This document shows, piece after piece, positions 1 through 64,000 of a stretch of DNA of 64,000 nt. The position numbers and the translations under genes were made by a program. Each line of letters starts with the position of its first letter. Within the stretch, counting starts at the first letter, position 1. The notes under the pieces are model-generated. The model had not been told where the DNA came from. It saw nothing but the letters and a program-made list of their open reading frames with translations, and did no database searches. This stretch comes from Synechococcus sp. AG-673-F03 (GTDB lineage Bacteria; Cyanobacteriota; Cyanobacteriia; PCC-6307; Cyanobiaceae): contig QCTJ01000010.1 in the NCBI GenBank assembly GCA_003211205.1, positions 1-64,000 on the forward strand. The letters run 5' to 3'.

Positions 1-288
1 CCCACCGGCACCACCGTGATCATGGTTTCCAGGGATCGCGACCACAGGTAATGGGATCGATCCCACCGCTTCCAGCACCTCCATGACCATGGCAGCAGCC
101 ACCGTGCTCGAGTCGAACAGGTCACCGGCAACCAGCACAACGTCGATCTCTTCCTGGCTTGCCACTTCAGCAATCCTCAGAACGGCATCAACGCGCTCCT
201 GCTGCAAACGAGCCTGTTTCTGAGAATTTTCAATCCATCGATAGGGCTTGCCGATCTGCCAGTCAGCGGTGTGAAGAATTCGTGGCAC
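1..288 (-). CDS. Metallophosphoesterase, SbcD/Mre11-like DNA repair exonuclease (partial, N-terminal part)
   Basis: This is the first 96 codons of a calcineurin-fold phosphoesterase that runs off the left edge. Visible metal-binding motifs are HTADWQIG near residue 6, GDLFDSS near residue 50 and GNHDHGG near the window edge, in the order expected for Mn-dependent nucleases of the SbcD/Mre11 type. The start is taken as GTG at 288, because an in-frame TGA lies only a few codons upstream. The usual second His of SbcD (DxH) is replaced by Gln (DWQ), so it may be a relative rather than SbcD itself. The partner ATPase (SbcC type) is not in the window. Confidence 0.75.
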   Translation of the reverse strand, partial: MPRILHTADWQIGKPYRWIENSQKQARLQQERVDAVLRIAEVASQEEIDVVLVAGDLFDSSTVAAAMVMEVLEAVGSIPLPVVAIPGNHDHGGAGG

Positions 289-396
289 CCGTTCCGCTCA
301 GACAACGATCACCATGCTGCCGCCTTCCCGCATGATTTTCCGCACACTGATTGCTGGCAAAGGGCAACAAAGACGGCATGTTTCGTGATGAGACCC

Positions 397-1545
397 ATGC
401 GATTCGCCGTGACCTCCCCGTTCTCCAGCTCCAATTCGATCCTGGAGACCATTGCAGGCCTGTTCCATCCACCGGAACAGATCGATGGGATCAGCCAGCT
501 CGGGTCTGGAAATGTCAACGACACATTTCTGGTGACACTCAATCGCAGCGCATCACGATCAGCCTTCGTCATGCAGCGCCTGAACACTGAGGTGTTCGAA
601 CAACCTGAATTGGTGATGCGCAATCTGCTGAAACTGGGCAGCCACGTTGAGCAGCGTCTTGCACAACAACCGCCAGAACTGTTGGGTCGTCGCTGGGAGG
701 TTCCCAAAGTCCTGCCAACCCTGGATGCCGATGGCCACTGGGTGGAACATCAAGGTGAGTTCTGGAGATCTATCACCCACATCGGTGCAGCCACCACAAC
801 GGATGTCATCCAAGACGACCTTCATGCCCGTGAGCTGGGCTACGGACTGGGGATGTTTCACCACCTGATCAGTGATCTGGCCACTGACGAACTGGCAGAC
901 ACGCTCGAGAATTTCCACATTGCGCCGACTTACCTGGCTGAATTCGACCTGGTGTTCTCCAGATCAAATGATCAGATCAGCCATCGCACCACTCAGGCCG
1001 TCTCCTTCATCGAGGAGCGAAGACAAGGGATCGATGTTCTTGAGCAGGCCTGCGCACGAGGTGAACTGAAACGACGACCGATCCACGGAGATCCCAAGAT
1101 CAATAACGTAATGATCGATAACGCCTCCGGACAGGCCGTGGGTCTGATCGACCTTGACACGGTGAAACCTGGACTGGTTCATTACGACATCGGCGACTGT
1201 CTGCGTTCCTGCTGCAACAGATTGGGCGAGGAGACTCTCGATGCAGGAAAGGTCAGCTTTGATCTCAACCTTTGCCGCGCGATCCTTGAGGGATATCTGT
1301 CGATCGGTCGATCATTCCTCACGCCAGAGGATTTCCGCTACCTACCTGATTGCATTCGCCTGATTCCACTTGAGCTGGGAATCCGATTTCTCACAGATCA
1401 TCTGTCGGGAGACCACTACTTCCGAACATCAAGGCCTCAGCACAATCTCGACCGTGCTGAGGTTCAGTTTGCTCTGACACGATCGATCGAGAATCAATGG
1501 AAAGATCTCAACAACCTGATCGAAGATTTATCGCAAGAACGCTAA
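397..1545 (+). CDS. APH-fold phosphotransferase, N-acetylhexosamine kinase (NahK)-like
   Basis: A kinase of the aminoglycoside phosphotransferase/NahK fold, about 382 residues. The nucleotide-loop motif GSGNVNDTF lies near residue 34. The catalytic loop HGDPKINN (about 230-237) contains the base Asp and metal-binding Asn, and IDLDT (about 251-255) is the metal-binding DFD-like motif. NahK-type enzymes phosphorylate N-acetylhexosamines at C1, but the substrate here cannot be read from sequence. The frame is open back to 271; I prefer the ATG at 397 (or 388) because the longer form would overlap the divergent phosphoesterase start at 288 and adds unalignable residues. It stands alone, followed by a 405-base gap. 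Confidence 0.8.
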   Translation: MRFAVTSPFSSSNSILETIAGLFHPPEQIDGISQLGSGNVNDTFLVTLNRSASRSAFVMQRLNTEVFEQPELVMRNLLKLGSHVEQRLAQQPPELLGRRWEVPKVLPTLDADGHWVEHQGEFWRSITHIGAATTTDVIQDDLHARELGYGLGMFHHLISDLATDELADTLENFHIAPTYLAEFDLVFSRSNDQISHRTTQAVSFIEERRQGIDVLEQACARGELKRRPIHGDPKINNVMIDNASGQAVGLIDLDTVKPGLVHYDIGDCLRSCCNRLGEETLDAGKVSFDLNLCRAILEGYLSIGRSFLTPEDFRYLPDCIRLIPLELGIRFLTDHLSGDHYFRTSRPQHNLDRAEVQFALTRSIENQWKDLNNLIEDLSQER

Positions 1546-1950
1546 GCCTTAGCTACGCAGGCGGAGTGTACCGAAGAGAATGAAACAAACATCTTGACCA
1601 AAGGATATAACGACAAGGAAAAAACCAAAGCTCTTGTAGCTGCTCCTTTGCGACATCCCCCGACAAACAAGATTTGTTCTGCCAAAAAGCAATAAGCTCA
1701 CCACCAATCACCTGCGAATCAGGTCAAGGCAATGGGCTACTGAGGATTCCATCAAGAATCAACATGATGGAAACAGTCAACCCCACTCTCATGTGGCGCA
1801 AAACGCCTGCCTACTGATCAGCCAAAGCCAGCGCCATATTTTTCAGCCATATTGACAACCAAAATACTCAGATCTTCGCTGATCAACAATGCATTGGATC
1901 AGCCTGCAAAAAATCAAGCCCCTCTCAAGAAGTTAGTAGGATCTGGCTTC
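1546..1950. other. Intergenic gap with no recognisable gene
   Basis: About 405 bases between the NahK-like kinase and the next minus-strand gene. I see no tRNA, no convincing terminator hairpin, and no open frame with coding character on either strand. It is richer in A+T than the flanking kinase gene. It probably holds the promoter-free 3' flanks of two converging genes; it could also contain a decayed gene, but nothing supports that directly. Confidence 0.5.
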
Positions 1951-2298
1951 CTACTTTAAAATAGTGATGTTGTATTCCTTGGAGATCAAGATAGAGATCG
2001 TCGCGATTGCTTGCTGAACAATAAGATCAGCATATTGATTGGCCTCTTCATTGAAATCAGGAATCAGAACATCACAGCTCTGAAGGTCTGGGGATACATT
2101 CAGCCTCAGCCGCGCACGATCCTCCTCTGAACAATGATCAAGCACAGTCTCTAGAGCTGCTGAAATCAACCACTCCCTGGCTTGCCTATAACCAGGGGAG
2201 CGACCATTCTTTCCAGTTTCCTTTGACATCTTCTGCTGCTTGTTTGGTGTCAAACCAGGATGACTCAGCTCAGCGTGAAGCGGTGTCGCTGTTGCCAA
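1951..2298 (-). CDS. Hypothetical protein, 115 residues
   Basis: I do not recognise this protein. It has a Lys/Gln-rich N-terminus, a central segment with EWLISAALETVLDHC that looks helical, and an acidic middle (SEEDRARLRLNVSPD), with no signal peptide or membrane segment. Several in-frame starts are possible; the Met at about residue 24 (MSKETGKNG) would give a tidier 92-residue protein. It lies 74 bases downstream of another minus-strand hypothetical and could share its transcript. Function unknown. Confidence 0.6.
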   Translation of the reverse strand: MATATPLHAELSHPGLTPNKQQKMSKETGKNGRSPGYRQAREWLISAALETVLDHCSEEDRARLRLNVSPDLQSCDVLIPDFNEEANQYADLIVQQAIATISILISKEYNITILK

Positions 2299-2372
2299 TC
2301 CCTGCCCTCAGACTGCAAAGAACCTGCACAGCTGTTCCATCTCAGTCCTTGATTGAGTGTTGAGTCTGTCGA

Positions 2373-2996
2373 TCAATCTTGTTGGTTTGGATCTTGTTCA
2401 GCGTTTGGCTCTTGTTCAGAGTCTTCATCCTGAGGGTTGGCCAGTTCCAATTGATGGCGCGTGAGTTCCACGGAACAGGATTCGATCAGATCTGCTGCAA
2501 GGTCTTGCTCTTCCCCTTCAAGCCGAAGGTCCTGAGAAATCGGTGCTTCTGGACAGCTGATAGCAGCAACCTGCTGCAGCGCGTTGGTGATGGCAGACAG
2601 CTCGTTTTGCCAGGTGACGGCCAACCCCTCGATTTCAGCAAGCACTTCAGGACTGGCAGCTTTGATCCCAGAGGCAGCATTCACGCGAGCAGCAATTCGG
2701 CGCTCATCCCAGACCGAGGCACCCACTAAATGGGCTGCATGAAGCGTGGCCAGGGAGCTGATGGCTTCGGCCTTGAGGGTTTTAACCGAACGGCTGATGA
2801 CACGTTGATCCAACGAGAGTGGTTCCACGGAAGGCAGATCAGCAGCATCCGCCGAAGCTGGAATCGTGAGAGGGTCAGCATCCTCCAAGGGTTCCAACAG
2901 CTGTGGCAAGTCTTCGAATTCGTCGGAACTTACAGGTGGGGCGATGCGGCAGGCAGCGCGAATCAACAGATCAGCGAAGTGTTCTCTCAGGCTCAT
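2373..2996 (-). CDS. Hypothetical acidic protein, 207 residues
   Basis: Not recognised. The N-terminal 30 residues look like a short amphipathic helix (LREHFADLLIRAACRI), followed by an acidic, proline-containing stretch, a helical central region (about 70-170) and a C-terminal tail very rich in Glu, Asp, Asn and Gln (QDEDSEQEPNAEQDPNQQD). No transmembrane segment or catalytic motif is visible. The ATG at 2996 is the natural start. Codon use matches the core genes, so it is probably a lineage-conserved protein rather than a recent import. Confidence 0.65.
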   Translation of the reverse strand: MSLREHFADLLIRAACRIAPPVSSDEFEDLPQLLEPLEDADPLTIPASADAADLPSVEPLSLDQRVISRSVKTLKAEAISSLATLHAAHLVGASVWDERRIAARVNAASGIKAASPEVLAEIEGLAVTWQNELSAITNALQQVAAISCPEAPISQDLRLEGEEQDLAADLIESCSVELTRHQLELANPQDEDSEQEPNAEQDPNQQD

Positions 2997-3192
2997 GTTT
3001 TGTCAGCTGCCCCTGGTTCCATTCTGACTCTGCTCCTAATCTGCGAATCTCAACAGGCCGGACTTCACCACTCAACAGTGACGACAAGGCACGCAATAAG
3101 GCATCGAGCTCAAACCGGCACAGCTTGGACGAGGACCTAAGGGATGGGACGACACCCAGTGATGGTGAGGCAGGTCTGCCCACTGATTCCAT
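2971..3192 (-). CDS. Possible small protein, up to 73 residues, upstream of the 207-residue protein
   Basis: An open frame on the minus strand whose last 50 residues have protein-like composition (FELDALLRALSSLLSGEV, then VEIRRLGAESEWNQ). It ends 26 bases inside the start of the next minus-strand gene, an overlap typical of coupled genes here. The only ATG (3192) overlaps the divergent DOMON-like gene by 31-49 bases, which weakens the case. No known family recognised. Included as a candidate only. Confidence 0.3.
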   Translation of the reverse strand: MESVGRPASPSLGVVPSLRSSSKLCRFELDALLRALSSLLSGEVRPVEIRRLGAESEWNQGQLTKHEPERTLR

Positions 3193-3719
3193 TCGACCAT
3201 GCTCAATGCCCGGCGGTTTTCGCTACCGCGGAGTTTGTCTGGACCGAAGACGCTGCTCTTGAACTGAGCTTCAGCCTTGGCCCGAAGCTGGCCGAAAGCT
3301 GCGTCGATGGCCTCTTGTTCAACAGCACTAAGGAAGAGAACACGTCACAGAGGCAAGACAACCTCTGGAAGCACACCTGTTTCGAAGCCTTTCTTGCTCG
3401 TCCGGGTGCCGAAGGGTACTGGGAGGTGAATATTGCGCCGAACGGAGACTGGAACCTTTATCAATTCAGCAGTTACCGCACGGGTGGCATGGCAGAGCCA
3501 CTGGCGGAACCCCCTGAAGTGCATTTCAGCATTGAACGTGTTGGTTGCCGCTGCACCATTCAGATTCCACTCCAGCCCTGGTGGCCTCACGCAGAGATTC
3601 CTGAAATTGCCCTGAGCATGGTTCTGGAAGACCGAAGTAAATGTCTTAGTTATTGGGCTCTGTCCCATCCAGCAGACAAGCCAGACTTCCATGACCGGAG
3701 GGGTTTTCTGCGTTGGTGA
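3144..3719 (+). CDS. DOMON-like domain protein
   Basis: About 191 residues matching my recollection of the cyanobacterial DOMON-like family (an immunoglobulin-like beta-sandwich related to heme- or sugar-binding DOMON domains). Landmarks are LWKHTCFEAFL, the YWEVNIAPNGDWNLY segment, and the end DFHDRRGFLRW. No signal peptide is evident, so it is probably cytoplasmic. The start may be the ATG at 3144 or the second ATG at 3162. Its stop overlaps the next gene by four bases (GTGA), so it is very likely translated together with the lytic transglycosylase. Its ligand is unknown. Confidence 0.7.
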   Translation: MGRHPVMVRQVCPLIPFDHAQCPAVFATAEFVWTEDAALELSFSLGPKLAESCVDGLLFNSTKEENTSQRQDNLWKHTCFEAFLARPGAEGYWEVNIAPNGDWNLYQFSSYRTGGMAEPLAEPPEVHFSIERVGCRCTIQIPLQPWWPHAEIPEIALSMVLEDRSKCLSYWALSHPADKPDFHDRRGFLRW

Positions 3720-4720
3720 ACAGTCATCTGCCTGACACCAGGGTCTGGGTGCGTTGTCTGATGAGCATTGCTGTTCTGCTCAGTCCGATCACCGTGGCCT
3801 GCAAGACGGTTGAAACCATCGAGACGGCTATCGATGCAACGCCAAGCAGCGCAACAATCCCGAACCTGCCAAAGCAGACAGGCCTGTCCGTTGCTCCGAA
3901 TGGTCGGAACTATCCCTTGGTGCCGAAAGAACCAAGTGACATCGCCGCGCTGATTACCGATATCGAGGCTGCTTTAATCACCCCGCAGCTGGCTCAACAA
4001 GACCTCGCCGCTCTGGCCCACCAGCAACAGGTGATTTACAGAGTTCTCTCCAAGCGCCCGCAGCTGAGTGAGAACGTCCGCTCCCGTATTGATCCACGCT
4101 GGAGCTGGGTCTTTGACCAGCACATCGCTGCCCGCAGAGAATTCCTAGCAATGCACCGTGGACCTGCATCGTCCACGGTGCCGACCTGGAGAATCCAGTC
4201 ACCTGCGTCTGCCGATCAATTACTCAAGGCCTACCGCAGTGCATCTGCGGCCACAGGGATCGACTGGACAGTTCTGGCTGCAGTGAATCTGGTGGAAACC
4301 GGAATGGGAAGGATCGATGGCGTTTCCGTTGCCAATGCCCAGGGTCCGATGCAGTTTTTACCAACCACCTGGGCAGAACCAGGCATCGGCAATGGTGGCA
4401 ATATCCATGACCCATGGGATGCCATTCATGCAGCAGCTCGCTATCTCGTGAGACGCGGTGGGTTGAAGGACATCCGCAGCGGCCTTTGGGGTTACAACAA
4501 CAGCGACCACTACGGCCGAGCAGTACTCCTTTACGCAGCACTGCTCAAGGAAGAGCCACTGACCTATCGGAGTCTTCACCAATGGCAGATCCATTACGCC
4601 TCCTCAGCCGGTGACCTTTGGCTGCATGAGGGTTATGAGCAACAACAACCGATTGGGGTGATCGACTATCTGCGACAAAACCGCCACAGTGCAGCGCTGA
4701 AGGAAGAGCTCCAGCCCTGA
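3716..4720 (+). CDS. Lytic transglycosylase, SLT domain, exported
   Basis: A murein lytic transglycosylase of about 334 residues. The N-terminus carries a hydrophobic export signal (CLMSIAVLLSPITVAC); the Cys at its end could be a lipidation site, but the preceding TVA is a poor lipobox. The SLT domain occupies about 170-290: NLVETGMGRI contains the probable catalytic Glu, then NAQGPMQFLPTTW and the GLWGYNNSDHYGRAVL segment. The GTG at 3716 overlaps the upstream stop by four bases and is preferred to TTG at 3713. It should cleave peptidoglycan glycan strands in the periplasm, producing anhydromuropeptides. Confidence 0.88.
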   Translation: MNSHLPDTRVWVRCLMSIAVLLSPITVACKTVETIETAIDATPSSATIPNLPKQTGLSVAPNGRNYPLVPKEPSDIAALITDIEAALITPQLAQQDLAALAHQQQVIYRVLSKRPQLSENVRSRIDPRWSWVFDQHIAARREFLAMHRGPASSTVPTWRIQSPASADQLLKAYRSASAATGIDWTVLAAVNLVETGMGRIDGVSVANAQGPMQFLPTTWAEPGIGNGGNIHDPWDAIHAAARYLVRRGGLKDIRSGLWGYNNSDHYGRAVLLYAALLKEEPLTYRSLHQWQIHYASSAGDLWLHEGYEQQQPIGVIDYLRQNRHSAALKEELQP

Positions 4721-4824
4721 AGCAAGACGCAGACATGGGTTGAAGATGCTGCAGCAGTGGCCATCCCCCCTGGCCTTTCATCGTCTGGCATCTACGCTTC
4801 GGAGATCAGGACTCAACAAGCTGC

Positions 4825-5502
4825 GTGGCAAAAGAACTCACCCATCGCGCCGACGAACTGGCCGGTCTCGGCTGGTCTGCTGACGATGTCAGTCGCTATG
4901 CCGAACTCTGGGAGTATCGGCAGCGCTGGGGGGCTATGAACCTGGAACGGGAAGATCGTCTTTTTCTGCGCAAAGCCGAAGCAGCTCTGCCCGTTCTTGC
5001 AACCGGCAAAGCCACTATCAAAAAGAACACGCAAGACAAGTCTTACTACCGCTGGCTGCGTTTCCACCTGGATGCCATGAGTGCGGCACAGTCCCAGATG
5101 CAGCTCACTGAAGGATCACAGGGAGCGTGGCCGATTCTTCTGGAGGAAGAGCTGCGTCTTCTAGACCATTACCAGCCTGTCCTTGGTCTTCCGGACACGA
5201 TCAAAGCTAAGAGCTTTGATGCCTTCCGGGAGCAGATGGCTGAACAGGCATCTGCGCTGGTCGGCGAGGAAATGCAATTACGCAGCCATGACTTTCAGGC
5301 CGCGCTGGCGGAACTGAAAGAAAAGGAGAACAGCAAATGGCGTCATTTACGCGAACTCACTGGAGAACAGCCCTATCCGGTGTTGCTGGGCGGAACGGTC
5401 GACAGCTTTCGCAGCGAAGTGCGCAGCAAGTTGACTCCGCTGCTACGTCAGACCCTTCCCTCACTGGCAGAAACCGACAAACCTGATCCAGACGCCGGCT
5501 GA
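4825..5502 (+). CDS. Conserved hypothetical protein, 225 residues
   Basis: Not assigned to a named family. The protein is largely helical and highly charged, with an N-terminal segment ELAGLGWSADDVSRYAELWEY followed by DRLFLRKAEAALPVL, and a repeated Glu/Lys-rich central helix (LAELKEKENSKWRHLREL). There is no signal peptide or membrane span. The start is a GTG at 4825. It lies just upstream of metY on the same strand, but the 52-base gap and unrelated character do not prove a shared operon. Composition resembles the core genes. Confidence 0.7.
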   Translation: MAKELTHRADELAGLGWSADDVSRYAELWEYRQRWGAMNLEREDRLFLRKAEAALPVLATGKATIKKNTQDKSYYRWLRFHLDAMSAAQSQMQLTEGSQGAWPILLEEELRLLDHYQPVLGLPDTIKAKSFDAFREQMAEQASALVGEEMQLRSHDFQAALAELKEKENSKWRHLRELTGEQPYPVLLGGTVDSFRSEVRSKLTPLLRQTLPSLAETDKPDPDAG

Positions 5503-5527
5503 GGTCGCTCGATCGCTGCACCGCTAG

Positions 5528-6883
<1,356 letters not shown>

Positions 6884-6899
6884 TCGGAGATGTTGTGAC

Positions 6900-7793
6900 A
6901 TGGCTCTGATCCTCCCAGCTAACTATCACAAGATCACCGCCGTTGAACGCAATCGCATTTCCTGGATCAAACCAGAGCAGGCTGAACGTCAGGACATCCG
7001 GCCCTTGAGGATCGGAATTCTGAACATCATGCCCTTGGGGAAACAGTACGAATTCAACCTGCTGCATCCACTGGGACTTTCAGTGCTGCAGATCGAACCA
7101 ATCTGGATTCGTTTGCAGACCCATGCGTACAAGAGCTGGGACCAATCTCACCTTGACGGCCTATACAAAAGCTGGGACGAGGCCAATGCCAAGGGACCTC
7201 TTGATGGATTAATCATCACCGGCGCACCTGTTGAACATCTCGATTTTGAAGAGGTGACCTATTGGAGAGAATTCATAAAACTGGTTGATGAAGCACGCAT
7301 CAGCTGCGCCAGCACTCTTGGTTTGTGTTGGGCCGGATTTGCACTGGCGTATCTGGCTGGGGTTCGCAAAGTGCCACTTCAGCAGAAACTCTTTGGGGTG
7401 TTTCCGATGCGCAGCCTTGTGCCAGGCCATTCGCTGATGGGAACACAAAACGATCAATTTCTATGTCCGCAAAGTCGCTACGCGACGCTTCCAGATACCG
7501 CGATGGAGGCAGCCCAACGACAGGGGCGTCTGCGACTACTGGCACATGGAGAGTCGGTCGGCTACACGATCTTTGAAACACCAGATCAACGACAACTGAT
7601 GCATCTTGGGCATCCCGAATACAACGTCGACAGAATTCTGGCGGAAATGGAACGAGACATAGCCCGGGGCGATGTACCGCCACCACAGAACTTTGATTCC
7701 GACCATCCTCAGACTCTTTGGAGATCACACCGAAATCTTCTCTTTCAGCAATGGCTGTGGTTCTGTTATCAACGCGTGAGTTTTCAAGCGTAA
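6900..7793 (+). CDS. metA: Homoserine O-acyltransferase (MetA family), predicted acetyl-CoA specific
   Basis: A 297-residue MetA-family enzyme with a class I glutamine-amidotransferase-like fold. The catalytic Cys is in GLCWAGFA (Cys143), and the His/Glu pair in GHPEYN (His238, Glu240), each one position later than in E. coli. The usual label is homoserine O-succinyltransferase. However, the residue that decides acyl-CoA specificity in this family (Glu in acetyltransferases, Gly in succinyltransferases, from published work on Bacillus and E. coli enzymes) is Glu112 here, in GAPVEHL. That predicts O-acetylhomoserine as product and fits the upstream metY. The ATG at 6900 is chosen over an upstream open frame that overlaps metY. 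Confidence 0.92.
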   Translation: MALILPANYHKITAVERNRISWIKPEQAERQDIRPLRIGILNIMPLGKQYEFNLLHPLGLSVLQIEPIWIRLQTHAYKSWDQSHLDGLYKSWDEANAKGPLDGLIITGAPVEHLDFEEVTYWREFIKLVDEARISCASTLGLCWAGFALAYLAGVRKVPLQQKLFGVFPMRSLVPGHSLMGTQNDQFLCPQSRYATLPDTAMEAAQRQGRLRLLAHGESVGYTIFETPDQRQLMHLGHPEYNVDRILAEMERDIARGDVPPPQNFDSDHPQTLWRSHRNLLFQQWLWFCYQRVSFQA

Positions 7794-7829
7794 TCGAAAC
7801 GGAAAACATCGACTCCATAGAAAACATCT

Positions 7830-8072
7830 ATGCATCCTCTTGAAACATTTAGCCAATGGCGCCGCCGCTGGTTTGGATGGCTGCCGATCAATCAACAATG
7901 GGAGCGATCAGCCGAGGAAGTAGCACCAGAACAACATGATGATTGGTTACTGGATCCCATCAATCAACAAGAAGCATCAGCACTATTTCCACATCTCAGC
8001 AAAGAGAGAGCATTCCTTCAATACCAAAAAATACGGCTCCAGATGCGTGAACAAGAACAACGCGGATACTAA
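7830..8072 (+). CDS. Hypothetical small protein, 80 residues
   Basis: Unrecognised. The N-terminus is rich in Trp and Arg (FSQWRRRWFGWLP), followed by an acidic stretch and a Gln/Glu/Arg-rich C-terminal helix (FLQYQKIRLQMREQEQR). It contains no signal peptide. It starts 36 bases after metA on the same strand, so it could be co-transcribed with the methionine genes, but the base composition drops toward A+T from here on, marking the left edge of the accessory stretch. Coding status is supported by position and composition only. Confidence 0.55.
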   Translation: MHPLETFSQWRRRWFGWLPINQQWERSAEEVAPEQHDDWLLDPINQQEASALFPHLSKERAFLQYQKIRLQMREQEQRGY

Positions 8073-8419
8073 GAAAATTTGAGCCAATACAGCAACATGA
8101 TCAGAATCAATTTCTGGACTTCCTAATAACATTTAGAGAACAAATCAGAGCAAGCCAAACGAAAGCGAATGAATGCCCGCAATCAATTCTTTGCAATCCC
8201 TGAGCAATTAAACAATCAAAGAACATCACAGAATCGAAAGCAGCGCGGGTGTCACAAAGCCAACCTGGATGATGACTTTGATACATCATTGACTTCAAGA
8301 TCAAACACAAGGAAAAATTTGCACAGGCATCAGGCACCGTCTGGATCAGGATCAAGCTTGTTGATCTCCCACACCTTTCCAACTCACATCAACTGGGTTG
8401 AATTCGCCATAATCACACC
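8073..8419. other. Intergenic gap, A+T-rich, no gene seen
   Basis: About 347 bases between two small orphan genes. There are no credible coding frames, tRNA or repeat. Immediately before the next ATG is a CATAAT hexamer (8408-8413) that resembles a -10 box, but it lies only six bases from the ATG and has no matching -35 element, so I do not call a promoter. Confidence 0.5.
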
Positions 8420-8962
8420 ATGAAAAATCTTCTAGTAAAATTCCTCGGCCCCTTGCTGGCGATCGCAGGCGTCCTTGGGCTTACTGGTTCATCGATTCTC
8501 TGGAATTTTCAGGGTCGCACTCTGGGACTCCCTGCAACGATCTTGTCATTGTTAGTGCTTGCTATCGGAATTGTTCTGCTACGTCCCCTGCAACCATCAG
8601 CATCAGCAGAGATCAGTGAAATTGTCGAAGATCAAAGAACAGAAGTCACCACAATTGCCTCTTCGGACGAAATTTCGGAAGTTCAGAGCGGTCAAAATAG
8701 CGAAACAACTGATTTTGGGCAAAATGCAACTGACTCAAACCTAGTTGATACGTCCAACGAGAAAAAGCCATCGTTAACGACAGCCGAAGCGATCGCTGCT
8801 CAACTTGCAGCAGCAGAAGCGGATCAGCCTGAGCGCGTTCTAGTGAACTTTGCTCCGAATGCCTTTCGCCCTGGAAATTCAATTCGGCCTAACAAGAGGA
8901 CTCCAGGAGAAAATTTGTCGGGTTTCCGGGATATGGCTTCTGATTTATTCAAAACTAACTGA
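8420..8962 (+). CDS. Hypothetical membrane protein with two N-terminal transmembrane helices
   Basis: A 180-residue protein of unknown function. Residues about 5-27 and 36-56 are hydrophobic and predicted to form a helical hairpin in the membrane. The remaining 120 residues are hydrophilic, rich in Ser, Glu and Thr, and look disordered (IVEDQRTEVTTIASSDEISE), with a helical segment AEAIAAQLAAAEADQPE and a short, basic, Pro-containing end. Two GCGATCGC octamers fall inside the gene. It stands alone in the accessory stretch, with gaps of over 100 bases on both sides. It could be a membrane-anchored adaptor, but that is guesswork. Confidence 0.65.
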   Translation: MKNLLVKFLGPLLAIAGVLGLTGSSILWNFQGRTLGLPATILSLLVLAIGIVLLRPLQPSASAEISEIVEDQRTEVTTIASSDEISEVQSGQNSETTDFGQNATDSNLVDTSNEKKPSLTTAEAIAAQLAAAEADQPERVLVNFAPNAFRPGNSIRPNKRTPGENLSGFRDMASDLFKTN

Positions 8963-9106
8963 TGAACTCTCAAGGACGATAAAAAATTATTTTTCAGCGT
9001 TCAACATAGGCATCAAAAAGTTTAATTTATTCCTTTATCAGTATTGTTCAAACTCTTTTAGCGAATCAAGTATACTACAAACATATTTAAGTTAATATCA
9101 TAACTT

Positions 9107-9625
9107 CTAGTTTCTGCAGTACTTTCTGATAAAAACAATAGATCGAGAATCACCAAGCCGTTCAGCTTGGGCCCAATCCGAACATGCTCGTTCAAGATCA
9201 TTTGATATTTCCATTGCCATTCCATGATTGAAGTGAGCCGCGCCATCGTTAGGACTCATTTGAATCGCAACATCGAAATCAAGAACGGCACCAGATAGAT
9301 CACCAGATCGTGCCCTCGCAATACCTCGACTGCCATACGTTTCGCTACTTGTTGAGTCAAGCTCTATTGACCTGCTGTAATCAATAATTGAACCCTCAAA
9401 ATCACCATATCTAGCTTTAGCAACACCACGATATTGGTACGCAGCTGCATTCACTGGATCAACCTCAATGGCCCTATTGAATTCAATCAAAGCTCCATGA
9501 AAATCGCCGGATTGTAATTTTTCAGCACCATCCTTGAGATAAGAATCAAAATTGGAAGCCAGTCCTGGAGGGACAAACGTTAAAAGACAAACCATCAACG
9601 AAGCTATAATGGTTCGTAAAGACAT
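9107..9625 (-). CDS. Exported tetratricopeptide repeat (TPR) protein
   Basis: A 172-residue protein with a clear Sec signal peptide (SLRTIIASLMVCLLTFVPPG, cleavage after about residue 23). Consecutive TPR units follow from about residue 28 to 165: each shows the pattern of G-D-F/L plus A or S at fixed positions, e.g. SGDFHGALIEFNRAIEVDP, YGDFEGSIIDYSRSIELD and SGDLSGAVLDFDVAIQMSP. TPR arrays bind other proteins, so this is probably a periplasmic scaffold. It lies in the A+T-rich accessory stretch and has no obvious partner gene. A final pair of Cys (one in ERACSDW, one in RKYC) might form a disulfide. Confidence 0.8.
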   Translation of the reverse strand: MSLRTIIASLMVCLLTFVPPGLASNFDSYLKDGAEKLQSGDFHGALIEFNRAIEVDPVNAAAYQYRGVAKARYGDFEGSIIDYSRSIELDSTSSETYGSRGIARARSGDLSGAVLDFDVAIQMSPNDGAAHFNHGMAMEISNDLERACSDWAQAERLGDSRSIVFIRKYCRN

Positions 9626-9728
9626 TGGCTGAAATGACTAGCTAAAACCAGTTTAGTCAACAGGCTGAGCTCAGCATCTTGATATGAAATCTCAGTGTAT
9701 TAATCTCAAGAATAAGAGTCATTAGCCA

Positions 9729-10163
9729 TCAAGCTTGCGTGATCGGCTCCTGATCAATCAAAACTAACTTCCAATTATTCGGATCATACTCACCATCACC
9801 AAACATAATATTAGAAGCTTCATCCAAGCATGATGCTTCGACTTCCACCGTTTTTTCAATTTTCTGGTTCCAGAAAGAATAGATATGACCTTCCTCGTAA
9901 TAAGCAAACGGCTTTGATGGCATCTGTGAATCTGGGAGCCAATCATCAAGAGCAATAATGTTATTCGTAATCTCTACAATCATTTTCAACGTATCAATAT
10001 CACCGTCTTCGAAGTAGCCTTGCCAATTCATCTCAGCCCATTTCCCATTGTCCTCCATATACAAAACATAAGCCTCATCTTGAACCGTCTCACGCATCAA
10101 GCAAAAATTTTCGCCAGAAAACTCATATTCAGCGGATTGTAGCTTGTTACTGTCAGACATCAT
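9729..10163 (-). CDS. Hypothetical acidic protein, 144 residues
   Basis: Not recognised. It is strongly acidic, with many Glu/Asp and aromatic residues (YVLYMEDNGKWAEMNWQGYF, then AYYEEGHIYSFWNQK), no signal peptide and no membrane span. The composition suggests a soluble single-domain protein. Two ATG codons in tandem (10163 and 10160) can serve as start. It lies 103 bases upstream of the TPR gene on the same strand and might be co-transcribed with it. Base composition is A+T-rich relative to the core genes, consistent with acquisition or rapid divergence. Confidence 0.6.
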   Translation of the reverse strand: MMSDSNKLQSAEYEFSGENFCLMRETVQDEAYVLYMEDNGKWAEMNWQGYFEDGDIDTLKMIVEITNNIIALDDWLPDSQMPSKPFAYYEEGHIYSFWNQKIEKTVEVEASCLDEASNIMFGDGEYDPNNWKLVLIDQEPITQA

Positions 10164-10548
10164 GAGAAATCATCTTGATCTTGTACGAATCAAAAACACG
10201 AATTAACATTCATTTTATAGGAATTCAAAAATCTAGCATCTCAAATGGGCTATTGAGTTTAGAGCACTAGGCGTGACGATGGTATCCAACACATGTCATG
10301 CACGCCTGACAGAACGGATTTGTTAAGGCGGGTGGGAGGGGAGGAGTGCGTGACATGAACAACCAGCTAATAAACGGTTTTCAATTCGACAGATCTCGAA
10401 AGGACTGGATCACGATATGAAACCAAGCTGAATCTTAATACCAGCAGTTCACCAGGCATTCATGGAAAATAGAAACGACATAAGACATGTAAACTTGTAG
10501 AATCAAAATATCATTTTGGGGTTCCAAGACCTCAATTTCCAGGCAACC
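10164..10548. other. Intergenic gap holding an inverted repeat and a G-rich tract
   Basis: About 385 bases between divergent small genes. It contains no coding frame that I trust. Its one striking element is an inverted repeat at 10292-10357 enclosing a G-rich tract (see separate entry). The rest is A+T-rich and could hold the promoters of both flanking genes. Confidence 0.5.
10292..10357. repeat. Long-range inverted repeat enclosing a G-rich tract
   Basis: The arms CATGTCATGCAC (10292-10303) and GTGCGTGACATG (10346-10357) pair over 12 positions with one mismatch that becomes a G-U wobble in RNA. A nested CGCC/GGCG pair (10303-10306 with 10327-10330) lies inside. The right half of the loop is a purine tract GGCGGGTGGGAGGGGAGGAG, with runs of three to four G. 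In RNA this could fold as a branched hairpin, and on the + strand the G-runs could form a two-layer quadruplex. It may be a small structured RNA or a protein-binding site; nothing proves expression. Confidence 0.45.
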
Positions 10549-10785
10549 ATGGCAAATTCAAGATTGAAAGCAGCCTGTTACGTTGTGCACCTAAATGACG
10601 GTAATCTCTTAATTGAAGTCGATTGCTTTGAAACCTATGCAGAAGCATTGCAACAGTTTAACCTAACTATTGAACTAGGGTCATTTGGCCGTTGGAAAGA
10701 AGTGTATTTAGAGGGAAAAGATAGAGCAGGTCAATTCGTTGATATTTATCATGTTCATGATTTTAGCAAGAACAGGTCAGACTGA
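10549..10785 (+). CDS. Hypothetical small protein, 78 residues
   Basis: A short soluble protein of unknown family. Its sequence suggests a small alpha/beta fold: strand AACYVVHLNDGNLLIEVDCF, helix TYAEALQQFNLTI, strand RWKEVYLEGKD, strand QFVDIYHVHDF. The ATG at 10549 is preferred over a TTG at 10516. Codon use and low G+C match the neighbouring orphan genes. It may be a member of one of the small paralogous families common in marine Synechococcus islands, but I cannot name it. Confidence 0.55.
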   Translation: MANSRLKAACYVVHLNDGNLLIEVDCFETYAEALQQFNLTIELGSFGRWKEVYLEGKDRAGQFVDIYHVHDFSKNRSD

Positions 10786-10923
10786 ACCGAACTCCCTCAG
10801 AATCGAATAAGCCTACATGCAAGGTTCTCCAAACACATACCAAGTCATACAGTCAATTTCGTAGACCGATTTGTGCATGATCAACAGTCATCAGTTCAAT
10901 AGCCCGTTAGAGCCAATCATTCA

Positions 10924-11115
10924 GTGTCATTGGTCTATTTTTGGTACGAATGGGGGAAGACAGCTTCAGCCGCAGAACTGATACTGAGATCAACACGAAG
11001 TGGAGCAGTGCTCATCGACTGGCATTGGTACAAAGATCTATCCGATGAGCAGAGGGGTCTCTACGATGAGCTGATTCAGATCGAGACAGAATTTTATTTG
11101 AGTCCAAGAGACTGA
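10924..11115 (+). CDS. Hypothetical very small protein, 63 residues
   Basis: An unrecognised acidic-to-neutral peptide starting at GTG (10924). It begins with LVYFWYEWGK, has a small helix-like ASAAELILRS, then VLIDWHWYKDLSDEQRGLYDEL, which looks like real protein composition (aromatic core plus charged helix). No signal peptide. Coding status is plausible but rests only on composition and on the same-strand gene before it. Confidence 0.4.
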   Translation: MSLVYFWYEWGKTASAAELILRSTRSGAVLIDWHWYKDLSDEQRGLYDELIQIETEFYLSPRD

Positions 11116-11143
11116 AAGCAACTCGTGAAGGGTCTTACACGGA

Positions 11144-11230
11144 TAGGAATCAAGACACCAATGCAACTCAGAGAATGGTTTACCGACTTGGCTGAAGCAG
11201 AATATGATTAGCGGAGCAAGGCGTAGCTTC
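11144..11230 (+). other. Possible 28-codon peptide frame within the gap after the 63-residue gene
   Basis: From a GTG at 11144, or an ATG at about 11180, a short frame reads MQLREWFTDLAEAEYD and ends with TAG near 11210. The last 16 residues look protein-like. It is below any safe length for calling a gene, and there is no ribosome-binding site to decide it. The end coordinate is approximate. The remainder of 11116-11382 shows nothing else. Confidence 0.2.
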
Positions 11231-11382
11231 TCATACATTCAAAGAGATAACCAGCATTTCAATTAATCATTAGTTCTATTATGAGAAATTTAATTAACAA
11301 CCAATGATGTCGTTTGCAAAGGCGTTAGATCTATACGGGCATCGAACAGAAAAAAGCACGATGATTCGCTGTTGATCCTCCA

Positions 11383-11811
11383 TCACAATGACGAGGGATC
11401 AACTTCTTGACAGGTGCCTATTGCATTGATTTCCATAGTAATATTCCTTTGTTGAATCCTCTGCTCATAGGTGTACTCACTTATAGGATCAAGACTTATT
11501 CGGAATGTTACTTCACTTGTACTGAAACCTTGTCCAGACCTGCCTGTACTAGACAGTACACCGTCAATCATCTCAGCATTCAACCATTGCCCGCCCTTGA
11601 ACATCACCATTCTTCTCTGAGGATCAATGATGAATGTCTTGCTTTGCTTACCTTTGTTTTGCTGAATGGTTTCAGAAATATTTGTATTGGCAACTTTTGA
11701 GGTGAGATCGCCTTTGCAATGGAGATAAATCAGCTCTTCAGCAATCGCAGAATTGCCAGAGATCACCAGAGCAGCAAACAGAGTGGGGAGAATCATTTCT
11801 GTCAGAAACAT
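11383..11811 (-). CDS. Hypothetical exported protein, 142 residues
   Basis: A secreted protein with a Sec signal peptide: after MFLTEM or from MILPTLFAALVISGNSAIAE, cleavage is expected after SAIA. The mature part starts EELIYLHCKGDLTSK and contains a second Cys near the C-terminus (GTCQEVDP), suggesting one disulfide. The body looks all-beta (TFIIDPQRRMVMFKGGQWL). Such small exported Cys-pair proteins are frequent in marine Synechococcus accessory regions; no function is known to me. It lies 20 bases downstream of another small exported protein on the same strand. Confidence 0.65.
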   Translation of the reverse strand: MFLTEMILPTLFAALVISGNSAIAEELIYLHCKGDLTSKVANTNISETIQQNKGKQSKTFIIDPQRRMVMFKGGQWLNAEMIDGVLSSTGRSGQGFSTSEVTFRISLDPISEYTYEQRIQQRNITMEINAIGTCQEVDPSSL

Positions 11812-11831
11812 AGATTATTTCAAACTTTTTG

Positions 11832-12143
11832 CTACTTGACACCAAATGAATAATGAGGACATCTTTGATCAACCCCAGGGTAGAATTTGCAATTGATTTG
11901 TTGCTCGCTCATTGAGGCAAGTTGGTCAATCTTTTCTGGGTATTGATCCATAACCAATCCTATAGCCATTCCTTCATTCATACCTCGATCATATGAGTTC
12001 ATAACGCCTACATTTTCTCCTTTCATGATTGAGCAATAAGCATCAACCATTTGATTGATCATAAATTCAGAACTCATTACAGGCGCTCCAATGACACATG
12101 CTGCTGTGACACCTGAGAGAGCAAGTGAGGAGTTGCGCTTCAT
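11832..12143 (-). CDS. Hypothetical exported protein, 103 residues
   Basis: Starts best at the ATG at 12143 (MKRNSSLALSGVTAACVIG), which gives a standard signal peptide ending near APVMSSE; the frame is open back to 12191. The mature segment is short, with Cys in DAYCSIMKG, NCKFYPG and QRCPHY. The odd number of Cys leaves the pairing unclear. It contains a helical middle (NEGMAIGLVMDQYPEKIDQL). Together with the following gene it forms a pair of small exported proteins, probably one transcript. Function unknown. Confidence 0.6.
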   Translation of the reverse strand: MKRNSSLALSGVTAACVIGAPVMSSEFMINQMVDAYCSIMKGENVGVMNSYDRGMNEGMAIGLVMDQYPEKIDQLASMSEQQINCKFYPGVDQRCPHYSFGVK

Positions 12144-12452
12144 GAGTGATTGACTTTTACCATTAATAGCACTACCTGAAAAACCTGCCATCGTTTGCCA
12201 TAAGCATAAGGCTTGAAGACTCCAATTCCTGAGCTGCTAAAAAATAGCCTTAGAGAATTTTATCTCCTTCATACTCTGTTGGCCTGAGAATGCTTGATTA
12301 GCAGACAAAACGCGGAAGAATCTGATCGCAACTTAAACCGAACGGAAAGCGTAAACCGATCAACTCCTTACTTTGATTCAGGTGGCTTCTTAGGGGACAT
12401 CAATCAACTGATCAACACGACATGAAATCAGCAGAACCTTTTTGATTGGTGC
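12144..12452. other. Intergenic gap at the right edge of the accessory stretch
   Basis: About 309 bases between the small exported protein and the end of ccsA. I see no gene or strong hairpin. A T-run near 12437 on the + strand has no stem next to it, so no terminator for either neighbour is called. Confidence 0.5.
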
Positions 12453-13421
12453 TTACTCAAAAAACCAACCATAGCTGTGCAATCCGATGCCAAGAAGATT
12501 GACTCCGATATAACACACAACAATCACCACCAAACCGGAAGCGGCGACAAGCGCCGGACGCCGACCTTGCCAGCCACGGCTCAGACGTGTGTGGAGATAG
12601 GCGGCGTAGACCAGCCAGCAAATCAACGCCCAAGTTTCTTTGGGATCCCAACTCCACCAACTTCCCCAGGCCTCATTCGCCCAAACGGCCCCACTAATGA
12701 TGCCGACGGTGAGCAACAGAAATCCCACGGTGATCGTGCGATAGCTCAAACTGTCGAGCTGCTCGGTGCGACTGAAGTGAATGGATGAAAGCTGAACTTC
12801 CGGCGGGTTCCATACCGCAACACCACCTTCTACGGAGGGAACTTTCGGTCGTCGATAAGCACCTGTTCCGATGGAGCTACTCCGCAGTTCCAGCTCTTCA
12901 CCACGGTCCGTCAGCAGCACGGCAACCGACAGCAGTGACCCCACCATCAGAGCCGCATAGCTGACCATGATCACACTCACATGCATCACCAACCAGCTAC
13001 TCCGCAGGGCCGGCACGAGTGGTGATGCTTGCTGCAGCTGGTCGGGCAGCGCAAAGCTGGCAAAGGCAATGCAGCCAAGACCCATCGGTGTGGCGGCAGC
13101 TGCCACCAGAGGCGACGACCAGTTGCGTTCAACCAGAAGCTGGGTGAGTGTGCAGGCCCAGGCCAGAAAACAGAGCGATTCGTAGAGGTTACTGATCGGG
13201 AAGTGTCCGGATTGCCACCAGCGCAGCACAAGCTGAGAGGTGAGCAAGAAGTTGGAAAGGGCGATCAGTGAGCGCACACCGCTGGAGCTCCGACCCTTGG
13301 AGAGTGCCCAAAAACTCCAGGGCAACGCAATCAACAAAAAGCCAAAGGCCATCAGACCCAGAAGCAGAACAGGTTCCGAAACGATCGCTTCCAGACCGGA
13401 AAACCCCATCAACCACCTCAA
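12453..13421 (-). CDS. ccsA: Cytochrome c biogenesis protein CcsA (system II heme handling)
   Basis: A 322-residue polytopic membrane protein of the System II cytochrome c maturation pathway. With CcsB (not seen here) it carries heme across the thylakoid or plasma membrane and attaches it to apocytochromes. The diagnostic WWD motif [11 protein letters not shown] is at about 252-262, and the heme-ligand His candidates are in VMHVSV (about 147), AYLHTRL and GLHSYGW near the end. Six to eight hydrophobic helices are visible. Some databases name this subunit CcsB by the bacterial convention. It lies 37 bases after lptF on the same strand. Confidence 0.93.
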
Positions 13422-13458
13422 GCAGAGGGCGTACTGATATTTATTCTGACGGTCTGAC

Positions 13459-14625
13459 TCATCGACTGGCCTGCCTTAGTAAGAATCCGCCACCAGCTAG
13501 GGAGATCAACACAGGACTCCAAGCCGCAAGCAGCGGCGGAAGCGTGCCTTTGACACCAAGGGAACTGAAACTGAAACTCAGCACGTAGTAAACCAAGATC
13601 AGCACGACGCTGATGCCGAAACCCTGGCTGCGACTGGTTCGGCTGTTGGGTTTAGCACCAAGACTCGCACCAATCAAACCAAAGACAAGACATGCCATCG
13701 GCAGAGTGAATTTCTCCTGAATCCTGACCTGAAGTCGACGAGCCTCTTTAGTATCACCAGCATTCAGAAGAAGTTGTTCGGCCTGCAGCGCTTCAGCCAC
13801 CGTCATGTTGTTGGCATCCTTAGGAAGCTTGGCAATACGAATTGGAGCAGCACTAAGCGGATAGAGGTACCTGACAAAATCTGCCGAAGTGGTGCTGCCA
13901 GAGGGGGTGAGAGTCAGGATCTGCCCGTTTAAAAACTCCCATTTGGCTTCTCTCTCGTTCCAATTAGCGCTTTCGGCTACCAACATTTGTGTGAACCCCC
14001 TCCGGGAAAAATCGAGCACTGTTACGCCTGTCATGGTGCCGTCACGAAATTTGCTGGCATAGAACAGCTGAACCAACCCCTTCCCGGTGGAACCGTCAGG
14101 TTGCTGGATAGATCCGAACCGTGAATAAACAATGTTGTCGCCTTTCTCAGTGGCGATCGACTTCCCGAGTGCTCTGCGCAAAGTGATCTCAGCAGAACGA
14201 TTGCTTCGGGGCACCACTACGTCATTGAAAACAAATGTCAGACTCGACATAACAAGAGCCAAAGCAAGCGCTGGCAGGATCATTCGGGTGGCCGTGACGC
14301 CCACGCTGCGTAGAGCAGTGAGTTCGCTGTTTGCAGATAAACGGCTATAGGCAAGAAGGGTGGCCATCAGGGTGGCCATCGGGAAGGAAATCACCAGAAA
14401 ACTGGGCAGACGCTGCAACAGCACCTGGACAGCAATCAGAACGGGAAGACCAGATTCAACGATTTTTCTCACAAGTTCAAACATCACCCCAACCGACAGC
14501 GACACAACCGTGAAGGCGGCGACTGCAAACAACAGTGGGCTGATCAGCTCGACGATGAGCCAACGATCGAGAAGCGGAATGCGCCGAAGAAGAGTGCGGA
14601 CCCTCTGATTAATTGATTGCATCAC
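13459..14625 (-). CDS. LptF/LptG-family lipopolysaccharide export permease
   Basis: A 388-residue inner-membrane permease of the YjgP/YjgQ family. Three N-terminal transmembrane helices (about 20-120), a periplasmic beta-jellyroll-like domain (about 130-270, e.g. [20 protein letters not shown]) and three C-terminal helices match the family. With LptB it extracts lipopolysaccharide from the inner membrane. Only one permease gene is present, which I recall as usual in cyanobacteria. Its start overlaps the lptB stop by four bases, so it is coupled in an lptA-lptB-lptF operon. Confidence 0.88.
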
Positions 14626-15350
14626 AGCTGGAATCCCTCGCCGAGGTAGTGACGGCGAACCAATGGGTCAGATGCCACCTGGTCGGAAAGCCCTGAGGCA
14701 AGAACGCTGCCATCCGTGAGGATGTAAGCCCGATCTGTGATCGCCAGAGTTTCCCTCACGTTGTGATCGGTGATCAGAATCCCCATCCCGCGTTGACGCA
14801 ACGCCTGAATCAGTTGCTGCAGGTCAGCCACAGCCAGTGGATCCACCCCAGCGAAAGGCTCATCAAGGAGCAGATAACGCGGTCCTTCAAGCCCGACCGC
14901 CAGAGCACGGGCCACTTCGCAACGGCGACGTTCGCCGCCAGAAAGCTGGAAACCCATGCGATTTAGAAAGGGTTGCAGATGAAAATCATCAATCAGCTGA
15001 TGCAGGCGCTCGCGGGCCTGTGGCTTCGCAAGACCGGTCTGGGCAAGAACGAGCTCCAGATTCTCCCGGACAGTTAATTGCCTAAAAACACTGGGTTCTT
15101 GAGGCAGGTAACCGATCCCGAGCCGTGCCCTCTGAGGCATGGAAAGACTGGCAATAGGATGTCCATCCATCAAAATCTCGCCTTGATCGGGCTTAAGCAG
15201 GCCGATGACGAGATTGAAGCTTGTGGTTTTACCGGCACCATTTGGCCCCAGAAGACCGATCACTTCACCCGGTTCCAGCGTCAGCGTGAGGTCTTTGACC
15301 AGAGGTCGACCTCCTAGGGCGAGAGAGACCCGATTGAGGCTGAGACTCAT
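14622..15350 (-). CDS. lptB: LPS export ABC transporter ATP-binding protein LptB
   Basis: A 242-residue ABC ATPase. Walker A GPNGAGKT at 35-42, Q-loop at YLPQEPSVF (about 81-89), signature LSGGE at 136-140, and Walker B LLLDEP at 160-165, followed by the H-loop ITDHNVRE. The full-length match to LptB, including the GIGYLPQEPSVFR segment, distinguishes it from other ABC ATPases. It powers LPS extraction and transport together with the downstream permease. It overlaps lptA by four bases on one side and the permease by four on the other. Confidence 0.93.
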   Translation of the reverse strand: MSLSLNRVSLALGGRPLVKDLTLTLEPGEVIGLLGPNGAGKTTSFNLVIGLLKPDQGEILMDGHPIASLSMPQRARLGIGYLPQEPSVFRQLTVRENLELVLAQTGLAKPQARERLHQLIDDFHLQPFLNRMGFQLSGGERRRCEVARALAVGLEGPRYLLLDEPFAGVDPLAVADLQQLIQALRQRGMGILITDHNVRETLAITDRAYILTDGSVLASGLSDQVASDPLVRRHYLGEGFQL

Positions 15351-15811
15351 TGCGTCAACTGGGTCTGCGCTGGCTGGTCCGGGCGCAGGATCATGGTTGA
15401 GCGCACCTGTCCGCCACTCGATGGCACTGCGACAGCCCGCTCATCCTCAAGGTTGTAGGTCACACGTTCAGCCCTGAGTGTGCTGCCATCTTCCTGCACC
15501 ACGTCGACATCACCACTCAACACCAAGCGTCCCTCGCGACTGAAGTACTGAGCCTGACGTGAGGTCGCCACCATTCCTCGGGAAGGGTAAACGATGCGGA
15601 CATTGCCGATAGCAGTGACCACTCCCGTGACGTTGTCGGCTGTCTGACTGTCGGATTCGATCGTGATCAAGTCGACGTCAGATGAGGGACCCTCAAGAGG
15701 GGCAACAACCTCTTGCGCGAGAGAAGGTCCGGTCAAGGCCAGTAGCAGACCCCCGCACCAGATCATGGAAGCGCGGAGCACAGTCATCGATCGCTGAAAC
15801 GGTGGGAACAC
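15347..15811 (-). CDS. lptA: LptA/OstA-domain periplasmic LPS transport protein
   Basis: A 154-residue exported protein with a single OstA/LptA beta-jellyroll domain. The N-terminus holds a signal peptide (TVLRASMIWCGGLLLALTG, cleaved near SLAQE); the better start may be the Met at 15787. Conserved features are TADNVTGVVTAIGNVRIVYP, ATSRQAQYFSREGRLVLSG and DVDVVQEDGSTLRAE, repeats typical of LptA. LptA forms the bridge that passes lipopolysaccharide across the periplasm. Its stop overlaps lptB by four bases. Confidence 0.85.
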   Translation of the reverse strand: MFPPFQRSMTVLRASMIWCGGLLLALTGPSLAQEVVAPLEGPSSDVDLITIESDSQTADNVTGVVTAIGNVRIVYPSRGMVATSRQAQYFSREGRLVLSGDVDVVQEDGSTLRAERVTYNLEDERAVAVPSSGGQVRSTMILRPDQPAQTQLTQ

Positions 15812-15856
15812 GATCGGTTCAGGAGCTGAAAAAGGAATGAATTATGGTCCCACGAA

Positions 15857-16216
15857 TCACTCGGCCGCAAGCAGTCGGGGTGGCGGTAGGACCTCCGGGT
15901 CTTCGCCGCGCTGAAGGGCCTTCAGTCGGTCAGCGACAGCCGTATGCAACGCGTCAAGGTCAAGTCCCAGCGCGCTAGGCAATGAGGGCCTGAGACGTCC
16001 GATGCCTTCACCGAGAAGGATGGTTGCACCGCGTGTGTTTCCCCGTTCGAGGTGAACATGGGCGACAGCGATCTGAACGATCGCCTGAATCAACTTGCGG
16101 TCGGGATTGATCTGTTCATGCCAGATCTCCTCAAAGGCATCGTGGGCCTCGTACCAGGCTCCGGAATTGAATAGTTCCAGAGCCTGCGGGAAACGGGGAT
16201 CGTCAGCCGGACTCAA
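15857..16216 (-). CDS. DUF309 domain protein
   Basis: A 119-residue protein with the DUF309 signature: FNSGAWYEAHDAFEEIWHEQ (about 16-35), followed by LIQAIVQIAVAHVHLERGN (about 42-60). The family is small and helical, with conserved His, Glu and Trp residues and no established activity. Its start overlaps the typA stop by four bases (16213-16216), so it is translated with typA. The C-terminal tail (VLPPPRLLAAE) is lineage-specific. Confidence 0.85.
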   Translation of the reverse strand: MSPADDPRFPQALELFNSGAWYEAHDAFEEIWHEQINPDRKLIQAIVQIAVAHVHLERGNTRGATILLGEGIGRLRPSLPSALGLDLDALHTAVADRLKALQRGEDPEVLPPPRLLAAE

Positions 16217-18015
16217 CGCTTGGCCATCCTCTTGGCAGGAAGTTTGCGCAGACGAATCGATTCCGGAGTGACCTCAAGCATTTCGCCGGGGCCGATGTAT
16301 TCGAGTGCCCGCTCCAGCGTCATCTGCACAGGCGACTGAAGGGTGTCGAGTTCTTCAGCACCCGCGGAACGCATGTTGGTGAGCTGCTTCGACTTGCAGA
16401 CATTGATCTCGAGATCCTGAGGACGATTGTTCTCACCGATGATCATGCCCTTGTAGACCTTGGTTCCTGGGGCAATGAAGTACTGACCGCGGTCTTCGGC
16501 GTTCTTGAGGGCATAGAAGGTGGCCGTTCCCTCTTCAAATGCGATCAATACACCGTTGCGGCGGGTGTCGAAATCACCCGTCATCGGACGGTATTCGAAG
16601 AAGGAATGGCTCATGATCCCTTCACCACGGGTGGCGCGGATGAATTCACCACGGAAACCAATCAGGCCACGGGAAGGAACGACAAATTCCAACTGTGTGC
16701 GGCCATCAGCACTGGTTTCCATGTTCTGCATCTCAGCCTTGCGTGATCCCAGCTTTTCGATGCAGCTGCCAACAGCGGCTTCGGGGACGTCCATGACAAG
16801 GGTCTCAACGGGCTCGCAGGGTGTGCCGTCGATGGTCCTGAAAATCACCTGTGGCTGGGACACCTGAAATTCATAACCCTCCCGTCGCATGGTTTCAATG
16901 AGGATGCCGAGGTGCAATTCACCTCGACCACTCACTGCAAAACGATCAGGTGAGTCCGTGTCTTCAACGCGCAGAGCAACGTTGGTAAGCAGCTCACGCT
17001 GAAGACGGTCGCGCAGCTGACGGCTGGTCACAAACTTGCCTTCTTTGCCTGCAAATGGTGAGTCGTTGACCACAAAGGTCATCTGCAGGGTTGGCTCATC
17101 CACCTTGATGAGTGGAAGTGCCTTGGGTTCATCCGGACAGGCGATCGTCTCGCCGATATTGACTTCATCGAAACCGGCAACAGCCACCAGATCGCCAGCA
17201 CTGGCTTCAGCGATGTCCACGCGCTGCAGACCCTCAAAGCCCAGCAGTTTGCTGATCCGGCCTTTCTTGAGGTTGCCATCATCTTTAATCAGAACTGCAT
17301 TCTGACCCTGCTTGATGACGCCGTTGTGCACCCGGCCAATGATGATCCGACCGAGAAAATCGGAGTAATCAAGTGTGGTGATCTGAAGCTGCAGAGGCTT
17401 GGTGGAATCGCCAACCGGAGGCGGAACATGGCGGAGGATTGCATCGAAGAGCGGACGCATGGTGTCGCTCTCTGTTTTCATATCGGGCTTGGCGAATCCA
17501 CCCAGGCCGCTTCCAAATAAATAAGGGAAATCACACTGGTCGTCGTCAGCTCCGAGCTCAAGGAACAGATCCAGCACCTTGTCGACAGCAGTTTCAGGAT
17601 CAACCCGAGCACGATCAATCTTGTTAACGAAAACGATGGGACGCAGACCCTGCTCGAGCGCTTTTTTCAGCACAAAACGGGTCTGAGGCATCGGTCCTTC
17701 ATTGGCATCAACGATCAACAGGCAACCGTCCACCATGCCGAGCACACGCTCCACCTCACCGCCGAAATCAGCGTGTCCAGGGGTGTCAACAATATTGATG
17801 CGGGTGTCGTTGTAAGTGACAGCCGTGTTCTTGGAAAGAATGGTGATTCCGCGCTCACGCTCCAGATCGTTGGAATCCATGACGCAAGTAGGGACTGCTT
17901 CGTTGTCACGGAAAATGCCTGACTGGGCCAGCAGTGAGTCGACCAGGGTCGTCTTTCCATGGTCAACGTGGGCGATGATCGCGATATTGCGAATCGCCTT
18001 TTGCTGGGCGCTCAT
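16213..18015 (-). CDS. typA: Ribosome-associated translational GTPase TypA/BipA
   Basis: A 600-residue translational GTPase, the normal TypA length. G1 is [10 protein letters not shown] at about 15-24, G2/switch I is in [15 protein letters not shown]3 is [12 protein letters not shown]4 is NKIDRA near 131, then domain II, an EF-G-like domain III and the C-terminal TypA-specific domain with the positively charged end ([13 protein letters not shown]). It binds the 70S ribosome and helps late 50S assembly and stress adaptation. It is the first gene of a minus-strand run through DUF309 and the lpt genes. Upstream (18016-18201) is a gap without a gene. Confidence 0.95.
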
Positions 18016-18201
18016 AGGAGTCTGTAGGTGGCGGAATGTCTCTTGGCGCCGGGGGGCGCAGTCGACGCACCTTATCTCAACGTGAGATCGTTTCGGGTCG
18101 ATGTGGACGGTCTGGCTGAAGGTTGCTCCAGATCAACGCCCGAGAGCAGCGCAAATGATCAGTCGCGCAGAACGACTGCCAATCAGATCGAGTTTCAACC
18201 A

Positions 18202-18954
18202 TCAACCTCCATTGGCCAGGCGACGTGCGGGCTCAAACCTTCGCAATGCATCCGCTGAACCTTCAAATCGCCAGTGCCAAGGCTCGTAGCTGACACCCTG
18301 CGAATTCACTGCAGGGAATGAAAGCGTGAAGTGATAGCTGGCTGCATGATCCTGAAGCCAACTGAAGGCGTCGGTCTGTTCAAAGGAGGCGGAAAGATTC
18401 GTTGCTGGATCGGCCCCATCACCGAGGTCGACGGCATAGCCAGTGCTGTGTTCGGAATAACCGGGTGGCGCGGAGACCTTGGCCCGCTCTGCGGCCGTTT
18501 GATTTCGCTCTGATTTGACGTCGAAGAAAATACTTTTTTGGAGCTCCTGGGAGCGATAACCGCTCAGCAATCTCAGATCAACACCGTCAGCTGCAGCCGC
18601 ACGACGCATGGCATCAAGAGAGATAGCGGCGTCTCGATGCAATTCAATGCCCGCCTCCACTGGCACCAGTTGATCCACGACAGCTTCCGCGTAGGGGAAA
18701 TGCCCCAACAGGCGACCATCACGTCCTGGTTGTTCATCAATGCCCTCCACCACTTGGGTTTTGGAACCGAAGGGCAGCAGTTCCGGCAGAAACATCACTG
18801 TGGACAGCGACAGTGAGAAAACAACCCCACAGGTGAGAAGAAGACCTAAACCACTCCCCCGCTTCGGTTGAGAGGAACGTCTGCGGCGTGCGATGGGGAT
18901 GTCATCGCGGCTGCTGTCACGCTTCCTGCTGCGGGTGGCGACAGCCCGAGACAA
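18202..18954 (-). CDS. D-alanyl-D-alanine carboxypeptidase, M15B (VanY-like)
   Basis: A 250-residue membrane-anchored zinc peptidase. A basic N-terminus is followed by one hydrophobic helix (LGLLLTCGVVFSLSLSTVMF, about 35-54) that anchors it with the catalytic part in the periplasm. The M15 motifs are LLSGYRS (about 138), SEHSTGYAVDLGD with the first zinc ligands His and Asp, and EPWHWRFEG with the last His. It removes terminal D-Ala from peptidoglycan stem peptides. It starts at a TTG (18954), an uncertain choice. Divergent from chlP, with about 107 bases between them. Confidence 0.88.
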   Translation of the reverse strand: MSRAVATRSRKRDSSRDDIPIARRRRSSQPKRGSGLGLLLTCGVVFSLSLSTVMFLPELLPFGSKTQVVEGIDEQPGRDGRLLGHFPYAEAVVDQLVPVEAGIELHRDAAISLDAMRRAAAADGVDLRLLSGYRSQELQKSIFFDVKSERNQTAAERAKVSAPPGYSEHSTGYAVDLGDGADPATNLSASFEQTDAFSWLQDHAASYHFTLSFPAVNSQGVSYEPWHWRFEGSADALRRFEPARRLANGG

Positions 18955-19061
18955 AAGAGCACTTCAATGATGTTTCGATCGTAAGGGGGTGCGCCAGTCC
19001 CGGCGGCGAAACAACGGATTGAGGTGTAGCTTCAATTTAGAGTCCAGCGGAGTGTGCTGAG

Positions 19062-20435
19062 GTGCTGAGAGTTGCTGTCATCGGCGGAGGTCCGAGTGGA
19101 TCCTGCGCGGCCGAAGTGCTTGCAAAAGCTGGTATCAGTACCTGGATTTTCGAGCGCAAACTCGACAATGCAAAACCCTGCGGAGGAGCGATCCCTCTCT
19201 GCATGGTTGAGGAATTCGAACTTCCCGAATCGATCCTCGATCGAAAAGTCCGCAACATGAAGATGATTTCCCCCTCCAACAAGGAGGTGGACATCCGGCT
19301 GGATCCGCTGGGTTACGACAACGATGCGTACATCGGCATGTGTCGTCGCGAAGTTTTTGACTCCTTCCTGCGCAACCGTTCCGCCGAGCTCGGGGCGACC
19401 CTCGTGAATGCGCTGGTTCAGAAGATTGATACCGGAACCAATCGCCAAGGGCCCTACACCCTGCATTACGCCGACTACAGCAACGGTGGCCCCACCGGTG
19501 AGATGAAGACTCTCGAGGTGGATCTGATCATTGGCGCCGACGGCGCCAATTCCCGCGTTGCCAAGGCCATGGATGCCGGTGATTACAACGTGGCCATCGC
19601 ATTCCAGGAACGCATCAAGCTGCCTGCTGAGGAGATGACCTACTACGAGGATCTCGCCGAGATGTACGTCGGCACCGATGTCTCCCCTGACTTCTATGCC
19701 TGGGTATTCCCCAAGTTCGACCACGTGGCTGTGGGAACAGGAACCATGCAGCAGAACCAGTCGCTGATCAAAGGTCTGCAGAAAGGGATTCGTGAACGGG
19801 CGCGCAAGCGTCTGTTCAAAGGTGAGGTGATCAAGGTGGAAGCCCATCCCATCCCCGAACACCCTCGTCCAAGACGCGTCGTGGGTCGGATGGCCCTCGT
19901 GGGCGACGCCGCTGGTTATGTCACCAAGAGCTCCGGCGAAGGGATTTACTTCGCTGCCAAAAGTGGGCGGATGTGTGCCGAAGCCATCGTGGAGATTTCA
20001 GCCAATGGCAGCTGCATCCCCACGGAGAAGCAGATCAAGTCCACCTACCTGAAGCGCTGGGACAGAAAGTACGGCGCCACTTATGCGGTGCTCGACATTC
20101 TTCAGAAGATTTTCTACCGGAACGACGCCGCTCGCGAAGCCTTCGTGGAAATGTGCGATGACCGCGATGTTCAGAAACTCACCTTCGACAGCTACTTGTA
20201 CAAGCGAGTTGTGATGATGAATCCCTGGCAGCAGGTCAAACTCACCCTGCGCACTGTGGCAAGCCTGTTGCGTGGTCAGGCCCTTGCACCGTCCAACTAC
20301 GGGTCTGTTCCCTCAGCTGTAGGTCGCTCAGACGGAGACTTCCTTGCTGAGGAAGCGTCCCAGGCGATCAAATCGAAGGCCAGCGAAGACCCAGCTTCAA
20401 ATAGCGAGGAGCGTTCAAAAGTCACCAGCAGCTGA
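19062..20435 (+). CDS. chlP: Geranylgeranyl reductase ChlP
   Basis: A 457-residue FAD-dependent reductase that converts geranylgeranyl groups to phytyl, for chlorophyll a and tocopherol. The N-terminal FAD-binding GGGPSGSCAAEVLAKAG (about 8-24) is followed by KPCGGAIPLC, the VDLIIGADGANSRVAKAMDA segment, and GDAAGYVTKSSGEGIYFAA, characteristic of ChlP. The GTG at 19062 is the start. The protein is peripheral to the thylakoid. The C-terminal 35 residues (AIKSKASEDPASNSEERSK) are hydrophilic and variable. Confidence 0.95.
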   Translation: MLRVAVIGGGPSGSCAAEVLAKAGISTWIFERKLDNAKPCGGAIPLCMVEEFELPESILDRKVRNMKMISPSNKEVDIRLDPLGYDNDAYIGMCRREVFDSFLRNRSAELGATLVNALVQKIDTGTNRQGPYTLHYADYSNGGPTGEMKTLEVDLIIGADGANSRVAKAMDAGDYNVAIAFQERIKLPAEEMTYYEDLAEMYVGTDVSPDFYAWVFPKFDHVAVGTGTMQQNQSLIKGLQKGIRERARKRLFKGEVIKVEAHPIPEHPRPRRVVGRMALVGDAAGYVTKSSGEGIYFAAKSGRMCAEAIVEISANGSCIPTEKQIKSTYLKRWDRKYGATYAVLDILQKIFYRNDAAREAFVEMCDDRDVQKLTFDSYLYKRVVMMNPWQQVKLTLRTVASLLRGQALAPSNYGSVPSAVGRSDGDFLAEEASQAIKSKASEDPASNSEERSKVTSS

Positions 20436-20480
20436 GCCCATCAAGGCTGAGCTCGGCTGTTGACGGGCTCAAGCCGTTAT

Positions 20481-22640
20481 TCACGACTGGATGTTGTCGA
20501 AACATGCCAAAACGGAAGCCTGATTGCGCAGTACACCCAGCAGGTTCAGACGATTGCGTCGTACAGCTTCGTCCTCAGCCATCACCATCACACTGTTTTC
20601 GCCGTCGAAGAAGGCTTCGAGAGCTCGGGCAGCACCCTGGAGCTCTGATGCCAGACCTTTGTAATCACAGGCTTCAGCCAGCGGACTGAGGCTCTCCAAC
20701 TGCTTCAGTAGATCGGACTCACTGGGGGAGCCGAACAACGAGGCTTCGATCACTTGAGCCGGAACCAGTTGAGAGGTGTCGAGATCTCCTTTCTCAGCCA
20801 GCTTGGATGCCCGTTGAACCACAGCCTGAACCGCTTGTAGCCGGCCATCAGCCCGCAAATCCTGGAGCAACAACAACCGTTCACGCGCATCGACCGGATC
20901 CTGAAGCAGGCGTGCGCTGCTGACGGCATCTCCGCTCACGGCCTGCACAAGGTCGGGGGGAAAACCATCCTCCTCGAACTGAGACACCATGCGTTGGCGC
21001 AACAGCTGTCCCAGATCATTGGCAAGAGAAGCCGCATCGAACTGAAACGCTGGGAACAGCCCTGCCCAGTGCTGTGCCGCTGTGCTCAAGAGAGTCTGCA
21101 GCGGCAGGCGCCAACCACGATCCCAGAGGATCTGAACGATCCCGTTGCCAGCACGGCGAAGCGCATAAGGATCGGACGAACCCGTCGGCCGCTGACCTTT
21201 GGCGAAAATGCTGAGCAGAAGCTCCAGGCGTTCCGCCAGCGCCAACAGGGCACCGGCATCGCTGGAGGGAGGTGCGTCGCCGGATCCGGCGGGTTGATAG
21301 TGCTCAGCCACAGCCAAGGCAACTTCGCGGTGTTCACCCTCTTCAAGCAGATATTTGCCGCCCATCAGGCCTTGAAGTTCGGGGAATTCACCCACCATCT
21401 GGCAGACAAGATCGTTCTTGCAGAGATGGGCCGCACGGCGTCCATGGCCTGCCAGTGAGTCGCTGGTTGCAAGGGCCTGAACCAGCTGGTCCATCACCCA
21501 GCTGATCCGCTCGGTGCGATCCAGCAGGCTGCCGAGACCTTCGGCGAAGGTGACGCGATCGAGCTCCTGACGACGCTGCTCGCTGGGCTGACGGCGGTCA
21601 ACGTTGAGGAAAAACTCCGCATCCGCAAGTCGAGCGCTCAGAACCCGCTGATTTCCACTGACAATCGTGTCGGAGGCATCCGGCAGTCCATTGCCAACAA
21701 GCAGAAAATCAGACCGCAACACATTGCGAGCCTCAAGCTGCAATGGATCGGCAGTCGCGTTCGGCTGTCTGAGCGGGACGTAGCGCTGATGCGACTGCAT
21801 CACCGTGACAATCACTTCTGGGGGTAGATCCAGATACTGATCGGCAATTTCACCCTTCAGGACCACCGGGGCTTCCACCAGATCCACCAGCTCCTGAAAC
21901 AGACTCTCAGGACAATCCGCCTCACCGCCGCACGACGCTGCCTCAGTAGCAATGGAACTGCGGATGGTTTCGGCACGCTGATCGCGATCCACCATCACAC
22001 CGGCTTCAGCCAGACGCGCGGGGAGTTCATCCGCTGACTTCAGCTCAGCGAGTGGTTCGTGGAGACGATGACCTCGACTTTGACGACCACTTCGCACGAG
22101 GGGATCAGAGGCATTGAGCGTCACTGGGATCAAGGTCTCACCCAGCAGAGCGACCAGCCAACGCACGGGTCGACTGAACCGCTGCTCTCCACTTCCCCAG
22201 CGCATGAACCGACGACCCTGAAGGCAGTCGATCCACTGGGGGATGAAGTCCTGCAACAGAACGGAGCTCTCTTGACCAGGTGTGCAAACGCTCGCGAATA
22301 GACAGGGACCCTTGGGCGTCTCTCGACTTTCGAGCTGCGAAGGGTCCACACCACAACGCTTGGCAAAACCGATGGCAGCCGGTCCTGGCTGGCCGTCAAC
22401 CAGCGCCTGGGACACAGGAGGGCCCTTGCGATCCTCCTCAAGATCAGGTTGTGAATCGATGAGATCGCTGATCTGAACTAGCAAACGACGGGGTGTGCCC
22501 GTTACGGAGAGCTGTCCATGGTCAAGCCGCAGCTCCTTCAGATCAGTGCGGACACGCCGCTCCAGCTGCTGAAGCGCTGAGCGCACGAAATCGGCCGGTA
22601 GTTCCTCAGTGCCGATCTCGAGCAGAAACGTGTTTGCCAC
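20481..22640 (-). CDS. glyS: Glycine--tRNA ligase, beta subunit
   Basis: A 719-residue beta subunit of the bacterial alpha2beta2 glycyl-tRNA synthetase; it binds tRNA and edits or positions it for the alpha subunit (glyQ, not in the window). The GTG at 22640 is chosen since ANTFLLEIGTEELPADF right after it is the conserved N-terminus; the open frame runs on to 22808 but overlaps the divergent sulfite reductase. Other landmarks are SHQRYVPLRQ and the RLADAEFFLNVDRR motif, and C-terminal DALR-like helices. Length matches the family. Confidence 0.95.
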   Translation of the reverse strand: MANTFLLEIGTEELPADFVRSALQQLERRVRTDLKELRLDHGQLSVTGTPRRLLVQISDLIDSQPDLEEDRKGPPVSQALVDGQPGPAAIGFAKRCGVDPSQLESRETPKGPCLFASVCTPGQESSVLLQDFIPQWIDCLQGRRFMRWGSGEQRFSRPVRWLVALLGETLIPVTLNASDPLVRSGRQSRGHRLHEPLAELKSADELPARLAEAGVMVDRDQRAETIRSSIATEAASCGGEADCPESLFQELVDLVEAPVVLKGEIADQYLDLPPEVIVTVMQSHQRYVPLRQPNATADPLQLEARNVLRSDFLLVGNGLPDASDTIVSGNQRVLSARLADAEFFLNVDRRQPSEQRRQELDRVTFAEGLGSLLDRTERISWVMDQLVQALATSDSLAGHGRRAAHLCKNDLVCQMVGEFPELQGLMGGKYLLEEGEHREVALAVAEHYQPAGSGDAPPSSDAGALLALAERLELLLSIFAKGQRPTGSSDPYALRRAGNGIVQILWDRGWRLPLQTLLSTAAQHWAGLFPAFQFDAASLANDLGQLLRQRMVSQFEEDGFPPDLVQAVSGDAVSSARLLQDPVDARERLLLLQDLRADGRLQAVQAVVQRASKLAEKGDLDTSQLVPAQVIEASLFGSPSESDLLKQLESLSPLAEACDYKGLASELQGAARALEAFFDGENSVMVMAEDEAVRRNRLNLLGVLRNQASVLACFDNIQS

Positions 22641-22713
22641 TCCACGTGCCAATGCAGGTGGCGACTTTATGAGACGCCGCTTCGCTAGTTTCAAATGCAA
22701 CAACGATGCACGT

Positions 22714-24525
22714 GTGAGCGACGGACTGACAGCCACATCCAATGCCCAGGAGGCCGTGGTGCCTTCTGGGCTGGATGGGCCTGCAGCGCGCACAGAGTCG
22801 ATCGACACAGCACTGTCAAAAGCTGAGAAAAGGAAGCTTTACAGCGGTCACCTGCGCGAGCCGCTGCAGTCGGAACTGCTGAACGAAGACATCCGTTTCA
22901 GTGAGGATGCGGTTCAGCTGCTGAAATTCCACGGCAGCTATCAACAGAACCATCGCGAACTGCGCAAAACCGACAAGGTGCGCTGCTGGCAGATGATGCT
23001 GCGGCTGCGCAACCCAGGTGGTCGGGTTCCGGCTGTCCTGTTCGCAGCTCTGGATGACCTCTCCGACCGCTACGGCGACGGCACACTGCGCGCCACCACC
23101 AGACAGGCCTTCCAGATGCACGGGGTGCCCAAGGGTGACCTCAAGACCGTGATCGGCACGATCATCACCAACCTGGGCTCAACCCTCGCCGCCTGTGGCG
23201 ACATCAACCGCAACGTGATGGCGCCCCCTGCACCGTTCGAGAAGGGTGCTTACCCCGCGGCACGTGCGCTCGCTGATCAAATCGCTGATCTGCTGAGTCC
23301 TGAAGCCGCTGAGGGGTCCTATCTGGACATGTGGATTGATGGTGACCACAGCTATCGCTTTCAGCCGGCCAAAACGGTGAGCCAGGCTCGCACCCGCCAG
23401 CAAAAGGGAGGTGTATTTTCGGGCAGCGGAGCTGAACCCCTCTATGGCGACACCTACCTACCACGTAAATTCAAGGTCGCCGTCACCGTGCCTGGTGATA
23501 ACTCCATTGATCTGCTGACGCAGGACATTGGTCTTGTGGCTTTTGCTGATGCCTCAGGAGCACTCAAAGGCTGCAATGTCTACGTGGGTGGCGGCATGGG
23601 CCGAACTCACAACCAGGAAGACACGTTTGCGAGAACCGCCGACGTGCTCGGCTACGTGAAAGCAGAGAACATCTTCGATCTACTGCAGGCGATCATGGCT
23701 CTGCAGAGGGACCATGGAGATCGGGAAGTCCGCAAGCACGCCCGTATGAAATATCTCCTGCATCAGCGGGGGATCACCTGGTTCAGATCAACTCTGCGCA
23801 AGCACTACTTCAAGGGTGAACTGAAGGGCATCCGGCAGGAACCGGTTGCCAAGCTTCAGGACTATCTGGGTTGGCACCGTCAGAGGAAAGGCCTCTGGTT
23901 CGTTGGCCTACCGATGATGTGCGGACGACTGGAAGGTGTGGTGAAAAAAGGGTTGCGCAAGATTGTGCAGACCTATCAACTTGAAATCCGCCTGACGGCC
24001 AATCAAGACCTGTTGCTCTGCAACATCGGGGCTGCCCAAAAACCATCGGTCAAACGGGAGCTCGCAGAACTGGGATTTGAACTTCCAGGTGAACCGGCCC
24101 CACTGGCACGTCATGCGATTGCTTGCCCTGCTCTGCCGACATGCGGGCTGGCGATCACAGAGGCCGAGAGAATTCTCCCCGATGTGCTTGATCGCCTGGA
24201 TGCGTTACTGCAAAAACTGGGCATCGACCAATCGGTGTTGGTGCGCATGACCGGATGCCCCAATGGCTGCGCCCGTCCTTACATGGCCGAACTGGCTCTG
24301 GTGGGAAGTGGCCTGAATCAATACCAGCTCTGGTTGGGTGGGACTCCGAATCTTCAGGTGCTCGCCAGGCCCTTCCTGCAGAAGATGCCCCTTGATCAAC
24401 TGGAATCAACGCTGGAACCCTTGCTGATCAACTGGAAACAGTGCGGGGTCAGGCGCAGTTTCGGAGCTCACGTCAACCGACTCGGAGACGAAGCAGTTCA
24501 ACAACTCCTGGGAACGGAGGCATAG
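22714..24525 (+). CDS. sir: Ferredoxin-dependent assimilatory sulfite reductase
   Basis: A siroheme/[4Fe-4S] enzyme reducing sulfite to sulfide with ferredoxin electrons; the sulfide feeds cysteine and the metY route. The four cluster-ligating Cys are in CPALPTC (Cys471, Cys477) and GCPNGCARPY (Cys515, Cys519), the pattern of sulfite rather than nitrite reductase. The duplicated N-terminal domains carry YGDGTLRATTRQAFQMHG and GDINRNVMAP. The start could be GTG at 22714 (603 residues) or ATG at 22669. It is divergent from glyS; the two starts are at most 73 bases apart and may share regulation. It overlaps the next gene tail-to-tail by 28 bases. Confidence 0.93.
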   Translation: MSDGLTATSNAQEAVVPSGLDGPAARTESIDTALSKAEKRKLYSGHLREPLQSELLNEDIRFSEDAVQLLKFHGSYQQNHRELRKTDKVRCWQMMLRLRNPGGRVPAVLFAALDDLSDRYGDGTLRATTRQAFQMHGVPKGDLKTVIGTIITNLGSTLAACGDINRNVMAPPAPFEKGAYPAARALADQIADLLSPEAAEGSYLDMWIDGDHSYRFQPAKTVSQARTRQQKGGVFSGSGAEPLYGDTYLPRKFKVAVTVPGDNSIDLLTQDIGLVAFADASGALKGCNVYVGGGMGRTHNQEDTFARTADVLGYVKAENIFDLLQAIMALQRDHGDREVRKHARMKYLLHQRGITWFRSTLRKHYFKGELKGIRQEPVAKLQDYLGWHRQRKGLWFVGLPMMCGRLEGVVKKGLRKIVQTYQLEIRLTANQDLLLCNIGAAQKPSVKRELAELGFELPGEPAPLARHAIACPALPTCGLAITEAERILPDVLDRLDALLQKLGIDQSVLVRMTGCPNGCARPYMAELALVGSGLNQYQLWLGGTPNLQVLARPFLQKMPLDQLESTLEPLLINWKQCGVRRSFGAHVNRLGDEAVQQLLGTEA

Positions 24526-25226
24526 ATCGCTCCGGGGGTCTGTTGTTGCCAAGCCCAGAGCTGATCTCCGTGGCTGAAATGCCACCATTCACTGGGATGT
24601 CTGGCAAAACCAGCCTTAGTCATCACTTCATTGAGCAGACAACGACGACCGTGCCAGAGAGCCGCCTCACCGTGAGGATTCGCTTCAGCCTCCTTGGCAT
24701 GGTGATCAGGAATGGACTGATCGCCGATGGCATCGATGTCACCGCCCATCTCGAGTAGAGCTCCAAAGCTGTCCGCAAGGGTGAGATCCACTGCGCCACC
24801 AGTGCTATGTGGAGGGGGTGTACAGGGATCCGGGCTCGGAGGAGCCCAGAACCTGGCCACATCTCTTTGCACCTGTTCAAGAGCTGCAGCCATCAACGGG
24901 TCTGAAGGATCAAAACCCTGAGAGCGGCATTGCTCCTGAACGGCGTGCTCCAACATGTAGGCCTGCACGCGGATTGGTCTCCACGCGTCAAAAATCGCCA
25001 GTTGCACCGTGCCGACCTCAGGATCACTGCGCATCGACAGAAGAGTTTGTGCGGCAATCAGCCGCTTGAGAACGCCAGAGCGCAGTCGATAGGGATCTGC
25101 GCCCTCGCCATACGGTGCACCGACGCAGGCATAGGGATGGGGCTCAAGGCATAGGAAGCGTGGCTTGAGCGACACAAGCGGTTCACCACAGTCGTCGATC
25201 ACCACATCGCTCCAGGGACGACGCAT
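24498..25226 (-). CDS. D-alanyl-D-alanine dipeptidase, VanX-like (M15D)
   Basis: A 242-residue zinc dipeptidase of the VanX/DdpX family. Motifs: the AIFDAWRP segment (about 78) with the catalytic Arg, SxHxxGxAxD in PPHSTGGAVDLTL (zinc ligands His and Asp), and the EWWHFSHGD motif (catalytic Glu, zinc His). It hydrolyses free D-Ala-D-Ala; in bacteria without vancomycin resistance it is thought to serve peptidoglycan turnover. There is no clear signal peptide, so it is probably cytoplasmic. It lies convergent with sir. No VanH/VanA-type neighbours are present, so I do not infer glycopeptide resistance. Confidence 0.9.
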   Translation of the reverse strand: MRRPWSDVVIDDCGEPLVSLKPRFLCLEPHPYACVGAPYGEGADPYRLRSGVLKRLIAAQTLLSMRSDPEVGTVQLAIFDAWRPIRVQAYMLEHAVQEQCRSQGFDPSDPLMAAALEQVQRDVARFWAPPSPDPCTPPPHSTGGAVDLTLADSFGALLEMGGDIDAIGDQSIPDHHAKEAEANPHGEAALWHGRRCLLNEVMTKAGFARHPSEWWHFSHGDQLWAWQQQTPGAIYASVPRSC

Positions 25227-25286
25227 CCGATCTCAGAACGCAAGGCAGCCATCGTATGGGGAGAGCAACAGCAGCGACGATGGATT

Positions 25287-27821
25287 TCAGTTGAGTTGAG
25301 CCGCCGATGTCACACGACTGCGCTGCTCATCGAGAAGACGCCTGAGCACGGCGTAATCCCTCAGCTCTGGATCCTCACGCAAAATGTCCGCAGCTTCTTC
25401 GCGCGCTTCCTCCAGCACAGATCCATCATCCGCCAGGCTTGCGAGCGCCAAATCCGGCAGGCCGGATTGACGGGTGCCCAGAACCTGGCCTGGTCCACGC
25501 AAGCGAAGATCCATTTCAGCGATCTCGAAGCCGTCGGTGGAGCGCACCAGCACCTCAAGGCGCTGGCGGGCTAGGGGGTTACGACTGTCGTTGATCAGCA
25601 GGCAGTGGGAAGCCGCTGCGCCTCGGCCGACACGTCCACGCAGCTGATGCAACTGCGCAAGACCGAAACGATCGGCATGGTCGATCACCATCACACTGGC
25701 CTCCGGCACATCCACGCCCACCTCAACCACAGTTGTTGAAACCAGAACCTTGGTCTCCCCTGAAGCGAAGGCTCTGATCACAGCCTGTTTGTCGGCGCTG
25801 GCAAGACGACCATGCAGGAGACCCACCTGAAGATCTGGAAACACCTCATCGGCGAGTTGTCGGTGCACATCCACTGCAGAGCGCAGATCCATCTTTTCGG
25901 ACTCCTCCACCAGAGGCAGCACGACATAGGCCCGCTGGCCCTTGTCCACCTCGTCCCGGATCAAGTCATAAGCCTCGTCGCGATTCGAGCCGGTGATCAT
26001 GGCGGTACGGATCGGTGTCCGGCCAGGCGGCAGTTCATCGATCTGACTCACATCCAGATCACCATGCAGCGATAGCGCCAAGGTGCGGGGAATCGGTGTT
26101 GCCGTCATGGTGAGCAGATGGGGTTGCAGGCCTTTACCGAGCAAACGGTTGCGCTGACGCACACCGAACCGGTGCTGTTCATCCACGACCACGAGGCCAA
26201 GACGGGAGAAGGCCACCGGGTCCTCTAGCAGGGCATGGGTCCCGACCAGAATTTTGCATGCGCCAGAGGCAACGTCAGCGAGGATCCTGCGTCGTTGCTT
26301 CTGGGGTGTCGACCCCGTTAACAGCTCAACGGTGACATGCAGCGCCGGCATCCAGCCGCAGAGACTGCGATAGTGCTGCTCAGCGAGAACCTCCGTTGGA
26401 GCCATCATGGCCCCCTGCCATCCGGCCTGAATGGCTCTCAACAGAGCAGCCACAGCAACGACCGTCTTGCCGCTGCCGACATCTCCCTGAACCAGCCGAG
26501 CCATAGGTTCCTGGCGATTCAGATCCGCCTCGATTTCCGCCAGCACCCGCTGCTGAGCTGCAGTGAATTCAAACGGCAGCATGGTGAGGAACCGACCCAG
26601 TAACCCATCACGATCTGAGGCGCTGCTGCTCAGCGCGGGAGCGGAGCGCTGCTTCAACGCAGCGCGGCGTTGCATCAAGCCGAGCTGCAGCAACAGAAAC
26701 TCATCAAACACCAGGCGATGCCGGGCCTGCTGAAGTTGATCAGACGTCTCAGGACGATGAATCGCCACCAAGGCCCTGTCGCGACTGAGCAGCTGCCGTG
26801 CATCACGCCGGACCCTGGGCAGGGGCTCCGGCCACAGACGCACCGACGGCAGAACGCGTTCGATCAGCGAACGGAAGCGATCTGCGGTCAGCCCCTCCGT
26901 GAGTGGATAAACGGGCAGAAGCCGGCCGATGCGGCTGGAACGAAGCGGTGCCTGAGCACTTTCCATCACTTCAATCAGTGGATCCTGAAAACTGATTCCA
27001 TACGGCCCGCTTTTGACCAAACCACTGACGGCCACCGTGGCTCCATTGGGGTACTGACGGGTCTGACCATGAAGATAGGAGGGATTGCTGAACCGCTTTC
27101 CGGCAAGGAACCGGGTCACCTTGATCCGTCCTGTTGGATCCTGAAGCTGCAGCTCAATGATCGACAGGTTTGGATTGCGGGGACTGGTGAATCCATGGCA
27201 GCGACGCACTGTGGCCACGATCGTTGCTGTTTCACCAGGCACAAGGGCATCAATCCGTCGCAGCGCTGAATAGTCGACGTAGTCCCTGGGGTAGTGGAGG
27301 ATCAGATCACGCACCAACAAAAGCCCCAGGCTCGCCAGTCGTTCTGCAAGTTTCGGCCCGATGCCTTTCACCTGAGCGAGTGGACTGTCAAGACCGGGTG
27401 CTGCGGAAGTGGATGCAGCAGACGACGATGAACGTAGGGCAACCTTCAAACGGGGTGGAGCCATTGGTGCTGATGGCTCCAGCCGCTGGCGCAGAGCATG
27501 CAGCCACTGCCTGACCACCGTGACCTGTCGGCGGCGGGCTGCATCATCCAGGGATGCGTATTCGGCGAACTCCTCCGCCAAAGCCTGAAGCCGAGGCGGA
27601 ACATCACCTGGCAAAGGAATCTGAGGAGGCGTTCCCAGCTCGCGCTGCATGAAGCTGTCAAAGCGTTCATTACGGCCCTGAAGATTGCTGAAACCACGGT
27701 CCACCTCCAGCGACAACGCCTGCTGCAGTGGTCGGATCCACACCAGAAACCGCTCAAGAGCCTGATAATCCAGACCGGCGGTCAACTGAGTTGATGAGTC
27801 TCCGGCTGGTTGGGCCACCAA
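25287..27821 (-). CDS. recG: ATP-dependent DNA helicase RecG
   Basis: An 844-residue helicase that remodels stalled replication forks and Holliday junctions. The wedge (OB) domain lies around 200-290 (e.g. ETATIVATVRRCHGF). Helicase motifs: Walker A GDVGSGKT (about 446-453), DEQH box (about 543-547), TATPIPRTLALS, and motif VI QLRGRVGRG. About 145 N-terminal residues precede the usual RecG start, as in other cyanobacteria. The 5' end overlaps the stop of an upstream unknown gene by 40 bases, so the two are coupled. Confidence 0.94.
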   Translation of the reverse strand: MVAQPAGDSSTQLTAGLDYQALERFLVWIRPLQQALSLEVDRGFSNLQGRNERFDSFMQRELGTPPQIPLPGDVPPRLQALAEEFAEYASLDDAARRRQVTVVRQWLHALRQRLEPSAPMAPPRLKVALRSSSSAASTSAAPGLDSPLAQVKGIGPKLAERLASLGLLLVRDLILHYPRDYVDYSALRRIDALVPGETATIVATVRRCHGFTSPRNPNLSIIELQLQDPTGRIKVTRFLAGKRFSNPSYLHGQTRQYPNGATVAVSGLVKSGPYGISFQDPLIEVMESAQAPLRSSRIGRLLPVYPLTEGLTADRFRSLIERVLPSVRLWPEPLPRVRRDARQLLSRDRALVAIHRPETSDQLQQARHRLVFDEFLLLQLGLMQRRAALKQRSAPALSSSASDRDGLLGRFLTMLPFEFTAAQQRVLAEIEADLNRQEPMARLVQGDVGSGKTVVAVAALLRAIQAGWQGAMMAPTEVLAEQHYRSLCGWMPALHVTVELLTGSTPQKQRRRILADVASGACKILVGTHALLEDPVAFSRLGLVVVDEQHRFGVRQRNRLLGKGLQPHLLTMTATPIPRTLALSLHGDLDVSQIDELPPGRTPIRTAMITGSNRDEAYDLIRDEVDKGQRAYVVLPLVEESEKMDLRSAVDVHRQLADEVFPDLQVGLLHGRLASADKQAVIRAFASGETKVLVSTTVVEVGVDVPEASVMVIDHADRFGLAQLHQLRGRVGRGAAASHCLLINDSRNPLARQRLEVLVRSTDGFEIAEMDLRLRGPGQVLGTRQSGLPDLALASLADDGSVLEEAREEAADILREDPELRDYAVLRRLLDEQRSRVTSAAQLN

Positions 27822-28936
27822 TCGTTCTGGACCTCTCGGACACTGGCGCGATGTTGCCAGTGTCGCTCCTTCAGCAGCAAACTGCCTAGATCACGACGTT
27901 GCAATCGAAGCCGACTGCGACTGCGCCTCAGAACATGGTCATCGAACTCAAGCTCGGACGGTCGCATCAAGACGCAGGCGGTATCCATCCCCTGGTCATC
28001 ACCGACCATCGAGAGAGGCAGCGTCAGCCTGAGCACATTGGAGGGTGCCGACTGGGATGGCAGCTGACCACTGTTAACAGTATCCAAAAGCTGAATGGGA
28101 AGCAGACTGCGCGTGACGCCTGCTCGCATCAGCTCAACATTCACAGCATGGGACACGTTGCGAAGCCTGCGAATCAAGGCGGAATCCACTGAATCCATCC
28201 AACTCAATAGACCGCTTGCTGTCGAAGGCATCAGCTGATCGCTGGATTGGGCTGCCGGGCGAAGAAGCGAGTCGTCTGATTCAAGACCGCTCTGAATCTC
28301 CTGTGAGGACTCACCTTGATCCAATGATTCACCGGCCATGACAAACAACGACCGCAGAATCTCCAGTTCGGACATCTCGGTCCCTGGATCTTGTGGAGTC
28401 TGTGACTGAGGGTCGGTGGCTTCGGAACGATCCAGCGAATCATCCACCGTCGAGGGCGGATTGTTCGGCAGCAGACCCTCCAGCAGATCCGGACGTTCCA
28501 GCGGCAGATCCAGTCCAAGCTCAATTCCCTGGGAAGGAGCCTGATCGATCGGTGACTCGACGCTGTTGGTGGCTCGATCCGCAAGATTCTGAAACTGCTG
28601 AATGCGGGACCGCCGCTCTTCGTCCTGAAGGCGCAAGGCCAGAACAAGCAACTGCTCGATCGTGATCATCGATGAAGCACGCTGAACGAGTGCATCGATG
28701 CGTTGTTGCAACACCGTCTGGCGGTCTGAGAGGGAGGCGCGTTGCAGAGGGGGAAGCGAGCAGAGCAGGTGGCGGATCGCCGCTTTGACAGCGGTCGGCA
28801 GGATCCGACGGACCTGTTCCAGATACTGGGCCTGCTCCCTGTAGAGATGTGGTGCCAGAGAGTTACAGCGATCTTCCAGACGTGCAAGCTGCACGCCTGG
28901 ATCGTGCGCGTGACGACTCCCAGGCAATCCCGTCAA
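27782..28936 (-). CDS. Conserved protein of unknown function, 384 residues, upstream of recG
   Basis: Not in a family I can name. The first 120 residues look helical ([37 protein letters not shown]), then a long acidic linker rich in Ser, Asp, Gln and Pro (about 150-250), then a C-terminal part that looks folded ([54 protein letters not shown]). No membrane segment. It sits three bases after tsf and overlaps recG by 40 bases, so it probably forms a transcription unit with recG and perhaps rpsB-tsf. The linked gene order suggests a role in DNA or ribosome handling, but this is inference. Confidence 0.7.
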
Positions 28937-28938
28937 GA

Positions 28939-29598
28939 TCAGCCTTTCGACATGGAGGCGACTTCTGCAGCGAAGTCGGACTCTTCAATCTCAATGCCCT
29001 CGCCAAGGGTGTATCGGGTGAATCGACGCACCTTGACGTTTTCGCCGATCTTGCCTGCGGTCTGTTTGACGAGCTCCGCAACGGTCAGGGAGCTGTCCTT
29101 GATGAAGGGCTGTTCCATCAGAGCCAGTTCCTTGAGGCGCTTGTTGATGCGCCCCTCAACAATCTTCTCCTTCATCTGCTCGGGCTTGCCTTCAAGGTCA
29201 TCACGACCCATTTCGATCGATTTCTCACGCTCGCGGATCTCTGCGGGAATCTCATCGGTGGTGACATACTCCACTCCAGGACAGGCCGCGACCTGCATCG
29301 ACACGTCGCGGAGCAGTTCCTGGAACATGTCGCCACGGGCAACGAAATCGGTTTCACAGTTGATTTCGATCAGCACACCAACGCGGGCTCCGGTGTGGAT
29401 ATAGCTGCCGATGGCACCTTCAGCGGCAGTGCGACCAGATTTCTTTTCGGCGCTGGCGATACCTTTCTTACGAAGCCACTCAACGGCTTTGTCGGCATCG
29501 CCATCAGTTGCTGCAAGAGCTTTCTTGCAATCCATCATTCCAGCGCCGGTCTTGTCACGGAGTTCCTTAACGAGCTTGGCGGATACGGCAGCAGCCAT
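28939..29598 (-). CDS. tsf: Elongation factor Ts
   Basis: A 219-residue guanine-nucleotide exchange factor for EF-Tu. The N-terminal domain begins [20 protein letters not shown] and continues with [20 protein letters not shown], the [10 protein letters not shown] motif at about 80 that inserts into EF-Tu, and the conserved LMEQPFIKD segment. The cyanobacterial short form lacks the long second core repeat of E. coli EF-Ts. The ATG at 29598 is the proper start (a longer frame reads back to 29628). It follows rpsB, with an 88-base intergenic hairpin between them. Confidence 0.95.
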
Positions 29599-29624
29599 CG
29601 GATGTGTTGGTGGAGGACGTTGGG

Positions 29625-29662
29625 ACAAAAAGATCCGCCTTCCCGCTCTGGCGGGAGGGCGG
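29625..29662 (-). terminator. Intergenic hairpin with T-run between rpsB and tsf (attenuator or partial terminator)
   Basis: A 12-bp G+C-rich stem (29635-29646 with 29651-29662, one G-U pair) with a four-base loop. In the minus-strand transcript it is followed by ATCTTTTTGT (29625-29634), as in intrinsic terminators. It lies after rpsB and about 26 bases before the tsf start, so readthrough is needed to express tsf unless tsf has its own promoter. It could tune the S2:EF-Ts ratio, or protect the rpsB mRNA 3' end. Confidence 0.7.
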
Positions 29663-29686
29663 CGTGAACTTAGCGGCTAAGGCGAC

Positions 29687-30403
29687 TCAACCTTGGTTGT
29701 CGGCGCCACGCTGCTCGTTGGAACCATGACGACCTTCGTTGATGGCATCAGCGAGGCGGCTCAGCACCAGCTGCACAGAACGAACAGCATCGTCATTACA
29801 AGGAATCGGCACCTCGCAGAGATCGGGGTCGCAGTTGGTGTCAAGCATCGAAACCAGGGGGATATCGAGCTTGCGGGCCTCGAGCACAGCGTTGGTCTCG
29901 CGACGCTGATCCACCAGGACCACCACATCGGGAAGACGACGCATGTTCTTCAGACCACCGAGGTACTTCTGAAGACGATCAAGCTCCCTGCGGAGCACAG
30001 CGGCTTCCTTCTTGGGGCGCATGGCGATCGCACCGCTGGACTCCATCCGCTCCAGATCCTTCAAGCGATCAATGCGGGCCTTCATCGTGGTCCAGTTGGT
30101 GAGCATTCCACCCAGCCAACGCTGGTTCACATAGGACGCTCCACAACGTGCCGCTTCGAGAGCGATCACCTCGGACGCTTGTTTCTTGGTGCCAACGAAC
30201 AGAAAACGTTTGCCGCTTCTGGCCGCGGTACGCGTCCATTTATAGGCGTTGTTCATGCAGACAGCGGTCTGCACAAGATCAATGATGTGAACACCGTTGC
30301 GCGCGCAATAGATGTAGCGCGACATCTTGGGATTCCAGCGACGGGTCTGGTGGCCGAAATGGGCACCAGCCTCCATCATCTCGGCGAGAGTGACGACAGC
30401 CAT
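29687..30403 (-). CDS. rpsB: 30S ribosomal protein S2
   Basis: A 238-residue uS2. Landmarks are the N-terminal [67 protein letters not shown] and [19 protein letters not shown]. It binds late to the 30S head-body junction and helps recruit S1 and mRNA. The tail ([16 protein letters not shown]) is a lineage-specific extension. The mRNA has no Shine-Dalgarno sequence next to the ATG; instead the region in front of it can fold strongly (see 30416-30497). Followed by tsf, as in most bacteria. Confidence 0.97.
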
Positions 30404-30415
30404 GGTTGTGTTGAG

Positions 30416-30497
30416 GTTTCGGGTTCGCCTCCACCTGTCAGGGATGGTGTGGTGAACCGGGGTTCAGAGCACATCCAGCACCCGAAACAGACAGGTG
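30416..30497 (-). promoter_or_regulatory. Predicted pseudoknotted leader of the rpsB mRNA
   Basis: Four segments of the untranslated leader pair in a crossing order. Stem 1: CACCTGTC (30497-30490) with GACAGGTG (30439-30432), 8 bp. Stem 2: GTTTCGGGT (30488-30480) with ACCCGAAAC (30424-30416), 9 bp. The first connecting loop is one base and the last is seven, as in an H-type pseudoknot. The 40-base middle loop forms its own hairpin: TGAAC-CCCG-GTTCA (30466-30453), extended by GGATG/CATCC (30476-30472 with 30446-30442). Stem 2 ends 12 bases before the ATG, so folding could block ribosome entry. The E. coli rpsB leader is autoregulated by S2; an analogous role here is inference. Confidence 0.55.
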
Positions 30498-30538
30498 TGC
30501 GGTTTGAAAGGACCTGCCGAATTTAACAAAGTACCGGC

Positions 30539-31471
30539 TCAGGACAGCCCTGCCTGACGCGCTTCTCGATACAGAGCCTCCACACCGATGCGGTTGAGCG
30601 GAAGTCTCAGCAGTTCGAGTGCCAGAGACGGTTGACCCAGGCGAATCAACCAGGCCAGCACCGGTCGCAAGCTGCGTTCATTGAGCAAGCCCCCCAACGT
30701 CAGCAGGCCCCAGAGCAGACGATGCATCCAGGTGAACTGGATGATCATTCGCACCCTGCGACTGGGATGCTTTCGATAAAACACAAGCCCCATGCGGGCG
30801 CGTTCGCGTTCGACCCTGATGAGGTCGGGGATCTGAGCAAGGCGAAAGGCAGGATGCCAGTGATAACCAACGGCTTCAGGACAGCGAACCAGCTGCGCTC
30901 CCATCTGGCGGAGACGTTCACCCAGTTCAAGGTCCTCCCACCCGTACAACCTGAATCCGGTATCAAACAGGCCAGACTGTTCCAGCACTTGTCGATCGAT
31001 CGCGACATTTCCAGTTGCGAAATAAGCCCAGGACAGATCGCGTAGCTTGTGACGCTCTCCTGTTGGATTGTCGAAATCGGCGGTGTTGATCACTGCGCCG
31101 TAGGTGAAGCAGAGACGGTTTCCGGAACGCTGCCATTGCCTTGCGAGAGCCTGCGCATGGCTGGCCAGGAATGTCGGCGTGACGACCAGATCACTGTCGA
31201 TGAACACGATCACATCGCCCCGGGCATGAGCAACGCCACGGTTGCGTCCCTCGGCAGGTCCTCCATGGCTTTGCTCAATAAAACGGATCCTGGAGAACGC
31301 CCCTGCCGATGATCTGAGCCAGTCAGGCGTGCCATCGGTGGATCCGTCATCCACCACGACAACCTCATACTCATCAATGTCGGAACAGGCGTTCTGACAG
31401 TCCAGAGAACGCAGACACTTCTCGAGGATGTCGCGTCTGTTGTAAGTGGGAATCACGACGCTGATGAACAT
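30539..31471 (-). CDS. Glycosyltransferase family 2
   Basis: A GT-A fold glycosyltransferase of about 310 residues from the Met at 31471 (MFISVVIPTYNRRDILEKCL); the frame is open to 31579 but the extra part covers a terminator. Motifs: VVDDGSTDGTPDWL (nucleotide-sugar binding), GRNRGVAHARGD, the metal-binding DSD in VFIDSDLVV, and GWEDLELGERL, typical of the catalytic-base region. No membrane helices are evident except a weak hydrophobic patch near residue 255, so it probably acts on the cytoplasmic face on surface polysaccharide or lipid-linked sugars. Donor and acceptor cannot be predicted. Confidence 0.85.
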   Translation of the reverse strand: MFISVVIPTYNRRDILEKCLRSLDCQNACSDIDEYEVVVVDDGSTDGTPDWLRSSAGAFSRIRFIEQSHGGPAEGRNRGVAHARGDVIVFIDSDLVVTPTFLASHAQALARQWQRSGNRLCFTYGAVINTADFDNPTGERHKLRDLSWAYFATGNVAIDRQVLEQSGLFDTGFRLYGWEDLELGERLRQMGAQLVRCPEAVGYHWHPAFRLAQIPDLIRVERERARMGLVFYRKHPSRRVRMIIQFTWMHRLLWGLLTLGGLLNERSLRPVLAWLIRLGQPSLALELLRLPLNRIGVEALYREARQAGLS

Positions 31472-31512
31472 CCGCCCGCACGATGAACCGACGTGAATCA
31501 GCCTAAAGGCAA

Positions 31513-31537
31513 GAAAAAAGGGGGCATTCAGCCCCCC
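31513..31537 (-). terminator. Intrinsic terminator after the 51-residue basic protein gene
   Basis: In the minus-strand transcript a stem of GGGGGC/GCCCCC type (31520-31525 with 31531-31536, loop of five) is followed by TTTTTT (31519-31514). It lies 26 bases after the stop of the small basic protein gene and before the glycosyltransferase start, so it ends that single-gene transcript and isolates the glycosyltransferase. Confidence 0.8.
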
Positions 31538-31562
31538 TATCAAAAAGCTGTTTGCAAACAGA

Positions 31563-31718
31563 TCAGTCTGCAGCGCCACCGTTGTTGGCAGTGCCTGTCA
31601 CACCGTTGCCGGCACCTTCACCACGACCGTCGTTGCGCATCTTGCGCTTCTTGAATTTGCGCGCATAAGCGCGATTGCGCTCCTGCTTTTCCTTCTTGAG
31701 GTTTCTGCGCTTGGCCAT
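31563..31718 (-). CDS. Small, very basic protein, 51 residues
   Basis: Reads MAKRRNLKKEKQERNRAYAR, then KFKKRKMRNDGRGEG and a Gly/Asn/Ala-rich tail. The first 30 residues are over half Lys/Arg and should form a helix that binds RNA or DNA, reminiscent of small ribosome-associated proteins. It is followed by its own intrinsic terminator, evidence for a real monocistronic gene. I believe the N-terminal sequence is widely conserved in cyanobacteria as a hypothetical protein, but could not check. Spacing of 35 bases to the devA stop. Confidence 0.75.
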   Translation of the reverse strand: MAKRRNLKKEKQERNRAYARKFKKRKMRNDGRGEGAGNGVTGTANNGGAAD

Positions 31719-31753
31719 TCGGGAGTCCGGAGCTTCTTGAAGTTCACCCCAAC

Positions 31754-32479
31754 TTACTCAATGGCCTGAAGCAACCGGCCATCCTCCATTTTCACCAGCC
31801 GGTCAGCAACATCAAGAATGCGCGGGTCGTGGGTGACCATCAGCACGGAACAGGCTTGCTCGCGAGCCAGGCGCTTGAGCAATTCAACAACCTCCCGACC
31901 GGTCCCGCTGTCCAGGGCTGCCGTTGGTTCATCGGCAAGCAGCAACTGGGGTCTGGCGGCCAGTGCACGGGCAATGGCCACACGCTGTTTCTGACCACCC
32001 GAGAGGTCCTGCGGAAGCTTGCTGAGGTGATCCTCCAGTCCCACGGCCCTGAGCCATTCCCTGGCCTGGTCACGGCGACCGCGATAACTGAAGCCCTCAA
32101 GGAGATCAGCTCCCATCTGCACGTTCTGCTCGGCCGTGAGGCAACGCAGAAGGTTATGGCCCTGAAAAATCATGCCGATCCGGCGGCGAAGCAACTGTCG
32201 TTGGCCCCGGCCGGCTCCCTGGAGCTGCTGTCCAAACACGCGCACATCACCCTGCTGGACTTGTCGAAGCGCACCGATCAAACTCAGCAGAGTGGTTTTG
32301 CCACAACCTGATGGACCGGTCAGCAGCACCACTTCGCCGGCTGCGATCTGAAGATCAACCGACTGAAGAACCTGTCGGCGCATTGACCCACGTCCATACC
32401 AGTGACTGAGATTTTCAATCTTCACCGTGCTGACGACATCAGCACCTTGGTATTGCGCTGGATAAGAAAGAACCGTCAT
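31754..32479 (-). CDS. devA: ABC exporter ATP-binding protein, DevA family
   Basis: About 241 residues from the ATG at 32479 (MTVLSYPAQYQGADVV). Walker A GPSGCGKT, Q-loop GMIFQGHNLLRCLTAEQNV, signature LSGGQKQR, Walker B LLLADEPTAALD and the H-loop MVTHDPRIL identify a MacB/LolD-type ATPase of the DevA family. It energises export through the DevC permease and DevB fusion protein encoded just upstream. In heterocyst formers DevBCA exports glycolipids with a TolC-like channel; the substrate in this unicellular organism is unknown. Confidence 0.9.
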   Translation of the reverse strand: MTVLSYPAQYQGADVVSTVKIENLSHWYGRGSMRRQVLQSVDLQIAAGEVVLLTGPSGCGKTTLLSLIGALRQVQQGDVRVFGQQLQGAGRGQRQLLRRRIGMIFQGHNLLRCLTAEQNVQMGADLLEGFSYRGRRDQAREWLRAVGLEDHLSKLPQDLSGGQKQRVAIARALAARPQLLLADEPTAALDSGTGREVVELLKRLAREQACSVLMVTHDPRILDVADRLVKMEDGRLLQAIE

Positions 32480-32483
32480 GGTC

Positions 32484-33656
32484 TCAGAAGATCTCCGCCG
32501 GATCGGCATCCACCAGACGGCGCATGGCCAAACCTGCCGAAGCCATGCACATGACCAGGATCATGCTGAACACCGTCATGGCTCGACTGAAATCCATCGC
32601 CACAGGGAGTGCTGTGGCACTTCTCACCAGCAGATAGAGACCTTGCCCGGCGGCATAAGCCGGCAAATACCCGAAGAGCGCGAGCAGAAGCCCCTCGCGC
32701 ACAACCACACCCAGCAGGGTTCTGAGCTTGTAGCCCATGGCCATCAACGTGGCGTACTCCGGCAGATGGTCACTGACATCGGAATACAGAACCTGATAAA
32801 CGATCACGCAGCCGACAACAAAGCCCATGGCAGCACCCAAGGTGAAAATGAAGCCAATCGATGTGCTTGTGCGCCAGTAGTTCTGCTCGAAATCAATAAA
32901 ACCCTGCTTGGTGAGAACCGTGACGTCCTCAGGGAGCAGAGCATTGAGTTTCTCCACCACCGCTTCGGCGTCCGTGCCCTGCTGCAACCGAACCAGTCCA
33001 ACTTCGATGCTTCCTGGGGGCGTGTTGGGCAGGAGCTCGAGAAACGTTTCGCTGCTGGTGAGCAAATTGCCATCAGCACCGAAGGAGCTGCCGAGCTCAA
33101 TCAAACCGGCCACCCGCACCCTTTTCCCTGAGATCTCACTTTCAACGATTCGACCATCTCGGAACCATTCGGCCACCGGCCCAAACTCAGGACGCGACTT
33201 CTCATCGAACAGAACCCGACCTTTCTGAGTCAGCACCTGAGCTTTGGGGGCCAGGGTTGGGTCCACAAACAGGGGATCACCCGGTTCAAAACCAAGGGCA
33301 AGGATCGATCGAGTGCCGCGTGTCTGGGGATTGCGCCAGAGCAGAAGATTCCAGTGCACTGGCGTGATGCCTTCCACCTCAGGCAGGGCCATGGTCTGCA
33401 CCAAACGACGCCGGGGAAAGCCAGCCATGCTCACGGAACTGGTCGAGCGTGGACTGATCAGAACGATGTCAGCGTCGAAAAGGCGATGCACCGTGACGCT
33501 GGCATCAAAGAGGCCGTCGCGGAATCCCAGCTGCATGAACATCAGGATTCCCGCGAAACTGATGCCAGCCAGTGCAACAGCCAGACGAACCGGCTGCCTG
33601 ACCAGCATCAGTGAAGCCAGTGGAATCCCTCGCCCGCTCAAGAAGCGACCGATCAT
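32484..33656 (-). CDS. devC: ABC exporter permease, DevC family
   Basis: A 390-residue MacB-like permease. An N-terminal helix (about 17-45), a large periplasmic domain (about 50-255), and three C-terminal helices (about 260-290, 310-345, 355-380) follow the DevC layout. Recognisable parts are RQPVRLAVALAGISFAGILMF, the LYSDVSDHLPEYATLMAMGY signature of the family, and AMRRLVDADPAEIF at the end. Its ATG overlaps the devB stop by four bases; devA follows after four bases, so the three form one unit in the order devB-devC-devA. Confidence 0.9.
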   Translation of the reverse strand: MIGRFLSGRGIPLASLMLVRQPVRLAVALAGISFAGILMFMQLGFRDGLFDASVTVHRLFDADIVLISPRSTSSVSMAGFPRRRLVQTMALPEVEGITPVHWNLLLWRNPQTRGTRSILALGFEPGDPLFVDPTLAPKAQVLTQKGRVLFDEKSRPEFGPVAEWFRDGRIVESEISGKRVRVAGLIELGSSFGADGNLLTSSETFLELLPNTPPGSIEVGLVRLQQGTDAEAVVEKLNALLPEDVTVLTKQGFIDFEQNYWRTSTSIGFIFTLGAAMGFVVGCVIVYQVLYSDVSDHLPEYATLMAMGYKLRTLLGVVVREGLLLALFGYLPAYAAGQGLYLLVRSATALPVAMDFSRAMTVFSMILVMCMASAGLAMRRLVDADPAEIF

Positions 33657-34678
33657 GAGGGACCGAATCGGGCGATCACCTTCAATCCTAAGAGTCTTGA
33701 AACACGCTGAGTGGATCCTGAATCCAATCGGACCAGCACTTCAACGATCCTGGCGTCCGCATCCCCGGTCGGATCCGTGGACAACACCTGTCGTTGTCGC
33801 ACCTGAGGACTAATGCGTGCAACCGTTCCCAGGAGATCACCTTCGAAACCGCCGTTCTCACTGATCAACGTGACCGCTTCTCCAACCTTGATGCGGTTGA
33901 TATCAGACTCGTAAACCTCGATCAGAGCCTCCATCGACTGACTCGCTCCAACGTCCAAAACGCCACCGGCGCTAGGTCGCTCACCCACCCGGGCACGCAG
34001 CTTGAGAACCGTTCCATCAATTGGAGAACGAAGTTCGCTGTCGTTCAGATCAGCTTCTAGTTTTCCGCGCTCGGCGATCAGTTCAGCTCTTTTGCGCTCA
34101 AGCAGGGTGAGTTGGTTCTGTTTTTCCTCGAGTAAGACAACTTTCACCGCACCCTGACCGGCGCCCTGGGCATAACGGGCAACCTCTCTTCGTTTCAGCG
34201 GTATCTCCGTCTCAGCGGTGAGGATCTTGGCGTCGGTTGCGGCAAGATCCGCTTCAATCTTCGGCCTGTTGTCGAACACAGCAAGAACTTGACCCTTGCG
34301 CACCGGATCGCCTTCCTTCACCAACAGTGAAGACACCCTCGGTGAGCCACCGAAACCACTCACCGGCGCTGCCAGACGACGGACCTCACCAGCAGGTCTG
34401 AGGCTTCCAAGGGCTGCGACCGATTCCGGCTGTCGGCTTGCGACCTGCTCCGAAGCAGCAACAGGGGTGGGTGGCTGGGGTCGACGCAGCATCAACACTC
34501 CACCAGCAACAGCAAGGATCGCCAGCGCGCCAACGCCGAGCCAGATCCGACTCGATCCACTCAGGGACTCGGTGGCTCGTCGAACAGCAGCTCCTCGATG
34601 TACCGATCCGCCCAGACCGTCCCGAAGGCTTTCTCCAGAACCCGCCGCGTTTTGTCGTTGCGTTTCTGTTGCCGGCAA
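33653..34678 (-). CDS. devB: ABC exporter membrane-fusion protein, DevB family (HlyD-like)
   Basis: A 341-residue periplasmic adaptor. One N-terminal membrane helix (about 45-65), a biotinyl-lipoyl-like half motif around VKEGDPVRKGQVLAVFDN (about 118), a coiled-coil hairpin (about 140-210, e.g. QNQLTLLERKRAELIAERG), the second lipoyl half (SELRSPIDGTVLKL) and a beta-barrel domain. It should link the DevC permease to an outer-membrane TolC-type channel. The only usable start (ATG 34678) puts 118 bases inside pcyA on the same strand, an unusually long overlap. Confidence 0.87.
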   Translation of the reverse strand: MPATETQRQNAAGSGESLRDGLGGSVHRGAAVRRATESLSGSSRIWLGVGALAILAVAGGVLMLRRPQPPTPVAASEQVASRQPESVAALGSLRPAGEVRRLAAPVSGFGGSPRVSSLLVKEGDPVRKGQVLAVFDNRPKIEADLAATDAKILTAETEIPLKRREVARYAQGAGQGAVKVVLLEEKQNQLTLLERKRAELIAERGKLEADLNDSELRSPIDGTVLKLRARVGERPSAGGVLDVGASQSMEALIEVYESDINRIKVGEAVTLISENGGFEGDLLGTVARISPQVRQRQVLSTDPTGDADARIVEVLVRLDSGSTQRVSRLLGLKVIARFGPS

Positions 34679-35295
34679 TAGGACACCTGACCGTTATATC
34701 GGGCCAGAGTAGAAGGAGCACTGGGGTCATCGGGCTCTGCAGCCTGCACAGCATCACCCAGAACCTGGAGGTAATCGTCGACCAGTTCCACGAACAAATC
34801 TTCTTCCTGTTGATTCACGGGACGGATGAATCTCACAAACGGAGAGAAAATTGTGGCCCAGGTGGGAAGTTCGCGCACCTGTTCAAAGGCAGGGATCACA
34901 GCGGCTTCAAGGCCACGCTCAATGCGTTCGGGAAGCTGATCACCAACCGGGGAAAGATCGATGATGGCCGCGGAGATTCCGGAGGGGCTGGCAACGATGT
35001 CGGCGCCGAACACCGGCAGATCAAAGCGAGGATCGGGGAAAAAGACGCAATGAAGGATCTGCAGCCCGAGTCCAAGTCGTGCGATTTCCAGGTGCAGTTT
35101 GCGCAGTCCACGACAGGAATGCACCTCATTGGTGATGAACAGAGCCTCGCCATCCAGCGTGCCGATGATCTCCTCGAGGTCAGTCGACAACATGAGTGGA
35201 TTGAGCTCCGGAAAGCCGTCCCTGCACTGACGAATGCGAGCAGCCAGAGCCATCACCAGCGGGTGCATCTCCTGACCGCTCGGGGACGCTGGCAT
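34561..35295 (-). CDS. pcyA: Phycocyanobilin:ferredoxin oxidoreductase PcyA
   Basis: Makes phycocyanobilin from biliverdin IXalpha by two successive two-electron reductions with ferredoxin, supplying phycobilisome and phytochrome-type chromophores. From the Met at 35295 it is 244 residues, normal PcyA size (an alternative Met at 35268 gives 235). Catalytic residues align with Synechocystis PcyA with a fixed shift of six: Glu70 (LRKLHLE), His82 (QILHCVFFP) and Asp99 (VFGADIV). The frame is open further upstream, but that would overlap the divergent peptidase gene. Its 3' end overlaps devB by 118 bases. Confidence 0.93.
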   Translation of the reverse strand: MPASPSGQEMHPLVMALAARIRQCRDGFPELNPLMLSTDLEEIIGTLDGEALFITNEVHSCRGLRKLHLEIARLGLGLQILHCVFFPDPRFDLPVFGADIVASPSGISAAIIDLSPVGDQLPERIERGLEAAVIPAFEQVRELPTWATIFSPFVRFIRPVNQQEEDLFVELVDDYLQVLGDAVQAAEPDDPSAPSTLARYNGQVSYCRQQKRNDKTRRVLEKAFGTVWADRYIEELLFDEPPSP

Positions 35296-35310
35296 CAATC
35301 CGATCCGTAA

Positions 35311-36609
35311 GTGCACAGAATGGGACTTTGCCACGGGACCCTGACTGCGATCCCATCCGGTCCGGTGCTCGAACACCGCACGCTTCACAACGGCAGCAAC
35401 CTTGTGACTGCCGCCATCCCCGATGCGGCACTCACCTGCCTCGATTTCTGGTGTCGAGGCGGAAGCGCCTGGGAGAGAAGCGGTGAGGAGGGCATGGCTC
35501 ACTTCCTCGAACACATGGTGTTCAAGGGCAGCCGAAGGCTGGGTCCAGGTGAATTTGACCGGAGAATTGAAGCGCTGGGTGGCAGCAGCAACGCAGCCAC
35601 TGGATTTGATGACGTGCACTACCACGTGCTTGTGCCCAGCGCGGAATCGAAGGAAGCACTCGATTTACTTCTGGATCTCGTTCTCGATCCGGCTCTCGAG
35701 CAGGACAGCTTCACAATGGAGCGCGAGGTGGTGCTCGAGGAGATCGCCCAGTACCGAGATCAGCCTGATGACCAAGTGCTGCAGACCCTGCTGGAACTCT
35801 GCTGTGCTCCCCACTCCTATGGCAGACCCATTCTCGGCTGGGAGAACAGCCTGCGAGAGATGAACCCTGGTGGGATGAGGAGTTACCACCATCGCAGGTA
35901 CCAAGGAGCCAACTGCTGCCTCTCGGTAGCTGGAGCCCTCGAGGAGGGTCTGATCAGTCACGTGCTCAGCAGCCCGCTTGCGGCGCTGGACACATTGATG
36001 GACTCCGATCAGAACACAAGGTCCCAATCTTCACTGAGCTTTCACAGCGGACGGCAATGCCGAACGTTCCCTCGACTGGAAGCAGCACGATTGATGATGG
36101 TCTGGCCCGTTGCCTCTGCAGACGATCAGCTGGCAATCGCCGGTGCGGATCTGGCCACCACCATCCTTGCCGAGGGTCGGCGCAGCCGGTTGGTGCAGAA
36201 GCTGCGCGAAGAGCTTCAGATTGTTGAATCCATCGACATGGATGTCACCACGCTGGAACAGGGAAGCCTGGTGATGCTTGAGGCATGTTGCCCCGCCGAA
36301 CAGATCGAACGCGTGGAGATAGAAATCCACCAACAGCTGAACAGCAGCTTGACCACGGCCATCACGGATGAGGAATTTCATCGCGCGCTGCAACTGGTCG
36401 GCAACGGTCATCGCTTCAGTCTCGAAGCGCCTGGAGCTGTGGCCGCCAGTACCGGTTCACAGACACTCTGGGGACGACACCGAGACCTTCTGGCTCCACT
36501 TCAGGACCTGATGCACTGGAATGCTTCAACGTTGCGGGAACGGGTCATGCCCCTCCTGCAACCCCAACACAGCTTCATCCTGATTGCCCGATCGGAGGAC
36601 AACGCTTGA
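35311..36609 (+). CDS. M16-family zinc peptidase, catalytic subunit
   Basis: A 432-residue inverzincin-type peptidase of the pitrilysin/processing-peptidase family. The inverted zinc motif HxxEH is HFLEH at 64-68, and the third ligand region is VVLEEIAQYRDQPDD near 143. It begins at GTG 35311 or ATG 35320. M16B enzymes work as two-part clamshells, here supplied by the next gene, which lacks the zinc motif. The pair may degrade short peptides such as cleaved transit or signal peptides; localisation is unclear and no signal peptide is seen. Divergent from pcyA, with only about 15-50 bases between starts. Confidence 0.9.
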   Translation: MHRMGLCHGTLTAIPSGPVLEHRTLHNGSNLVTAAIPDAALTCLDFWCRGGSAWERSGEEGMAHFLEHMVFKGSRRLGPGEFDRRIEALGGSSNAATGFDDVHYHVLVPSAESKEALDLLLDLVLDPALEQDSFTMEREVVLEEIAQYRDQPDDQVLQTLLELCCAPHSYGRPILGWENSLREMNPGGMRSYHHRRYQGANCCLSVAGALEEGLISHVLSSPLAALDTLMDSDQNTRSQSSLSFHSGRQCRTFPRLEAARLMMVWPVASADDQLAIAGADLATTILAEGRRSRLVQKLREELQIVESIDMDVTTLEQGSLVMLEACCPAEQIERVEIEIHQQLNSSLTTAITDEEFHRALQLVGNGHRFSLEAPGAVAASTGSQTLWGRHRDLLAPLQDLMHWNASTLRERVMPLLQPQHSFILIARSEDNA

Positions 36610-37886
36610 GCTCCAGCTGTGATCTCGTTCTCGATCCGGTGACCACGACCGGTGTGCTCTCCGCCAAGCTCTGGATCCGGCGGGGAAGCAGTGCTGATCC
36701 GCTCGGTCAGAGGGGCGGGCATCAGCTTTTGGGCTCAGTGCTCAGCCGGGGATGCGGTCCTGTCGATCATCTGCAACTGGCGGATCTTGTTGAAGGCTGT
36801 GGCGCCGGTCTTCGTTGTGACACCCATGAAGACGGAATTCTGATCAGTCTTAAGTGCCGCGACATTGATGCCGATCGTTTGTTGCCTGCACTGGGCTGGA
36901 TGCTGCGCCAGCCGCATCTGGACGAAAGTCAGATCGAACTGGAGCGAGATCTGAGCCTGCAGGCCCTTCAACGACAGAGAGAGGATCCCTTCCATCGCGC
37001 CTTTGATGGCTGGAGACAGCTGGCCTATGGCAAGGGTCCCTACGGGCACGATCCACTCGGAATCGGTATCGACCTCGAACAGCTTCAGAAAGCGCAATTG
37101 ACCAGCCTTGCCTCAGATCTCGAAAGCCGAGGCTCGGTGCTGGCGCTGTCCGGAACGATTCCTGATCAGGCCCAAGCGCAACTGGTGGACTGGCTCGGCA
37201 CAAGCAAGACCGAATCCAGCTCCTCAGAAGCCGGATCAGCGATCCGAGCATTATTGGAATCGGACCGTGGCGAAAGACCTTCGCTAGGGCTTCAGTCCCT
37301 CGCCACCGAACAGGTGGTGCTGATGCTTGGGCAAGCCGCTCTGCCCCACGGTCACCCGGACGACCTGGCACTGAGGCTGCTCCAGGCCCACCTGGGCTCA
37401 GGCATGTCCAGCCTGTTGTTCCGACGGCTTCGGGAGGAGCATGGCGTCGCTTACGACGTGGGTGTCCATCACCCGGCACGCGCTGGAGCGGCACCCTTCG
37501 TGATGCATGCCTCAACCGGAGTCGACAGGGCGGAACTATCGCTCGAACTCTTGCTTAAAAGTTGGATTGAGCTGATGGAGACGAGCATTTCTGAGGTCGA
37601 TCTCAAGCTCGCCAAGGCCAAATTCAAGGGGCAGCTGGCTCACGGCTCCCAGACCACTGGCCAGAGGGCGGAGCGGAGAGCGCAACTGCGTGGTCTGAAT
37701 CTCCCTGATGACCATGACCAGAGCTGCCTCAACCAACTGGATCAGCTGCGGGCCAGTGATCTGCGTGACGCAGCAGGACGCCATTTGCAGAGTCCGCAAC
37801 TCAGCTTGTGCGGCCCCGCGGAAACCCTGGCATCTCTTGAGAAACAATGGACCCTCAGCGCTTTTGCTGAAAGCAACGCGCCTTGA
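36606..37886 (+). CDS. M16-family peptidase, non-catalytic R/Y subunit
   Basis: A 426-residue partner of the preceding gene. At the position of HxxEH it has GGHQLLGSVLSRG (about 37-49): the first His is kept but the Glu-His pair is missing, so it cannot bind catalytic zinc. The substrate-binding Arg/Tyr motif LRREEHGVAYDVG-like (LREEHGVAYDVG, about 274-285) is present, the hallmark of the non-catalytic half. The TTG start overlaps the upstream stop by four bases (TTGA), giving coupled translation and probably a heterodimer. Confidence 0.88.
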   Translation: MSSSCDLVLDPVTTTGVLSAKLWIRRGSSADPLGQRGGHQLLGSVLSRGCGPVDHLQLADLVEGCGAGLRCDTHEDGILISLKCRDIDADRLLPALGWMLRQPHLDESQIELERDLSLQALQRQREDPFHRAFDGWRQLAYGKGPYGHDPLGIGIDLEQLQKAQLTSLASDLESRGSVLALSGTIPDQAQAQLVDWLGTSKTESSSSEAGSAIRALLESDRGERPSLGLQSLATEQVVLMLGQAALPHGHPDDLALRLLQAHLGSGMSSLLFRRLREEHGVAYDVGVHHPARAGAAPFVMHASTGVDRAELSLELLLKSWIELMETSISEVDLKLAKAKFKGQLAHGSQTTGQRAERRAQLRGLNLPDDHDQSCLNQLDQLRASDLRDAAGRHLQSPQLSLCGPAETLASLEKQWTLSAFAESNAP

Positions 37887-37935
37887 TCAGTAAGACGGAT
37901 CAGTCAGCCGGATCGGTCGGATGGATCAGTCGGCT
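37884..37935. repeat. Four imperfect 13-base tandem repeats at a convergent gene end
   Basis: Units beginning at 37884, 37897, 37910 and 37923 share the core GATCAGT or GATCGGT; the last three are GGATCAGTCAGCC, GGATCGGTCGGAT and GGATCAGTCGGCT. They cover the short gap between the M16 subunit stop and the sipA-like stop, and reach three codons into the sipA tail. The tract resembles a slippage-prone microsatellite and explains the repetitive Ser/Ala/Asp tail of the sipA-like protein. Confidence 0.7.
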
Positions 37936-38243
37936 GAATCAGCAGATGCATGCGTCTCTGATGAAGCATCGGAGTCCGATAAGCCTGCTGAGTCCGATGG
38001 GGCATCCTGATCCGAGACCGTGTTCAAGTCTTCTCTCACAAGCGTGAGTTGCTCGATCGAAAGCAGAAACGTGCCCCTAGCAAAGCGCACCGCCGCAGTT
38101 TCCGCCGGCTGCAGTGCCATGACCCTGCCGATCTCGTTGTGGGCCACAAGATCAGGAGGTCTGAGCATCGGCATTGGATCAGCTGTCTTCAAAAAGGTCT
38201 GAGGGCGAACCAGTCGCACCTGGTCACCAATGGAAACGGACAT
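37926..38243 (-). CDS. sipA: SipA-like protein (DUF3148; NblS-interacting protein A)
   Basis: About 105 residues from the ATG at 38243 (MSVSIGDQVRLVRPQTFLKT). The core KTADPMPMLRPPDLV, followed by GRVMALQPAETAAVRFARGTFLL, is the DUF3148 signature: a small SH3-like barrel. In Synechococcus elongatus SipA binds the sensor kinase NblS and stimulates its phosphotransfer to RpaB, affecting high-light responses. The family is also labelled NAD(P)H dehydrogenase assembly protein in some annotations. The C-terminal 30 residues are a disordered Ser/Asp/Ala tail made partly by the DNA repeat at its 3' end. Convergent with the M16 pair; its 5' side faces bioY. Confidence 0.8.
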   Translation of the reverse strand: MSVSIGDQVRLVRPQTFLKTADPMPMLRPPDLVAHNEIGRVMALQPAETAAVRFARGTFLLSIEQLTLVREDLNTVSDQDAPSDSAGLSDSDASSETHASADSAD

Positions 38244-38299
38244 CTCTGCTGGGCAATGCATCTCTCTTACAGCAGGATGGTGCGAGCTGACGATTGCCC

Positions 38300-38872
38300 G
38301 TGCGGGCACTGGCCACCTGGAGCGGCGCTCTTGCCGGATTGCTTCTGATCCTGGTTGGAAGCCTTATTCCGACTGCCCTGCTTTTGCCGCTGCCTGAATT
38401 ACCCCCGGCACTGCTGGGTCTACCCAGCACCTGGCAGGTTCCGGCACTACTCGTCTGTGCCCTTGTCGCGGGTCCACGAGCGGGCGTGATCGCTTCAGTG
38501 GCTTATCTGACCATCGGCTTGGTGGACCTGCCTGTATTCCACGGAGGTGGTGGTTTCGCTTACGTACTGAATCCTGGATTCGGATATCTGGCTGGATTCG
38601 TCCCTGCCGCCTGGTTGACCGGTCGGTTGGCCCAGCAGAACGGCATGAATGACATCGCCAGACTGACTATGGCAGCCATGGCCGGCCTGCTGACCATCCA
38701 GGTCTGCGGTCTGCTCAATCTTGTTCTGGGAGCTGCACTGAATCGCTGGAATGAACCCCTGATCGAGCTTGTGTTCGGGTACAGCCTCGGGCCCCTGGCA
38801 GCCCAGCTCGCCCTGTGTTGCGCCGCTGGGCTGATCGCACGCGTGACCCGTCGTGTGCTCTGGGTGGAATGA
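38300..38872 (+). CDS. bioY: BioY-family biotin transporter substrate-binding subunit
   Basis: About 190 residues with five to six membrane helices, the S-component of an ECF-type importer, or able to act alone. Recognisable BioY segments are GPRAGVIASVAYLTIGLVDLP, VFHGGGGFAYVLNPGFGYL and GFVPAAWLTGRLA. The start is GTG at 38300 or TTG at 38294; either overlaps none of the preceding gene's preferred start. It overlaps lspA by four bases (ATGA), placing it first in an operon with lspA, the penicillin-binding protein and the GTPase. No EcfA/EcfT genes are in the window. Confidence 0.9.
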   Translation: MRALATWSGALAGLLLILVGSLIPTALLLPLPELPPALLGLPSTWQVPALLVCALVAGPRAGVIASVAYLTIGLVDLPVFHGGGGFAYVLNPGFGYLAGFVPAAWLTGRLAQQNGMNDIARLTMAAMAGLLTIQVCGLLNLVLGAALNRWNEPLIELVFGYSLGPLAAQLALCCAAGLIARVTRRVLWVE

Positions 38873-39375
38873 TCCGAAACCATGCCATGAACAGCCGACC
38901 AGCTCAAAGCATGCGACGCGGCAGCGTCGTTGCGCTCAGTGTGCTCATGGTGGTGCTGGATCAGCTCAGCAAGCACTGGGCCCGAGGAACCCTGCTCCCA
39001 GGGGAGACGAGGCCCTTCATTCCCGAATTGCTGCAACTGAATCTGGTGCGCAACACCGGTGCTGCCTTCAGTCTGTTCCGAGATTCCTCCCTGATCCTGG
39101 GGATTCTCAGCCTGGTGGTCGCCATCGGCGTGAGCATCTGGATCTGGCGGGAGGCCAGACGAGGTCTCTGGATGGGGCTGGCCCTCGGCTTTCTGCTCGG
39201 AGGCACGATTGGCAATGGCATCGACCGCTGGCGTCTTGGCCATGTGACCGATTTTCTCGAACTGGTGCCGATCCAGTTTCCGATTTTCAACTGGGCGGAT
39301 ATCGCCATCAACCTGGCAGTCCTCTGCTTTGCCATCGACGCTTTTAGCAACAGACATGAGCAGATCAACGGCTGA
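38869..39375 (+). CDS. lspA: Lipoprotein signal peptidase (signal peptidase II)
   Basis: An aspartyl membrane protease that removes signal peptides from prolipoproteins, 168 residues with four helices. Catalytic Asp119 is in GNGIDRW and Asp144 in FNWADIAIN; VVLDQLSKHWARG (about 28-40) and LNLVRNTGAAFS (about 58-69) are the other conserved boxes. The ATG at 38869 overlaps the bioY stop; its own 3' end overlaps the next gene by 20 bases. Confidence 0.95.
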   Translation: MIRNHAMNSRPAQSMRRGSVVALSVLMVVLDQLSKHWARGTLLPGETRPFIPELLQLNLVRNTGAAFSLFRDSSLILGILSLVVAIGVSIWIWREARRGLWMGLALGFLLGGTIGNGIDRWRLGHVTDFLELVPIQFPIFNWADIAINLAVLCFAIDAFSNRHEQING

Positions 39376-41515
39376 ACCAAGTGGATTAGCCCTTCTGACG
39401 ATTCATCAGCAGGATCGCTCTGAGCGCACCCTTCCTCTGCACGGCGAGGGCTATCGGATTGGACGCGATCCAGACGTGGAGATCCGCATCGACCATGCGG
39501 CAGTCAGTCGCCTACATGCGCTGCTACAGAAGCAAGGCCGACACTGGATTCTCAAAGATCAAGGGTCAACCAACGGGCTGTGGTGGCAAGGGCGACGTGT
39601 GCAACAGCTGGTGCTCCAGAACGGCGATTGCATCAGGTTTTCCCCGACCCAAGACACCAATAACCCCTGGATTGGTTTTGAGAACCCGAGCCAACGATTG
39701 CATCAGCGCATTCGGAAGTCATTGGGGATCTGCATCCTGGGCTGCCTGGGCGGGGCAGGACTGCTCCTCGCTCTGGCCACCATCAACGTGCCGGTGCGTG
39801 GACGACTGGCCAGCGTTCGCGGACCGCTGGCCATCTACGACGGCAACAACAAACCGCTCAAGTCGGTGGATTCCAATCGACACCGTGAACTGAACAGCCT
39901 TGACGCATTTTCTCCGTTGTTGGTCGATGCCTTGCTCAGCAGTGAGGACAACCGCTTCTGGTGGCATCCAGGGGTTGATCCGATCGGAAGCTTGCGTGCC
40001 TTCGCCGCCAACCTGTCCGGCGGACGAGTTCTCGAAGGTGGCAGCAGCCTCACCCAGCAATTGGCTCGGAGCCTCTACCCCAACCTGGTCGGAGAGGGCG
40101 ACACCCTGGGCCGTAAATGGCGCGAACTACTCGTGGCGCTGCAGCTGGAAAGCCGTTTCAGCAAAGGCGAGCTGCTGCTGAGCTACCTCAACAGGGTCTA
40201 CCTCGGGGTGGGCTGGGGATTCGAAGACAGCGCTCAGACCTTTTTTGATCAATCAGCGTCTGATCTGAGCGTTGAACAAGCCGCTCTGCTTGTGGGACTG
40301 TTGCCATCACCCAATGGTCACGATCCCTGCCGTCACCCACAGCGAGCCCTTGAAGCTCGCAACCGCGTGCTCAACAAGATGGCGGATTCCGGTCGACTTT
40401 CACTCGACGCCGCTCGTCTGGCACGACGTCAACCCATCCAGCTCGCCCCCCAGGCCTGCAGCAGGACTGCTCTGACCCGATCAGCACCCTTTTACACCGA
40501 TCAAGTGCGCAGGGACCTGACGGCACTTGTGGGTCCGGAGGTTGCCGCTGAAGGGAATTTCCTGATCGAAACCCACCTTGACCCCGTGCTGCAGTCGGTT
40601 GTTGAACGACAACTGCGCAACTTGGTCAGCAATGCCGGAGGACTCGGCGTGAGTGAAGGGGCCGCCGTGGTGATCGACAGCAGCACAGGCGGAGTCCTGG
40701 CGATCGCCGGCGGACGTGACTATCGCTTCAGTCAGTTCAATCGAGCCTCCATGGCCCTGAGGCAGCCAGGCAGCACCTTCAAGCTAATGACTTACCTGGC
40801 GGCCCTGGAAAAGGGAATCAAACCCAGCGAAACCATTGACTGCAGTCCTCTGAACTGGAGAGGGCAACGCTTTGAAAGCAGCTGCAAAGGTCGCCTCAGC
40901 CTCACCAACGCCTTTGCATCCAGCAACAACACTGCGGCTCTGCGCCTGGCACAGCGGGTGGGACTTGAACAGGTGGTTCGCCAAGCCAGAGCCCTGGGCA
41001 TCACCACACCGCTTGATCCAGTTCCTGGGCTCGCACTCGGCCAGAGCGAAGTGCGACTGATTGAGCTGACTGGAGCCTATGCAGCCATTGTCAACAAGGG
41101 GGAATGGAGACCCCCCAACACGATTCGTCGTCTGATCGATGCGGAAACATGTCGCGAGGACAATCTGCGTAGCTGCGGCAGCCTTGCTGGCGACGATCAG
41201 CGCCAGGTGAACACTGGACGCCAGGCTGTCCGCAGCGACAATGCGGCTCAGATGCAGGCCTTGCTGCGCGCGGTTGTGCGCAGTGGCACCGGCACTGCTG
41301 CATCGCTAGGGGGACAGGAAGGAGGCAAAACCGGAACCACCAATGAAGGCCGGGATCTGCTGTTCGTTGGCTATGAACCCTCGCGGCGCTGGGTGCTTGG
41401 CATCTGGCTCGGCAATGACGACAACAGCCCCTCCAGAAGCTCCAGCGCCCTTGCGGCATCGCTCTGGGCTGACATCATCCGCGCGGCGGGACGAGGAGGG
41501 CTCAACGGAGGATGA
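39356..41515 (+). CDS. Class A penicillin-binding protein with N-terminal FHA domain
   Basis: A 719-residue bifunctional peptidoglycan synthase. FHA domain at about 10-108 with intact phosphothreonine-binding residues: GRDPD (Arg37), SRLH (51-54) and STNG (71-74). One membrane helix at about 122-143. Glycosyltransferase (GT51) with Glu197 in SSEDNRFWWHPGVD and GGSSLTQQLARSLY at 228-241. Transpeptidase with Ser473 in STFK, SxN at 523-525 (SNN) and KTGT at 658-661. All catalytic motifs are present. The cytoplasmic FHA domain suggests regulation by a Ser/Thr kinase. The ATG at 39356 is preferred to the frame opening at 39329; it overlaps lspA by 20 bases and the GTPase by four. Confidence 0.93.
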   Translation: MSRSTAEPSGLALLTIHQQDRSERTLPLHGEGYRIGRDPDVEIRIDHAAVSRLHALLQKQGRHWILKDQGSTNGLWWQGRRVQQLVLQNGDCIRFSPTQDTNNPWIGFENPSQRLHQRIRKSLGICILGCLGGAGLLLALATINVPVRGRLASVRGPLAIYDGNNKPLKSVDSNRHRELNSLDAFSPLLVDALLSSEDNRFWWHPGVDPIGSLRAFAANLSGGRVLEGGSSLTQQLARSLYPNLVGEGDTLGRKWRELLVALQLESRFSKGELLLSYLNRVYLGVGWGFEDSAQTFFDQSASDLSVEQAALLVGLLPSPNGHDPCRHPQRALEARNRVLNKMADSGRLSLDAARLARRQPIQLAPQACSRTALTRSAPFYTDQVRRDLTALVGPEVAAEGNFLIETHLDPVLQSVVERQLRNLVSNAGGLGVSEGAAVVIDSSTGGVLAIAGGRDYRFSQFNRASMALRQPGSTFKLMTYLAALEKGIKPSETIDCSPLNWRGQRFESSCKGRLSLTNAFASSNNTAALRLAQRVGLEQVVRQARALGITTPLDPVPGLALGQSEVRLIELTGAYAAIVNKGEWRPPNTIRRLIDAETCREDNLRSCGSLAGDDQRQVNTGRQAVRSDNAAQMQALLRAVVRSGTGTAASLGGQEGGKTGTTNEGRDLLFVGYEPSRRWVLGIWLGNDDNSPSRSSSALAASLWADIIRAAGRGGLNGG

Positions 41516-43110
41516 AGGGATCGACACGCTGGATTCTGTTTGGAGCCGCCGGTCTGATCGCCCTCATGGTGATTGGCCTGGTGCTGCAGGGAATCCGAAA
41601 CCTGCTCTGGGATCTGAGTTACTGGCTGCCGCCCTGGCTGGTCGGCCCGGTGCTGCTGATCGGAACGGTTCTTCTGGTGGCGATCGTCATTCAGGTTGGC
41701 CTGCCATGGCTGCGTCAGTGGCGCACACAGCGTCAACGTCGGGACGCGTCATCGCCTCAGGACAGACCGGCACCGACGAGCAGTCGAGATGCAGCAGAAC
41801 AGAGCCTGTCAAGCGTGGATCGTCTGCTGGAACGACTTCAGAACGATGTGGCACGTGAGTCTCTCCTGCAGGAACGGCAACGGGTCGCCAGGGAACTGGA
41901 ACGCGGTGATCTCGTGCTTGTGGTCTTCGGTACCGGCTCCAGTGGCAAAACGTCTCTGATCCGAGCCCTGCTCAAAGAGATCGTCGGCGATGTCGGTGCC
42001 GCCATGGGCTCCACTAGTGAAAGTCGCAGCTACCGGCTCCGGCTCAAAGGTCTCGAGCGTGGGGTGCTTCTGGTGGACACGCCGGGAATCCTTGAAGCAG
42101 GACAGGAAGGGAGGGGACGCGAGCAAGAAGCACGTCGCCAAGCCAGCAGAGCCGATCTCATGATCGTTGTGGTGGACGGCGATCTGCGCAAGAGCGAACT
42201 CAATGTGGTTCAGAGCCTGTCAGGACTGGGCAAGCGTCTCGTGCTGGTGCTCAATAAATGTGATCTCAGAGGTGAGGAGGAGGAACGCCGGTTGCTTCAG
42301 CTGTTGCGGCAACGCTGCGCGGAATGGCTGCAACCGAACGATGTCATTCCTGCCAGTGCACGCCCCCAGTCTCTGCCTCGCCCTGGCCAACGGCCCGTTC
42401 AGCCACTAGCCGAGATCGGGCTGCTGGTGAGACGGTTAGCCGCAGTACTGCATGCCGATGGCGAGGAACTGCTGGCAGACAACATCCTCTTGCAATGCAG
42501 AGATCTGGGCTCGGCCGGTCGGGATCTGCTCGACCGACAGCGCACCGATGAAGCCCAGAGAATCATTGATCGCTACACGTGGATTAGTGCGGGTGTCGTC
42601 GCCGCCACGCCACTGCCTGGAGTGGATTTACTGGGCACCGCTGCTGTGAATGCCCAGATGGTGATGGAAGTGGGAGCGGTGTATGGCATCCAACTGACCC
42701 GGAGCAGGGCTCAGGAGCTGGCCGTCTCGGTGGGTCGGACCCTTGCGGGGCTGGGTGTGGTCAAAGGCGGAGTGGCTCTGATCGGCACCGCACTGAGTGT
42801 GAACCTGCCGACCCTGTTACTCGGTCGGGCGGTGCAGGGTGTGGCAGCCGGATGGCTCACCAGAATCGCGGGTGCCAGTTTCATGACCTATTTCCAACAG
42901 GATCAGGACTGGGGCGATGGCGGAGTTCAGGACGTGGTTCAGCACCACTACGAGCTCAACCAGCGGGATCGCTCCCTGCAGGACTTTCTGCAGGCGGCAC
43001 TGCGGCGGGTGGTGGAGCCCCTCCAGCAGGAGGCAAAGAAACGACTTCCGCCCCGGCCAGGGCCTCGGGCGGCGGAGGACGCATCGGACCGCGGCTATCG
43101 AGAACCGTAA
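41512..43110 (+). CDS. Membrane-anchored GTPase with DUF697 (YcjF-like) domain
   Basis: A 532-residue protein. Two N-terminal membrane helices (about 5-28 and 38-62) precede a coiled region, then an Era/Obg-like G domain: Walker A FGTGSSGKTSL (about 144), DTPG (about 188), NKCD (about 248). The C-terminal third is DUF697, with amphipathic helices VDLLGTAAVNAQMVMEVGAVY and VSVGRTLAGLGVVKGGVALIG. Family function is unknown but usually linked with membrane remodelling or stress. It overlaps the penicillin-binding gene by four bases. Its last 155 bases are also read on the other strand by a small membrane protein gene. Confidence 0.88.
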   Translation: MKGSTRWILFGAAGLIALMVIGLVLQGIRNLLWDLSYWLPPWLVGPVLLIGTVLLVAIVIQVGLPWLRQWRTQRQRRDASSPQDRPAPTSSRDAAEQSLSSVDRLLERLQNDVARESLLQERQRVARELERGDLVLVVFGTGSSGKTSLIRALLKEIVGDVGAAMGSTSESRSYRLRLKGLERGVLLVDTPGILEAGQEGRGREQEARRQASRADLMIVVVDGDLRKSELNVVQSLSGLGKRLVLVLNKCDLRGEEEERRLLQLLRQRCAEWLQPNDVIPASARPQSLPRPGQRPVQPLAEIGLLVRRLAAVLHADGEELLADNILLQCRDLGSAGRDLLDRQRTDEAQRIIDRYTWISAGVVAATPLPGVDLLGTAAVNAQMVMEVGAVYGIQLTRSRAQELAVSVGRTLAGLGVVKGGVALIGTALSVNLPTLLLGRAVQGVAAGWLTRIAGASFMTYFQQDQDWGDGGVQDVVQHHYELNQRDRSLQDFLQAALRRVVEPLQQEAKKRLPPRPGPRAAEDASDRGYREP

Positions 43111-43201
43111 TCAGACCGAGATACAACACACCAATCAGCACTGACATGGCTCCGGTCACGATGGCAACCCAGCGTCCTCGCTTGTTCTGAGCTGCTGGCA
43201 T
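42956..43201 (-). CDS. Small proline-rich membrane protein, 81 residues, coupled to the PLP decarboxylase
   Basis: From the ATG at 43201: a short basic segment (PAAQNKRGRW), one strong membrane helix VAIVTGAMSVLIGVLYLGLI (about 12-31), the segment TVLDSRGPMRPPPPEALAG, then a Pro/Ala-rich tail. Its ATG shares one base with the stop of the decarboxylase gene (TGATG), a strong sign of translational coupling. It runs 155 bases antisense into the GTPase gene. I recall similar single-helix proteins with the DSRGPM-PPPP pattern in marine Synechococcus, but cannot verify it. Function unknown. Confidence 0.6.
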   Translation of the reverse strand: MPAAQNKRGRWVAIVTGAMSVLIGVLYLGLITVLDSRGPMRPPPPEALAGAEVVSLPPAGGAPPPAAVPPAESPAGSDPAG

Positions 43202-44649
43202 CACACCATGTCCCGTGAGCAATCGTTCAGATCGGCCGCCAGTTGGTCGATCAGCGCATTGGAGGTGTGGGGATTACCGAGCACGACTTTGATGCGATGC
43301 CGCCCTTGATGAATGGGCCTGGACACCATGATCTGCCGATCCAGCAGCCGTTGTCGCACAGCCGCTGTCCAGTGATCGCAACGCTCTGGATCAGCGCCAA
43401 GTGGAGCACAGGCCAGTAAGTGCAGGGGACCTGATGTGACCTCCAAGACAGAGGAGTCAAGACTCTGTTCCAGGCGCTGACGTCTCAACAGAGCCTTCTC
43501 CAGCACTGCATTGATCCCCTGCTCACCCAGTTGACGCAACCCAAGCCAGAGCTTGAGGATCTCTGCAGGGCGACTGCCCTGGAGACCCAGTTCACCGCCA
43601 TGGGCAACAGCGAAAGCGGGCTCCATGTAGGGGAGGCCAGTGTGGAATGTCTCCTGAAGAGCTGACTGCTCTCGCACCAGCAGGAGCGACGAGGTCTTAG
43701 CGATTCCAAGCAGCTTCTGAGGGTTCACCGTGATGGAATCGGCCTGGCCAAGCCCAGCAATCAGGTTCGTGGTGCCAGGACACAGTGCAAAAACAGCACC
43801 AATCGCTCCATCCACGTGCAGCCAGAGGCCCTGGTCCTTGCAGAACTGAGCCAGAGCGGGAATCGGATCGATGGCTCCGCGCACGGTGGTGCCCGCTGTC
43901 GCCACCACTGCGATGCAAGGCCGGTTGTTCTGCTTCAGCTCCTGCAGATGCTCTTGCAGGCCTGCAATCAGCATGCATCCACAGGAATCCACAGGAACAC
44001 GCCGTATGCCGTCAGGCCTGAGCCCCATAACTCTGGCCGCCTTCTCCAGTGACACGTGGGCGTCATCACTGATCAGGATCACCGCATTGGGGTCATGGTC
44101 CAGCCCCTTCCGATGACGGGCCGTCACCAGAGCGGTGAGATTGCTGAGGGAGCCTCCGCTCGCGGCGACTCCACCAGCGCCATCGGGCAATTCAAAACGG
44201 CCAGCGAACCAGCTGCAGAGTTGACGCTCCAGTTGACTGAGGCTTGGTGAGAGTTCCTCTGCCAGCAGGTTGTTGTTGAGTCCGGCACAGATCAGTTCGG
44301 CAGCGATCGATGCCGTGTTCGGAGGAGGGTCGAGATGCGCGAGGGCGCCAGGGTGGTTGGGCTGGTAAGCACCATCCATCAACTGCTGAAGGTCATCCAG
44401 GAGACGGTCCGCCCCGACACCCTGAGGCTCTGGGAATGCCTCGGGGAGCAGCCGCAGAGCTGGCAGCGGCGATCGTTTGGAAGCTGACCCGAGCCACTCA
44501 CACAGGCGAGCGCTGGCGTCCTCCAGGAACCGCTGCAACTGCGGATCCAGGGCCTCTGAAGAGGCAAATGCGGACAGTTCCGTCGCAGTCGATGCCGCCG
44601 ATGAAGTCCTGGAGGATCCGAACAAGGAGGAAGCGGAAGGAACAGCCAT
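43201..44649 (-). CDS. PLP-dependent group II amino acid decarboxylase-like protein
   Basis: About 482 residues of the fold type I, aromatic/glutamate/diaminobutyrate decarboxylase family. Landmarks: HPGALAHLDPPPNTASIAAE, the GVAASGGSLSNLTAL region, VVATAGTTVRGAIDPI, HVDGAIGAVFAL with the cofactor Asp, and the Schiff-base Lys312 in TVNPQKLLGIAKTSS. The usual His before that Lys (N/DPHKW) is Gln here. Substrate cannot be predicted; L-2,4-diaminobutyrate or aspartate-type decarboxylation is possible. Start at 44649, divergent from tadA by 36 bases; the small membrane protein follows with a one-base overlap. Confidence 0.82.
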   Translation of the reverse strand: MAVPSASSLFGSSRTSSAASTATELSAFASSEALDPQLQRFLEDASARLCEWLGSASKRSPLPALRLLPEAFPEPQGVGADRLLDDLQQLMDGAYQPNHPGALAHLDPPPNTASIAAELICAGLNNNLLAEELSPSLSQLERQLCSWFAGRFELPDGAGGVAASGGSLSNLTALVTARHRKGLDHDPNAVILISDDAHVSLEKAARVMGLRPDGIRRVPVDSCGCMLIAGLQEHLQELKQNNRPCIAVVATAGTTVRGAIDPIPALAQFCKDQGLWLHVDGAIGAVFALCPGTTNLIAGLGQADSITVNPQKLLGIAKTSSLLLVREQSALQETFHTGLPYMEPAFAVAHGGELGLQGSRPAEILKLWLGLRQLGEQGINAVLEKALLRRQRLEQSLDSSVLEVTSGPLHLLACAPLGADPERCDHWTAAVRQRLLDRQIMVSRPIHQGRHRIKVVLGNPHTSNALIDQLAADLNDCSRDMV

Positions 44650-44685
44650 TCTCACCTGCGGTGGCACATTGGACGCCTCTGCACG

Positions 44686-45219
44686 ATGGGGTTAGAGGTG
44701 CGACTGACACCAGTCGAACTGGGGAACACCGAGATCCATGCCTGGATGCAGCGCCTCCTCAAGCGTGCAGAGCGTCTCGGTGAATCGGGAGAGATCCCTG
44801 TCAGTGCGGTGGTGCTGGATGCGCAAGGACGATGCATCGGCCACGGCAGCAATCGACGCGAATGGGCTTCAGATCCACTCGGGCATGCAGAACTCGTGGC
44901 TCTGCGCCAGGCATCCTTAATCCTTGGCGACTGGCGACTGAATCAATGCACGTTGATCGTGACACTGGAACCCTGTCCGATGTGCGCAGGAGCTCTGGTC
45001 CAGGCACGCATTGGTCAGGTGATCTACGGAGCGCACGATCCCAAACGTGGAGGCATGGGAAGCACAATTGATCTCTCCAAACATCCCAGTGCGCACCATC
45101 ACATGCGGGTGATTGGGGGCGTGATGGAGCCTGAGGCATCCGCTTTGCTGGGGCGCTGGTTCAGGCAGCGACGGCAGCGTTCTGGCGGAACCGAGGCAGT
45201 TCGGTCTCGAACAGATTGA
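44686..45219 (+). CDS. tadA: tRNA-specific adenosine deaminase TadA
   Basis: Converts A34 to inosine in tRNA-Arg(ACG) so that it reads CGU/CGC/CGA. A 177-residue zinc deaminase with HAE at 67-69 (zinc His and catalytic Glu) and PCPMC at 96-100 (zinc Cys97, Cys100), plus the family signature VIYGAHDPKRGGMGS. The tail (RQRRQRSGGTEAV) is basic. The last 59 bases overlap convergently with the aminotransferase gene; the real coding ends of both agree with family lengths. Confidence 0.93.
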   Translation: MGLEVRLTPVELGNTEIHAWMQRLLKRAERLGESGEIPVSAVVLDAQGRCIGHGSNRREWASDPLGHAELVALRQASLILGDWRLNQCTLIVTLEPCPMCAGALVQARIGQVIYGAHDPKRGGMGSTIDLSKHPSAHHHMRVIGGVMEPEASALLGRWFRQRRQRSGGTEAVRSRTD

Positions 45220-46339
45220 GCAGACGATCCACATTTTCAGGAGTGGAGTTGTAGCCCATCAGACCGATCCGCCAGATCTTGCCGGCAAGCACACCGAGTC
45301 CACCACCGACTTCGATGCCGTGGCTATTGAGAAGGTGAGAAGAGAAAGCTTTGCCATCCACATCCTCGGGAATACGAACCGTGGTGAGCGTCGGCAATCG
45401 CAGCTCTTCAGGCACATGCATTTCCAGACCGAGTGATTCAAGGCCAGTCCAGAGGGCTTGCGCGTTGCGACGGTGACGGGCCCAGGCGTTGTCCAGTCCT
45501 TCTTCGGCCAGAAGACGAAGCGCTTCACGCATGCCGAAGTTCATGTTGACGGGGGCGGTGTGGTGGTACACGCGGTCGCTCCCCCAGTACTGGTTCAACA
45601 GGGAAACATCCAGGTACCAGTTGGGGACTTTGTCTTGACGTGCAGCCAGCTTGGCCTCGGCACGCGGACCCATCGTGAAGGGACCGAGGCCTGGAGGGCA
45701 GCTGAGACCTTTCTGGCTGCAGCTGTAGGCCAGATCAACCTTCCAAGCATCCAGGTAAAGCGGAACGCCACCGAGAGAGGTCACCGTGTCGAGCAGGAAC
45801 AAGCAATCGTGCTCTCGGCACAGATCACCGATCCCTTCCATCGGCTGACAAATGCCGGTGGACGTTTCGGCATGGACCATCGCCAGGATCGCAGGCTTGT
45901 ACTTCTTGATCCCCGCTTCGATCTCTTCAAGACTGAATGCCTCACCCCAGGGCTTCTCAATCACCTGAACGTTGGCGCGGTAACGACCGGCCATATCCAA
46001 CAAGCGATTCCCGAAGTATCCCTTCACAGCAACCAGAACCGTATCCCCCGGTTCGATGGTGTTAGCCAGCGTGGCTTCCATGGCTGAACTACCAGTACCG
46101 CTCATCGGCAGAGTCAGGCGGTTGTCGGTCTGCCAGGCGTACCGCAAGAGCTCCTGCACCTCTCCCATCAACTCCACGTAAAGCGGATCCAGGTGACCGA
46201 TTGGCGTGCGAGACAGCGCTTGAAGAACCGTGGGATGGGCATTGGAGGGTCCGGGACCCAGCAACAAACGGTCAGGTGTGTCAATCGGACCAATGGAGGA
46301 TCGATGGCACGAGTCAACCGAAGGATGAGGGTGTGTCAT
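45161..46339 (-). CDS. Class V aminotransferase, alanine/serine--glyoxylate type
   Basis: A 392-residue PLP enzyme of the AGT/SPT family. Landmarks: LLLGPGPSNAHPTVLQAL near 25, LPMSGTGSSAMEATLAN, VHAETSTGICQPMEGIG, LLDTVTSLGGVPLY, and the Schiff-base Lys in AYSCSQKGLSCPPGL. It should transfer amino groups to glyoxylate, part of photorespiratory glycolate recycling in cyanobacteria; the donor (Ala or Ser) is not decided by sequence alone. Gene lies between tadA (convergent) and apcF (same strand, 111 bases upstream). Confidence 0.9.
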   Translation of the reverse strand: MTHPHPSVDSCHRSSIGPIDTPDRLLLGPGPSNAHPTVLQALSRTPIGHLDPLYVELMGEVQELLRYAWQTDNRLTLPMSGTGSSAMEATLANTIEPGDTVLVAVKGYFGNRLLDMAGRYRANVQVIEKPWGEAFSLEEIEAGIKKYKPAILAMVHAETSTGICQPMEGIGDLCREHDCLFLLDTVTSLGGVPLYLDAWKVDLAYSCSQKGLSCPPGLGPFTMGPRAEAKLAARQDKVPNWYLDVSLLNQYWGSDRVYHHTAPVNMNFGMREALRLLAEEGLDNAWARHRRNAQALWTGLESLGLEMHVPEELRLPTLTTVRIPEDVDGKAFSSHLLNSHGIEVGGGLGVLAGKIWRIGLMGYNSTPENVDRLLNLFETELPRFRQNAAVAA

Positions 46340-46450
46340 CGGCGAAGCCCGAACCGGAAATCAATGGCGAGAAGCCTACGCATCAATCGGTGAGAAATTG
46401 GCCCCAAACGGATACTCCGACGCCGCTTGAAATGATTCGGAGACTTTCGA

Positions 46451-46975
46451 TCAGCGCTGACGCACGTCGCTGGCCGCAAGACCGGAGGCCATGTGCTCAA
46501 ACGGCTGACGCACAAGCATGCAACGATCCTGAGGAACACCATCATTCAAAAGGCGTTCACACAGGACATCAGCCAGAAGCACCATGCTCCTGACGGTCGG
46601 TCCGGTTGGAACACCAAGACTTTTGTAAGTGTCGTCCAGACCGTTCAGGACGCGCTCGTTGAGAATCGTGCTGTCGCCAGCGATCAAGGAGTAGCTGGCG
46701 TAGCGGAGGAAATAATCCATGTCCCTCAGACAGGCAGCGAGGCGACGGGTTGTGTAGGCATTCCCGCCAGGAAGTAACAGCTCCGGATCCGCCTGAAAGA
46801 GTCTCTGACTGGCTTCACGCACCAGCTCAGAAGCTTCACGGTTGATGATTTCAACGGCCAAAACACGCACTTCCGCTTCATCGAAGTAGCTCTCGATGCG
46901 ATCGATCGCAGAACGATCGAGATAGCGACCCAGCTGGTCGTACTGCCCGATCAGTCCGGTGATGGCATCGCGCAT
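46451..46975 (-). CDS. apcF: Allophycocyanin beta-type core subunit (ApcF-like, beta-18)
   Basis: A 174-residue phycobiliprotein from the ATG at 46975 (MRDAITGLIGQYDQLGRYLD). The chromophore-binding Cys82 is in AACLRDMDYFLRY, and the methylated Asn site is in PGGNAYTTRR (Asn72). The features MRDA..., the insertion near 60 (QADPELLLPGG) and the single chromophore fit the minor core subunit ApcF better than ApcB. In the phycobilisome core it pairs with ApcE near the thylakoid membrane. The frame is open to 47038, but the shorter start matches the family. Divergent from glnA. This gene excludes Prochlorococcus. Confidence 0.88.
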   Translation of the reverse strand: MRDAITGLIGQYDQLGRYLDRSAIDRIESYFDEAEVRVLAVEIINREASELVREASQRLFQADPELLLPGGNAYTTRRLAACLRDMDYFLRYASYSLIAGDSTILNERVLNGLDDTYKSLGVPTGPTVRSMVLLADVLCERLLNDGVPQDRCMLVRQPFEHMASGLAASDVRQR

Positions 46976-47115
46976 GCAAGCCCTGTCCACGTTGGTTGGA
47001 AGGTAACACCGACAAAGCGATGAAACCTGCTTCAGCAAAGGCGATCAAAGCAATCTGACAGAAACGGTTACTAAGTGGCTCTCTGAAGCCATCAAGGGAG
47101 AAGGAAGGCAAAAAG

Positions 47116-47157
47116 GTGCCCGTTGATACAAAGCAGCTGCGGATCGATATCTACGGT
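47116..47157 (+). promoter_or_regulatory. NtcA-type promoter of glnA
   Basis: GTGCCCGTTGATAC (47116-47129) fits the NtcA site GTAN8TAC with one mismatch (GTG-N8-TAC). Exactly 22 bases later is TACGGT (47152-47157), matching the TAN3T -10 box of class II NtcA-activated cyanobacterial promoters. Predicted transcription start is about 47164, giving a leader of about 25 bases. NtcA is the global nitrogen regulator and glnA is a classic target. The short leader leaves no room for a glutamine riboswitch. Confidence 0.7.
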
Positions 47158-47189
47158 CGGGGCGACTTGTATGGGCTCGATTCCCCGCC

Positions 47190-48611
<1,422 letters not shown>

Positions 48612-48641
48612 TTGGTCATTAATCGACAGTGTCTGTTGTTC

Positions 48642-48667
48642 AAAAAGGAGCTACGGCTCCTTTTTTT
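48642..48667 (+). terminator. Intrinsic terminator of glnA
   Basis: GGAGC (48647-48651), loop TACG, GCTCC (48656-48660), extended by A5/T7 on both sides, so the stem can be about ten pairs, followed by TTTTTTT. It lies 31 bases after the glnA stop. The A/T flanks also make it usable for the convergent small gene on the other strand. Confidence 0.85.
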
Positions 48668-48700
48668 GTGGCCATCGTGAGCACATAGCGACAGGGCACT

Positions 48701-48973
48701 TCAGGCGTGCCTTAACTGAGCCATGGCGCTGTCATGCAGTTGCTTGGCATGCAGACGGCGGCGAGCACACACCTGTTGCTGAGCCAGAGCGCTGCGTTGA
48801 TCAAGCCGATCAGGATGGCCTTCAACTTGAGCATGGGCTGCTTGCTGCCTCAGCACGTCATGGGCATGGTGTTCTGCCCAGGCCAGGAATTCAGCGGCCG
48901 CTCGCTGCCGACGCTCCAGCACATTGCCGGAATACAACGCCATGGTTCCGGCGGTGGTGATCTCAACGGCCAT
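48701..48973 (-). CDS. Hypothetical small protein, 90 residues
   Basis: From the ATG at 48973 (MAVEITTAGTMALYSGNVLE); the frame is open to 49000. The rest is a long charged helix rich in Ala, Gln, His and Arg (RRQRAAAEFLAWAEHHAHD; QQVCARRRLHAKQLHDSAM). No known domain. Convergent with glnA, whose terminator lies 33 bases away. A perfect GTAN8TAC motif sits 32 bases upstream of its start, too close to act as an activator for this gene but able to repress it. Confidence 0.55.
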   Translation of the reverse strand: MAVEITTAGTMALYSGNVLERRQRAAAEFLAWAEHHAHDVLRQQAAHAQVEGHPDRLDQRSALAQQQVCARRRLHAKQLHDSAMAQLRHA

Positions 48974-49004
48974 CGAGAGCTTCTGAAGTACCTGAGGCAA
49001 TTAT

Positions 49005-49018
49005 GTAGCAACGGCTAC
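49005..49018. promoter_or_regulatory. Perfect NtcA consensus site GTAN8TAC
   Basis: GTAGCAACGGCTAC (49005-49018) is a full match to GTAN8TAC and is itself an inverted repeat (GTAGC/GCTAC). On the + strand a TAN3T hexamer, TAACTT (49040-49045), follows after 21 bases, close to the canonical 22-23, which would put the methyltransferase gene at 49124 under nitrogen control. The palindrome followed by TTTTT might instead be a weak terminator hairpin. Chance occurrence is possible but it sits in the one intergenic region next to glnA. Confidence 0.5.
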
Positions 49019-49123
49019 CATTTTTGCAAAGGCTTCACATAACTTTCGTGATCGCTGCTGCAAAAGCCCACAACAGCGTTCGCAATCGATTGAAATAAGG
49101 CCGCTTGGATCTCAATCCTTTTC

Positions 49124-50209
49124 ATGGCGCCCAGCTTCACTGAAATCGCTTATCGGACCATCCAACAGGGCCGCAGCCTTGCTGGGCTGGTCCACAAGGA
49201 ACTGAGCACCAAAGTGATGGAAGTGGTGGCGCCTGATGTGGTGCCCAAAACGAACCCTGTTCCCAGCGAAATGATGGACGCGCTGCGCCAGTCGCTGGAT
49301 GACCTGCATCAGCGTGACTGGAAGGATTCTGAATCTGGGGTTTATCCCCAGTCCCTGCTGTTTGATATCCCCTGGTTGGAATGGGCTGAACGCTACCCAC
49401 GCGTATGGCTGGACCTGCCTTCCAACTGGGCCAGAAGACGCGCCAGAGACGTCAAGGACATTCCTGATCTGGCCAATCGCGATCTCTATCCCGACTATTA
49501 CCTCCAGAATTTTCACCATCAAACCGATGGTTACCTCAGCGATCACTCCGCTGAGCTGTACGACCTCCAGGTCGACATCCTGTTCAATGGCGCTGCTGAT
49601 GCCATGCGGCGCCGGATCCTCCCTTCACTGCAACAGGGGCTGAAACGATTTGCTGATCGTGCACCGGGAAGCCTTCGAATCCTTGATGTCGCTACCGGCA
49701 CGGGTAGAACATTGCATCAGATTCGTGCTGCGCTGCCGCACGCCACTCTCGTGGGAGTGGACCTTTCCGAGGCCTATCTGCGCCAAGCCAATCGATGGTT
49801 GAACCAATCCAACAAACCACTTGTGCAGCTGGTTCAGGGGAACGCAGAACGAATGCCCTTCGATGGTGCAGGCTTCCAGGCCATCACCTGCGTGTTCCTT
49901 TTTCACGAACTACCTGCCGATGCCCGGCAGGCAGTACTTCAAGACTGCTACCGCCTGCTTGAACCTGGCGGGGTTTTGGTTTTGGCCGATTCAGTTCAAT
50001 TGAAGGATTCGCCGCAGTTCGACGTTGCCATGGACAATTTCAGACGAGTTTTTCACGAGCCCTACTACCGCAATTTCATCAGTGATGACATTGACCAGCG
50101 CCTCGAAGATGCTGGCTTCAGTGATGTGCAAGCCGAATCTCATTTCATGACCAGGGTGTGGACAGCCACGAAGAATTCATCACCTCAACACAGTGATTCC
50201 CTGACATAG
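49124..50209 (+). CDS. Class I SAM-dependent methyltransferase
   Basis: A 361-residue protein: an N-terminal helical region of about 150 residues with no clear family, then a Rossmann methyltransferase domain. SAM motif I is ILDVATGTGRTLHQIR (about 187), acidic loop VGVDLSEAYLRQAN (about 210), motif II GNAERMPFDGAGFQAITCVF, and motif III LLEPGGVLVLADSVQL. The family is close to UbiE/COQ5-type enzymes, but the substrate is unknown. It has a candidate NtcA-type promoter upstream. Confidence 0.85.
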   Translation: MAPSFTEIAYRTIQQGRSLAGLVHKELSTKVMEVVAPDVVPKTNPVPSEMMDALRQSLDDLHQRDWKDSESGVYPQSLLFDIPWLEWAERYPRVWLDLPSNWARRRARDVKDIPDLANRDLYPDYYLQNFHHQTDGYLSDHSAELYDLQVDILFNGAADAMRRRILPSLQQGLKRFADRAPGSLRILDVATGTGRTLHQIRAALPHATLVGVDLSEAYLRQANRWLNQSNKPLVQLVQGNAERMPFDGAGFQAITCVFLFHELPADARQAVLQDCYRLLEPGGVLVLADSVQLKDSPQFDVAMDNFRRVFHEPYYRNFISDDIDQRLEDAGFSDVQAESHFMTRVWTATKNSSPQHSDSLT

Positions 50210-50264
50210 ACGCTTGCAGGGGCACGGCAACCCCATATGGTGCAGGGACTGAGGGACTCCGTCC

Positions 50265-50579
50265 ATGTCGAATCCTTTTCGGATCCGCTGGTTGCGGGGA
50301 TGGACCTTTCAGATCGTGTTCATGGAAGGCAAGGTTCAAGTTGAAGCTCAAGGTTTTGGGATCTGTCTGCGAACAGCACTCAATCCCGGTGAAAGCCCAA
50401 CTGCAGCTGCGGATCGTTTGGTGCTTGCGGAGGATCGCCGACGACGTGCCCTCTATCAGGCCTGGATCAAAGGGCAAGCCCTTCCTTCTCCGAACGAAGG
50501 TCTGCCTCACCCCGAAGAGCGGCTTCAGGAGGCACCGGATTCACTGGTTGTTGTCGATAGAGCAGCAGTGGCAGCCTGA
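50265..50579 (+). CDS. Hypothetical small protein, 104 residues
   Basis: A soluble protein of unknown function. The first 45 residues look like beta strands (IRWLRGWTFQIVFMEGKVQV, EAQGFGICLRTA), then a helix with charged residues (AADRLVLAEDRRRRALYQAW) and a short disordered end. Conserved-looking composition and core-like base use suggest a lineage-conserved protein. It is convergent with the next gene with a three-base gap. Confidence 0.6.
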   Translation: MSNPFRIRWLRGWTFQIVFMEGKVQVEAQGFGICLRTALNPGESPTAAADRLVLAEDRRRRALYQAWIKGQALPSPNEGLPHPEERLQEAPDSLVVVDRAAVAA

Positions 50580-50582
50580 GGC

Positions 50583-50843
50583 TCAGCGATTCAGCCACCA
50601 CCCCAACACCAGAGCCGGTCCGCCCCAGCGCAGGGCTCTCCAGAAACGCTGACCACGTTCTGGTGTGAGCAGCCAGTTGAGAGATTCAGGGTCTGCCTCC
50701 ATCAATTGACGAAGCAGTCGGCGCTGTTTAATGCGACGGATCGAGCGTCGATCCGTCGCCTCCCAAGATCTGGGCTGATAGCGGAGAAGAGAGCACAGTC
50801 CGTGCAAACCTCCCCGACTGCGAGGCTGCCTGTTCACCACCAC
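50583..50843 (-). CDS. Hypothetical basic protein with C-terminal hydrophobic helix, 86 residues
   Basis: Rich in Arg in the first half (WEATDRRSIRRIKQRRLLRQ) and ending with a hydrophobic segment (RALRWGGPALVLGWWLNR) that could touch or cross the membrane. The motif PESLNWLLTPERGQRFWRAL looks conserved. The start is ambiguous, with three GTG codons in tandem at 50843-50835. Unknown function. Confidence 0.5.
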   Translation of the reverse strand: MVVNRQPRSRGGLHGLCSLLRYQPRSWEATDRRSIRRIKQRRLLRQLMEADPESLNWLLTPERGQRFWRALRWGGPALVLGWWLNR

Positions 50844-50893
50844 CAGCGATCACAGCAGTCAGGATAGAGAGACCCCGCTGATCCAACGCCAAC

Positions 50894-51142
50894 GTGTCCG
50901 CGAAAAAATGGCCAGAACAGTCGATTGAACAGGCACTGTCTCTGCATCAGAGTCTCAGTATCAGTGATCGTGAATGGCACAGACTCAAAGCCGATGCGGA
51001 TCGACGCGGAGCAGAATTGCTGGCTGCGGCACTGGCGCAGCTGCTGCAAAACGGGCGAAATCATGATGTGGAAGCCTTGACTCAGCAGGCTCTGGGCTGG
51101 ATCAGGGGAGAGCTGAAAGACCCTGGCTGCCCTCGGCACTGA
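50894..51142 (+). CDS. Conserved small helical protein, 82 residues (possibly DUF6439)
   Basis: Nearly all helix: WPEQSIEQALSLHQSL, SDREWHRLKADADRRGAEL, LAAALAQLLQNG, EALTQQALGWIRGELKDPG. The pattern with ISDREWHRLK and the end WIRGELKDPGCP resembles a small protein I recall as conserved in cyanobacteria (DUF6439), a recollection I cannot verify. Overlaps the next gene convergently by 41 bases. Function unknown. Confidence 0.6.
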   Translation: MSAKKWPEQSIEQALSLHQSLSISDREWHRLKADADRRGAELLAAALAQLLQNGRNHDVEALTQQALGWIRGELKDPGCPRH

Positions 51143-51566
51143 TGGACCGTTGGCTGGATCCAGGCCGGCGGCAGGCCAACTGCACCCTGTTGCCTCGACG
51201 GCTCCAGCGGATGTCGTCAAAACACTGATGCATCAGAAACAGACCACGCCCTTGATTGGCATCGACTTGATCCGGCAAACAGCCCTGCCTGGCATCACTC
51301 GAGAGACCATCGCCTTCATCCTGGATCTGCCAAATCAACCAATTCGGCGTGAGAATCCGACGGATCCGCAGACACTTGCGAGGGTCTCCCGCATTGCCGT
51401 GACGCACGGCATTGACCAGGGCTTCCTGAAGACCCAGTTGCAACCGACACGAGGTTTCATTGCAGTCAACAGGCTCCAGCAACAGCTCCATCAATGGACT
51501 GAGCTGAAAAGTTGACGGAAGGATGAAATCAGCCCACCGAAACGAAGGTAGAAATCGGCTGAACAT
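51102..51566 (-). CDS. HATPase-fold ATP-binding protein (RsbW/SpoIIAB-like anti-sigma-type kinase)
   Basis: From the Met at 51566 about 154 residues with a GHKL ATPase fold. The N box is GLQEALVNAVRHGN, the G1 box QDEGDGL, and the G2 region GRGLFLMHQCFDDIRW. Such stand-alone domains act as anti-sigma factor kinases or as modules of partner-switching systems. No partner anti-anti-sigma or phosphatase gene lies next to it, so its target is unknown. The frame is open to 51626, but the longer N-terminus looks irrelevant. Confidence 0.82.
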   Translation of the reverse strand: MFSRFLPSFRWADFILPSTFQLSPLMELLLEPVDCNETSCRLQLGLQEALVNAVRHGNAGDPRKCLRIRRILTPNWLIWQIQDEGDGLSSDARQGCLPDQVDANQGRGLFLMHQCFDDIRWSRRGNRVQLACRRPGSSQRSISAEGSQGLSALP

Positions 51567-51632
51567 CAGCACTGTTCCATCCTTTTCGACCTTACCGGCC
51601 TGCTGGCGTTCTGCCAGAGGAATCAAAAGGTG

Positions 51633-52346
51633 TCAGGACCTGCTCGCCAGACCGGGATGCTGAAGAAGCGCATCCATCAAACGGACACCCCTGAGCTGGT
51701 TCACCAATGGCATGTGTCCTTCTGGTGCATCCATGCACCACTGAAAACTTCCGGGATAACGGGTCCAGACACCATCGTTCTTCCAGCCGATCTTCGGCCA
51801 GAGCCTGTCGTAACGACCGCCGAGTGCACTGAGCAGTCGAGATTGCACCGTGAATCCAAAACGTCCCTGGGAGTAGGCGATCCAGAGCCTGTCTATCGTG
51901 GTGAGATCCAGTGGTTTCATCAAAGGGACTTCGCTGAAATACACATATCCCCGTTCCACCGCCTGCTCACCGGCCAGCTGACGTAGTGCGCAACTGGTGA
52001 GGCGATCAGCCTCCTCAAACTCTTCCTTCAGCAATGCACTTTGGAGGTCGGCATAGTCGATCCCGCAGGACGACGGCATCTGGAACCAACCGCTGGAGAC
52101 ACCTGTAATAGCGTCCAAAGCCTCGGGGTGGTGACGCTGAAGGATCTGCAGGATCCAGCCCGCGCCCCAGTCATCCCCCTCTGAGGAGTAAGCCTTCAGG
52201 GCAACATCTGCTTGACCTGAGAGCTGATCAGAAACCTTTTCCAGCGCTGAAGCCGTGGAACGCTTCTGTCGCGACGATCCCGAAACCAGTCGGTCCAGCA
52301 ACTGATCAATGCCGAGTTGTGTTGAGGGAGGTCGTCCGGAAAGCAT
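51633..52346 (-). CDS. gun4: GUN4 domain protein, activator of Mg-chelatase
   Basis: A 237-residue protein with an N-terminal helical bundle (about 1-85) and a GUN4 porphyrin-binding domain (about 95-230), the same architecture as Synechocystis Gun4. Signature segments: DYADLQSALLKEEFEEADRL, LTTIDRLWIAYSQGRFGFTV and the greasy loop region with SALGGRYDRLWPKIGW. It binds protoporphyrin IX and Mg-protoporphyrin and stimulates ChlH at the branch of chlorophyll and heme synthesis. Divergent from mnmH by about 40 bases. Confidence 0.93.
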   Translation of the reverse strand: MLSGRPPSTQLGIDQLLDRLVSGSSRQKRSTASALEKVSDQLSGQADVALKAYSSEGDDWGAGWILQILQRHHPEALDAITGVSSGWFQMPSSCGIDYADLQSALLKEEFEEADRLTSCALRQLAGEQAVERGYVYFSEVPLMKPLDLTTIDRLWIAYSQGRFGFTVQSRLLSALGGRYDRLWPKIGWKNDGVWTRYPGSFQWCMDAPEGHMPLVNQLRGVRLMDALLQHPGLASRS

Positions 52347-52386
52347 GGCGATGTGCCGGCACCGACTGGCTCAGCATTGGCCCACT

Positions 52387-53442
52387 ATGTCAGGCATGGG
52401 CAACAGCATCGTGACCGGTCTGAACAGCTTCCGCACGGCGCAGGGAACCATCGTGGATGTGAGAACACCCTCGGAATTTGCTCAAGGTCACTGGCCAGGG
52501 GCTGTCAACATTCCCCTGTTCACCGATGAGCAGCGTCATCTGGTGGGCCTGAACTACAAGCAAGAGGGTCGACTCGCAGCGATCCAACTCGGTTTAAAGC
52601 TCTGCGGTCCCTCTCTGGCCGAGTTATCGATTGCACTCACAACGGCAGCCGCTGGACCCGCAAATCACCTGAGGATCTACTGCTGGCGTGGAGGAATGCG
52701 GTCCAACAGCATGGGCTGGCTGGCTGGCCTGAGTGATCACCCCGTCATGGTGCTGGAGGGGGGGTACAAGAGTTATCGCCGATGGGTGCTGAATCGCTTT
52801 GAGCAGACCTGGCCCTTGCGGGTGCTCGGCGGCCGAACAGGCACTGGCAAAACGGACCTGCTGCTGGAGCTGAACCAACAGGGCGTTGGTGTGATCGATC
52901 TTGAGGGTCTTGCCAGTCACCGCGGCAGCAGTTTCGGCAATCTGGGGCTGCCACCGCAACCGACCAGCGAGCACTATGAAAACAAACTGGCGGAATGCCT
53001 GGAGGTGTTGCGTCACAAAGGAGTGCAAGAGATCTGGCTAGAAGCCGAAAGCATCCAGGTCGGCCGCTGCAGGATTCCCAAAGCGCTGTTTGATCAGATG
53101 CAAACCTCTCCAGTCCTGGAAATCCAGCGCAGTGACCAGGAGCGCGTGGAGCGACTGGTGAAGGTCTATTCGTGTCATGAGCAGGCCGAACTGCGGCAAG
53201 CCACAGAACGGATCCAGAAACGCCTTGGTCCTCAGCGCACACGGCAGGCGATTGATGCGATCGAGTCCCAGAACTGGAATGTGGCCTGTGAAGCCATGCT
53301 CGAGTACTACGACAGCTGTTATGACCGTGAACTTGAACGATCACCAGCGAGATCCTCGGTGAATCTCCAAGGACTCAACAGCGAGCAAGCAGCCAGACTG
53401 CTTCTGGATCGAAGGCACATCATCCCTGGAATCTCCACCTAA
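52387..53442 (+). CDS. mnmH: tRNA 2-selenouridine synthase MnmH (SelU)
   Basis: About 351 residues from the ATG at 52387 (or 52396). An N-terminal rhodanese domain carries the catalytic Cys99 in IYCWRGGMRSNS; a C-terminal P-loop ATPase-like domain carries GRTGTGKT (149-156). It replaces sulfur by selenium in 2-thiouridine at position 34 of tRNA (through a geranylated intermediate). The sequence is complete in both domains. A selenophosphate synthetase gene (selD) is not in the window, so selenium use depends on one elsewhere. The longer frame back to 52309 overlaps gun4. Confidence 0.92.
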   Translation: MSGMGNSIVTGLNSFRTAQGTIVDVRTPSEFAQGHWPGAVNIPLFTDEQRHLVGLNYKQEGRLAAIQLGLKLCGPSLAELSIALTTAAAGPANHLRIYCWRGGMRSNSMGWLAGLSDHPVMVLEGGYKSYRRWVLNRFEQTWPLRVLGGRTGTGKTDLLLELNQQGVGVIDLEGLASHRGSSFGNLGLPPQPTSEHYENKLAECLEVLRHKGVQEIWLEAESIQVGRCRIPKALFDQMQTSPVLEIQRSDQERVERLVKVYSCHEQAELRQATERIQKRLGPQRTRQAIDAIESQNWNVACEAMLEYYDSCYDRELERSPARSSVNLQGLNSEQAARLLLDRRHIIPGIST

Positions 53443-53468
53443 GATCCACACCTCCAAGTTGATGAACC

Positions 53469-53858
53469 ATGGCTGAAGGCGAAAAGGCGGTGATTCAGTT
53501 CTTCCGCGGCACAGACGAGCCGGTGATTCCCGATATCCGCATGACGCGCAGCCGAGATGGTCGCACTGGGCAAGCCATCTTCGTCTTCGAAGAACCTCAG
53601 GCACTCGCACCGGAAACGATGGAAGCAATCGCCGGCATGTGGATGGTGGATGAAGAGGGTGAAATGGTGACCCGTGAAGTGAATGGCCGTTTCGTGAATG
53701 GCAAGGCTTTTGCCCTTGAAGCGACCTACACCTGGAAGAGCGAAGCGGATTTCGAACGCTTCATGCGCTTTGCTCAACGTTATGCGGATTCCAACGGAAT
53801 GGGTTATTCGCAGAACTCCGACGACAATGACTCCAGCGTGGAAGGAACAGACGGGTGA
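53469..53858 (+). CDS. psb28: Photosystem II assembly factor Psb28
   Basis: A 129-residue Psb28 (PsbW-like, 13 kDa). Conserved parts: [20 protein letters not shown] (about 7-26), [34 protein letters not shown] and [16 protein letters not shown]. It associates with CP47-containing PSII assembly intermediates at the cytoplasmic face of the thylakoid. An extended acidic tail ([16 protein letters not shown]) is lineage-specific. Its stop overlaps the next gene by four bases (GTGA). Confidence 0.95.
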
Positions 53859-54934
53859 AATTTCAGCACTGGCTCGGACTTGCGGCGTTGCTGACGTCCG
53901 GGCTGTTGCTCTGGAGCCTCCGCGAAGTCCTGATTCATCTGTTCGCGGCTGTGGTTCTCGCCATGGCGGTCTGCACCCTGGTGGGTGCCCTGCGCAGGCG
54001 ATGGACGATTCAGAGGCCGTTGGCCTTGTTGATTTGTCTGCTCGGTCTGATGTTGATCGTGGCCCTTGCAGTGGCCGTGATCATTCCGCCGTTCTTTAGT
54101 CAGTTTCAACAGCTGCTCCAACAGCTTCCTGCTGCGGCCCGCGAGCTCCAACAGATCGTGATGGGCTGGGTCAACCATGCCTCATCACTTGTTTATGGAG
54201 CAGGTGAGGTAACGAATGGCGGAGCACGGCTTGTTCCGGGTGACCTTTCATCACTCCCCAACAGCACCGCTCTAGCGACCGGAGTGAGTGGTGGAATCAA
54301 GGGTTTGCTGGGTCTGGCCAGCAATCTCGGCAGCGGTCTCGTTCAGCTGGTGTTTGTGTTTGCGGTGGCACTGATGGTGGCGATCCAGCCGGAGTCCTAT
54401 CGCAATGTGGCCATTCAGATGGTGCCTTCCTTCTATCGAAGACGCGCCAAAACCATTCTTCTGCAGTGTGGAGAAGCCCTGAGCAGCTGGATGATCGGCG
54501 TGCTGATCAGTTCGCTTTGCGTGGGCTTACTGGCAGGAATCGGACTCTCTCTGCTTGGCGTGAAATTGGTGATGGCCAATGCCCTGCTTGCTGGCTTGCT
54601 CAACGTCATCCCCAATGTGGGGCCCACTCTCAGCACCTTGTTCCCGATGGCGGTGGCTCTGCTTGACGATCCCTGGAAGGCCGTTGCCGTGCTGGGGCTT
54701 TACGTGGTGATCCAGAACGTTGAAAGCTATGTGATCACTCCTTCAGTGATGCAACAGCAGGTGAACCTGCTTCCTGGACTCACACTGACGGCACAGTTCA
54801 TTTTCACAGTTCTATTTGGACCCCTGGGTCTGTTGATGGCCCTGCCTCTGGCAGTGGTAATCCAAGTGCTGATCAGGGAAATCGTGATCCACGACCTGTT
54901 GAATCCCTGGAAGAAACGTCGCGCGGCCGCATGA
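53855..54934 (+). CDS. AI-2E family membrane protein (first copy)
   Basis: A 359-residue polytopic protein of the AI-2E/PerM/TqsA family, with seven to eight hydrophobic helices and a central amphipathic soluble part (about 80-150). Family marks: [20 protein letters not shown] (about 250) and [20 protein letters not shown]. In E. coli, TqsA transports autoinducer-2; in other bacteria these proteins can be Na+/H+ antiporters, so the name does not prove a quorum role. GTG start overlaps psb28 by four bases and its stop overlaps the second copy by four. Confidence 0.85.
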
Positions 54935-55932
54935 ACCCAAGCAATCTGCTGGCAGCTATCACCCTTGTGGTGCTTGCTCTGCTGACCTGGCAGCTGCGCT
55001 GGGTGCTGCTGGTGCTGTTCGGTGCGGTTGTGCTGGCGGTGGCGCTTGATGTGCCCGTTCACCATTTGATCAAGCGTTACCGGCTACCCCGTCCGATTGC
55101 GCTGCTGGCAGTGCTGCTGATCACAATCGTGGGAGGAGTGCTGGTTTTGCAACTGCTGCTGCCTCAGCTGATCAACCAGTTCGAACAGCTCACAACTCTG
55201 TTGCCTGTACTTTTCAGCCAGGTCCAGGAGCTGCTGTCCAATCAACCCCTGCTTGGAGAACTGGCACGAAGCCTGCCCGACCAGTTCAGCTGGGACCGCA
55301 TCCAACCTTTCGGAGCTCAATTGCTCGGCGTTGCCGGAGGAGCAGCCAACGGTCTGGTTCAGGTGCTGCTGATGAGCCTGCTGGCGGTGCTGCTCGCCCT
55401 GGACCCCTCAGCACACAGACGCATCCTTGTCGCTGCGACACCGCGTCCTGCACGCGCATCGATGGAGGATCTCCTGGACCAGTGCCGGACTGCTCTTGGT
55501 GGCTGGCTGGCTGGCATGACTCTCTCCGCCCTGGCGATGTTTCTTTGCACCTGGGCAGGTCTGGCAATTCTGCGCATTCCTCTGGCTCTGCTCTCTGCTC
55601 TGGTCTGTGGACTTCTGACCTTCGTGCCGACAATCGGGCCCACAGCGGCAACGCTTCTACCTCTCAGCCTGGCGCTGATGATTTCGCCGGGAACGATGCT
55701 TCAGGTGTTGGTGCTGCGGCTGACACTGCAGAACCTGGAAGCCTTCGTGCTCACACCGCTGTTGCTCAGGCGGACCGTGAATCTGCTTCCCACAGTGGCT
55801 CTCACCTCCCAGCTCAGCCTGGGTGCTCTGCTGGGACTACCTGGCGTGTTGCTGGCGCTGCCACTGGTTGTGGTGCTTCAGGTGGGGATGGAGCAGGTCG
55901 TGGTCAAGCAGATCATGGACCGCTGGAGCTAA
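54931..55932 (+). CDS. AI-2E family membrane protein (second copy)
   Basis: A 333-residue paralogue of the preceding protein, with the same layout: N-terminal helices LAAITLVVLALLTWQLRWVL, soluble part near 80-130, and C-terminal family marks FVPTIGPTAATLLPLSLAL and LRLTLQNLEAFVLTPLLLRR. It overlaps its neighbour by four bases (ATGA), so the two are probably made in equal amounts and might form a heteromer. The pair follows psb28 in the same transcript. Confidence 0.85.
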   Translation: MNPSNLLAAITLVVLALLTWQLRWVLLVLFGAVVLAVALDVPVHHLIKRYRLPRPIALLAVLLITIVGGVLVLQLLLPQLINQFEQLTTLLPVLFSQVQELLSNQPLLGELARSLPDQFSWDRIQPFGAQLLGVAGGAANGLVQVLLMSLLAVLLALDPSAHRRILVAATPRPARASMEDLLDQCRTALGGWLAGMTLSALAMFLCTWAGLAILRIPLALLSALVCGLLTFVPTIGPTAATLLPLSLALMISPGTMLQVLVLRLTLQNLEAFVLTPLLLRRTVNLLPTVALTSQLSLGALLGLPGVLLALPLVVVLQVGMEQVVVKQIMDRWS

Positions 55933-55941
55933 CAGAATCCG

Positions 55942-56424
55942 TTAACCGCCGTACTGCCAGCCGGTGGTGCTCAGCTCCAGGGCGTCTCCATCACGGTGGA
56001 GCACTGCTGATTTCACCTCTCCGATGAACACGGTGTGATCACCGTGGGCCAGCTCACCCACCAGTTCGCACTCAACACCACCCAGTGCATCCTTCAAAAT
56101 CGGCAGACCTAGGGAGCCAAGCTCAAAGGGCGCAACCTCAAAACGGCCGCCCACTGCCGACTGGGGCTTGAAGAATGTCGCAGCCAGATTCTTCTGGTCG
56201 GCGGCCAGCACGTTCAGAGAAAAACGACGTGTGCGCTGGATCATGCCGTTGCTGGTGCTGTCGGCACGGACACCCATCACCACCAGAGGCGGCTCGAACG
56301 ATCCCTGGGTGACCCAGCTGGCCGTAAATCCGTTCACCTCATCACCCTCGGCGACGCCGCAGATGAACAGGCCATGGGGAATTTTCCGCAACAGTGTCTT
56401 CTTGGCGTCCAGATCTAGCGACAT
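55942..56424 (-). CDS. Flavin reductase-like FMN-binding domain protein
   Basis: A 160-residue single-domain protein of the flavin reductase family, as found at the C-terminus of cyanobacterial diflavin flavoproteins. Conserved parts: RKIPHGLFICGVAEGDEVNGF, TASWVTQGSFEPPLVVMGV (FMN-binding) and SNGMIQRTRRFSLNVLA. It should bind FMN and reduce it with NAD(P)H, or pass electrons. Convergent with the AI-2E pair, with a nine-base gap. Confidence 0.9.
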   Translation of the reverse strand: MSLDLDAKKTLLRKIPHGLFICGVAEGDEVNGFTASWVTQGSFEPPLVVMGVRADSTSNGMIQRTRRFSLNVLAADQKNLAATFFKPQSAVGGRFEVAPFELGSLGLPILKDALGGVECELVGELAHGDHTVFIGEVKSAVLHRDGDALELSTTGWQYGG

Positions 56425-56562
56425 GGCGGTTCGTACTCACGATGTGAGCAGAATAGGCAAAACGGTGACAGCACAACGTCTCAGCGCTGCAGACACCTGA
56501 AAGAGACTGCTAGTTTCGGCGGCTTCTGAGCAGGATCCCTGGATCGGCCTTCCTCCCTGAGT

Positions 56563-57156
56563 GTGTTCGCAACGGTGGCCGGAAGCGGAGTATTGGGCCT
56601 GCTGATCTACGCCGGCTTTTTTTACGCCAATCTGCGTCGAACCAGTTCCATAGAAGAGCCCCAGGAGCTTCGCCCCTCCTATTCATCGCAAGCGCAGGCC
56701 AAGCAGGAAGCCGAAAGCTGGATCACGGAGGGGGGCACCTTCACCGTCACGACCACACAACGCGTTCGCAAAACCATCCCCCTCACCCGCCAGGAACGAC
56801 GCAAACTCGAGCTTTTAGCGGATGAAAAGCGCAGAGGCCAGATTGAGGCGGACTTTGAAGCCTGTCTCGATCAAGCGGCAACGGATCTCGCTAGAGAGCT
56901 CTGTTCCTTTCAGCAATTACCGCCCAACGCGACTTCGACGGCAACGGCCGCCGATGGACTCAGCAATCTTCCCACCACCAAAGTGATCGAGGACGTTCGT
57001 GTTGAGACCAGTCAACGCCCGCGCCGAACATGCACCCCTGTGAGCTCTTATCGACGCTTCAACTGCATTGAATTCGACGTTGCCAGAGATGAACAATTGA
57101 CAGCTGCACAGCAGAACTCTCTGGACATCAAGGGTTATCGACAGTTTCGTTACTGA
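56563..57156 (+). CDS. Hypothetical membrane-anchored protein, 197 residues
   Basis: From the GTG at 56563: one N-terminal membrane helix (VAGSGVLGLLIYAGFFYANL, about 4-23), then a soluble part with a charged helix (RKLELLADEKRRGQIEADFE) and three or four Cys (ACLDQ, ELCSF, RRTCTPV, FNCIEF). The segment RVRKTIPLTRQERRKLELL may be a coiled coil. No known domain. Its end overlaps the convergent minus-strand gene by 29 bases. Confidence 0.65.
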   Translation: MFATVAGSGVLGLLIYAGFFYANLRRTSSIEEPQELRPSYSSQAQAKQEAESWITEGGTFTVTTTQRVRKTIPLTRQERRKLELLADEKRRGQIEADFEACLDQAATDLARELCSFQQLPPNATSTATAADGLSNLPTTKVIEDVRVETSQRPRRTCTPVSSYRRFNCIEFDVARDEQLTAAQQNSLDIKGYRQFRY

Positions 57157-57391
57157 CGCGCCGACGGCACGGGCCGTAGCGGCTCCAGAGTGAAGGTTGC
57201 AACACCAGCACCACCACGGCGAGCAGGTGATGTCGCACAGCAAAGATCAGAGCCGTCAGGGTCACCTGATCCGCTAGCAGTCGCAATTCCGTTCTGAGAT
57301 CACTCAGAGCCAGGATCAGCAACAACAGCGGTATCCAGCGCTGAGAGCGAACTGATGCTGTTGCTGCGCGATCAGGCACTAGCAGCTGCAC
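57128..57391 (-). CDS. Hypothetical small membrane protein, 87 residues
   Basis: Two likely membrane helices (WIPLLLLILALSDL and VTLTALIFAVRHHLLAVVVL), a short basic loop between them and a basic tail (RYGPCRRRVSNETV). Its start overlaps the secF stop by 20 bases, consistent with being the last gene of the pdhB-secD-secF run. Unknown function. Confidence 0.55.
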   Translation of the reverse strand: MQLLVPDRAATASVRSQRWIPLLLLILALSDLRTELRLLADQVTLTALIFAVRHHLLAVVVLVLQPSLWSRYGPCRRRVSNETVDNP

Positions 57392-58367
57392 CAGATCGGG
57401 ATGGCCAGATGCTCAACAGAGAAGGGGCCAGGGCAATGCTGGACCAGCTGCCAACGATCACTCCCAGTGCCAGAGCAATGGCGAACCAGTAGAGCGTTGA
57501 ACCACCGAAGAGGATGAGGGCAACCAGGGGCAGAAGTGTGGTGCCGCTGGTGTAAATGGTTCTGGTCAGCGTGGCTGACACAGCACGGTCAACCTGCACG
57601 GGGAGAGGAAGGTCACCATCCATGCGCTGGCGCTCGCGAATTCTGTCGAAAACGACAACGGTGTCGTTCACGGAATATCCAGCGATGGTCAGCAGAGCCA
57701 CGGCAAACAAGCTGTCAACCTCCAGCCCTGTAGTGAGGCCGAGCCAGGCGAAGACACCGCAGACGATCACGATGTCGTGAGCCAAGGCCACCAGGGCCAG
57801 AAAGGCGTAGCGAGGGTCGTAGCGAACGGTGATGTACAGCGCAATTCCCGTAAAGGCGACCAGCAGGGAAATCAGACTGCTGCGCAGCAACTGTCCACCA
57901 AGGCTGGGACCGATGGTGTCAACGGACTGACCTCCAGGCTCAAAGGGTCCAGCCACCGTTTCAAGTGCTTCGATCACAGCCTGCCCCTGGCCTACGGAGA
58001 GGGCTGGCATCCGCACAACAATCGACTGACCGCCATCGAGGAGCTGAACGCGAGCATTGTCCAACTTGGGAAGTCCTTTCCCATCCTGAACCGGAAGCTT
58101 GATCTGCTGAAGCTCAGATTCAACAGCGACGGTGCTGAGCTGATCGCAGATGTCAGCGCAGCTGCGCTCCAGCTGGATCTGAGTTCCACCGGTGAAGTCG
58201 AGACCTGGCCTCAGAGGCAATCCGATCTGAGGGTCAGTCCAGCTGAGCACAATCCCGATCAGGCTCAGTAGCAGGCAGACAGCGGACACCAACCAGACCT
58301 GCCGTCGACGACTGGTCAGGGGGAAGCGCAGAGGTCGCTCATCAGTTGCGGGTGATGTGAAAGCCAT
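57372..58367 (-). CDS. secF: Protein-export membrane protein SecF
   Basis: A 331-residue partner of SecD: six membrane helices, a periplasmic P1-like region between the first and second helices, and the RND-type helices 4-6. Conserved parts: RPGLDFTGGTQIQLE (about 53-67), TVRYDPRYAFLALVALAHDIV, SVNDTVVVFDRIRE (helix 4, with the conserved Asp and Asn) and TRTIYTSGTTLLPLVALILFG. With SecD it uses the proton gradient to pull proteins through SecYEG. Three bases separate it from secD. Confidence 0.95.
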   Translation of the reverse strand: MAFTSPATDERPLRFPLTSRRRQVWLVSAVCLLLSLIGIVLSWTDPQIGLPLRPGLDFTGGTQIQLERSCADICDQLSTVAVESELQQIKLPVQDGKGLPKLDNARVQLLDGGQSIVVRMPALSVGQGQAVIEALETVAGPFEPGGQSVDTIGPSLGGQLLRSSLISLLVAFTGIALYITVRYDPRYAFLALVALAHDIVIVCGVFAWLGLTTGLEVDSLFAVALLTIAGYSVNDTVVVFDRIRERQRMDGDLPLPVQVDRAVSATLTRTIYTSGTTLLPLVALILFGGSTLYWFAIALALGVIVGSWSSIALAPSLLSIWPSRSGAAASA

Positions 58368-58370
58368 GGC

Positions 58371-59843
58371 TCAGGACACTGTCGTGGGAAGTTGCCTTGC
58401 CGGCAGGAAGTTCGTCGGACGCCGCAAGCCCTGATAGCTCATCAGGAAACGCAGCAGCGTGCGTGTACAGGTCAGAGCCGTGAACAGACTCAGCAGAACA
58501 CCAATGCCGAGAGTCGCCGCGAAGCCCTTCACCAGTCCAGTGCCAAGGAAGAAGAGGGCTGCACAACTGATCAAGGTGGTCAGGTGACCATCAACAATCG
58601 ATGAAAACGCCTGGGAGAATCCCGTTTCAATGGAGCGGATCAGGGTGTTGCCACGCCGGAGTTCGTCCTTGATGCGCTCGAAGATCAGCACGTTGGCATC
58701 CACTGCCATGCCGATGCTCAAGATGAAACCAGCGATACCCGGCAGCGTCAACGTGACAGGAATCAGGGCATAGACCGCGAGATTGAACAGGGCATAGAGG
58801 CTGAGGGCCATCACCGCCACAGCACCTGCAAGCCGGTAGATCAGCAGCATGAAAATGCCGACCAACACAAGACCTGAAAGGGCGGCGATCAGGCTGCGAC
58901 GGACGTTCTCCGCACCAAGAGTCGGTCCGATGGTGCGCACCTCAAGGATTTCCACCGGCAAGGGCAACGAACCACCCCGCAGTTGAACCTCGAGATCGCG
59001 GGCGTCTTCCGCTGTGAAGTTGCCGGAGATTGACGCCGTGCCTCCTGAAATTCCAGCAGCTTTGTACTGGGGACCGACGCTGGCTTCACTGATGAGTTCG
59101 CCATCAAGAGCGATTCCCAGAAGGCGCCCTGTGCCGGCGATCGACTGGGTGAGTTCGGCGAATTTCTCGCCACCCTCAGCGTTGAAATTCAGAGTCACTT
59201 CCCAGCCAGAGCCGTTTTGTTGTTGCTGACGACCGGCACTGACCAATTGCTTACCCGTAAAGGCCGTGGGCTCGAACCGATCAAGAATTTCCTGATTGGT
59301 GCGCGCGAGCAACTGCTCCAGTTGCTCCGTCTCCGTTGTTGCCGTTCCATCAAGACCCAGTTCTTTCTGGCGTCTGGCGAGCTCGTCCTGCTCAACGGGG
59401 TCAAGCTCGGACGCATCATCGTCCGAACGCGTGTCCAGAATGCTCTGCAGCTGGCCTCTCAGCTGTCGAAGGCTTTGCACTTCCTCCTGCGTGCCTTCCT
59501 TCTGAGCCCTGAACTCGAGCAAGGCTGTGCTTCCGAGCACGTCTGCGGCGCGGGTCGGATCGGTGACGCCCGGCAGCTGCAGCACGAGCTGATCATCACC
59601 AACGGTCTGCAGCGTGGATTCAGCCACACCAAGACCGTTGACGCGGCGATCGAGCACCGCCTTCACCGCTTCCATCTGCTCGGCGCCGATGGTGGTGATC
59701 TCTCCGGCCGGCTGGACCTCCAGTGTGAGCTGACTGCCCCCACGCAAATCAAGTCCGAGCTGCAGCGGGAAGCTGGAAAGAACTGCAGCTGCAGCGATGG
59801 CAAGCGCAAGGATGAGGGCAAACCAGCCCTGTTGACGGGCCAT
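58371..59843 (-). CDS. secD: Protein translocase subunit SecD
   Basis: A 490-residue SecD: N-terminal helix (residues 6-25), LGLDLRGGSQLTLEV (about 30), a large periplasmic domain to about 310 and five C-terminal helices with AVDANVLIFERIKDELRRG (helix 4). ATG at 59843 is preferred to TTG at 59846. The pdhB stop lies directly before it, so translation is probably coupled with pdhB. Its stop is three bases from secF. Confidence 0.95.
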   Translation of the reverse strand: MARQQGWFALILALAIAAAAVLSSFPLQLGLDLRGGSQLTLEVQPAGEITTIGAEQMEAVKAVLDRRVNGLGVAESTLQTVGDDQLVLQLPGVTDPTRAADVLGSTALLEFRAQKEGTQEEVQSLRQLRGQLQSILDTRSDDDASELDPVEQDELARRQKELGLDGTATTETEQLEQLLARTNQEILDRFEPTAFTGKQLVSAGRQQQQNGSGWEVTLNFNAEGGEKFAELTQSIAGTGRLLGIALDGELISEASVGPQYKAAGISGGTASISGNFTAEDARDLEVQLRGGSLPLPVEILEVRTIGPTLGAENVRRSLIAALSGLVLVGIFMLLIYRLAGAVAVMALSLYALFNLAVYALIPVTLTLPGIAGFILSIGMAVDANVLIFERIKDELRRGNTLIRSIETGFSQAFSSIVDGHLTTLISCAALFFLGTGLVKGFAATLGIGVLLSLFTALTCTRTLLRFLMSYQGLRRPTNFLPARQLPTTVS

Positions 59844-59846
59844 CAA

Positions 59847-60830
59847 TCAGAGCCCCTGACGAACAATGGTCTGAGCCGCTTCGACGATCTGATGCGGCTG
59901 AATGATGGTCAGATTCTCGAGATTGCCGTTGTAGGGGGTGGGGATGTCCTGGCTGGACAGCCGAATCGGCCGGGCATCGAGCTCATCGAAGCAGTGCTCT
60001 GTGATCAGAGCAATTAACTCGGCACCGATGCCACCGGTCTTCATGCACTCCTCCACCACGATCACCTTGTGGGTCTTGCGGATCGAGCGGGCAATCGTCT
60101 CCATATCAAAGGGCTTGAGGCTGATCAGATCGATCAATTCGGCGTTGATCCCATCGGCCTCGAGCTGCTCCACAGCCTTGAGGCAGTGATGACGCATGCG
60201 TGAGTAGGTCAGGATCGTGATGTCACTGCCCTCCTTGACCAGATCCGCCTGATCGAGGGCACAGGTGTAATCGCCGTCTGGCAGATCTTCCGTGAGGTTG
60301 TAGAGCAGCACATGCTCGAAAAACAGAACCGGATTGTTATCGCGGATGGCGGCCTTCATCAGGCCCTTCGCGTTGGTCGGCGTGCTGCAGGCCACGATCT
60401 TGATGCCAGGCACGGCATGGAAATAAGCCTCGAGCCGCTGACTGTGCTCGGCTCCCAGTTGTCGACCGACACCGCCCGGGCCCCGCACAACCGTGGGGAT
60501 GGTGAAATTGCCGCCGCTTGTGTAGCGCAGCATCCCCATGTTGTTGGAGATCTGATTGAAGGCCAGCAGCAGGAAACCCATGTTCATGCCCTCAACGATC
60601 GGCCTCAGGCCTGTCATCGCGGCACCCACAGCCATGCCGGTGAAACTGTTCTCAGCAATCGGGGTGTCGAGGACCCGTAGTTCGCCGTATTTCTCGTAGA
60701 GATCCTTGGTGACTTTGTAGGAGCCGCCGTAATGGCCGACGTCCTCTCCCATCACACAGACATGGGGATCGCGGGCCATTTCCTCATCGATGGCTTCGCG
60801 TAGTGCGTTGAAGAGAAGCGTCCCTGCCAC
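59847..60830 (-). CDS. pdhB: Pyruvate dehydrogenase E1 component, beta subunit
   Basis: A 327-residue transketolase-like subunit. Conserved parts: [76 protein letters not shown] and [12 protein letters not shown]. With the alpha subunit (pdhA, not in the window) and TPP it decarboxylates pyruvate to acetyl-CoA. Starts at GTG 60830. It is the first gene of pdhB-secD-secF. Confidence 0.95.
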
Positions 60831-60892
60831 GGCGTTGCTGCAATCCCGGCCATGCCGGCGTCAGCGGCCAAGCTATCTCAGTCCAGGGGTGT

Positions 60893-60988
60893 TCAGCCTC
60901 CGGCGGCAAAGGTCGCCAGCAGCAGCACCGAAAGAAGCAGACCTGGAGACAGCAGCAACACGAGCTGACCGAGATCGTGAGGGGTCAT
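60893..60988 (-). CDS. Candidate single-helix membrane protein, 31 residues
   Basis: From the ATG at 60988: MTPHDLGQLVLLLSPGLLLS then a hydrophobic end finishing AAGG. It would form a single membrane helix, like small subunits of photosynthetic complexes. It does not match PsbM, PsbT, PsbI, PetN, PetL, Psb30 or PsaI as I remember them. It sits between DUF3082 and pdhB on the same strand. No clear ribosome-binding site. Too short to be certain. Confidence 0.45.
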   Translation of the reverse strand: MTPHDLGQLVLLLSPGLLLSVLLLATFAAGG

Positions 60989-61012
60989 GGCTGCAGAGGC
61001 TCTGGGATGAGA

Positions 61013-61318
61013 CTAGGCAGCGTCCAGCTTGTCTTTCATGAAAAGACTGCGAAGAAACACCAGGAACAAGCCAATCCCGATGAAGGCAAAGCTGAATGTG
61101 GCCAGAAAGAACATTCCGATGAACAGCGTTTTCATGGCAGACGCGATGTTCTGCGCTGTGGTGCTGCTGAAATTTGACGAGTGCGTCGAGAGATAGATCA
61201 CGACTTTTTTGCTCAAGCCGAAACTCAACCAGGCCAGCACCAGACTGGTGATCGATCCGGACAGGAAACTGAGGGGTCCTTTGCGGGGTTTGGCTGTGGC
61301 TGCGTTGCTGTCACTCAT
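61013..61318 (-). CDS. DUF3082 domain membrane protein
   Basis: A 101-residue protein from the ATG at 61318. An N-terminal hydrophilic segment ([18 protein letters not shown]), a first helix [20 protein letters not shown], a loop with [19 protein letters not shown], and a second helix [20 protein letters not shown]. This is the layout of DUF3082, which I recall as a cyanobacterial/chloroplast family of unknown function. Its start overlaps the ispE stop by four bases, so it is translated with ispE. Confidence 0.85.
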
Positions 61319-62247
61319 GCCGCCAGCTTGACGCCATAGGAGAGCAGGGAACAACTCCAGGATTGCAGGCCCTCCGCTTCAAACTGCGCAGCAGCATGCA
61401 GTCGTGCTTGTTCAGCCGCGCTGAAGTCTGGAAACAGAGCAAAACAGCTCGGGCCGGAACCACTCATGGCCACTCGCAACTGCCCTGGCAATACGTTCAA
61501 GAGCGCCAGCGCAGTGCGCACCGAGGGCGTCTGCGGAGCCACAACGTGCTGAAGGTCATTGCGCAAGGGCGGAGGCAATTCGGTTCGTAGGGGGCGCAGC
61601 CAAGCAGAGGTTCGCAGCAGCTCACGACGTTGCTCAAAGGCTGCTTCACCCTCGATATAGAGATGAAAACGTTCTCGCTTGCATTCGCCATAGGCCCACG
61701 GCGTCGACACGCTGATGGATGGATCCTTCACCAGCAGAACGCCCAGCGGCGCCGATACTTCAGGCAGAACCTCAAGCCGTTCTCCCCGTCCAAAACAAAT
61801 CTGGGTGCCACCGGCAATGCAGAACGGCATGTCAGATCCGAGATCAGCAGCCAGCGTCTCGAGCTGAGAGGCACCGAGGCCGAGGCCCCAGAGCGCGTTC
61901 AGGCCAACCAGTGCTGCTGCCCCATCACTGGAGCCTCCTGCAAGACCGGCGCCGATGGGAATGCGCTTGCGCAGATGCATCCGTGCACCCAACTCACCGA
62001 ATCCGGATCGCTCGCGAAGCAGCCTGGCCGCCCGCATGATCAGATTGTCGTCTCCGCAACTAAGTCCTTGTTGATCACAGCTGAGGGAAAGCGTTCCGTC
62101 GGCAGTGTTCTCACACTCGAACTCATCGGCGAGATCAATGCTTTGCATCACCATGGCGAGTTCGTGGAACCCGTCATCCCGCAGGCCCAGCACCTCGAGA
62201 TGCAGATTGATCTTGGCCGGAGCTCTGACGCAGACCGGAGCCATCAT
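61315..62247 (-). CDS. ispE: 4-diphosphocytidyl-2-C-methyl-D-erythritol kinase
   Basis: A 310-residue GHMP kinase of the MEP isoprenoid pathway, phosphorylating CDP-ME at the 2-hydroxyl. From the Met at 62247 ([20 protein letters not shown]). Motifs: APAKINLHL (about 9-17), the ATP loop [20 protein letters not shown], and the C-terminal [11 protein letters not shown]. The open frame reaches 62385 but those residues do not belong. 150 bases downstream of rsmA on the same strand; overlaps DUF3082 by four bases. Confidence 0.94.
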
Positions 62248-62397
62248 GTTCAGGACACAGCGAAGTCGGCCGGACTCCGACCCGAATGTGGAGGCTAAAC
62301 CACGGCCAGAGCCCAGTGTTGACAGGGGATTGAAGGCAAGACATCTGGTGGATTGCTCATCCACGGCAGGCGCAGACACTGACACTGCCTCAGCGAC

Positions 62398-63231
62398 TCA
62401 CTCGGATGCTTCCGCTGCTCTTAAGCCCCTGGCTAAGGCCACCCAGTTTTCTGGCGCCACGTCCTGAGGCCTTTGCTGCAGATCAATGCCGGCCTGCTGT
62501 GCCAGCTCCTGGAGCTGATCCGGCGGTTTGACCCCGGCAAGGGTGTTACGCAGCATCTTGCGTCGGGACAGAAACGCCTGTTTGAGCAATCGTTCCACCC
62601 CACGGCAGAGATCGGGATCTGGGCGCTGATCCGCCGGCAAGGGGTCAAGTCTGATCACCTCGGACTGCACCTTCGGAGGCGGCTGGAAGCAGCGCGGCGG
62701 CACAGGGCAAACGATTTGGCAACGGGCCAGAAGCTGCAAACGCACACTCAAAGCACTGAAACTGCTGTGTCCGGCAGGGGCTCGAATGCGCTCTGCCACT
62801 TCTTTCTGCACGAGCAGGATGAGCCTTTCATAGGGCGGATCAACGGGCCGATCCAGACGACCAATCAGCCGATCGAGCAAGGGGCCCGTAATGTTGTACG
62901 GGATGTTCGCCACCACCTTGGAGGCCGGAGAACCGTCAGGAAGTGTCAGAGGAACGTTGAGAACATCGCCCTCACAGAGTGAAAACCGCGATTGGGCTGC
63001 GTAGCGCTCGGTCAGACCTGACACCAGATCTCGGTCCAGCTCGATCGCATGCACCAACGCGGCAGGGCTTCTGAGCAGTCGCTCGGTCAGAGCACCCCGT
63101 CCTGGTCCCACCTCAAGAACATGGTCCCCCTCCACGAGTTCTGCCGACTCGAGAATCCGATCCAGAACCTGTTCATCCCGAAGCCAGTGCTGTCCAAATC
63201 TTTTGCGGGCCGTATGTCCTGCGAAGCTCAT
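62398..63231 (-). CDS. rsmA: 16S rRNA dimethyladenosine transferase RsmA/KsgA
   Basis: A 277-residue SAM-dependent enzyme that dimethylates A1518 and A1519 of 16S rRNA. Conserved parts: RKRFGQHWLRDEQVLDRIL (about 9-27), VLEVGPGRGALTERLL (SAM motif I), ANIPYNITGPLLDRL (catalytic NxPY) and QKEVAERIRAP. The C-terminal domain ends LARGLRAAEASE. A methylation/quality step of small-subunit assembly. Next to ispE, a frequent neighbour in bacteria. Confidence 0.95.
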   Translation of the reverse strand: MSFAGHTARKRFGQHWLRDEQVLDRILESAELVEGDHVLEVGPGRGALTERLLRSPAALVHAIELDRDLVSGLTERYAAQSRFSLCEGDVLNVPLTLPDGSPASKVVANIPYNITGPLLDRLIGRLDRPVDPPYERLILLVQKEVAERIRAPAGHSSFSALSVRLQLLARCQIVCPVPPRCFQPPPKVQSEVIRLDPLPADQRPDPDLCRGVERLLKQAFLSRRKMLRNTLAGVKPPDQLQELAQQAGIDLQQRPQDVAPENWVALARGLRAAEASE

Positions 63232-63314
63232 GTCATGCGGGCCATGGGTTCACTGTGCACCAGCGCAGAGGGCACGGAACGCGATGATGATGGTATTCAG
63301 GTCTGACGCGGTTG

Positions 63315-63938
63315 ATGAACAGATCTGCCCTGCTGATCTGCATAGCTGGCCCCTCCGCAGCAGGCAAGACCTACTTCAGCAAGGAGCTGAAAACGTCGCT
63401 CGCTCAAAGTGGGATTGCTGCTGTGGTGATCGGCTCCGACGATTACTACCGCGAGCACTGGACACCGGATTCGATCTATGGATTCGACACGGTCGATGCC
63501 ATCGACAGGGATGCACTGATCGACGACATTCAAGCTCTGCTCGAACGCCGTCTTCAACATCGACGCCGTTACGACATGAGCACCAGGGACGTCAGCTGGG
63601 AGTCGTTCAACGAGATCTGGGATGTTGTGCTCCTGGAGGGGGCGTTCGGCCCCCAACTACTTATGAATCATCTCGATCCTGATCTTCTGATTTATCTGAG
63701 CGCATCGCTGCCGATCAGGGTGATTCGCCGCCTGCGCCGTGACGTGCGCGAACGTCAGCGAACCCTCCTCTCAGTCTTGCGTCAGTCAGTGATGCAGATG
63801 CTGCCGGGAGAGCGGCGGTTCATCCATCCGCTGAGACGTTCCGCTGATCTGCTCATCCGTGATCTTCCAACGGGTCTTCCGCTGGCTGTGAAACGGATTG
63901 AAGCTCTGATCAAGAGATCCGAAGCTCCGGCACCCTGA
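63315..63938 (+). CDS. Uridine kinase-like P-loop protein
   Basis: A 207-residue P-loop kinase of the uridine kinase/phosphoribulokinase superfamily. Walker A GPSAAGKTYFSKEL (about 12-25), then VVIGSDDYYREHW as in uridine kinases, the RRRYDMSTRD segment, VVLLEGAFGP, and Arg-rich lid RVIRRLRRDVRERQRT. The function is probably nucleoside or related phosphorylation, but not certain; the conserved LEG (uridine kinase VEG) supports it. Divergent from rsmA. ATG at 63315 chosen over TTG at 63312. Confidence 0.82.
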   Translation: MNRSALLICIAGPSAAGKTYFSKELKTSLAQSGIAAVVIGSDDYYREHWTPDSIYGFDTVDAIDRDALIDDIQALLERRLQHRRRYDMSTRDVSWESFNEIWDVVLLEGAFGPQLLMNHLDPDLLIYLSASLPIRVIRRLRRDVRERQRTLLSVLRQSVMQMLPGERRFIHPLRRSADLLIRDLPTGLPLAVKRIEALIKRSEAPAP

Positions 63939-64000
63939 TCCAGCGCACAGGCCTGGAGCTTGGTGGCAGCGGCACCAGCGTGAGCACCACCTCGACATAC
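63910..64000 (-). CDS. C-terminal end of an unidentified gene (partial)
   Basis: The minus strand enters at the right edge with a reading frame of 29 residues ending in TGA at 63912-63910: YVEVVLTLVPLPPSSRPVRW and then IRVPELRIS. It has hydrophobic/Pro-rich protein-like composition. It overlaps the uridine kinase-like gene by 29 bases, similar to other convergent ends here. Too short to identify. Confidence 0.4.
   Translation of the reverse strand, partial: YVEVVLTLVPLPPSSRPVRWIRVPELRIS

Follow-up and report, generated by a model that had tools for sequence, protein, structure and literature searches.

Tycheposons of Prochlorococcus are integrated variable regions whose hallmarks are a tRNA target and a tyrosine recombinase. 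The region described here, lying between metA and ccsA in Synechococcus sp. AG-673-F03 (G000), is likewise variable, but neither a tRNA border nor a tyrosine recombinase was found there. It was analysed within a 64-kb stretch of DNA (64,000 nucleotides; the window). In the parts of Dufresne 2008 (PMC2441476) and Dore 2020 (PMC7522525) that deal with them, the genomic islands of marine Synechococcus are tetranucleotide outliers and are lineage-specific, mostly of unassigned function and bordered by core genes; the last three features also mark the metA-ccsA islet. The same part of PMC2441476 defines islands by at least six genes, by borders set with the aid of mobility genes or tRNA and/or core-gene blocks, and by a first principal component of tetranucleotide usage that departs from the genome average by over 1 SD; here there are eight genes, the borders are housekeeping genes, and the interval is the strongest tetranucleotide outlier of the window (|z| 3.46, with the 64-kb window rather than the whole genome as reference). 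Unlike the islands so described, the islet is very small (8 genes, 4.7 kb), has an older ordered core, lies on a rearrangement junction, and showed neither a mobility gene nor a tRNA at its borders. A further likeness is to the scattered loci of prochlorosin precursors, as covered in the text of PMC10783134 drawn on here: precursors with a Nif11 leader also occur in the metA-ccsA interval of one relative (G173) and beside some copies of the islet's H family elsewhere, whereas the window's interval has none. That text yielded no link between precursors and H-family members, TPR proteins or the 110-bp repeat E1 described below.

The metA-ccsA islet represents, on a small scale, a type of variable region already known. 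Dufresne 2008 (PMC2441476) regarded the way in which genes insert preferentially into Synechococcus islands as still to be elucidated. Gene gain at preferred places can be tested here in population genomes: both flanks are defined, nine genomes can be compared, an old core can be told from a young half, and the families reappear in further islets, next to a common repeat in some genomes. In some relatives, small exported-type proteins share islets with prochlorosin-type precursors.

Genes and composition of the interval

The genes of the interval occupy both strands, as follows.

metA, left flank: 6900..7793, forward; matched in 70 of 151 family genomes, 97-99% DNA identity to G158
A80: 7830..8072, forward; small protein directly 3' of metA
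B84: 8169..8423, forward; open frame, not a gene, with internal stops in relatives
C180: 8420..8962, forward; membrane-hairpin protein whose C-terminal motif is conserved in the alignment; belongs to a genus-wide family
D: 9107..9625, reverse; TPR protein (Pfam) with a signal-like N-terminus
E144: 9729..10163, reverse; very acidic protein, net charge -22
F89: 10549..10785, forward; small protein, 78 aa counted from ATG, on site in 6 of 10 genomes
G: 11008..11115, forward; 67 aa in most relatives, cut here at codon 36 by TGA (relatives' alignment)
H142: 11383..11811, reverse; belongs to a multi-copy family, has a signal-like N-terminus and converges with gene G
I119: 11832..12191, reverse; small protein with a signal-like N-terminus
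ccsA, right flank: 12453..13421, reverse, convergent with metA; matched in 134 of 151 family genomes
lptF-like gene: 13459..14625, reverse; allele replaced in the G000/G158 lineage

A sequence-only reading had described eight small genes between metA and ccsA, separated by long A+T-rich gaps, with three exported proteins, one TPR protein and one membrane hairpin, and with no integrase or tRNA. This description held. The open reading frame listing of the window places eight genes at 7830-12191, with intergenic gaps of 36, 347, 144, 103, 385, 222, 267, 20 and 261 bp. G+C is 0.416 in the interval against 0.566 in the whole window, of which it is the sole long low-G+C stretch. Such stretches are not rare genome-wide in two sampled relatives, where 9.5% and 9.25% of 1-kb sampling windows (400 in each) fell below 0.45 G+C. 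Inspection by eye together with hydropathy gave signal-like N-termini for D, H142 and I119 and two hydrophobic segments in C180. Among nine open reading frames (the eight genes and B84), the TPR protein alone matched Pfam above cut-offs and none matched NCBIfam; with these two libraries no integrase or transposase was recognised in the interval. There was no tRNA in the 64 kb, and no Rfam RNA reached its gathering score. A scan of the window and 41 loci for transposase and tyrosine-recombinase motifs, a weak test, gave a single match, in a stop-filled frame. Repeats inside the interval were limited to short two-copy ones, promoter-like sites numbered 9 (10.3 in shuffles) and terminator-like sites 2 (4.1 in shuffles), and no second copy of the interval DNA was found in its own genome, which is 81% complete.

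A rearrangement junction with variable content

In 9 of the 31 genomes of the genus, metA and ccsA converge on one contig with less than 11 kb between them. In 14 others they share a contig but are separated by 79.6-283 kb, so the interval is on a rearrangement junction rather than an insertion between old neighbours. In G164 the two genes are on separate contigs, and seven genomes gave no call. The proposal that this was an insertion point for lineage-specific genes therefore stands as regards content, which is lineage-specific and fills 2.2-10.6 kb across the nine genomes with the junction, but not as regards simple insertion. G+C of the junction intervals is 0.41-0.47, against 0.54-0.58 outside. 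Of five gene trees, two lack support for placing the junction genomes in one clade.

From metA to ccsA, the eight genes are kept in 10, 8, 8, 7, 6, 5, 3 and 3 genomes (the nine plus G164, which enters for metA-side genes only). The result named by the sequence-only reading as refuting it, all eight genes in one order in every close relative, is seen in G158 and G161, the nearest two, but not in the other six one-contig junction genomes. The order A80-C180-TPR-E144 is preserved in seven genomes. The interval is therefore not all recent, but combines an old ordered core with a young half. Extra genes at the site differ among G173, G157, G175 and G141: a prochlorosin-type precursor array with Nif11 leaders lies inside the G173 interval, and tandem H-type proteins lie inside that of G141 and also beside ccsA in G164. 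A 78-aa open reading frame adjoining ccsA is common to G157 and G173 and shortened in G164. It breaks a strict metA-to-ccsA polarity of the counts in three genomes, and this polarity, which is also not independent of phylogeny, was dropped. G164 was not added to the nine junction genomes: its metA and ccsA contigs have only a 43-bp near-identical piece in common besides gene-family matches, and its ccsA contig continues to a DnaK-like open reading frame (named by eye).

Individual genes differ in reach. A80 follows metA in all nine junction genomes and in G164, where its frame is broken, and also in G160 and G154, whose ccsA sits elsewhere. C180 is on site in 8 of 10 genomes (the metA side of G164 included) and has family relatives in all 31; the TPR protein D is likewise on site in 8 of 10, with relatives elsewhere too; and the H142 family is present in 18 of 31. 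The label 'orphan' given to the genes by the earlier reading was thus wrong for these three. E144, on site in 7 of 10 genomes, is the best conserved among the proteins without known relatives (dN/dS 0.06-0.15), and a search of 151 family genomes, of which six belong to the genus, matched it only in G000 itself. Its structural model has low confidence (mean pLDDT 52.5), as does that of H142 (38.5). Gene G starts at GTG 11008; the TGA at 11113-11115 replaces a Cys codon of four aligned relatives, the frame beyond it is open up to 11208, and the family has 13 matches across 6 of 31 genomes. The H family was defined on an alignment (A4) by a profile match, a signal-like N-terminus and a Cys near each terminus; H142 shows all of these, the profile match by construction since it is in the profile, and is 17-24% identical to aligned members, two orthologues aside. 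I119 is on site only in G000, G158 and G161, and has relatives at 40-47% identity in two genomes of another genus.

Selection and a shared gene pool

dN/dS was 0.06-0.26 for the eight genes in most comparisons. The exceptions were D (0.41), H142 (0.54) and I119 (0.61) against the closest relative, each with just 5-9 synonymous differences, and H142 against a 25% identical relative in G157 (0.46); H142 was compared three times and I119 twice. For F89 four comparisons gave 0.11-0.19 and the fifth was saturated. The comparisons show purifying selection on all eight genes, and its signature is clear, with several comparisons each, for A80, C180, the TPR protein, E144 and F89. B84 was rejected as a ninth gene (dN/dS 0.49-1.20; a stop within the aligned stretch in three of four aligning relatives).

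Relatives often have H-family and TPR-family copies, gene G, prochlorosin-type precursors and E1 lying together, so the site looks like one among several islets that draw on a common gene pool. The convergent G-H pair also occurs off-site in G157 and G173, and the G157 site carries a decayed H plus G, 83% identical over 750 bp to its off-site copy. In G170 and G169, the two genomes with both families multi-copy off-site, 4 of 7 clusters had a TPR gene and off-site H no more than 5 kb from each other, where 0.18 would be expected (P 5e-5); the TPR hits were those at E 1e-15 or better among the matches listed, plus one weaker G169 hit within an existing cluster. G157 and G158 (off-site H, no off-site TPR at E 1e-15 or better) and G141 (no off-site H) were left out. 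The TPR is a common fold, which counts against the weight of its recurrence.

In G170, E1 occurred 7 times in 64.5 kb of H-centred sequence and once in an even 400-kb sample, the query itself having been taken from an H-centred locus of that genome; for G157 the figures were 3 in 29 kb and 3 in 400 kb. Among the H-centred loci analysed, which were the 20 best-scoring off-site places, prochlorosin-type open reading frames clustered with 9. Six of the 20 remain when L159, L162 and L163 (no Gly-Gly end, 4-6 kb away) are set aside, and in one of these six, L164, the motif is imperfect. A TPR gene was found at 6 of the 20, about 14 kb from H in L157. Near H in G157 there was no enrichment of precursors (0 in 29 kb, 8 in 400 kb) and none at all of TPR genes. 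Neither E1 nor a prochlorosin-type precursor (Nif11 leader, Gly-Gly motif) gave a significant match in the window's interval which, as noted, has no second copy in its own genome, so the evidence for shuffling comes from relatives.

Origin of the islet

The islet is probably a lineage-specific one on a synteny junction, exchanged without a site-specific integrase. A rearrangement in an ancestor of at least 9 of the 31 genomes would have joined metA, together with A80, to ccsA at their 3' ends, and the convergent gap would afterwards have gathered small A+T-rich genes. The A80-C180-TPR-E144 block, with F89 and the convergent G-H pair, would have become established early in the clade of seven or eight genomes and is under purifying selection; the ccsA-proximal half would have turned over, giving I119 here, the precursor array in G173, and H-type proteins in tandem in G141 and next to ccsA in G164. 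Gene traffic most likely ran through homologous recombination across the conserved flanks and through ectopic exchange with other islets holding the same families and, in several relatives, the 110-bp repeat. Since D, H142 and I119 look exported and C180 membrane-bound, its most likely role is as a store of envelope and secreted proteins, by which the surface encountered by competitors, grazers or phages is varied.

The remains of a mobile element with a former integrase, be it a phage, a satellite or a tycheposon-like island, would account for the low G+C, variable content and small uncharacterised genes. It seems unlikely, given that tRNA, recognised integrase and transposase are all absent from the interval, that the motif scan, weak as a test, gave no recombinase, and that the oldest genes are held in order under selection. 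A phage origin was rejected: E144 and I119 have no relatives in viral contigs, E144, H142 and I119 none in phage records, and seven of the eight proteins (the TPR protein excepted) no PHROG match better than E 0.03. The ccsA-adjacent 78-aa frame of G173 and G157, considered as an integrase N-terminus, had no significant Pfam match. We give equally little credence to a stable, vertically inherited block of fast-evolving genes with a joint function, varying mainly by loss; the identical core order in seven genomes and the purifying selection fit it, but the long gaps, the use of both strands, the C180 and TPR relatives at other places in other clades, and the differing additional genes of G173, G157, G175 and G141 do not. 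That the interval is a non-functional spacer of mostly decaying DNA at a convergent junction is suggested by the truncated gene G, the broken H copy in G157 and the broken A80 in G164, and is very improbable in view of the clear selection on A80, C180, the TPR protein, E144 and F89.

An extension of the islet-exchange reading is speculative, if conceivable: an integrase-free network of islets, seeded in several genomes by the dispersed 110-bp repeat, might, in marine Synechococcus of this clade, copy and swap cassettes from a common pool (exported H, exported TPR, the G-H pair, prochlorosin-type precursors), with the metA-ccsA gap as one docking site and with H and TPR proteins possibly acting with secreted lanthipeptides.

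Recombination has acted nearby. The metA, metY and ccsA trees join G161 with G000 and G158, but the lptF-like gene beside ccsA has 73% DNA identity to G161, a conflict that marks an allelic replacement in the G000/G158 lineage; the replaced segment ends before reaching the interval. On the same side, dS to G158 is 0.256 for ccsA against 0.051 for metA (50 of 233 against 10 of 203 synonymous differences, P 3e-7).

Composition and coding status of the metA–ccsA interval

The window covers the initial 64 kb of a contig in a 2.0-Mb genome assembly (82 contigs, 81% complete). As the sequence-only reading had it, eight small genes (A80, C180, D, E144, F89, G, H142 and I119) lie between metA and ccsA, where G+C drops from ~0.56 to 0.39–0.44, recovering at ccsA.

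6900–7793, + strand: metA, left flank of the interval
12453–13421, - strand: ccsA, right flank of the interval
Within the interval, - strand: D (a TPR protein), E144, H142 and I119

G+C also dips at 1501–2500, to 0.466 over a shorter span of 1 kb. The absence of a tRNA was borne out, none being found in a search of the whole window, and no Rfam RNA reached its gathering score. Among the nine interval ORFs, Pfam recognized solely the TPR protein and NCBIfam gave nothing above cut-off. The products include three that look exported, a membrane protein, and the acidic, well-conserved E144. A passage of Dufresne 2008 (PMC2441476) puts island genes without assigned function at 60–78%, and an extract of PMC4949707 describes exported proteins in these organisms as more lineage-specific than cytosolic ones. 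We infer that the islet is a putative store of envelope or secreted proteins.

The eight genes were compared with those of G158, G161, G170, G157, G173, G164 and G175 wherever present, and dN/dS was 0.06–0.26 in most comparisons. Values against G158 were higher for D (0.41), H142 (0.54) and I119 (0.61), which have only 9, 8 and 5 synonymous differences, respectively; that for H142 against its 25% relative in G157 was 0.46. Three ratios (C180 and D in G175, F89 in G170) were not computable because synonymous sites were saturated. The ninth ORF, B84 (8169–8423), was rejected as a gene, having dN/dS of 0.49–1.20 and, in three of four relatives, a stop internal to the alignment. Gene G (GTG start at 11008) is, at this site, 67 codons long in three relatives and 73 codons long in G173; codon 36 (11113–11115) is Cys in four relatives and TGA in the window's genome (G000), the only one of five aligned genomes in which the gene is cut. 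A genuine nonsense mutation and a sequencing error could each account for the TGA.

Origin of the gap and probable exchange around it

A DNA search over the 31 genus genomes found metA and ccsA as convergent neighbours on a single contig in nine (G000, G158, G161, G170, G157, G173, G175, G169 and G141) and 79.6–283 kb apart on the same contig in 14; the gap therefore arose by rearrangement, and a simple insertion between the two genes is not supported. In G159, G162, G163, G167, G171, G172 and G174 the two genes are on separate contigs or only one of them was located. G164 has the metA-side block, with ccsA on another contig and no link found between the two; its interval would exceed 15 kb if these contigs are neighbours. 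Trees of 15 genomes for metA, lptF (next to ccsA) and lptB unite the nine and G164 in one clade (lptB without G161), and those for ccsA and metY place G141 and G169 elsewhere (support 0.88 and 0.49). In G152 and G168, ccsA is not beside metA, and ~7 kb separates it from lptF (G152:C1:1198664–1205491; G168:C1:1301293–1308300), so that the other flank of ccsA is variable too.

G161 clusters with G000 and G158 in the metA, metY and ccsA trees, and with G157 in the lptF tree (92% DNA identity, versus only 73% between G161 and G000). Compared with their sister genome G161, G000 and G158 carry a replaced allele of lptF (13459–14625). Between G000 and G158, synonymous changes number 50 at 233 sites in ccsA versus 10 at 203 in metA (P 3e-7), and identity is 90–91% over 8.0–9.5 kb versus 96–99% over 2.5–8.0 kb. 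Such mosaics are compatible with homologous exchange around the site, without proving that genes were delivered by that route.

Interval content in relatives

The notion of lineage-specific content held: gene content and length both vary. Among the nine junction genomes plus G164, A80 is at the site in all ten (frame broken in G164) and C180 and the TPR gene in eight each. E144 is there in seven, F89 in six, gene G in five (one TGA-cut) plus a remnant in G164, and the H142 orthologue and I119 in three each. Lengths (bp) are 2169 (G169), 3261 (G170), 3620 (G175), 4659 (G000), 4666 (G158), 4925 (G161), 6514 (G157), 6954 (G141) and 10582 (G173); G+C is 0.41–0.47 inside and 0.54–0.58 outside.

Extra ORFs in the G173 interval comprise one of 515 aa and seven that resemble precursors (L043:7806–8102 and L043:10914–13526; Nif11-leader-like, prochlorosin type). 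Six of the seven terminate in Gly-Gly, and the one tested gave a Nif11 match. G141 has two additional ORFs of the multi-copy H family, which includes H142; G157 has other H-family copies, one decayed and adjoining gene G; and G164 has H-type ORFs in tandem next to ccsA and an AbrB-like regulator on the metA side. Directly downstream of ccsA is a 78-aa ORF in G173 (L043:13940–14176) and G157 (L042:3840–4073), shortened in G164.

The same families elsewhere in the genomes

The label "orphan" does not suit C180, the TPR family or H142. E144 was found in G000 alone among 151 family genomes (in 7/31 genus genomes by DNA search). C180 has relatives in all 31 genus genomes, and hairpin-type copies sited elsewhere in genomes lacking the site copy suggest relocation. 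H142 as a single-protein query matched 2/151 family genomes; the H-family profile matched 18/31 genus genomes (19 matches in G164, fragments counted). Relatives of D are multi-copy in several genomes, and those of I119 occur in two genomes of another genus.

ORF clustering of the 20 best-scoring H-centred loci away from the site found TPR genes in six, gene G in two and prochlorosin-type ORFs in nine (six once weak ones were removed). The repeat E1 is present in nine of these loci. The decayed H and gene G at the G157 site share 83% identity over 750 bp with an H–G pair ~290 kb away.

L148:12733–12843: E1, dispersed repeat of ~110 bp, with copies in L146, L147, L149, L152, L154, L158, L161, L164, L039 and L043

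E1 also occurs within the interval of G173 and, in G164, next to the metA-side block; a search of the window found none. Background was an even 400-kb sample from each of G170 and G157. In G170, 64.5 kb of H-centred DNA held seven E1 (one by construction, the query having come from such a locus), six TPR genes and seven precursors, versus one E1, one TPR gene (the metA–ccsA site itself), no precursors and no H in background. In G157 the counts were three, zero and zero in 29 kb, versus three E1, no TPR genes, eight precursors and no H. The association with H-centred DNA is therefore strong in G170 and limited to E1 in G157. Among the titles and abstract openings returned by searches of open-licence literature, none dealt with the site itself or the H/TPR/prochlorosin association. 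Since ~9% of one-kb windows fall below 0.45 G+C in each 400-kb sample, low-G+C islets are common in both genomes.
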